IMG/VR virus record: IMGVR_UViG_3300010885_049495
Span: 1 to 25,599 of that record
Source of the DNA: a virus
DNA length: 25,599 nt
Direction: 5' to 3' (one strand)
The notes under the pieces were generated by a model, which was given only the letters and a program-made list of their open reading frames with translations, was not told the origin of the DNA and did no database searches. Made by a program: the position numbers and the translations under genes. This document shows, in pieces, positions 1 to 25,599 of this stretch (the first letter of the stretch is position 1; each line of letters starts with the position of its first letter).

Positions 1-390
1 AAAACCAGCAGCGATGATTGACTCGTAATTGCTCTTCTTCTGTATGTCGGATTCCCTAACTGACACGGAAACCAAGTTTTCGACGGAGTTGATCAGATCG
101 ATGTATCCGGCAAGAGCGCTTTCCAAGATCGTTTCGGCTTCACCAAAGTTCAGATTGCACCTGGATCCCATGCCACTCTGACGCAACAGATTCTCATCGT
201 AAGGGGCTTGACCATCGAACATGGCATCCACTTCCGACCTGTTGCGGGCGTTAAACTCGTCCGAAGTTTTCATCCGTTGATACACTTGGTTCAACGAATC
301 GGGGTCCTTGATCCTAGAACGCGGAGGAGTTCCATCCGGCGTAAGATTCCCTACAAGAGGGTCTTGGATTGAGGCTTCGGGAATAGGCAT
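1..390 (-). CDS. Putative portal protein, N-terminal part (cut by window edge)
   Basis: An open minus-strand frame runs 130 codons from ATG at 388-390 to the window edge, so the C-terminus is missing. It begins MPIPEASIQDPL; the first 80 residues are polar and proline-rich, followed by a probable helix (NFGEAETILESALAGYID, roughly residues 81-98). It lies directly downstream of the large terminase on the same strand with a 68-bp gap. In tailed phages that is the usual place of the portal, the dodecameric ring through which DNA is packaged. The N-terminal wording also fits portal-like head-tail connectors. The call is mostly from position; another head-assembly protein is possible. Confidence 0.55.
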   Translation of the reverse strand, partial: MPIPEASIQDPLVGNLTPDGTPPRSRIKDPDSLNQVYQRMKTSDEFNARNRSEVDAMFDGQAPYDENLLRQSGMGSRCNLNFGEAETILESALAGYIDLINSVENLVSVSVRESDIQKKSNYESIIAAGF

Positions 391-458
391 GAGTTAAATC
401 AACGGGGTTTGCTATGGGAAAATGTAGACATAACAGGTGCGTGGTATATTAAGATGTG

Positions 459-2258
459 TCAATCAAAAAGTGTGGATGTCTTAAAATTACGTCCGGTGTT
501 GGCCAATTTTAACTTCTGAAAATTGAAGTGCCGCTTGGCCTCGAAGTTACTTTTCTCGTTTTTGGCTTTTACAGTCATGCCCCCAAATCCAAACCTTTGG
601 CGGCACAGCTCTACGAGAATAGCGGCGGCATCTGCAATGTCGGGTGATGCCCCTACTCGGGCCTTCATATCAACCTTACTTTCCACCAGCATCCTTAAGC
701 CCACTCCCTTTTGACAACTATACTTTCGGGCGCACATCTCCCTGGCCAACTCCCTGTCAATCCCTCGCAGCTGGCCGTTACGTATCAGCTCTTTGGAGCC
801 GAACCAGAGTTCAGACACACGATTGACGTAGCGATCTGAGGATGGGGTGTTGTCCGTGGCAGAAACAGGCATATCAGACGCCTTCCCTCCAAATTGTACC
901 CGGAGTACATCCCGGCTCCACACCATGTCCACAATATCACCAAACGGTCCTCCAGCACCGGAGGCGTCATAAGCGGCGTGCTCAGGTAAAACTCCCTCAA
1001 TTTCGCATTTTTCACGAAACTGCTGGATGATCTGCTCACTGCGAGTCTTTTTCTTATCTGTCACATCGTCCTGAAGTAGCTCGAATCGGGAAAAACATAG
1101 GGTAGGTATCCCCTCGCGGCTTATTCCGTACTCCCCGAAGAATAAAGCTGATCGGTCTCCTCCGTTTGTAAACGCCGGATCAAGAGCAGCCACTCGGGTC
1201 GGTTCCTGCAACCAGATTGCGGGCTGATCGGCCTGGGTTGAGATGATCTCAGTCTCCGAATAGATGTTATCCTCATCTCCGGTAGGGGCCCAGTACCCGC
1301 GAAACATGCGATAGTACGCAAGTGAGTTCTCGCCAAACCTAGACTTGGCCTCGTCCAGCTTGGCCTGAGTCACGATCCAAGGGTAGAGGAGCTTTCCGGT
1401 CAGGACATTCGGGCTTTTCTCGCCGTCAAACCGTATGCAGAGGCCTCGCTCGGTCTTCCACTCTTCCTCAAGCGGGGAGATGGACTGCCAGCCGTCCTTG
1501 GGCTTGGACAGAATCCCGAAAGCGTCAAAACGGGATGCCGGATTCCCGATTCCAATGAACTGGAACTCGGGGTTGAGGCTCAGATTAGACGCAGATGCCT
1601 CCAAGATACTCTCGGAGAGTTCCGGCATTTCGTCTGCGATCACCAAAACCCTTTTGTTTTTAAACCCGATCAACTTGCCGATAGCTTCCTTCTCTTTTTT
1701 CTTTTCGGCAGCGATCAGCGTGATGCCGCACTTGTCGCTTGTGCCTCCGGTGCCGTCGTCAAAACGGATCAACCCCATGGAATCTACCAGCTTGCCAGGG
1801 AGCGGAGGGGCTGCCTGCCAGTAATCTCGGATACTTCCCCAAATGCGCTTGCGGGAGTCTTTCAGCGTGGTCGAGGTGACCAAGACCATCGTGTCGTATG
1901 GAGCGGAGACGAAATTTATAATCGACCACACGGCGAAGAAATCGGTCTTGCCCGATGAAGCGCATCCAGCCACCGCCAGATACTCATTGGCGCAAGCAGC
2001 TTCGAGCATCCGCTCGGCCCACGGGTGCCAGATAAAGGGCTTCGGACCGTTGTCCGGCCACAGTGCGCTGGTGATCCGCTTGAAATGATATTCGCGTGTC
2101 TCACCCCCTTTTTCCAAAGGCATCGGATTACGAAACGAAAAAAGTTCTCGGTTAAATTGGTCGATAGATTTCTTCCACCACCGCCCGTACTGCCATTCTT
2201 TATCGGACACATCGACCACCCGCCCATCGGGAGTCTTTACTTTGCGTGGTGTCACCAT
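459..2258 (-). CDS. terL: Phage terminase large subunit
   Basis: The packaging motor cuts concatemeric phage DNA and pumps it into the prohead with ATP. The 599-residue length is normal for the family. The N-terminal ATPase has a Walker A motif GCASSGKT (residues 98-105), Walker B LVIADE (D209, E210) and a C-motif-like stretch at FIGIGNP (about 234-240). The C-terminal RNase H-fold nuclease shows acidic residues at VAALDP (D360), NGGDRS (D368) and AAYDASG (D431), plus a late SPDIADAAA segment. The ATG at 2256-2258 lies inside the left pair of TGTCACCA repeats of the attachment region, so packaging-gene initiation and the recombination site overlap. The small-terminase-like gene is not adjacent but on the same strand at 15901-16563. 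Confidence 0.93.
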   Translation of the reverse strand: MVTPRKVKTPDGRVVDVSDKEWQYGRWWKKSIDQFNRELFSFRNPMPLEKGGETREYHFKRITSALWPDNGPKPFIWHPWAERMLEAACANEYLAVAGCASSGKTDFFAVWSIINFVSAPYDTMVLVTSTTLKDSRKRIWGSIRDYWQAAPPLPGKLVDSMGLIRFDDGTGGTSDKCGITLIAAEKKKEKEAIGKLIGFKNKRVLVIADEMPELSESILEASASNLSLNPEFQFIGIGNPASRFDAFGILSKPKDGWQSISPLEEEWKTERGLCIRFDGEKSPNVLTGKLLYPWIVTQAKLDEAKSRFGENSLAYYRMFRGYWAPTGDEDNIYSETEIISTQADQPAIWLQEPTRVAALDPAFTNGGDRSALFFGEYGISREGIPTLCFSRFELLQDDVTDKKKTRSEQIIQQFREKCEIEGVLPEHAAYDASGAGGPFGDIVDMVWSRDVLRVQFGGKASDMPVSATDNTPSSDRYVNRVSELWFGSKELIRNGQLRGIDRELAREMCARKYSCQKGVGLRMLVESKVDMKARVGASPDIADAAAILVELCRQRFGFGGMTVKAKNEKSNFEAKRHFNFQKLKLANTGRNFKTSTLFD

Positions 2259-2268
2259 TGTGTCACCA
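2250..2268. repeat. Left pair of TGTCACCA direct repeats (candidate integrase arm sites)
   Basis: TGTCACCA occurs at 2250-2257 and 2261-2268, start to start 11 bp. An identical pair lies on the other side of the tRNA-derived core at 2460-2477. Paired direct repeats about one helical turn apart, flanking a core near an integrase gene, are the classic arrangement of arm-type sites in lambda-like attP. The function is inferred; the repeats are directly visible. Confidence 0.6.
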
Positions 2269-2282
2269 AATCTAGCAAATGA

Positions 2283-2304
2283 CCATTTCTCTCTGTAGAA
2301 ATGG
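2283..2304. repeat. 8-bp inverted repeat abutting the att core
   Basis: CCATTTCT (2283-2290) and AGAAATGG (2297-2304) form perfect arms around a 6-nt spacer CTCTGT. The right arm runs into the CCA end of the tRNA-like core. It could be a recombinase core-binding element or a short hairpin between terL and the att site. No T-tract follows on either strand, so a terminator is less likely. Confidence 0.45.
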
Positions 2305-2324
2305 CGACCCTAACGGGATTCGAA
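2302..2324 (-). other. attP: Candidate attP core: 3' end of a tRNA gene
   Basis: Read on the minus strand, the 23 bp split as a 7-nt T-loop (TTCGAAT), T-stem 3' strand (CCCGT), acceptor 3' strand (TAGGGTC), discriminator G and an encoded CCA. The 5' half of the tRNA is absent: the bases before the T-loop do not pair with CCCGT. Phages that integrate into tRNA genes carry such a 3' fragment to restore the gene, normally beside the integrase, as here. Both flanks are phage genes, so this is better read as attP than attL or attR. The tRNA identity could not be decided; its 5' acceptor strand should read GACCCTA. Confidence 0.8.
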
Positions 2325-2362
2325 TACGTGAAAGGGATATACCAGAAACATACCGCGTCATC

Positions 2363-2414
2363 TGGGTATATTATGCTTTTACAGAGTAAACGGTCAAGAA
2401 GTTTCATATACCCA
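2363..2414. repeat. Inverted repeat TGGGTATAT / ATATACCCA in the att-integrase interval
   Basis: A 9-bp perfect inverted repeat (2363-2371 and 2406-2414), with further GATATACC and GGTATA-like words nearby (about 2335-2343 and 2431-2440). It sits between the att core and the right arm repeats. That is the position where excisionase, host architectural factors or extra integrase contacts would be expected. The function is inferred. Confidence 0.4.
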
Positions 2415-2451
2415 TACCACAAATTGTTGCAGGTATAGACCACCTTTTTCG

Positions 2452-2481
2452 TTGACAAGTGTCACCATCTGTCACCATATT
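2452..2481 (+). promoter_or_regulatory. Possible sigma70-type promoter of the integrase
   Basis: TTGACA (2452-2457) matches the -35 consensus exactly and CATATT (2476-2481) is a 4/6 match to -10 at an 18-bp spacing. It overlaps the right TGTCACCA pair, so an arm-site binding protein would compete with RNA polymerase and self-regulate integrase. It also argues against translation starting at GTG 2459, which lies inside the promoter. Confidence 0.4.
2460..2477. repeat. Right pair of TGTCACCA direct repeats (candidate integrase arm sites)
   Basis: TGTCACCA occurs at 2460-2467 and 2470-2477, start to start 10 bp, in the same orientation as the left pair. The two pairs are about 210 bp apart with the tRNA-derived core between them. 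They fall between the candidate -35 and -10 boxes of the integrase. Confidence 0.6.
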
Positions 2482-2497
2482 TGAGGCTCCTAGCCCT

Positions 2498-3667
2498 ATG
2501 AAAACTAAAAAACGAACCAATTTTTCGTACCCATTTGTCCAGTCCACGCCGTTTGGCAAAGTCAAAATCTACCGCAACCAAGGGAGCGATCGAACGCGAT
2601 ACGTCGTGACGTGGATCGGAGAAGAAGGGCGTCAGCGGAAATTGTTCAGCGAAGAAGCGGAAGCCCATCAACGTGCCGAAGAAATTCTCGACGACCTAAA
2701 GCAAGGAGTCAGTTTCCGAAACAACATCACCGCCACCAAAGCGGTCCGGATTGCCGAGTGGGAGAAAACTTTGGAAGCCCATAACGCCACCCTAGCCGAT
2801 GCGGTGAAGTACTATTTACTGCACCTGGATCAAGTGCGGGTTAAGAAAATAGACGCTCTTGACGCTGCCCATACGTACCTAGAACGATTTGAGGATCAAG
2901 CTGGCAGGAACTATCAGACCGCAAAACATATCCTTCTACGATTCGGTAGGCATTTCGATAGGACGCTTTGCTCGATTACCGTGACCGAACTGGATCGGTA
3001 CCTAAAAGAAATGTCGAAGAGCGGGAGGACTCGCAATAACCACCTGGGATACCTCAAGGCGTTCTTTAAATGGGCCCAGGAGTGGGGGAATCACCTTCCA
3101 GCTGGTCCAACAGCCATCTCCAAAATCAAGCCCTACGATGAGGGCACCCTTAAAATTCAGGTTTTTACGCCGGAAGAGCTAGGAAAGATGCTTAAAGTAG
3201 CCCCAAAAGAGATCATACCCTTTCTTACAATAGGTGCTTTTGCAGGAGTAAGGTGTGCTGAAATCGGTCGTTTAACATGGGATAACATTGATTTTGAGAC
3301 CAAGACAATCAAACTGGCGGCATCCGAAACCAAAACCAAGCGTCGGAGATTGGCGCTGATGCCGGACAACCTGATTCAATGGCTGGAAAAATACGGGGGT
3401 TCCAAGGAGGGGCCTGTATTGCCAAACCAATTTCGGCTTCAAGGTCTGCGTGCGGAAATGTGCAAAACTGCCGGAATTGCGTGGCGAGAAAACGCACTTC
3501 GCAAGAGCTATATATCGTATCGCATGGCACAACCTGACGCAGATGCGATTCAGGTCTCGAAACAGTGTGGGAATAGCCCTGAGATGGTAGAGGAACACTA
3601 CAAGGAACTGGTATCGCCAAAACTTGCCGAGAAATGGTTCTCCATCACCCCTACCGAAACACAATGA
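2498..3667 (+). CDS. int: Tyrosine recombinase (phage integrase)
   Basis: Catalyses site-specific integration and excision between attP and the host tRNA gene. The reading frame opens at GTG 2459, but I prefer ATG 2498 (389 residues) because the upstream 13 codons lie in the candidate promoter and arm repeats. An N-terminal SAM-like core-binding domain (about residues 100-190) precedes the catalytic domain. Active-site Arg I is in AGVRCAEI (R252), the box II Arg is in NALRKSY (R335) and the nucleophile is in EHYKELV (Tyr368). Box II reads N-A-L-R-K where the textbook family has H-x-x-R-H. The C-terminal wording resembles integrases I associate with Verrucomicrobiota. It is transcribed away from terL. 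Confidence 0.92.
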   Translation: MKTKKRTNFSYPFVQSTPFGKVKIYRNQGSDRTRYVVTWIGEEGRQRKLFSEEAEAHQRAEEILDDLKQGVSFRNNITATKAVRIAEWEKTLEAHNATLADAVKYYLLHLDQVRVKKIDALDAAHTYLERFEDQAGRNYQTAKHILLRFGRHFDRTLCSITVTELDRYLKEMSKSGRTRNNHLGYLKAFFKWAQEWGNHLPAGPTAISKIKPYDEGTLKIQVFTPEELGKMLKVAPKEIIPFLTIGAFAGVRCAEIGRLTWDNIDFETKTIKLAASETKTKRRRLALMPDNLIQWLEKYGGSKEGPVLPNQFRLQGLRAEMCKTAGIAWRENALRKSYISYRMAQPDADAIQVSKQCGNSPEMVEEHYKELVSPKLAEKWFSITPTETQ

Positions 3668-3705
3668 AATTTCATGTTGCACATACCACATACATGGGGC
3701 ATACT
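3664..3705 (+). promoter_or_regulatory. Palindrome and possible promoter of the early operon
   Basis: A perfect 12-bp palindrome, ATGAAATTTCAT (3664-3675), overlaps the integrase stop codon. It is followed at once by TTGCAC (3677-3682) and, 17 bp on, CATACT (3700-3705), a weak sigma70-like pair. The palindrome abutting -35 is a plausible operator, perhaps for the RHH or HTH protein encoded next. The 13-mer GTTGCACATACCA recurs upstream of the gene at 17652. Confidence 0.35.
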
Positions 3706-3755
3706 CCTTTTTGCCTAGTAAATCCTGGGCATAACACCTAAAACACAACACGAAC

Positions 3756-3953
3756 ATGCCAAACAAAATAGCCGACACCCGCAGACGGGTTGTCTACATC
3801 GAAGAGAAAGAAAACTGGGAGTTAATGAAAGTCGTTGCCAAGTACAATGGCATCCCTCCCTCGGCCATCATCCGAGCTGCGACTCACATGATTTGTGAGA
3901 AGTTGCGCGAAAACCCTAAGACTCGGTTTATTAAACCGATCTTTGAGTCATAA
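3756..3953 (+). CDS. Small ribbon-helix-helix-like protein
   Basis: A 65-residue basic protein. The predicted order is a short beta strand (RRRVVYIE, residues 9-16), helix A (about 18-30) and helix B beginning PPSAIIRAA (about 34-50). This matches the ribbon-helix-helix (CopG/Arc-like) fold, whose dimers insert the beta ribbon into the major groove of palindromic operators. It is the first gene after the integrase and follows the 12-bp palindrome at 3664-3675, so autoregulation or control of integrase is plausible. The leader AACACAACACGAAC has no Shine-Dalgarno motif. TAA and the next ATG are adjacent (3951-3956), suggesting translational coupling. The fold call is from pattern only. Confidence 0.6.
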   Translation: MPNKIADTRRRVVYIEEKENWELMKVVAKYNGIPPSAIIRAATHMICEKLRENPKTRFIKPIFES

Positions 3954-4286
3954 ATGCGAAGAACCAACACCCTGACCCTTGAAGTAGGCCCCTCAATGCG
4001 GATCACCAACCTGACCAATGGTCGGGTTAAGATCGAATTAGAAGAAGTCGACTCCACGGCTTTTGAGCAAACCCTTCCGACTACTGTCTATGACAAGAGC
4101 GGACTTGCCAGAAGGCTGGGTGTTAGCAAGCGGTCGATAGACAACTACATCCGCCAAACGAGGAACCCGCTACCCTATACCATCGCCATGGGTAGGGCAC
4201 GGTTCCTTGAGACGGATGTGATGAAATGGCTCATAGACGGAGCCAGCCCAGCAGCCCGTAGAGTCAAAAGTCGCCTTGGACTATGA
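3954..4286 (+). CDS. HTH DNA-binding protein, excisionase/AlpA-like
   Basis: 110 residues. A poorly conserved N-terminal half is followed by a winged-HTH segment beginning about residue 45: YDKSGLARRLGVSKRSIDNY, then a wing (PYTIAMGRARF) and a closing helix (ETDVMKWLIDG). This is the layout of MerR/Xis/AlpA-type DNA-distorting proteins, which act as excisionase or early regulators. Proximity to the integrase and att site makes excisionase the most attractive role. The start at 3954 directly follows the preceding stop; an internal ATG at 3996 is an alternative. It overlaps the resolvase gene by 4 nt (ATGA). Confidence 0.6.
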   Translation: MRRTNTLTLEVGPSMRITNLTNGRVKIELEEVDSTAFEQTLPTTVYDKSGLARRLGVSKRSIDNYIRQTRNPLPYTIAMGRARFLETDVMKWLIDGASPAARRVKSRLGL

Positions 4287-4747
4287 GTGCCGTTTTAGCC
4301 CTGGACCTCGCTACTCAAACCGGATGGGCCTATAAAGCCAACGGATTGATTTCTTCAGGCAGTGAAAGTTTTGCCTTGAAGAAGAAAGAAGGCGTGGGGC
4401 GGAGATTCTTAAAATTCCGAACCTGGCTAAGAGACCAGTTTGAGAGTATCAAACCAGAGGTAGTGGTGTATGAGGAAGTGATGCGATGGTCTTCCGGTTC
4501 TGCGGCAAAATGCTACTGCGGACTACTGGCAATCGTTCAGACCGAGTGCGAATACAAAGAGATTCCATACGAGGGGGTCCATGTAGGAACGATAAAAAAG
4601 TTTGCCACTTCAAAAGGTAATGCTACCAAAGAGCAAATGATCGAGGCTGCAATCAAAGCCGGATTTACCCCAAAGGATGATAATGAGGCAGATGCGCTTC
4701 ATCTTTTGCTCTTGAGGGTTAATACACCGCAACCCAACCAAACATGA
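4283..4747 (+). CDS. RuvC-like Holliday-junction resolvase
   Basis: 154 residues, close to the usual RuvC size. The RNase H-fold catalytic acids are visible: D8 in LALDLATQTGWA, E64/E65 in VVYEEV, and the C-terminal cluster around DDNEADALH (D132, D133, E135, D137). RuvC-like enzymes cut four-way DNA junctions; phage versions resolve branched DNA before packaging. It sits in an operon with ATGA overlaps to both neighbours and shares the replication-recombination role of the genes downstream. Confidence 0.85.
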   Translation: MSAVLALDLATQTGWAYKANGLISSGSESFALKKKEGVGRRFLKFRTWLRDQFESIKPEVVVYEEVMRWSSGSAAKCYCGLLAIVQTECEYKEIPYEGVHVGTIKKFATSKGNATKEQMIEAAIKAGFTPKDDNEADALHLLLLRVNTPQPNQT

Positions 4748-4989
4748 AAACATCTGTAGAAGAAGCATTGGAAGATCACATGATGCTGATGGACGGTTTT
4801 GACGACTGCATAATTGGTATTGCCGAAAGGAATGGGCAACCCAACCTCCTGGCTTACGACGCCAAGAAAATATTTAAGAAGCTAGTCAAGCAAGGGATGA
4901 CCGAAGAGGAAGCGGTTGAATATTTCTATTTCAACATGGCTGGGGCCTACGTCGGCGAGGGGACTCCAACTTTTATCCATAAACTATGA
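4744..4989 (+). CDS. Conserved small phage protein, unknown function
   Basis: 81 residues, acidic, no signal or membrane segment. The pattern DGFDDCIIGI....GQPNLLAYD followed by MTEEEAVEYFYFNM and AYVGEGTPTF recalls a small protein I remember as common in early regions of many phages, but I know of no function. It is translationally coupled through 4-nt overlaps to the resolvase before it and the Cys-rich protein after it. Confidence 0.8.
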   Translation: MKTSVEEALEDHMMLMDGFDDCIIGIAERNGQPNLLAYDAKKIFKKLVKQGMTEEEAVEYFYFNMAGAYVGEGTPTFIHKL

Positions 4990-5222
4990 GCACCGAACGA
5001 GAACAACGGTGGCGTCCACCGAGCATACCGAAGGGCTGGAGTTCATCGTTCAGAATGTTTCACGGCTACTGGGAACTAAACTGCCCGCATGGAGTGGGCC
5101 ACCCAGACCCTCGAGACCCGGCTGTTGCCGCCGATGAGTGTGGAGGTCTTCACGGTTGCGACGGCTGCTGCGCTGATTTTGCAGAAATACTAAAACCCAA
5201 ACCCCAACTCACCGATGAGTAG
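4986..5222 (+). CDS. Small cysteine/histidine-rich protein
   Basis: 78 residues. Two clusters of possible metal ligands occur: NCPHGVGHPDP (about residues 32-42) and ECGGLHGCDGCC (about 51-62). The spacing suggests a small zinc-binding or redox fold, but no family is recognised. It overlaps the previous gene by 4 nt. A different-frame ORF over 4916-5137 is treated as a shadow because it breaks the coupled gene chain. Confidence 0.65.
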   Translation: MSTEREQRWRPPSIPKGWSSSFRMFHGYWELNCPHGVGHPDPRDPAVAADECGGLHGCDGCCADFAEILKPKPQLTDE

Positions 5223-5388
5223 ACGACTAGAAAGAAATTGGAAAATGGCTAACGCCGCTAGCCCAAACCGAACCGCCCCCTCAAGTAAGCCCTATAGGGA
5301 TAACTACGACGCAATCTTCCGCAGTAAACCCAAAACCAAAAACCAAAAATGCACACAGACCAGTACAAAGCTGGGCAAGACGAGATGA
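5215..5388 (+). CDS. Small basic hypothetical protein
   Basis: 57 residues, starting ATG at 5215 (8-nt overlap with the previous stop) and beginning MSRRLERNWKMANAAS. It contains KPYRDNYDAIFRSKPK and a Lys/Thr-rich tail that runs 40 nt into the next gene in another frame. The basic composition would suit nucleic-acid binding. The long overlap, and the way the tail reads through the A-rich leader of the next gene, make the C-terminal third suspect. Confidence 0.45.
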   Translation: MSRRLERNWKMANAASPNRTAPSSKPYRDNYDAIFRSKPKTKNQKCTQTSTKLGKTR

Positions 5389-5531
5389 GAGAGCGCATAT
5401 GCGCCCTAATCGCACATCACATGGATACCGCCAGGATATTCCATGGAAAAGGCTCCGAGGAGCACCTCCGATATAAAAACCTCTTAGAGGACATCCGTAT
5501 CGACCACCTAACAGACCTAGACCAAAAATGA
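5349..5531 (+). CDS. Small hypothetical protein
   Basis: 60 residues, His-rich and helical in appearance (DEMRERICALIAHHMDTARI), soluble, no recognised family. The start follows a run of ACCAAAA words (5326-5348) typical of the SD-less leaders in this genome. The stop overlaps the next ATG by 4 nt, so it belongs to the coupled operon. Confidence 0.55.
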   Translation: MHTDQYKAGQDEMRERICALIAHHMDTARIFHGKGSEEHLRYKNLLEDIRIDHLTDLDQK

Positions 5532-5845
5532 CGCCTACAACCCAGTCAGATCAAACAGAACAAAAAACGGAGAGTATTCTTGAAGAAGCTATTCGAGTTA
5601 CCTCCGGCGACCGGATGCGTGACTACGATCATGCAACTCCCAACCACGCACGGATTGCAAATCTGTGGAATGCTTACCTAACTGCTAGGCGTGATCGATC
5701 AGCGATGATCAGTCCACTGGACGTAGCCACAATGATGGTCCTGCTAAAAATTGCCAGGGCTTGCCACACTCCGACAAGAGATAGTTACGTCGATATAGCG
5801 GGCTACGCAAAATGCTGTAGCCAAATTCAGGGGTTTGAGCCGTGA
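5528..5845 (+). CDS. DUF6378-like phage protein
   Basis: 105 residues. The pattern ILEEA...TSGDRMRDYDHATPNHARIA.LWNAYL followed by ISPLDVATMMVLLKIAR and DSYVDIAGYAKC matches my recollection of the DUF6378 family, common in phages of diverse bacteria, function unknown. The helical layout, conserved His/Asp/Glu residues and a neighbouring deaminase gene would fit a nucleotide-metabolism role such as an all-alpha NTP pyrophosphohydrolase-like fold, but that is inference. It overlaps the deaminase gene by 4 nt. Confidence 0.75.
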   Translation: MTPTTQSDQTEQKTESILEEAIRVTSGDRMRDYDHATPNHARIANLWNAYLTARRDRSAMISPLDVATMMVLLKIARACHTPTRDSYVDIAGYAKCCSQIQGFEP

Positions 5846-6204
5846 GCTGCGCCAAAAAAAGGGTGCAGTGCGTCTTGATCGCCAAAGACGGGGAAGTGTT
5901 TATCGGTGAAAACTGGTGTAATAACCCCCAGGAAGTATGTCCACGAGAGCCAGGTGAAGGCTATCAGAAGTGCAAGGATATCTGTAAACAGCCAGCTCAC
6001 GCAGAAGTTGAGGCAGTACAGCTTGCTGGTTCAAAAGCCAAGGGTGCAACTGCTTATCTGGTGAATCACCATCACTACTGCCGTGAGTGCCAGGTGGCGC
6101 TGTTTGACGCTGGAGTCGAGTCTTTGAAACGAGTTGAGAAAATGGAACAGGTTCCCCGTCCCTTCCACCTAGAGGCCGAAGAACTCGATTACTATTATTA
6201 CTGA
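5842..6204 (+). CDS. Cytidine/deoxycytidylate deaminase-family protein
   Basis: 120 residues, starting at GTG 5842 (overlapping the prior TGA). The zinc-dependent deaminase signature is present: HAE (H53, A54, E55) in PAHAEVEAV and a C-x2-C pair (C80, C83) in YCRECQVALFDAGV. Family members deaminate cytidine, dCMP or related substrates; phage dCMP deaminases raise dUMP for thymidylate synthesis. An insertion rich in Cys (residues 26-48: four Cys) precedes the HAE motif and may bind a second metal. The usual PC before the second Cys pair is replaced by YC. The substrate cannot be told from sequence. Confidence 0.8.
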   Translation: MSCAKKRVQCVLIAKDGEVFIGENWCNNPQEVCPREPGEGYQKCKDICKQPAHAEVEAVQLAGSKAKGATAYLVNHHHYCRECQVALFDAGVESLKRVEKMEQVPRPFHLEAEELDYYYY

Positions 6205-6311
6205 TGCTTCACCTAATTGAATGCTTTGGGGCCGGAATGCTGGGGATGCTTTTTATGTTCCTAGTAATCTGCTTTTTACCGGAGCTAACTGATTTCTTCC
6301 GTAAAAAATGA
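6204..6311 (+). CDS. 35-residue single-pass membrane peptide
   Basis: ATG at 6204 overlaps the deaminase TGA, and its own TGA overlaps the helicase ATG at 6308, so it is coupled at both ends. The product begins MLHLIECFGAGMLGMLF and continues with a hydrophobic stretch to about residue 26, then ELTDFFRKK, a charged cytoplasmic-looking end. It fits the 100-bp gap between the two genes exactly, which argues that it is translated. No family is recognised. Confidence 0.65.
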   Translation: MLHLIECFGAGMLGMLFMFLVICFLPELTDFFRKK

Positions 6312-7588
6312 AGAAACTTTACTCGCGGCAGGAAAAACACGTGGAGTCACTGATCTCTGCTCTTGGTAAATATGGATCCGCGCTCGATAGCTCCGAAACT
6401 GGTACTGGAAAAACGGTATGTGGGGCGGAGATAGCTTCAAGGGCTAATGGAAACATCTTGGTCGTGTGCCCGAAGGCGGTAATTCCGTCCTGGGAGCGAG
6501 AGATGGCCGAGCGAAACGTACCCGCGCAAGTTATCAATTATGATAAGCTACGCAAGGGAAACACCCCCTACGGAAAGTGGCAGAACAAAAAATGGGTTTG
6601 GACGATTCCACCATCGTTAATCATTTTTGACGAGGCTCACAAATGTAGTGGAGTAGGGACTCAGAACTCGAAGATGTTGATCGAGGCAAAAGATCGGCAC
6701 GCCGTCCTTCTGCTTTCCGCAACGATTGCCAGTTCGCCACTCCAAATGCGTGCTGCCGGATGGCTGCTAGGAGCCCATATGTTGGGCAACTTTTGGCAAT
6801 GGTGCATGAAATACGGTTGCGTCAAGAATCGATGGAATGGGGTTGAGTTCGTTGGCAACGAATCGCATATCCAAGCTATCGCAAGCCTGATCGCGCACCG
6901 TTGCTCCCGCATGACGGTTGCTGATCTCAAAGATCATTTCCAGGAGACGCAGATCATCACGGAGCCGCTTGATTTTGGAAACGAGATCCATTCGATCTAC
7001 GAAGAAATGGAGAAGGAGCTGATTAAGCTACAAGAACGTAGTATGCTTGATGCACAAGATTCTGCAGCAGAAGCATTGATTGCCCAGCTTCGCGCACGTC
7101 AACGAGTCGAGTTGCTCAAAGTTCCGGTGATCGTCGAGATGGCGGAAGACTTACTTGCGGAAGGGAAGAGCGTAGCCATTTTTGCAAACTTCAATGCAAC
7201 CATCGAAGCTCTCGTTTCAAAGCTCAATATCAAGGCCGGAATCTCCGTGATCCACGGCAATCAAACAGCGGGTGAACGACAGACTGCAATTGATCTTTTT
7301 CAGACAGATGTATCTCGCGTCATCATTTGCAATACAGCCGCAGGAGGAGTTGGAATCAGCCTTCACGACATTACCGGCAAGCATCCGCGTGCCTCAATCA
7401 TCTCTCCGGATTGGAACGAAAAAAATATTATCCAGGTCATCGGACGAGTGCATCGAGCCGGAGGTAAAACGCCGTCGATGCAACGGATTTTATTTGCCGC
7501 CGGAACCGTCGAAGAAAGCGTTCAAAAATCTGTCAACAAGAAAATCAAGCGGCTCAAAGTCTTAAATGAATATAGTACTTGTGATTAG
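6308..7588 (+). CDS. SF2 (DEAH/SNF2-like) helicase
   Basis: 426 residues. Motif I ETGTGKT (30-36), motif II DEAH (108-111), motif III SAT (137-139) and motif VI QVIGRVHR (376-383) define a two-RecA-domain superfamily 2 ATPase. The compact size and the C-terminal half (IFANFNATIEALV, VIHGNQT, GISLHD) resemble phage SNF2-like helicases that accompany replication genes. It probably remodels or unwinds DNA during replication or recombination. The stop codon lies within the loop of a strong hairpin (7576-7597), likely the end of this operon segment. Confidence 0.9.
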   Translation: MKKLYSRQEKHVESLISALGKYGSALDSSETGTGKTVCGAEIASRANGNILVVCPKAVIPSWEREMAERNVPAQVINYDKLRKGNTPYGKWQNKKWVWTIPPSLIIFDEAHKCSGVGTQNSKMLIEAKDRHAVLLLSATIASSPLQMRAAGWLLGAHMLGNFWQWCMKYGCVKNRWNGVEFVGNESHIQAIASLIAHRCSRMTVADLKDHFQETQIITEPLDFGNEIHSIYEEMEKELIKLQERSMLDAQDSAAEALIAQLRARQRVELLKVPVIVEMAEDLLAEGKSVAIFANFNATIEALVSKLNIKAGISVIHGNQTAGERQTAIDLFQTDVSRVIICNTAAGGVGISLHDITGKHPRASIISPDWNEKNIIQVIGRVHRAGGKTPSMQRILFAAGTVEESVQKSVNKKIKRLKVLNEYSTCD

Positions 7589-7614
7589 TCACAAGTAGTG
7601 GTTTCATCTACCAC
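7576..7614. terminator. Tandem hairpins at the end of the helicase gene
   Basis: TACTTGTGA (7576-7584) and TCACAAGTA (7589-7597) pair perfectly over 9 bp with a TTAG loop that includes part of the stop codon. Immediately after, GTGGT (7598-7602) and ACCAC (7610-7614) form a second stem. No T-tract follows, so this may be an RNA 3'-end stabiliser or a regulatory structure before the nuclease gene, not a classical intrinsic terminator. Confidence 0.5.
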
Positions 7615-7645
7615 GCACCTACCCTTAAAACACAACTAGCCCCAT

Positions 7646-8758
7646 ATGTCTGAGATCGTAAAGCACACCAACCCAACCACTCGACCCCATGCAGAATTCT
7701 CGCCGTCAGGCCTTGAAAAATACGAAAAATGCTCCGCTTTTCGTGGCAGGTCAGGGACGAACCCGATCGCTGAAGCCGGAAACCGGATCCACGAAGCAGT
7801 CGAAAAAGAAGACCCAGGAATGCTCGTCGACGAAGTCGAACGATCCCTTGCTGAATGGTGCCTCGCTTTTCTGGCTCACACCCGAAGAGAGAAAGCAGGG
7901 ACTGCTAATCTCTTGGCTTCTCATCAAGAAATCTTTCTTAAGATGCGACTTGGTGATCACGACACTTTTGGCACATCTGACCTCATTGATCTATACGATG
8001 ACGGAACAGCCGTCATGTACGACTGGAAGTCGGGGTGGAATAAAGTCACTGACGCCGAGTCGAACGCGCAAGTCTGGGCCTATGCGTTTGGCGTCTTCCA
8101 AAAATTTACCGAAGTCAACGAGTTGGCTTGCTACCTGGTCCTCCCCCGACGACAGGAAGTAACCTACGCAGTCTACAAGAGGTCCGATATGGACCGGATC
8201 AAGCTTCGCTTGTCCACGATCATTGCGAGGGCGAAAGCGGCGGCTGACTACAACCCGACTGAGGGTGTTTGTGATTACTGCTCAAAGCAGGGAACGTGTC
8301 CCGCGCTGGCGCAGAAAGCACTGCTCATCGGTCAGAGAGCCGGATTCGAGGTTCCCTCTTCCATATCCCTTGATGGGGATCCAGCGGACAGAGCGAAGCT
8401 CTTGAAGCTTGCGAATCTGCTCTCGAACTGGTGCGACGAGACCAAGAAAGAGATCCTTCGCCAAGCACTGGAGGAGGACGCCGAGATCCCAGGGTATCGC
8501 CTCGATCAGCGCCGGACGGCAAGGACGGTGGATAACCCATTGCTCGGGTACGATGCCATCAAGGAACTGGTATCGGTTGAAGAATTCCTACTGAGCTGCA
8601 CTCGGGTCTCGGTACCCCAGCTAGAAAAATTTGTCGCGGAACGGGCCCCCAAGGGGAAGAAGGCGGAAGCCAAGCAGAACCTTGAGGACCTACTCCGTGC
8701 CAATGGTGCGCTCCGCGAGGAGGGCATTATCCACATCCTCAAACCTGTAAGGGAATGA
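7646..8758 (+). CDS. DUF2800 / RecB-like PD-(D/E)XK nuclease with Fe-S-type cysteines
   Basis: 370 residues. The N-terminus has SPSGLEKYEKCSAFRG (C29) and a conserved His in NRIHEAVE (H49). The nuclease core shows D112 in GTSDLIDL and DWKSG (D126, K128), the PD-(D/E)XK active site, followed by a QVWAYA helix. C209, C212 and C218 (CDYCSKQGTC) together with C29 match the four-cysteine Fe-S pattern of Cas4/AddB-type nucleases. DUF2800 proteins typically occur in phage modules with a ssDNA-binding protein and PolA, as here. The role is probably DNA end processing in replication or recombination. Confidence 0.85.
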   Translation: MSEIVKHTNPTTRPHAEFSPSGLEKYEKCSAFRGRSGTNPIAEAGNRIHEAVEKEDPGMLVDEVERSLAEWCLAFLAHTRREKAGTANLLASHQEIFLKMRLGDHDTFGTSDLIDLYDDGTAVMYDWKSGWNKVTDAESNAQVWAYAFGVFQKFTEVNELACYLVLPRRQEVTYAVYKRSDMDRIKLRLSTIIARAKAAADYNPTEGVCDYCSKQGTCPALAQKALLIGQRAGFEVPSSISLDGDPADRAKLLKLANLLSNWCDETKKEILRQALEEDAEIPGYRLDQRRTARTVDNPLLGYDAIKELVSVEEFLLSCTRVSVPQLEKFVAERAPKGKKAEAKQNLEDLLRANGALREEGIIHILKPVRE

Positions 8759-8805
8759 GGGTTAATATACCACAACACTAAAACACACTAACCAGAAAAC
8801 ACACT

Positions 8806-9561
8806 ATGGCATCAATCACATTTAATCCCAAAGCCGGAGCTCCAGTCGTAGCCCCGACTGATGAAACCCCAGTCAGCGTTACCCTTGAGGTAGCAGCCCC
8901 ACAAAACCAGGCGATCACTGTCGTTAGCCCCAGCAGCAATGGTCCAGGCAACGTTGATCAGAGCGACATCATCCTTCCCAGGGTGAACCTTGTTCAGAAA
9001 ACCAGCGAACTCTGCAATATATTTGCACCAGGTAGTTTCATTTTTGAGAAAGAGGTAGTGCTCACCAAGACGGGAGAGCCTCTTACGGCTACTGTTCTAG
9101 ATATTGGGAAGTACTTCCAAGAGAAGATCGAGTACGGCTCGGGAGAGTTCGGTCGTCGCGCATCCTCTGAAGATGAGGTTGAGGCACTGGGCGGCACTAC
9201 GACTTACGGCATCGCCGATAAGCCCTACTTTGCGTCAGCCGCAAATATCCTCATGGCCGTCAAGGCTCCGGAGGGTCTAGCCGAAGATGTTCTCCTGCAG
9301 TTCCCATTCCCCTACATGGACGAGAACTACGCCATGGCCGTCTATACGGTCTCGTCGAGTTCCTACACCACGCTGGCGAAGAGGATCTTCACGGACAAGG
9401 CATTCATTTTGAAGGCTGGTCTCCATCTCGGTGAGTATTCGATCAAGTCGGAACTCAAGCGCAATGGTGCCAACTCCTGGTACGTGCCCGTAGCCGGAAT
9501 GCCCAAGAAGCACATCGATCCTAAGAAGGTCGAGTTCTTCGCAAGCCTGGCAAACCTCTAA
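8806..9561 (+). CDS. Putative phage ssDNA-binding / replication protein
   Basis: 251 residues. A low-complexity Pro/Val/Ala/Ser-rich N-terminal 50 residues precede a compact domain starting SDIILPRVNLVQKTSEL and dominated by beta-strand-like segments (ITV, LTATVLDI, YAMAVYTVSSSSYTTL). No catalytic motif is evident. It lies between the DUF2800 nuclease and the DNA polymerase, the slot normally taken by DUF2815-type ssDNA-binding proteins, so an SSB-like role is inferred from position and fold impression only. The leader (CACTAAAACACACTAACC...) is A/C-rich with no Shine-Dalgarno motif. Confidence 0.5.
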   Translation: MASITFNPKAGAPVVAPTDETPVSVTLEVAAPQNQAITVVSPSSNGPGNVDQSDIILPRVNLVQKTSELCNIFAPGSFIFEKEVVLTKTGEPLTATVLDIGKYFQEKIEYGSGEFGRRASSEDEVEALGGTTTYGIADKPYFASAANILMAVKAPEGLAEDVLLQFPFPYMDENYAMAVYTVSSSSYTTLAKRIFTDKAFILKAGLHLGEYSIKSELKRNGANSWYVPVAGMPKKHIDPKKVEFFASLANL

Positions 9562-9570
9562 TTGGATTTT

Positions 9571-9682
9571 GGTGGCTCGATGAAGGCATTGGAGCCAGAC
9601 GATGAGTCTGGACCCGACTTTCCGAGGGTTTCGTTCATTCCCCTCTATGTTGTGTCGTAGGAGAACACTTCATTGAGCCACC
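9571..9682 (+). ncRNA. Candidate structured RNA upstream of the DNA polymerase
   Basis: A 112-nt element fills the gap before the polymerase gene. Arms GGTGGCTCGATGAAG (9571-9585) and CTTCATTGAGCCACC (9668-9682) form a 15-bp closing stem whose only non-Watson-Crick pair is a G-U. Inside are CCAGAC-GATGA-GTCTGG (9595-9611), a weak ACCC/GGGT stem (9612-9629), and CTCTATG / CGTA(G)GAG with a 6-nt loop (9643-9663). The layout is a closed multi-branch junction, not a simple terminator, and no T-tract follows. It could be a cis-regulator of the polymerase, a processed small RNA, or a DNA-level structure. I do not recognise a known family. Confidence 0.6.
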
Positions 9683-9703
9683 TCTCCCTAACCCTAAAAA
9701 CAA

Positions 9704-11461
9704 ATGTCAATAGCTGCAGTGGATTTCGAGACTTACTATGATGCCGAAGTTTCAATCGTCACGCTCGGTGTTTACCACTATTTACGTCACCCCCAGAGTG
9801 ATATCTACCTCGTCTCAATCGCAACCGACACAGGACTCAAATACGTCGGCCACCCCAAAGACTTCGACTGGAGCCAGATTGCGGGCCCTCATTGGACGTG
9901 GCTCTCACACAACGCTCAGTTTGACCTTCCGGTCTTCCAAAGACTCCAAGAGCTTGAAGTAGGGAATACCTGCGATGTCACGGAACTCGCCGCATGGCAC
10001 GATACTGCTGACCTAGCCGCGTTTCTTGGGACTCCTAGATCGTTGAAGGAGGCTTCCAAGCACCTGCTGAACCTCGAGATCTCCAAAGATACTCGGGATA
10101 AGATGAAGGGGCAGCGTTGGGAGACCATGACCCCCGAATTCAGGGAGGAAACCAACCAATACGCCTTAAAAGACGCCGAAAACTGCCTTCAGATATGGCT
10201 TGAGTACGGCAGCTTGTGGCCCAAGCACGAGCGGGAAATCTCCCAAATGACACGTCAAATGGCCCTTCGAGGGGTTCCTTTGGACGTTGAAGGGCTGAAG
10301 AACGACATTCATAAGCTGGAAATGGACCTTTGGGAGATCGAGCAGTCGATCCCGTGGAAGGATACGCATTCCCTCTTATCTCCAATCGCACTTCGTGAGG
10401 AATGCGCCAAGTACGGGCTAGTACCTCCCGATTCGTTTGCCCAGGACGATCCGGATGCGGAAAAGTTTTTTGAAGAGCACGCTGCAAAGCACCCTTGGAT
10501 CCAGGGGGTGCGGGACTACCGCAAGGCGTCCAAGCATCTCAAGACCCTGCAGACGATGAAGAATCGTGAGCGTGGCGACGGATGGATGACCTACGGCTTG
10601 CGCTATGGCGGAGCCCACACGATGCGCGACAGTGGCGAAGCTGGGATTAACCTCCAGAACCTGCCAAAGGGTGTCGTAAGCGGCGTAGACGTTCGCAGCA
10701 AGATTAGAGCACCCAAGGGGTACACGTTTGCGATCGTCGATCTTTCGCAGATTGAGCCGAGAGTTCTTCACTGGCTAGCTGAGGACGAAACCATGCTGAA
10801 GTACATCAGGGAGATTCCCGATCTGTACGAGGCGCAGGCACGGGCCTGGGGTTTATTCAGCGGAGATGGTCAATTCAAGGGTACGGCCCAACGTCACACG
10901 ACGAAACAGCTTTCACTCGGTTTGGGCTACGGCATGGGCAGCAAGAAATTTGCTGACGTTGCCGGAGTAGAGCCTAAGGAAGCCAAGCGACTAACGGATC
11001 TCTACCGCAGCAAGAACCCGCAGGTTACCTCGCTATGGGGAAACCTGGAGAAGCAGATGCGGAAGATTGCAAACTCGCAGGGAGAGAAAGATTTCAAGAT
11101 GGACCTCAAGTCCGGTCGGCATATCCGCTACCGGAACGTCGGGAACATTAACGGAGGCCTCACCGCCGAGATCCCAAGGGCTGGCAAGCTCATGCGCCTT
11201 GGTTTTTGGGGCGGGGTTCTTACCGAGAACATCGTTCAGGCCACGGCACGCGATGTGTTCATGCATCAGTGCTTGAAGATCGAGGAGTCAGGGATACCTG
11301 TGCTCATGCGGGTGCACGACGAGGCGGTCTGCCTGGTCGGGGAAGGTAAAGCAGAAGAAAGCCTACAGAAGATCGTAGCAATCATGTCGACGGCACCGGA
11401 CTGGGCTAAAGGCCTACCGCTAGCCGCAGAAGGTTCCATTTCCAACGTCTATAAAAAGTAA
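9704..11461 (+). CDS. Family A DNA polymerase with 3'-5' exonuclease
   Basis: 585 residues, a short phage-type Pol I lacking a 5' nuclease. The N-terminal DEDDy exonuclease has DFE (D7, E9), HNAQFD and YALKD. Polymerase motif A is VDLSQIEPR (D346), motif B is RHTTKQLSLGLGYG (R397, K401) and motif C is HDE (538-540). The residue aligned with E. coli Phe762 is Leu405 (codon 10916-10918), which published phage work associates with temperate phages. Replicates the phage genome together with the primase-helicase whose ATG overlaps this stop codon (TAATG at 11459-11463). Confidence 0.95.
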   Translation: MSIAAVDFETYYDAEVSIVTLGVYHYLRHPQSDIYLVSIATDTGLKYVGHPKDFDWSQIAGPHWTWLSHNAQFDLPVFQRLQELEVGNTCDVTELAAWHDTADLAAFLGTPRSLKEASKHLLNLEISKDTRDKMKGQRWETMTPEFREETNQYALKDAENCLQIWLEYGSLWPKHEREISQMTRQMALRGVPLDVEGLKNDIHKLEMDLWEIEQSIPWKDTHSLLSPIALREECAKYGLVPPDSFAQDDPDAEKFFEEHAAKHPWIQGVRDYRKASKHLKTLQTMKNRERGDGWMTYGLRYGGAHTMRDSGEAGINLQNLPKGVVSGVDVRSKIRAPKGYTFAIVDLSQIEPRVLHWLAEDETMLKYIREIPDLYEAQARAWGLFSGDGQFKGTAQRHTTKQLSLGLGYGMGSKKFADVAGVEPKEAKRLTDLYRSKNPQVTSLWGNLEKQMRKIANSQGEKDFKMDLKSGRHIRYRNVGNINGGLTAEIPRAGKLMRLGFWGGVLTENIVQATARDVFMHQCLKIEESGIPVLMRVHDEAVCLVGEGKAEESLQKIVAIMSTAPDWAKGLPLAAEGSISNVYKK

Positions 11462-13629
11462 TGAAAATTTTCTCACTCCCCAATCTCGTCAGTCACATCG
11501 CAGCTATAACGCATGACGTTATACTCAGCACTACCCCGAACTCCCGCCCAGCGGGAATGACCAAGGAGAAGTACAACGATTGGTGCAGACAATCCACTAC
11601 CCAGGGTCACTTCATTTCCGCTTGGGAAGGTATCAACCCAGCTGGGAGGGTCGTGTCTAATAACCCTGCAAGGAAGTTGTACGGGATCATTGCCGACTAC
11701 GATAACCCAGGAGCTTTATCCAAGGTTCAGAGTCTTGGCTCCTCCACAAACCACCTGCCAACTTGGGTTGTAGAAAGTTTCTCTCCAGGCAAGTGCCGAC
11801 TGATCTGGCCCTTCGAGGACCCGATCCTGGTAACCAATGCTTCGATCACCGAGGCGTTCCTTAAAGAACTGGACGGGAAGATAAAGATCTCGAAAGCACT
11901 CCCAGGCTTTGATGCCTCCAGCTGGAAGGAGTCACAGTACTTTGAGCTAGGGACGAACTGGCAGCAGATTGCCGGAGCCACCCCGATCCCAAACTCACTG
12001 CTGTCCGAGTGTATGCTCAATGGTGGCTTGTCCGCCAAGATGGACATCGAGGATACCGAGATACCGCTGGACGTGATTGCCGAGGAGGTCGAGCGTCGCT
12101 GGCCTGGTCTGTGGGGCGGTCCGTTTGAAGAAGGTACCGTGGGCCCGTTGTTTTGGGTCCAGCCTTTCGTCAACCACCGCAGCGCAGTCATCCGGCCTAA
12201 CGGGATGGTTTGCTTTTCGACCAGAGCGGTCAGCAACTTCATGCCGTGGCGTGCGATCCTTGGAAACACGTTCATCGACAAGTATGAGACCGAGAGGGCA
12301 GCCAAGCTCGGGGAGATGTTTTACTTCGACGGGGCCCGCTACTGGACGGATTACAGCAACCCTGGCAAGTGGCGTTCCTACGCTGCAGGCGATGTCGAAA
12401 GGCATCTCAAGGAAGCCAAGTGCAACCCACGTCCGGCGAAGGGACAGTTCAACTCGGAGGTCGACAAGGTGATCCTGCACATTCAGAACAACCGATACGT
12501 GAATGCTGCAGTGCCGATGCTGTTTCATCACGATCGTATCGTCCCCTACAATGGCAGTGAGTATCTCAACATCTCCAACAAGAAGGTGATGCTTCCGGCT
12601 GAGGATGGTGACCCGAAGCTCTGGCCTTGGATCCACAATTATCTGTTTACGGGATTCGACGGAGAGCAGGACGGGATCCCAGCTATCGAGTTCCTTTTGG
12701 GTTGGTGGCAGCGTTTGTACAAAACGAGCCTTGAAGGTAACCCGCAGCAGGGCCAGTCGATCATCGTGGCCGGAGAGGCGCACACGGGTAAGAGCTTTCT
12801 CTCCAGGTGTCTGATCGGCTTCTCCATGGGTGGTAGTTGCACGGCGGAGGATCTCCTGCTGCAGCGTACCAAGTTCAACAAAGAGGCCGCGTACAACGCC
12901 ATATGGCGCTGCGATGATGCAATCGCCAAGGGGGACAACCATACCAAGCTGACGATCGCCCATAGCCTCAAAGCCATGGCGTCAAACCCTGTGGTAAACT
13001 TCCAGCCGAAGTTCATGGACTCCACGGAACTCCCGTTTAAGGGACGTGTCATACTGACCTGTAACGTCGATCCGGAGTCCCTAAAAATCCTCCCGTACCT
13101 CGACGGTTCCATCAAGGATAAGCTGATGCTATTCCGCATTGCGGCAAGGTTTCAGCCTCATTTCTTTGACAACAATCGCGAGAGCGAGGGCCGTGCACTG
13201 GCCGAGTTACCACACTTCCTGCGCTGGCTCCTGGACTACAAGGTGAACCCCGCAATCATCGATATTCATAACCCTCGTTTCCTTATCCGCAGCTTCCACC
13301 ACAAGACTCTTGTACAGGAGGCCAACAGTGAGCAGCCCGAGTCGATCATGGCCGAGCTGATCCACCGAGCAATGGTCAGCGTGCAGGCGACGGTGAAGAA
13401 GGGCGAGTCCAAGAAGATGACGGCTACCGAACTTGCCCAGGAGATCGAGGGCGTGGACCTTGGGAACACCCTCCGGCAGCTCGGGGGTATCGTTCACATG
13501 GGTAAACTGCTCCATAAGGTCATCGAGCAGAGGCTCTCGCCGCACCTGACAGAACCCCCTAAGCGGAGCACGGGTGGGGCTACCAGGTACGCTTTTGACC
13601 CTTGGGCTGACCTCGACGAGGCGGCGTAA
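11461..13629 (+). CDS. Bifunctional primase-helicase (AEP-like plus P-loop helicase)
   Basis: 722 residues. The N-terminal part holds YGIIADYD (residues 74-81), a D-x-D motif typical of archaeo-eukaryotic-type primase/polymerase domains, preceded by the WEGINPAGRVVSNNPAR stretch seen in phage primases. The C-terminal half has a P-loop GEAHTGKS (438-445), a Walker B-like IWRCDDA, and a downstream VILTCNVDP sensor-like motif, fitting SF3/D5-type hexameric helicases. It would prime and unwind DNA for the upstream polymerase. The 1-nt overlap with that gene suggests translational coupling. Class assignment within primase-helicases is uncertain. Confidence 0.82.
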   Translation: MKIFSLPNLVSHIAAITHDVILSTTPNSRPAGMTKEKYNDWCRQSTTQGHFISAWEGINPAGRVVSNNPARKLYGIIADYDNPGALSKVQSLGSSTNHLPTWVVESFSPGKCRLIWPFEDPILVTNASITEAFLKELDGKIKISKALPGFDASSWKESQYFELGTNWQQIAGATPIPNSLLSECMLNGGLSAKMDIEDTEIPLDVIAEEVERRWPGLWGGPFEEGTVGPLFWVQPFVNHRSAVIRPNGMVCFSTRAVSNFMPWRAILGNTFIDKYETERAAKLGEMFYFDGARYWTDYSNPGKWRSYAAGDVERHLKEAKCNPRPAKGQFNSEVDKVILHIQNNRYVNAAVPMLFHHDRIVPYNGSEYLNISNKKVMLPAEDGDPKLWPWIHNYLFTGFDGEQDGIPAIEFLLGWWQRLYKTSLEGNPQQGQSIIVAGEAHTGKSFLSRCLIGFSMGGSCTAEDLLLQRTKFNKEAAYNAIWRCDDAIAKGDNHTKLTIAHSLKAMASNPVVNFQPKFMDSTELPFKGRVILTCNVDPESLKILPYLDGSIKDKLMLFRIAARFQPHFFDNNRESEGRALAELPHFLRWLLDYKVNPAIIDIHNPRFLIRSFHHKTLVQEANSEQPESIMAELIHRAMVSVQATVKKGESKKMTATELAQEIEGVDLGNTLRQLGGIVHMGKLLHKVIEQRLSPHLTEPPKRSTGGATRYAFDPWADLDEAA

Positions 13630-13640
13630 AGACGTAAAAA

Positions 13641-13678
13641 CAACTACCCACCACCAACTATTCATGGGTGGGTAGTTG
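13641..13678 (-). terminator. Likely intrinsic terminator on the minus strand
   Basis: CAACTACCCACC (13641-13652) and GGTGGGTAGTTG (13667-13678) form a perfect 12-bp stem with a 14-nt loop. On the minus strand the stem is followed directly by TTTTT (complement of 13636-13640), a classical rho-independent form. On the plus strand it lacks a T-tract but could still fold just after the primase-helicase stop. Minus-strand termination here would end a transcript coming from the non-coding region to the right. Confidence 0.6.
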
Positions 13679-13686
13679 GTGAGCTG

Positions 13687-13751
13687 GACGTGTACAAGGC
13701 TTCGACATGTCGTAAAAACGTGTCGAAGAAACCCGTTTTTCTGTACACGTC
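13687..13751. repeat. Two-tier nested inverted repeat
   Basis: Outer arms GACGTGTACA (13687-13696) and TGTACACGTC (13742-13751) are perfect. Inner arms CTTCGACA (13700-13707) and TGTCGAAG (13721-13728) are also perfect, with CGT/ACG closing around AAAA inside. The two tiers share one dyad region but are offset by a 13-nt 3' segment containing GTTTTT. It may be a foldable RNA or a double operator near the origin. Confidence 0.6.
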
Positions 13752-13771
13752 TTGGTGCCCACTTGGTGCCC
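13751..13771. repeat. Tandem direct repeat CTTGGTGCCC
   Basis: CTTGGTGCCC occurs at 13751-13760 and 13762-13771, 11 bp apart, at the right edge of the nested inverted repeat. The spacing of one helical turn suits protein binding on one DNA face. An AT-rich run (about 13809-13832) follows. Confidence 0.5.
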
Positions 13772-13954
13772 GATTATTTGAACCATTCGGCTAGGGTTGG
13801 AGCAGTCTTGATATTATATTATTTGTTATATTGCGACCCTGCATCCCTGTTTCCCTGAACCACTTAATCAAGGGTTCAAGGTTAAATAAAAGGATAGTAA
13901 ATTGCAGTAATCAGTACGTAAAGCTATGTTTAACATAATTAATGGCTAGATTTA

Positions 13955-14276
13955 GTGAGGGGAGTGAGGGTAACAGTGAGGGTAGAATATTTTACCCTCA
14001 CTCGGTAAACCCCTGTCGGAAAGACATTTAACCCACGGAGTGAGGGTAGTGAGGGTAACTAGCAAATTACATGTGTGTGTATGTACAATGCCAATACATG
14101 TAATTATATAACATACATTAACTCTTATATACTACTTCTTCCTGCACACATAAATTAAAAGTTACCCTCACTCCCCTCACTCTCACCCTTATCTGTCTTA
14201 AAATCAACGAGTTATGTAGTGAGGGTAAAATTTTTCTACCCTCACTTTACCCTCACTTTGCCAGTTTTACCCTCAC
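13955..14276. repeat. Iteron array, candidate replication origin
   Basis: Ten perfect copies of the 9-mer GTGAGGGTA: plus orientation at 13964, 13976, 14040, 14049 and 14219; minus orientation at 13993, 14163, 14237, 14248 and 14268. Variants GTGAGGGGA (13955) and TCCCCTCAC (14172) complete an 18-bp unit that recurs exactly in inverted orientation at 13955-13972 and 14163-14180. The two clusters flank an AT-rich core (14058-14160). Iterons around an AT-rich unwinding region are typical of replication origins, and the array lies 325 bp after the replication genes. A partition or repressor-binding array is the main alternative. Confidence 0.7.
14065..14105. repeat. Inverted repeat in the AT-rich core of the iteron region
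   Basis: AATTACATGT (14065-14074) and ACATGTAATT (14096-14105) are perfect 10-bp arms around a 21-nt spacer. The element lies inside the AT-rich segment between the two iteron clusters, where duplex opening or initiator binding would be expected. Confidence 0.55.
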
Positions 14277-14317
14277 TCGCCCCCTCCGGGGAGTGTGTCT
14301 CAAATGGGGGTCGTGAT

Positions 14318-14436
14318 CCTGAACCTAGGATGCCCCGTAATCGCTCAAAAAGGGCCCTAGAACGAGTTTTAGGGGTTAGAGTGCGGTATATTACCATAAA
14401 GCCATTTTACGGGGCATTTTGGTGCCCTGGTTCAGG
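14318..14436. other. Multi-branched foldable element (three-way junction)
   Basis: Outer arms CCTGAACC (14318-14325) and GGTTCAGG (14429-14436), inner arms ATGCCCCGTAA (14330-14340) and TTACGGGGCAT (14407-14417), both perfect, make a long interrupted stem. It encloses two hairpins: CCCTAGAA-CGAG-TTTTAGGG (14355-14374, one G-U pair) and GGTA-TAT-TACC (14385-14395). The arms are self-complementary, so the fold is possible on either strand. No long ORF is convincing here. It may be a structured RNA or a DNA cruciform element next to the origin. Confidence 0.55.
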
Positions 14437-14499
14437 GGTACAGGTTTTTGGGCAAAATTTTTTTCCAGGGGTGGGGGTATATACGTTACCGCGTCCACG

Positions 14500-14521
14500 C
14501 CCACCCCCACCCCCACACCCC
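14500..14521 (-). other. G-quadruplex motif on the minus strand
   Basis: The plus strand has C-runs at 14500-14502, 14504-14508, 14510-14514 and 14518-14521, separated by 1-3 nt. The minus strand therefore reads G4-TGT-G5-T-G5-T-G3, a strong canonical G4 motif. A complementary G-rich stretch GGGGTGGGGGT lies nearby at 14468-14478 on the plus strand, so duplex hairpin folding could compete. Confidence 0.7.
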
Positions 14522-14604
14522 ACGGCGGGGGTGCGATCACGCATTATGCGTGAGCACGTATCGTGCGTCACGTGCGTGTCATGCGACCCCAAGCCGAAGG
14601 CTTG
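14516..14604. repeat. Series of back-to-back palindromes/hairpins
   Basis: Four perfect dyads in 89 bp: CACCCC/GGGGTG (14516-14533), TCACGCAT-T-ATGCGTGA (14537-14553), GCACG-TAT-CGTGC (14554-14566) and CAAGCC-GAA-GGCTTG (14590-14604). The CpG-rich words CACGTG and GTGCGTG fill the interval. They could be operator sites or local hairpins of a transcript. Confidence 0.5.
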
Positions 14605-14641
14605 AGTTGGGAGGGGTAGGGCAAGGTTGGCGATTGAAGGA

Positions 14642-14677
14642 TGCCGTTGGTTCACTCCATCACGGCAGTCGTTTTCT
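14642..14677 (+). terminator. Weak terminator-like hairpin
   Basis: TGCCGT (14642-14647) and ACGGCA (14662-14667) form a 6-bp stem with a 14-nt loop, followed by GTCGTTTTCT. The short stem and imperfect T-tract make this a weak intrinsic terminator candidate for a plus-strand transcript through the structured region. Confidence 0.35.
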
Positions 14678-14707
14678 CACATTCTCTGTTGATCCCTGAT
14701 CTGGGAC

Positions 14708-14908
14708 ATGAAGGTGCCGAAAGGAGCCAAGATCACCAAGAGCTTTCCAGCTATGACCTACGGTCTAGGTATGCTTTGTGATTCCTTCGGGATGGATGCA
14801 AGCCGTGGCGATGGTTGGAAGGTGGGGCGTAGTAACTTTACAGCCCTTTTCAAAAGTCTTGGTCAATGCGTTAGAGTGCTCGATGCGAGAAAAGAGCCTA
14901 ACCCGTAG
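14708..14908 (+). CDS. Possible small protein in the structured region
   Basis: 66 residues from ATG 14708, beginning MKVPKGAKITKSFPAM, with a Gly/Met-rich middle and ending RVLDARKEPNP. Codon use looks plausible and the residues are not obviously random, but no family is recognised. The start has neither a Shine-Dalgarno motif nor the A/C-rich leader found before most other genes. The stop codon lies inside the left arm of a hairpin (14900-14957). It could instead be part of a long structured RNA. Confidence 0.35.
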   Translation: MKVPKGAKITKSFPAMTYGLGMLCDSFGMDASRGDGWKVGRSNFTALFKSLGQCVRVLDARKEPNP

Positions 14909-14957
14909 GGAGTAAAGGAATTGCCCATGCCGAAAAACGGCGTGGCTCCTACGGGTT
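14900..14957 (+). other. Bipartite hairpin after the 66-codon ORF
   Basis: AACCCGTAGG (14900-14909) pairs perfectly with CCTACGGGTT (14948-14957). Inside, CCATGCCG (14925-14932) pairs with CGGCGTGG (14938-14945, one T-G pair) around an AAAAA loop. A 15-nt internal loop, GAGTAAAGGAATTGC, lies only on the 5' side. No T-tract follows, so it looks more like a functional RNA stem than a terminator. Confidence 0.55.
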
Positions 14958-14971
14958 GAGATAGCAGGAAT

Positions 14972-15056
14972 GGCTTCCAGTTACTCCGCTTTGCGGTGGC
15001 TGAAAAGGATACGCTTTGCGTCAATCCGCCAAAAAACTGGGAGCCTTTTCCTTCTC
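14972..15056 (+). ncRNA. Candidate three-way-junction RNA ending in a T-rich tract
   Basis: P1: GGCTTCCAG (14972-14980) with CTGGGAGCC (15037-15045), 9 bp with one G-U. P2: CCGC-TTT-GCGG (14986-14996). P3: TGGC (14997-15000) with GCCA (15028-15031), GGAT (15007-15010) with ATCC (15024-15027), ACGC-TTT-GCGT (15011-15021), with bulges TGAAAA and CA. P1 is followed directly by TTTTCCTTCTCT, as at an intrinsic terminator. The regular junction and paired UUU loops suggest a functional RNA 3' domain. Overlapping ORFs on both strands (14863-15693 minus, 14970-15509 plus) are judged shadows. Confidence 0.55.
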
Positions 15057-15138
15057 TGTAATCTGCCTCCATGCCAACACTTACACCAGAGGTGTAGTGG
15101 GAAATCGTGGTGGGGTCAGGTAGACAGAGAAGAAATAT

Positions 15139-15588
15139 ATGAATACATCCATCGTATCCGCCCATCAGCAAGCCCCCGTCCAGTTCAACAGCCGTCCCCT
15201 TTACAAGAAGGGTTCGACCGATGTCCGTGGGACGAAATACACCTTCGGTGGGACGGAAACCCCACAGGAACTCCGTGCCCGTTTCAAGGCACAGGGTCTG
15301 AAGGGCAACAAGCTCTCCTCCGCTGTGAGGGGCGTCATGCTGGGCAATCAGACTGCGGCATTTGTGGAGACACAAATGTTTGTGGAGTTCCTTCGGACAG
15401 AGGGATTCACCCCTGCTGGTGGTCAGATGACGGCTCGTTCGGGAAGCGTGAGCTTCGTGAAGGTGCCTGGCTCGGGTTCCGCCAAGGTGTCCGAGAAAGC
15501 CATCCGTGAGGCAGCCGTGAACGAGGTGCTCGCCAAGCTGCGTGACCTCGGTCTGGACGAGGCGACCATCGCCTCCCTCCAGAAGTAG
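15139..15588 (+). CDS. Hypothetical protein (149 aa)
   Basis: A soluble basic protein, Gly/Ala/Lys-rich. The first 45 residues look extended (HQQAPVQFNSRPLYKKGSTD, TKYTFGGTETP). The middle holds a LGNQTAAFVETQMFVEFL helix, and the C-terminus ends in a helix VNEVLAKLRDLGLDEATIASL. No family is recognised. It is preceded by AGAGAAGAAATAT, one of the few purine-rich leaders in the window, and followed by a strong paired UUCG hairpin. That suggests a monocistronic, possibly well expressed gene. It contains a Thr/Gly/Ser linker at about 100-115. Confidence 0.7.
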   Translation: MNTSIVSAHQQAPVQFNSRPLYKKGSTDVRGTKYTFGGTETPQELRARFKAQGLKGNKLSSAVRGVMLGNQTAAFVETQMFVEFLRTEGFTPAGGQMTARSGSVSFVKVPGSGSAKVSEKAIREAAVNEVLAKLRDLGLDEATIASLQK

Positions 15589-15590
15589 CC

Positions 15591-15656
15591 TCGACACACA
15601 GCCTCCCCCCTTCGGGGGTAGCTTCGACACACAGCCTCTCCCCTTCGGGGGAGGGG
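15591..15656 (+). terminator. Duplicated UUCG-hairpin terminator
   Basis: The 15-mer TCGACACACAGCCTC occurs at 15591-15605 and 15624-15638, each copy leading into a C-run, TTCG loop and G-run. The second hairpin, CCTCTCCCC-TTCG-GGGGAGGGG (15635-15656), is a 9-bp stem with one U-G pair; the first has a 4-bp C/G stem. The T-tract is missing. A 33-bp unit has evidently been duplicated, giving tandem transcript-end structures. Confidence 0.7.
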
Positions 15657-15695
15657 TTGCAGTCGGAGTTAGTTCAAACCACACACAAAACACCT

Positions 15696-15998
15696 ATGCT
15701 ACACGAACACAAGCCGTTGAAGTCATGGTGGGTATCCAAGATCACTCGCGGTGCCCATGGAAAACCCGATCCCGTCTTTGACGGAGACTGGTCATTCAAA
15801 CAACGCCTCAAGATCCGTAGGATCAGAGAGGAATTGCCCGATCCCAAGGTGTCCCGACTCAAGATGCAGGTAGCTATGCTACTTGCTGAAAGGGACAAGC
15901 CTACTGACACTCGCTCTCCGAAGGAGATTGAGATTGGTCGCCTTGTGGCGGAGCTTCGTCACCAGCAGAGGACGATAAGACGGATTGGAAACCCGTAA
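15696..15998 (+). CDS. Small basic hypothetical protein
   Basis: 100 residues from ATG 15696, preferred over TTG 15657 because the ATG has the genome's typical leader (CCACACACAAAACACCT) and the earlier start lies in the terminator hairpin. It begins MLHEHKPLKSWWVSKITRG and continues with long basic helices (FKQRLKIRRIREEL, LKMQVAMLLAERDK, IGRLVAELRHQQRTIRRI), perhaps a coiled-coil or nucleic-acid-binding protein. No family is recognised. Its last 98 nt overlap, on the opposite strand, the end of the small-terminase-like gene. Confidence 0.65.
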   Translation: MLHEHKPLKSWWVSKITRGAHGKPDPVFDGDWSFKQRLKIRRIREELPDPKVSRLKMQVAMLLAERDKPTDTRSPKEIEIGRLVAELRHQQRTIRRIGNP

Positions 15999-16563
15999 GT
16001 TCACTCTGTGAAGGGTTGGATGGTGACGCCTCGGTGACACTTTCGTCCACAAAATCGCCCTCAACGATGTCATCGGACAAGGTTCCTCGGAGTCGGTCGT
16101 TGACCACCTGCAGCTGCACGATGGTGTTGGATTTACCTTCACCATCATCCATGCCCAAGGTTCGACGCATCATCTTATCCGCTATGTCGAAATCCTTCCA
16201 CGTCCTAGGCGGTGCGATCACCGTCTGGGTAAGGATCCGGAACAGCTTATCAGCTGCCTTGTTTCGATACTCTTTGGCGATCCCTTCCAGATCTGTTGCT
16301 GTAGTTGTAAGGTTTTGAGGGGCTTTCCCCTCTTCTAATTGTTCCGCTACTGACTGGTTCCTTGCGACCCTGTCGTTGTGTAACCCTGCAGCCTTGTTAA
16401 GTCTATTCGAGACACGCTTCGGGGTATTCCATCCCTCTCTGTTGCTCCGCATCCTAACAGCTGCGTCACTGATAGCGAACAGCTTGGCTACTTCCCTTAA
16501 GGGAGTTCCCTTCTCACAACTCTCTCGGATCTTATCCCATGGAACGTCTAAAGCTTTTGGCAT
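15901..16563 (-). CDS. Small-terminase-like HTH protein
   Basis: 220 residues from ATG 16563; the frame is open upstream to 16770, but the HTH domain begins at this Met. An N-terminal helix-turn-helix (VPWDKIRESCEKGTPLREVA, then ISDAAVRMRSNREGW) is followed by a central helical region with PRTWKDFDIADKMMRRTLGM (about 127-146), a pattern I associate with terminase small subunits or their relatives in Verrucomicrobia phages. The tail is Ser/Asp/Gln-rich. Small terminases recognise the packaging site and load the large subunit. It is the only minus-strand gene in the right part, same strand as terL but about 13.6 kb away. A transcription regulator is the alternative. Confidence 0.6.
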   Translation of the reverse strand: MPKALDVPWDKIRESCEKGTPLREVAKLFAISDAAVRMRSNREGWNTPKRVSNRLNKAAGLHNDRVARNQSVAEQLEEGKAPQNLTTTATDLEGIAKEYRNKAADKLFRILTQTVIAPPRTWKDFDIADKMMRRTLGMDDGEGKSNTIVQLQVVNDRLRGTLSDDIVEGDFVDESVTEASPSNPSQSELTGFQSVLSSSAGDEAPPQGDQSQSPSESECQ

Positions 16564-17021
16564 TGCGTTAGTTGCAGTATCATATACCGCTAGCCAATGC
16601 AACATTTTAACTGCACCCGAAGTTGGGTAACCAACCGGAACAAGCAAGGTGCAGGGATTGGTCGTCGAGTCATTGCCAGTTCGACGGCGACCAAGCCTAT
16701 GAAGAACTGGCGAAGCAAGTGTGGGCTTCAGTTCCTCACACTCTCGTTGCATGGAACGCTGCAACATCAATCAACCCTCTCCGGATGGAGAGACAACCCA
16801 AGACGAGTCACGCCGTGCTTGGCGATATGAAGCCCGCCCAAGTGGAGCTGGTTAGCGTGGTCACCAAATTCAACCTCAATGAGGAAGAGAGCAGATCTAT
16901 CGGGCAATTCACTGCAGTGAAACCTGGAGGATACCTTGCTCAAACCTCCCACCACCCGAGGCCAATGTCCCCCCGCCACTGCAAGTGGGGGACACCCCTT
17001 CAACACAACTTAAACACCACT
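16564..17021. other. Unassigned interval between divergent genes
   Basis: 458 bp between the start of the minus-strand HTH gene and the gene at 17022. A plus-strand frame is open from TTG 16623 through to 17228 with no stop, so an N-terminally longer version of the next gene, or a remnant gene (FDGDQAYEELAKQVW, LNEEESRSIGQFT), cannot be excluded. A hairpin at 16966-16994 and an A/C-rich leader argue that the downstream gene starts at 17022. Promoters for both divergent genes should lie here; none is convincing. Confidence 0.4.
16966..16994 (+). terminator. Strong GC hairpin before the gene at 17022
   Basis: TGTCCCC (16966-16972) and GGGGACA (16988-16994) frame an inner stem CCACT-GCA-AGTGG. 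The overall fold is a GC-rich hairpin of about ten base pairs followed by CCCCTTCAAC. It lacks a run of Ts, so it may act as a weak terminator or attenuator upstream of the 17022 operon. Confidence 0.5.
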
Positions 17022-17228
17022 ATGCCCATCATCGAAATGAATATGGATCGCAACACCGCGTTGGAACTCATCCGACTGAAGTGTGAGAACCGCAAGCTTG
17101 CCGACAAGCTGGATAGAGCCACGAAGGATGCACTCTTCTGGAAGAAGATGCACGACCACTCCTCCAAGAGGATGAGGATGTTGTTGGAGATCCGCGAACG
17201 CCGTAACGAGTTGGAGGTTAACGCATGA
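17022..17228 (+). CDS. Small helical, probable coiled-coil protein
   Basis: 68 residues from ATG 17022, chosen because it follows the leader CAACACAACTTAAACACCACT. The sequence is charged and almost entirely helical (ALELIRLKCENRKLADKLDR, then KRMRMLLEIRERRNEL), with heptad-like Leu/Ile spacing suggesting a coiled coil. No family is recognised. Its TGA overlaps the next ATG by 4 nt. Confidence 0.65.
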   Translation: MPIIEMNMDRNTALELIRLKCENRKLADKLDRATKDALFWKKMHDHSSKRMRMLLEIRERRNELEVNA

Positions 17229-17323
17229 ACGACACGATCACCATCTGGTTAGCCTTCATCTTCGGAACGCTTGCATCCGGAGCCATCATCACCCAAGCCG
17301 TCTGCCAGTTACTCAACTACTGA
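17225..17323 (+). CDS. 32-residue single-pass membrane peptide
   Basis: ATG 17225 overlaps the previous stop (ATGA), and the stop at 17321-17323 is one base from the next ATG. The product starts MNDTITIWLAFIFGTLASGA and continues hydrophobic to about residue 28, a clear transmembrane helix with a short polar N-terminus. Gene packing supports translation. The function is unknown; phage micro-membrane peptides can act in lysis timing or host takeover, but nothing here points to either. Confidence 0.6.
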   Translation: MNDTITIWLAFIFGTLASGAIITQAVCQLLNY

Positions 17324-17324
17324 C

Positions 17325-17567
17325 ATGAAGCTAAAGATTACCCACGTCCCCTTCGAGGAAGTCGCGGCAACTGATGACGTGGCTGGGCCTCCAGATTTCC
17401 ATTACTTCCAAGTCAATGGACGGCGTTACGTCTACTCTTCCCACAGCAAAAGCGTCTCCGAAACCGTTGAGCCAGGATGTTGGACAACTTCGTTTACTTA
17501 CGACCGCGAAGTGCTCTCCGAAGAGCAGGTCAAGTCGATACAAGCCATCGTTCGGCTCATCTCCTAA
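17325..17567 (+). CDS. Small hypothetical protein
   Basis: 80 residues from ATG 17325, immediately after the membrane peptide. Compact and beta-rich in appearance: MKLKITHVPFEEV, then FHYFQVNGRRYVYSSHS and TSFTYDREVLSEEQVKSI. It may be a small single-domain protein with a C-terminal helix. No family is recognised. A hairpin (17575-17605) follows its stop. Confidence 0.6.
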   Translation: MKLKITHVPFEEVAATDDVAGPPDFHYFQVNGRRYVYSSHSKSVSETVEPGCWTTSFTYDREVLSEEQVKSIQAIVRLIS

Positions 17568-17574
17568 TCCAATT

Positions 17575-17605
17575 TCCCTGTGACCCTGCACCCCTGTCAC
17601 CGGGA
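17575..17605 (+). terminator. Hairpin after the gene at 17325
   Basis: TCCCTGTGAC (17575-17584) pairs with GTCACCGGGA (17596-17605), nine of ten positions, with an 11-nt loop CCTGCACCCCT. TTCAACAC follows, so there is no proper T-tract. It probably marks the end of the 17022-17567 operon. Confidence 0.5.
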
Positions 17606-17651
17606 TTCAACACACTAGGGTTGCACATACCAAACACATACAACACATAAT

Positions 17652-17888
17652 ATGAACGCCACTGCCTACAACAACAACACCGCCACCTACAGCTCCAGCC
17701 GTCCGACCTACTACATCGACGGCCCGTTCCTCGACCTGATCAGCACGATCAAGGAGAGGACGAACGCCAAGCTGGCACAGCAGCAGCTACGTCCCGCCCG
17801 CAACACCTACAACGGAGCGTTGACCTACCGCATCGGTCAGCGGTTCGACCGCGAGTTCCGGCAGGTGCTGGGTCGCATCAACGGCTAA
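17652..17888 (+). CDS. Small Asn/Tyr-rich hypothetical protein
   Basis: 78 residues. The N-terminus is low-complexity (NATAYNNNTATYSSSRPTYY). A helical, basic C-terminal part follows (LDLISTIKERTNAKLAQQQL, YRIGQRFDREFRQVLGRI). No family is recognised. The leader contains GTTGCACATACCA (17620-17632), shared with the region upstream of 3756, then ACACATACAACACATAAT directly before the ATG. Confidence 0.6.
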   Translation: MNATAYNNNTATYSSSRPTYYIDGPFLDLISTIKERTNAKLAQQQLRPARNTYNGALTYRIGQRFDREFRQVLGRING

Positions 17889-17929
17889 CCCCGCCCTCAA
17901 CTCACCCTAACCCACAACACATACATACC

Positions 17930-18124
17930 ATGCCCACATACCTACCAAGCGATAGCGAACCTGAGTTCATGAACTGGATCCCAGGTGCACCCAAGTCCCA
18001 TGCAGAGCAGGCACACAATGAGCGTGCCGACATCGTAGCCCAAGCCATTGCCGAGAATCGTTCCTTCGAGGAAGTCGCAAGGGAATACAACCCTGTCTAC
18101 ACCGAATACGGATACGAGCTGTAA
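17930..18124 (+). CDS. Small acidic hypothetical protein
   Basis: 64 residues, acidic. It begins MPTYLPSDSEPEFMNWIPGA and then has a helical part (AEQAHNERADIVAQAIAENR, SFEEVAREYN). No recognised family. The start follows the leader CCCACAACACATACATACC with no Shine-Dalgarno motif. The 84 bp after it contain only a 14-codon ORF (18140-18184), which is not called. Confidence 0.55.
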   Translation: MPTYLPSDSEPEFMNWIPGAPKSHAEQAHNERADIVAQAIAENRSFEEVAREYNPVYTEYGYEL

Positions 18125-18208
18125 GCGGAGCATACAATCATGAATGAACGACCGCTTGACATGGTTGAATACACCATGCAATAAACACGAACCCTTAAAA
18201 CAACGATT

Positions 18209-18913
18209 ATGACAACACAAGTTGCCACCAAGGCAAAACCTACACCCAAACCCAAGTCATCGGGACGCCCTAAACGCTACCGATACGTCGACAACGCTTC
18301 CGAAGCGTGGATCTACGACACCGTTCCACCGCAGGGTGGACACTACAAAGGCTCCACCACTACCCTCAAGGTGTCTCCCGACATCGTGTGGGCCGGAGAC
18401 GGAGTCTTCCCGATCTGCATTCGCAACCGGAACCTCAAGGCAATCATCATCCAATGCCTCGACGGAGTCGGCATGAACTCCGCTTACTACGAATTTATTC
18501 AACAAATTCGTAACGCCGAGTATGCGATTCATACCACCGACTTCGTCGCAAAAGAGGATCGGACTCACAAGTGGAATGCCACCAAGCACACGGAGCACAA
18601 GGGTTTCCAGCACGGATACACCATCATTCTGGTCAATAATTTGTCAGAGGACATGGCATCCTGCACCCTTGAAGCCTTGATCCCCAAAGCCACGGCACGT
18701 TTCAAGAGGATCCTTCCAGTCGTGAGCCGATACGGTAAGAACGAATACTCGGCTCGCCAAGTTATCCTCGGATCGTGGGGCGTAGGTTTACCCGACGAAG
18801 TCAGCCCTCTCGACAAGATGAAGTCGGAGTTTGCAACCCTTGGTATCCCATATGACGCCGAGTGGGACAGGCTCATCGCCGTTGGCGAAGCCAAGAGGAG
18901 ACTCACCGCATGA
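18209..18913 (+). CDS. Hypothetical protein (234 aa)
   Basis: A basic N-terminal tail (KAKPTPKPKSSGRPKRYRY) precedes a globular domain with alternating strands and helices, including IIIQCLDGVGMNSAYYEFI and HGYTIILVNNLSEDMASCTL. No catalytic signature is evident. It could bind DNA or RNA through the tail. The C-terminus ends in a charged helix (DRLIAVGEAKRRL) and the stop overlaps the next ATG by 4 nt. The function is unknown. Confidence 0.75.
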   Translation: MTTQVATKAKPTPKPKSSGRPKRYRYVDNASEAWIYDTVPPQGGHYKGSTTTLKVSPDIVWAGDGVFPICIRNRNLKAIIIQCLDGVGMNSAYYEFIQQIRNAEYAIHTTDFVAKEDRTHKWNATKHTEHKGFQHGYTIILVNNLSEDMASCTLEALIPKATARFKRILPVVSRYGKNEYSARQVILGSWGVGLPDEVSPLDKMKSEFATLGIPYDAEWDRLIAVGEAKRRLTA

Positions 18914-19191
18914 AGCAGATCACCAACAACTCCGACTTGAAAAGTGCGGTGCTTCGGGGCGAACGCATCCGCGTCCGGTTTGTCGACCCCGAGACCAAGG
19001 AGGAAGACCTACGCATGAGGGTGGAGAATAACGGGAATTACACCCCCTTCACCGTCAGATACATGCCTACCGCACAGACCTATTGGTATGGCTTTACCAA
19101 TGAAGAGGGTGAGTTCCTCAAGGTAGCGGGGATCGATCAAGTAGATTTAAGCAACCGACCAGACCTCTATGTCTGGCATCACACAAACTAA
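18910..19191 (+). CDS. Small hypothetical protein
   Basis: 93 residues from ATG 18910, chosen because it overlaps the previous stop by 4 nt; the frame also opens at GTG 18862. Mostly beta by appearance (AVLRGERIRVRFVDPE, PFTVRYMPTAQTYWYGFTN, EFLKVAGIDQVDL). No recognised family. It is probably translated by coupling from the 18209 gene. Confidence 0.65.
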   Translation: MKQITNNSDLKSAVLRGERIRVRFVDPETKEEDLRMRVENNGNYTPFTVRYMPTAQTYWYGFTNEEGEFLKVAGIDQVDLSNRPDLYVWHHTN

Positions 19192-19220
19192 ACCTAACAC
19201 CACAACTAATACATAATACC

Positions 19221-19652
19221 ATGGATAATGACATCACAATCAAGCTAGCAACCAAGCGGATCACCGAGTCCGTCGCCCCCGAGATCCTCTCCTTCTTCAC
19301 CCGAGCCAACAAGCTGGGCGTTGACGGGGTCGACTTCGAGTTCTCCGGTTCCGGTGACAGCGGTGACCTGCAGGATACCACCCTCTGGACGCTCGATGAG
19401 AAGGGCGAAGAAGAGTCTTTCAGCGAGGGGACGGAAGAACACAACACCTTCGAGAACGATCTATGCACCCTGTTTAACGATCACCTCATTGATAGGATCG
19501 ACTGGGACTGGTATAACAACGAAGGCGGCGGTGGCACCATCAAGGTGAACTTCAAGACCGGAGCCGTCGAGATCTCCGGATACTATTACTCCCAGAGCGA
19601 TGCCGACGGCGTTGAGTTCAACATCCTCGGTGAGGAGGAAGGCGATGAGTAA
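19221..19652 (+). CDS. Acidic protein, DUF6878-like
   Basis: 143 residues, strongly acidic. DGVDFEFSGSGDSGDLQDTT and DWYNNEGGGGTIKVNFKTGA resemble the pattern I recall for DUF6878 proteins, which are found in phages and mobile elements with no known function. The sequence contains Asp/Glu/Gly clusters that could bind metal or mimic nucleic acid. The leader is ACCACAACTAATACATAATACC. It overlaps the next gene by 8 nt. Confidence 0.65.
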   Translation: MDNDITIKLATKRITESVAPEILSFFTRANKLGVDGVDFEFSGSGDSGDLQDTTLWTLDEKGEEESFSEGTEEHNTFENDLCTLFNDHLIDRIDWDWYNNEGGGGTIKVNFKTGAVEISGYYYSQSDADGVEFNILGEEEGDE

Positions 19653-19809
19653 GAGAACCTTCACCGTTACCTACGAGATCGTCGGAACGATCTTGGCTGA
19701 CACAAAGGACGAAGCGATCGAGACCATGCAGGAAAGCTACGACGCTCACCTCGACCCCGATCACGTGGTCGTTGTGACGGCCCACGACGACACCGACTTC
19801 GTAAAGTAA
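19645..19809 (+). CDS. Small hypothetical protein
   Basis: 54 residues from ATG 19645, inside the end of the previous gene (8-nt overlap). Beta-alpha-beta impression: TFTVTYEIVGTILADTKDEA, a helix EAIETMQESYDAHL, then HVVVVTAHDD. Such short ferredoxin-like folds are common in phages. No assigned function. Its stop overlaps the next ATG by one base (TAATG). Confidence 0.6.
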   Translation: MSKRTFTVTYEIVGTILADTKDEAIETMQESYDAHLDPDHVVVVTAHDDTDFVK

Positions 19810-20198
19810 TGCACCCCTATCACCACGCCTTGTCCAGCTGCCGTAAGTTCGGCGGTCAACCCCAGGACTACCAAGAAATCCACGACTGGTTCGACGAGAG
19901 CAAGATGTTCTTCGCCGACTTCCGTCATCGGGCGTTACGTCACCATGCAGAAGGTATCTTCATGGCAGAGCGTATCTTCGGAACCACCCTTACTAACTCG
20001 GACGGGAAGCAAGTGCCAGTCCGATATGTCGGGGAGCAACATGTCCGTGAAGACCTTGGTCGCATCCCGTCCGTTCAAGATTGGTTCAGCCGTATCGAAG
20101 GCGACAAGTGGATGAGACCCAAGCCACACGATGTTGACTCCGACATCTTCGAGATGAGCACGGGCTACAAAGCTCCGGTATCACAAACCACAACCTAA
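19809..20198 (+). CDS. DUF6915 family phage protein
   Basis: 129 residues. The conserved opening MHPYHHALSSCRKFGG and blocks WFDESK, DFRHRALRHHAEGIFMAE, FG.T.TNSDG and VRYVGEQHVREDLGRIPS are characteristic of the DUF6915 family as I remember it, widespread in phages and prophages. Its many His residues (HPYHH, RHRALRHH) suggest metal binding, but no reaction is known. It is coupled to the small gene upstream by a 1-nt overlap. Confidence 0.85.
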   Translation: MHPYHHALSSCRKFGGQPQDYQEIHDWFDESKMFFADFRHRALRHHAEGIFMAERIFGTTLTNSDGKQVPVRYVGEQHVREDLGRIPSVQDWFSRIEGDKWMRPKPHDVDSDIFEMSTGYKAPVSQTTT

Positions 20199-20208
20199 CC
20201 TAACAACT

Positions 20209-20403
20209 ATGAATAAATCATTCGTCCCCCGACACCCTGACATCCTAAGAGCCGATATCTATCAACTAGAGATGGATAAGCGAAGGCTTCTCGATGCCCT
20301 CCACAAGATTGACGCCAACGCTGGCGAATCAGTCGAGTGGATACGTCGCGTAGCCCGTCAAGCCATCACTGATGTCGTCTTTAACTCAAAGTCTAACCCC
20401 TAA
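20209..20403 (+). CDS. Small helical hypothetical protein
   Basis: 64 residues, charged and mainly helical (ADIYQLEMDKRRLLDALHKI, VEWIRRVARQAITDVV), with no membrane segment or known motif. The start lies 10 bp after the previous stop in a CCTAACCTAACAACT leader. Short spacing to both neighbours places it in the same operon. Confidence 0.55.
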   Translation: MNKSFVPRHPDILRADIYQLEMDKRRLLDALHKIDANAGESVEWIRRVARQAITDVVFNSKSNP

Positions 20404-20409
20404 CACCCA

Positions 20410-20568
20410 ATGACCACTGAAGAATACACACAACTAACCCGACCCTACATCCTCAAACAGATCGAGAAGCGTGAAGCAGACACCCAACTGGTGATCCTTG
20501 CAGCCCTGCTACTCTGTCTCCTTGCAGCTGGGTTCGCCTTAACCTTGGCATTCGTGCTCAACAGCTAA
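20410..20568 (+). CDS. 52-residue single-pass membrane protein
   Basis: Starts at ATG 20410 after TAACACCCA. A charged N-terminal half (MTTEEYTQLTRPYILKQIEK) is followed by a hydrophobic helix from about residue 26 (QLVILAALLLCLLAAGFALT) running to the C-terminus. This is a tail-anchored topology. It exactly fills the gap between 20403 and 20574. No family is recognised; a spanin- or holin-like role is possible but unsupported. Confidence 0.6.
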   Translation: MTTEEYTQLTRPYILKQIEKREADTQLVILAALLLCLLAAGFALTLAFVLNS

Positions 20569-20573
20569 CACCT

Positions 20574-20777
20574 ATGCCAACCTTAATATCCGCAGATACC
20601 AAATACTCCAAACACTCCGTCGCCGAGATCCTTCTCGATCCGACAATCAGTTACTGGCTCAAGGACGCCATCAAGTCCCTGTCCAACAGAGACACCCTCG
20701 ATGCCCTTCGGGATGTCGAGTTACTCAAGTCCCTGTGGGACGACAAGTGGCGCCGCGAGATCAATCAACTTTCCTAA
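20574..20777 (+). CDS. Small hypothetical protein
   Basis: 67 residues, mixed charge, helical (AEILLDPTISYWLKDAIKSL, TLDALRDVELLKSLWDD). No recognised family. It starts 6 bp after the membrane protein stop and precedes the DUF3150 gene by 19 bp. Confidence 0.55.
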   Translation: MPTLISADTKYSKHSVAEILLDPTISYWLKDAIKSLSNRDTLDALRDVELLKSLWDDKWRREINQLS

Positions 20778-20795
20778 CCCCAACACCATAAACAT

Positions 20796-21971
20796 ATGAC
20801 CAACCTAGTAGAGACAGAAGACATCACACAGAAGTTCGCCGAGTCCATGATCCTGGTGCACTTGAAGTGCCACCGCTATGGATCGGAGAAGACGGACAAG
20901 GAGCAGACCAAGAAGCTGAGAGGCGACCTTGGCATCAAGTCTAGCCTCAAGACCCACACGGTCAAGAAGGAGACGCTCCCCATCAAGGACTCCATGAAAG
21001 CCGTGGAGACCTACGACAACACCCAGATCTGGGGCGTCGTTCGCAAGTTCGGAGCGCCCTACGGCGACTCCACTTACGTCATCCCTGCAGCCAAGTATCT
21101 TGAGTTCATGGCGGAGATGCGTCGGGTATTTGCCGGACGTGCCGACCTGATCAAGACCGTGGGTGAGACCTACACCCTGCTGGTCGAAGCTGCCAAGGTC
21201 ACCCTTGCAACCGACTTCAAGGCTAACGAATACCCGAAGCTCGAGGACGTGCTTCGCAAGTATCACGTCACCTTTGAGGTGACTCCGGTTGCCCACCCAT
21301 CCCGACTCAAGCTGTCGGTGATGAGCGAAGCTGCCGAAGCCATCCAGCAGGCGGTCAACGAGACCTTTGCCGAGAAGACTTCCAAGCTGGCTCCTTACCT
21401 TAAGGAGACTTTGCTCAAGCCTCTGGCAGCTGTGTCCAATACCTGCCAGCGTGTCCTCTCCGACAAGCCAGGAGTCCGTGTCCATGACTCGGTCTTCGAG
21501 AACTTGCATGAGGCCACCGAGCAAGCCAAGAACCTCAACATGCTCAACGATGAGCAGGTCGACAACGCGATCTTCCAGATCGAGCAGACCATACCCAGGC
21601 ACTCGGGAGGGATCAAAGAGGACAAGCAACTATGCCAACGTGTGCTTTCAGACTGCCATACAGTCATGGAATCGCTCGATGGAACGCCTCCAGAGATGGA
21701 TGAGTTGCAACCCTGCGACCCTGAACCCTTGAAATCTGACGCCGGAGATCCGTTTCCGGAGATCACTTTCGCCGATAACCCTCCTCCAGAGTCCCCCTAT
21801 TCGGTGGGCTTGCAGGAAATCGTAGGCAAATCCTCCATCGTTAAGGAGGTTGCCGAGGATACTGGGCTCGAGTGTGTCGAGGTTAAGCTCGCACCTAACC
21901 CATCATTAGCCGACCTAACCCCATCTGAGCCCATCAACTCGGAGCTACTGGCAAAGCTCGGCTGGGTATAA
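20796..21971 (+). CDS. DUF3150-like protein
   Basis: 391 residues. An N-terminal helical region includes YGSEKTDKEQTKKLRGDLGI, and a central part (IPAAKYLEFMAEMRRVFAGR, ANEYPKLEDVLRKYHVTFEV) matches DUF3150, phage proteins that commonly occur next to a MoxR-type AAA+ ATPase and a metallopeptidase/VWA protein, as here. The last 110 residues are acidic, Pro-rich and probably disordered. CQRVLSD occurs twice, encoded by nt 21445-21465 and 21640-21660, with different codons. It probably acts as an adaptor or substrate subunit of the AAA+/VWA system; the role is inferred. Confidence 0.75.
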   Translation: MTNLVETEDITQKFAESMILVHLKCHRYGSEKTDKEQTKKLRGDLGIKSSLKTHTVKKETLPIKDSMKAVETYDNTQIWGVVRKFGAPYGDSTYVIPAAKYLEFMAEMRRVFAGRADLIKTVGETYTLLVEAAKVTLATDFKANEYPKLEDVLRKYHVTFEVTPVAHPSRLKLSVMSEAAEAIQQAVNETFAEKTSKLAPYLKETLLKPLAAVSNTCQRVLSDKPGVRVHDSVFENLHEATEQAKNLNMLNDEQVDNAIFQIEQTIPRHSGGIKEDKQLCQRVLSDCHTVMESLDGTPPEMDELQPCDPEPLKSDAGDPFPEITFADNPPPESPYSVGLQEIVGKSSIVKEVAEDTGLECVEVKLAPNPSLADLTPSEPINSELLAKLGWV

Positions 21972-22005
21972 TCAACCGCAACCTAACCACATATCAGATA
22001 CTCCC

Positions 22006-22305
22006 ATGACTACTCATCGCGATCATCAGCTTACTGAGAATTGCTGCGAGCACATCACCCCAGAACGACCCCCGAGGGCGGAAACCTTCCGCGTAATCCG
22101 CCGGATCAACAACCGTCCCTTGGGGGTCCTCATCGAAGAAGCCGAACCTTGCGATGCTTTCAGCGACGTGACTCGGGCTTTGGACGCCTACTTCAGGCGT
22201 CGGAGCCTGGAGGAAGAGCAGAAAGAAGCATGGGAACACGCGAACTGGGCCTCAAGAGACCCACATCAACACACCAAACACATAATTCCGTCAGTACAAC
22301 CCTAA
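22006..22305 (+). CDS. Small hypothetical protein inside the AAA+ cluster
   Basis: 99 residues, charged and Arg/Glu/His-rich, beginning MTTHRDHQLTENCCEHITPE. A beta-like part (RVIRRINNRPLGVLIEE) is followed by a helix (DAFSDVTRALDAYFRRRSLE). No recognised family. It lies between the DUF3150 gene and the AAA+ gene, so it may be an accessory of that system. An overlapping frame at 22041-22361 is a shadow. Confidence 0.55.
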   Translation: MTTHRDHQLTENCCEHITPERPPRAETFRVIRRINNRPLGVLIEEAEPCDAFSDVTRALDAYFRRRSLEEEQKEAWEHANWASRDPHQHTKHIIPSVQP

Positions 22306-22335
22306 ACACCAACCAAACAACACCAATACACCCAT

Positions 22336-23352
22336 ATGACAACCATCGAAGTTACACCTAATCAGCTCCGCGACGTTCTTAAAGACTGCCACAAGGCCAA
22401 GCTCAACCCCTTCATCCAGGGGCAGCCAGGCGTTGGCAAGTCCGCAGTCGTTGCCGAATACGCCAACTCCATCGGGGCAGAGTTCGTCGACGCACGACTC
22501 GCCTACTACGCCCCGCAGGATGTGCAGGGCTTCCCCTACCTCAACTCCGAGGAAGACGGGAGCAAGACCATGCGGTTCTCCAAGCCCGCTTTCTGGCCCA
22601 AGACTCCCAATCCAGTCATCGCACTGGAGGAGTTCAACTGTGCCACCAAGTCGGTTCAGAACGTCGCACTCCAGTTGCTCAACGAGCGCCGTGTCGGCGA
22701 GCATGTCCTTCCCGAGGACTCGTTCGTCTGTCTGCTCGGTAACCGTGCAGAGGATCGCGTCAACATCGAGAAGCTCTCGAGTGCGGTAGTCAACCGCATC
22801 GTCAACATCCGGATCCGCCTCGACCTAGACAGCTGGGTCAAGTGGGCCCAGAACAACGGCGTCGACCCTTTGGTCATCGCCTTCCTCCGCTACCGCCCCG
22901 ATCTCTTGACCACCTTCAACGGTGCCAAGTGGGACGGCATCAGCAACTTCGCTTCCCCCAGAACTTGGGAGAAGGCATCGAAGATCTACGAGACCTCGAC
23001 CAACCGCACCATCCGCCATGCCCTGCTCAACGGGGCGCTGGGTGATGGAGCTGCCAGCGAGTTCCTCGGGTTCCTCGGAGTGTATGAGAAGCTCCCCGAC
23101 CTCGACGCGGTTCTGCTCAATGCGGACACCGCCGACCTGCCGACCGACCCGTCCACGATCTACGCTACCTGCGCTGGTCTGGCCAAGAAGGTCAGGGGCA
23201 AGACGATGGGTGCCTTCCTCACCTACACCGAGCGTCTCGGCAAGGAGTTCTGTGTCTTCTCACTGAAGACCGCAGTGCTCCGCGACAAGGCTCTCTGCAA
23301 CACTCCGGCCTTCACGACCTGGGTCAGCGATAACCAGGAGGTCTTCGCTTAA
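22336..23352 (+). CDS. MoxR-type AAA+ ATPase
   Basis: 338 residues. Walker A GQPGVGKS (29-36), Walker B VIALEEFN (E98, E99; the usual DE is EE), sensor-1 Asn in LLGNRAED (N136) and an arginine-finger-like VVNRIVNIRI (R154) are clear. A helical lid domain follows (FASPRTWEKASKIYE). MoxR and CobS-like ATPases work with VWA partners to insert metal or remodel proteins; the 24337 gene is such a partner. The EE in Walker B may alter hydrolysis. Leader AACACCAATACACCCAT, no Shine-Dalgarno motif. Confidence 0.9.
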   Translation: MTTIEVTPNQLRDVLKDCHKAKLNPFIQGQPGVGKSAVVAEYANSIGAEFVDARLAYYAPQDVQGFPYLNSEEDGSKTMRFSKPAFWPKTPNPVIALEEFNCATKSVQNVALQLLNERRVGEHVLPEDSFVCLLGNRAEDRVNIEKLSSAVVNRIVNIRIRLDLDSWVKWAQNNGVDPLVIAFLRYRPDLLTTFNGAKWDGISNFASPRTWEKASKIYETSTNRTIRHALLNGALGDGAASEFLGFLGVYEKLPDLDAVLLNADTADLPTDPSTIYATCAGLAKKVRGKTMGAFLTYTERLGKEFCVFSLKTAVLRDKALCNTPAFTTWVSDNQEVFA

Positions 23353-23381
23353 GACCCACACGGGGCGACCTCTATCACGAG

Positions 23382-23558
23382 ATGTATCACGTCAAGGAGT
23401 CGATACGCCACGGCTACGTTCCAGTTTACTATGTATTCTGTTACGGAGCTGATGGCGTAGCATCCCTAGCTTTCAACGGCGAGGTATTCTGGAGTCATGC
23501 AAAAGCTCTTTACGCTTGTGAACAGCTTAACAAATCACTCCGGAGGCTACTCCAATGA
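23382..23558 (+). CDS. 58-residue hypothetical protein
   Basis: ATG 23382, product beginning MYHVKESIRHGYVPVYYVFC. A beta-like aromatic region (YVPVYYVFCYGADGVASLAF) is followed by a helix (AKALYACEQLNKSLRRLLQ). No recognised family. It starts 29 bp after the AAA+ stop and overlaps the next ATG by 4 nt, supporting expression. Confidence 0.6.
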   Translation: MYHVKESIRHGYVPVYYVFCYGADGVASLAFNGEVFWSHAKALYACEQLNKSLRRLLQ

Positions 23559-23803
23559 CTAAGCTAGAAATCAAAGCGTGTCTGCGTCTCGGGGTAGAGG
23601 TCTACCTGCAGTCCAGTAGGACCGAACGAGTTTGGCAGTTAGAGATACATGGAGGTCTCGGCAAGATCATCGGGTATCAAATAAGCCCAGGCCTTCACCC
23701 GTCTTTAACTACTAGACAGATCGACTGGCACCTCGAAAACAAACCTACCAACTTTACAACGATAAACCCATGCGCTTCTGGTTCCATTACAACAAGCCGT
23801 TAA
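23555..23803 (+). CDS. Small hypothetical protein
   Basis: 82 residues, beginning MTKLEIKACLRLGVEVYLQS. The first 60 residues look like a compact beta fold (ERVWQLEIHGGLGKIIGYQI). The last 20 residues read through the leader and first 34 nt of the following gene in another frame. The C-terminal tail is low complexity (FTTINPCASGSITTSR), so it may be non-essential overlap sequence. No family is recognised. Confidence 0.5.
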   Translation: MTKLEIKACLRLGVEVYLQSSRTERVWQLEIHGGLGKIIGYQISPGLHPSLTTRQIDWHLENKPTNFTTINPCASGSITTSR

Positions 23804-23988
23804 GCCAACAGAAAAAACAGACCATGCTCACCTTTCATTTTAAGGGGGCATGTCACTTCGTAGAAGACTTCGTAGTTCACACTGCGATCAAACCTTTCTT
23901 ACGTAAACGCAAGACTCAACCCAAGTGTGTCATCGCTGGCGATTGCAGCAACATCGTAATCACCGACGGCGTAGCACACATCTATTAA
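23770..23988 (+). CDS. Conserved small phage protein, unknown function
   Basis: 72 residues. MRFWFHYNKPLSQQ, then LTFHFKGACHFVEDFVVHTA, KRKTQPKCVIAGDC and ITDGVAHIY follow a pattern I recall from several phage small proteins of unknown function, with two conserved Cys and several aromatic residues. It starts in the tail of the preceding gene (34-nt overlap) after a TTTACAACGATAAACCC leader. Confidence 0.7.
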   Translation: MRFWFHYNKPLSQQKKQTMLTFHFKGACHFVEDFVVHTAIKPFLRKRKTQPKCVIAGDCSNIVITDGVAHIY

Positions 23989-24008
23989 CAACCAACCTAT
24001 AAAATAAT

Positions 24009-24311
24009 ATGTCGATCGAAACAACATCATTCAAAATCTACTTAAAAGGGGCTCAGTATAAATACGAAGAGCACAACGCAAGTGGCAACCCAGGACACGT
24101 CAACGCCACCATCGACGTGTATGGGCGCGACTCTAAGGCAGTGCTTAAAAGCCTCGAGTATGGTAACGGGAGCCACTCAAACTTCTTTAAGTTCGAGCAC
24201 CACGGCTTAAGTCCCGCCACTTTGAGAACCTTAGCCTGCATCTTTGATGACCTCGCTGATGAAGCCGAGAGGCTTTCAACCCTGTTAGCCAAGGCTCGAC
24301 TTCTATCTTAA
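24009..24311 (+). CDS. Small hypothetical protein
   Basis: 100 residues. The N-terminal half is beta-like (SFKIYLKGAQYKYEEHNASG, NATIDVYGRD) and the C-terminal half helical (PATLRTLACIFDDLADEAER). No recognised motif. It precedes the VWA gene by 25 bp. The leader CCAACCTATAAAATAAT is AT/C-rich and G-free. Confidence 0.6.
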   Translation: MSIETTSFKIYLKGAQYKYEEHNASGNPGHVNATIDVYGRDSKAVLKSLEYGNGSHSNFFKFEHHGLSPATLRTLACIFDDLADEAERLSTLLAKARLLS

Positions 24312-24336
24312 CCACACAACCAACCTACAAAACAAT

Positions 24337-25500
24337 ATGTCAACCGCATCCGAATTAGTATCCAACGCAACCACCCAGATCATTCTAGATCACCCATTCT
24401 TCGCAACCCTGTTGCTGCACATGCCCCGCATCGAGGATCCCTCGGTCGAGACGGCTTGCACCAACGGCGTTTCCATCAAGTACAACCCCAAGTTCATCGA
24501 GTCCCTCACGGTAGAGGAAGTCGCCGGACTGCTGGTGCATGAAGTCCTGCACCCTGCACTCGGGCACCTTCATCGCCTACCACCCAATGCCCACGGCAAT
24601 ATGGCTGGCGACTACGCAATCAACAACTTCCTCGACAACTACAACAACGGGGTCGGTTGCAATAAACTCAAGCTTCCCGAGGGTGGTTTAATAGACCACA
24701 CATTCGACGAGCTATCCGCAGAGCAGATCCTTGCACGTATCCCCAAACCACCCGAGCCTCGAGGCGGTAGGCCAGGTGACAAGCCAGGTGACAAGCCAGG
24801 CTCAGGCTGGGGTGACTTCGAGGCACCAGCTGGCACCGACGAACTGTCTCCGGAGGAGATGCAGAGCGAGTGGGAGCGTCGTCTCATCCAGTCAGCCACT
24901 GCTGTCAAGATGCAGCGTGGCAACCTGCCTGGTTGCATCGAGGCTCTCATCAAGGACTTGGTCGACCCCAAGGTTCCTTGGGAGCAGGTGCTCAATCGCT
25001 TCGTCGATAACACCTCGGCGAACGACTACAGCTGGGCCAAGCCAGACCGTAGGTTCCTACCCGACGACATCATCATCCCCGACCTACATGACGAGACCCT
25101 CGGTCACATCGTCGTGGCGCTCGATACCTCGGGTTCCATCTACGGTGCACCCAAGGTGCTGTCCTCATTCGAGACCGAACTCAACAACATCCTTCAGCGT
25201 TGCAAACCGGAGCGTGTCACGGTGATTCACTGCGACGCCAAGGTCCATCACGTCGAGGAGTTCGGTTCCAGCGACACTGTCAAGCTCGTCCCCAAGGGCG
25301 GTGGCGGTACCGCCTTCGAGCCCGTCGGTGAGTATGTTGCCGAGCACAACATGAACCCACGGGTTCTTATCTACCTCACCGATCTGTACGGATCTTTCCC
25401 CGACATCCCGTGGCAGTTCCCAACCATCTGGTGCGTCTACGGCAACCAGGACGGCGTCGCACCCTTCGGTGAGACCGTGCACATCCCAGACCTGGAGTAA
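24337..25500 (+). CDS. DUF2201-like zincin metallopeptidase with VWA domain
   Basis: 387 residues. The N-terminal zincin-like domain has HEVLHPALGH (H68, E69, H72, H77), a HExxH motif, and a possible further ligand in GDYAIN (D92). A Gly/Pro/Lys/Asp-rich linker with tandem PGDK repeats (about 147-160) joins a central helical part to a C-terminal VWA domain whose MIDAS reads ALDTSGS (D263, S265, S267). This DUF2201-type layout is commonly paired with MoxR-type ATPases, here at 22336. Whether the zincin is an active protease or a binding module is unknown. Leader CCAACCTACAAAACAAT. Confidence 0.87.
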   Translation: MSTASELVSNATTQIILDHPFFATLLLHMPRIEDPSVETACTNGVSIKYNPKFIESLTVEEVAGLLVHEVLHPALGHLHRLPPNAHGNMAGDYAINNFLDNYNNGVGCNKLKLPEGGLIDHTFDELSAEQILARIPKPPEPRGGRPGDKPGDKPGSGWGDFEAPAGTDELSPEEMQSEWERRLIQSATAVKMQRGNLPGCIEALIKDLVDPKVPWEQVLNRFVDNTSANDYSWAKPDRRFLPDDIIIPDLHDETLGHIVVALDTSGSIYGAPKVLSSFETELNNILQRCKPERVTVIHCDAKVHHVEEFGSSDTVKLVPKGGGGTAFEPVGEYVAEHNMNPRVLIYLTDLYGSFPDIPWQFPTIWCVYGNQDGVAPFGETVHIPDLE

Positions 25501-25505
25501 CCGCC

Positions 25506-25599
25506 ATGTCTGAGGAAGAACAGAGGCTAGCCAACGCGGTCTACAAGACCGTCAACCACAAGCTGGATCCCCCGCCGTTCATCTTTTGGCCACCTCCTT
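25506..25599 (+). CDS. Start of a hypothetical protein (cut by window edge)
   Basis: ATG 25506, five bases after the VWA stop, beginning MSEEEQRLANAVYKTVNHKL and open to the window edge. Only 31 codons are visible, acidic then Pro-rich. No function can be assigned. Confidence 0.45.
   Translation, partial: MSEEEQRLANAVYKTVNHKLDPPPFIFWPPP

Follow-up and report, generated by a model that had tools for sequence, protein, structure and literature searches.

A repeat array in a tailed-phage genome fragment is best explained as an iteron replication origin, for which the primase-helicase encoded upstream would serve as initiator; we put the probability that the array is an iteron origin of a tailed-phage family at about 0.8. 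The window, by which we mean the whole stretch of DNA that was analysed, is a 25.6-kb fragment (25,599 bases) from an IMG/VR record. An earlier note on this DNA had read the array as an origin, and the comparisons below support that interpretation: the array surrounds an AT-rich core, holds a fixed position relative to a gene, and keeps its geometry across phages in which the repeated word changes.

The repeat array and its setting

The array starts 325 bp 3' of the end of the primase-helicase gene. The features discussed below are as follows (coordinates, strand where there is one, description).

11461-13629, + strand: 722-aa primase-helicase, proposed initiator, with AEP-like N-terminus, SF3 (DUF5906/D5-like) helicase and winged-helix-like C-terminus
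13336-13596, + strand: its C-terminal domain (codons 626-712; helix-strand-helix-helix-helix-strand order), proposed to bind the iterons
13846-13862: left arm, containing CCCTG repeats, of the outer inverted pair, 88% match to the right arm
13954-14277: the complete array, comprising 12 AGTGAGGGT-A iterons
13955-13972, + strand: tandem pair on the outer left, GTGAGGGGA (variant) followed by GTGAGGGTA, 9-bp pitch
13976-14001: outer left convergent pair with AT spacer, GTGAGGGTA-GAATATTT-TACCCTCAC
14040-14057, + strand: inner left doublet, 9-bp pitch, toward the core
14058-14162: AT-rich core (~72% AT), where melting is proposed to occur; contains a 10-bp inverted repeat
14163-14180, - strand: inner right doublet, GTGAGGGTA plus variant GTGAGGGGA, 9-bp pitch, toward the core
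14202-14214, + strand: exact match to the IHF consensus WATCARNNNNTTR, as AATCAACGAGTTA, in the right spacer; placement conserved among relatives
14219-14245: outer right convergent pair with AT spacer, GTGAGGGTA-AAATTTTTC-TACCCTCAC
14248-14276, - strand: two terminal inverted iterons (14248-14256 and 14268-14276)
14428-14444: right arm of the outer inverted pair, partner of 13846-13862

Ten perfect and two variant copies had been claimed, in both orientations, and recounting gives the same figures: 10 exact copies of GTGAGGGTA and two with one mismatch (GTGAGGGGA) lie between 13955 and 14276, six on each strand. The exact word occurs nowhere else in the 25,599-base window. At up to one mismatch there are 15 matches in the window against 4.75 expected (maximum over 100 shuffles, 11), and 322 bp hold 12 of these 15; similarly, the best 8-mer within 500 bp occurs 12 times, against a maximum of three in 200 composition-matched simulations. 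The unit described in the earlier note as an exactly inverted 18-bp sequence is indeed exactly inverted, but its true length is 21 nt (13954-13974 and 14161-14181, 100% complementary), the inner right doublet being an inverted copy of the outer left pair. The AT-rich core likewise contains the 10-bp inverted repeat reported for it (arms AATTACATGT at 14065-14074 and ACATGTAATT at 14096-14105), and to this description we add that the inner iterons form head-to-tail doublets that both point toward the core. Rfam gave no match, the exact 21-nt inverted unit was not found in viral contigs, and searches of phage and plasmid collections for homology to the window returned nothing at either the DNA or the protein level.

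Other repeats accompany the array. A second class, CCCTG-N2..4-CCYTG, is found around the arrays (13834-13862 and 14428-14444 in the window), and in most relatives such pairs exceed their contig-wide density within 400 bp of the array. Directly right of the window array, at 14469-14525, are GGTGGGGGTATATACG and CCCACCCCCACCCCCAC tracts similar to the iteron of the sister phage G001 (GTGGGGGTA); these tracts are possibly relics of an earlier iteron word. An element resembling TTGAACCATTYGAA is common to several relatives outside their arrays (13778-13790 in the window, ~6911-6920 in L004, and near the repeats of L148). Two strong hairpins, one with 13-bp arms and then a nested 10-bp/8-bp structure, stand at 13641-13752 directly 3' of the primase-helicase stop, possibly as a terminator or a pRN1-like stem-loop.

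The window also encodes an integrase, a RuvC-like resolvase, an exonuclease and a family-A polymerase, together with a large protein (459-2258, - strand) that we call terminase-like, a name that is our own reading because the PHROG it matches has no assigned function. An HTH protein whose layout recalls that of a terminase small subunit (TerS) is encoded at 15901-16560 (- strand), 1.6 kb right of the array and distant from the large-terminase-like gene. It has no Pfam or NCBIfam match, and most relatives likewise encode it close to their arrays. A second HTH protein, a small one, is encoded at 3954-4286, and at 22336-25500 a MoxR-like AAA ATPase adjoins a DUF2201 VWA/metallopeptidase-like protein, a possible accessory or chaperone pair that is kept in most relatives.

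Conservation of geometry among relatives

Scans of viral contigs found 23 loci with relatives of the primase-helicase at 28-67% identity, and the candidate relatives number 557. In all 14 contigs analysed, namely the window and the 13 relatives with enough downstream sequence, copies of a short motif are clustered, in both orientations, at 157-3261 bp 3' of the primase-helicase stop, although G007 and G014 have a weaker or different layout. The presence of an array is by itself partly a matter of choice, since the motif was selected for each contig from the region downstream of the gene; the measurements of uniqueness, spacing and the IHF element came after that choice. The motifs of the 13 relatives mostly differ from the word of the window:

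window: GTGAGGGTA
G001: GTGGGGGTA
G002, G003, G016: GGTGGATGA
G004: GGTGGAGSA
G005, G006: GTTAGGGYA
G009: GGGGAGTGA
G010: GTGGTGGTA
G011: GGTGATGGT
G013: GGTGGGTGA-like
G014: TTGAGACCT-like

Across whole contigs of 40-76 kb, exact copies of the motif cluster solely at the array. Four of the contigs (G002, G003, G007 and G009; 66-76 kb) have the same 123 or 127 nt at both ends, repeated exactly, and are read here as closed circles.

Despite the different words, about 11 contigs have a common layout. Its left half consists of a '-' copy, a spacer of 42-50 bp (~47), a '+' copy and, at 9 bp, another '+' copy, followed by the AT-rich core; on the right of the core come a '-' copy, a second '-' copy at 9 bp, a spacer of 43-49 bp, a '+' copy, ~20 bp, a '-' copy and then more '-' copies. 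When gaps and orientations were shuffled, the right '-/43-49/+' element beside the core was expected in 0.88 of 11 arrays and was present in nine, while the left and right spacers together were present in six, against 0.12 expected from the same shuffle (G006 was omitted from this test as a near-duplicate of G005). By eye, G001 and G016 fit the layout, with spacers of 48 and 45 bp, if one extra or one two-mismatch copy is allowed. The layout is kept in G010 and G011, whose primase-helicases are ~35% identical to that of the window.

Among more distant relatives (below ~35% identity) no array of such geometry was found, their best repeats being coding repeats or simple tandem arrays that lack it. 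Dense 8-bp and 9-bp tandem repeats lie downstream of some of these genes, as at 10800-11100 in L148 (AGGGAAGC) and 12400-12600 in L147 (GCTTGATG, which looks like a coding repeat). The late regions of the relatives also contain repeat-rich windows with higher k-mer counts than the arrays, and k-mer count alone is insufficient to identify an origin.

A conserved element in the right spacer

An exact match to the IHF consensus falls within the array in nine of the 14 contigs, and in eight of these its position and orientation correspond, while the density of such matches over whole contigs is 0-0.33 per kb. Near matches were seen by eye at the same place in G006 (GATCAACGACTTG) and G002 (GATAAAGGACTTA). 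IHF is the natural reading of this element, and one that we favour somewhat; another bending protein or a phage factor is a possible binder. We claim no host, because a search of genome contigs gave five distant matches only, on small MAG contigs of different phyla that are probably mis-binned phage.

Strand asymmetry

The GC-skew check suggested in the earlier note was supportive but not clean: of 11 phages, 10 show a fall in skew at the array, yet its sign is the reverse of the one conventionally expected at an origin. The drop is seen although the flanking genes on both sides share one strand, and at four-fold degenerate sites of same-strand genes it appears at the array in nine of 11 phages; the exceptions are G003 (four-fold sites) and G014. 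In the four closed contigs, genes of both functions are C-rich on the top strand right of the array. Since this direction (C-rich rightward) opposes the leading-strand rule, the skew marks a boundary without proving an origin.

The primase-helicase as the probable reader of the repeats

The 722-aa protein matches Pfam DUF5906 (E 3e-9) and a PHROG DNA primase family (E 4e-5), and its AlphaFold model has a pLDDT of 82 and a pTM of 0.46. Foldseek with the full-length model returned poxvirus E5/D5, the C-terminal region of NrS-1 polymerase, ASFV PrimPol and PriRep1; the DUF5906 match and the Foldseek matches to D5/E5, NrS-1 and PriRep1 (E 1e-7 to 1e-10) place the protein among the SF3 (D5-like) helicases. 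The N-terminus holds an ADYD motif, invariant across 18 sequences and expected of AEP primases (DxD); the PrimPol matches were obtained with the full-length model, and no curated AEP family matched the protein. The P4 alpha primase family TIGR01613 scored 14.1 bits against a cut-off of 108.7. The last ~90 residues are predicted to form a winged-helix-like unit, for which Foldseek with this domain alone gave a best, non-significant E of 0.08, the weak matches often being winged-helix DNA-binding proteins.

The earlier note had named the primase-helicase as a possible binder of the repeats, and the comparative evidence (iteron word, covariation with the C-terminus, geometry) favours it. The ratio of C-terminal to helicase identity is 0.81-0.99 in pairs of phages with the same motif, against a median of 0.68 in pairs with different motifs, a pointer rather than proof because the pairs are non-independent and same-motif pairs number only four. 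Such a pattern was not seen for the AEP part, the polymerase, the exonuclease, another helicase or the gene at the SSB position. G005 and G006, with identical iterons, have primase-helicase C-termini that are 98% identical and TerS-like proteins whose HTH parts are 42% identical; conversely, the window and G002 have TerS-like proteins with 90% identical HTH parts and different iterons. The wording of the iterons therefore apparently follows the primase-helicase C-terminus and not the TerS-like protein, and we regard this C-terminus as quite probably the iteron binder. The eight contigs searched, four closed ones included, contain no DnaB_C, Rep_3 or ParB_N family.

Packaging, partition and stem-loop alternatives

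That the iteron wording is decoupled from the TerS-like protein in both directions, with no co-variation between the two, argues against the alternative that survives best, improbable as it is: a packaging site, pac or cosB-like, at which the terminase small subunit would bind the repeats with the help of IHF. Lambda cosB does combine repeats with an IHF site, and in most relatives the TerS-like HTH protein is encoded near the array, 1.6 kb to its right in the window. Yet the TerS call has no Pfam family behind it, and the array lies in a fixed relation to a replication gene, encloses an AT-rich core and falls at the change in strand asymmetry.

Less probable still is a regulatory or centromere-like site, either operators of a phage repressor, for which the small HTH protein at 3954-4286 would be available, or a parS-like partition site with IHF. 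P1 parS and operator clusters are likewise multi-copy, with sites in both orientations and IHF, but the ParB family is absent from the same eight contigs, each genome has a single cluster rather than dispersed operators, and a large AT-rich core 3' of a helicase gene suits an origin better. Least probable is a pRN1-like stem-loop origin formed by the hairpins at ~13641-13752, with the iterons as accessories: such an origin is reported for pRN1 and proposed for phage BIP-1 (PMC4234260), and the window's hairpins directly after the stop codon are strong (z -2.5), but in most relatives shuffled sequence folds at least as well as the 170 nt past the stop, while the array persists.

A model for initiation and its implications

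Under the preferred reading, an iteron origin served by its upstream-encoded primase-helicase, the C-terminal domain of that protein would bind the G-rich 9-mers, and the two inner doublets, face to face across the AT core, would nucleate two SF3 helicase rings. IHF or a look-alike would bend the right 45-bp spacer, folding the outer iterons onto the inner ones; the AT-rich core would then melt, the helicases would load in opposite directions, and the AEP-like domain would lay primers for extension by the phage family-A polymerase. Binding, bending and melting are proposed here from the arrangement of the sites, and it is from their mirror symmetry alone that initiation may be called bidirectional, as the earlier note had done.

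Whether these arrays constitute a distinct class of phage origin seems to us an even question. In such a class the dyad arrangement, with 9-bp doublets that face each other over an AT core and bent spacers of ~47 bp, would have stayed fixed over a long evolutionary time; the recognition word would change concertedly in all its 10-12 copies, and the C-terminal domain of the AEP-SF3 primase-helicase, which would load itself, would change with it. If this is true, it would contradict both the assertion that only PICIs have their type of origin layout and the stem-loop proposal for AEP-SF3-winged-helix initiators. The roughly 10 matched initiator/origin pairs form a natural series of constant geometry and variable specificity, which makes initiator-origin co-evolution directly testable by domain swaps and binding assays, as well as the face-to-face loading of twin SF3 helicases on a phage origin. 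In addition, origins are hereby predicted for a family of several hundred uncultivated viral contigs, and a PICI-like layout in autonomous phages bears on the source of satellite replicons.

Comparison with known replication systems

By analogy, the array is best read as an iteron origin like those of PICIs/SaPIs and P4, but belonging to autonomous tailed phages and paired with an AEP-type initiator. In the pri-rep-ori modules of PICIs and SaPIs, the origin lies directly 3' of the primase/helicase-initiator gene, and two sets of iterons, whose sequences vary between elements, flank an AT-rich region (PMC6092414). The arrays described here similarly lie 3' of the putative initiator gene (325 bp in the window, 157-3261 bp in relatives) and have iterons on both sides of an AT-rich region, with words differing between phages, and Foldseek matched the window protein to PriRep1 of SaPIs, among others. 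Unlike those satellites, these are tailed-phage contigs of 57-76 kb, four of them closed, that encode a large-terminase-like protein, an integrase and a family-A polymerase of their own, and the arrays differ from those of PICIs in their 9-bp G-rich units and fixed 43-49 bp spacer with an IHF consensus.

P4 alpha joins a primase and an SF3 helicase to a C-terminal winged helix, through which it binds origin repeats, and for the AEP-SF3-winged-helix proteins of pRN1 (ORF904) and Bordetella phage BIP-1 a stem-loop 3' of the gene has been proposed as origin (PMC4234260). The window protein, as modelled, resembles P4 alpha in carrying primase, SF3 helicase and a winged-helix-like C-terminus in a single chain, but its primase is AEP-like where that of P4 is of the Toprim type, and each contig has a single repeat cluster, with no second, crr-like one as in P4 (ori + crr). 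With ORF904 and BIP-1 it would share, as predicted, an AEP-like domain, an SF3 helicase and a winged-helix-like C-terminus, and a candidate origin 3' of the gene; in place of their large stem-loop without iterons, iterons are present, and a stem-loop is not conserved among the relatives.

The closest fold matches of the 722-aa protein, NrS-1 phage polymerase and poxvirus D5/E5, are only ~10-14% similar to it in sequence, and we know of no iteron origin for either. SV40 large T antigen is an SF3 helicase that assembles on short G-rich repeats, in both orientations, beside an AT tract. The array resembles the SV40 origin in these respects and differs from it in unit length, spacing, primase fusion and the IHF-like element, and we claim no membership. 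Nor does the array belong with the Rep_3 iteron plasmid replicons, no Rep_3 initiator having been found in the eight contigs searched. What seems to be new here is the pairing, in autonomous tailed phages, of a probable iteron origin with an AEP-type protein, and its interest lies mainly in the constancy of the geometry while the words of the iterons vary and the recognition domain, apparently, varies with them.
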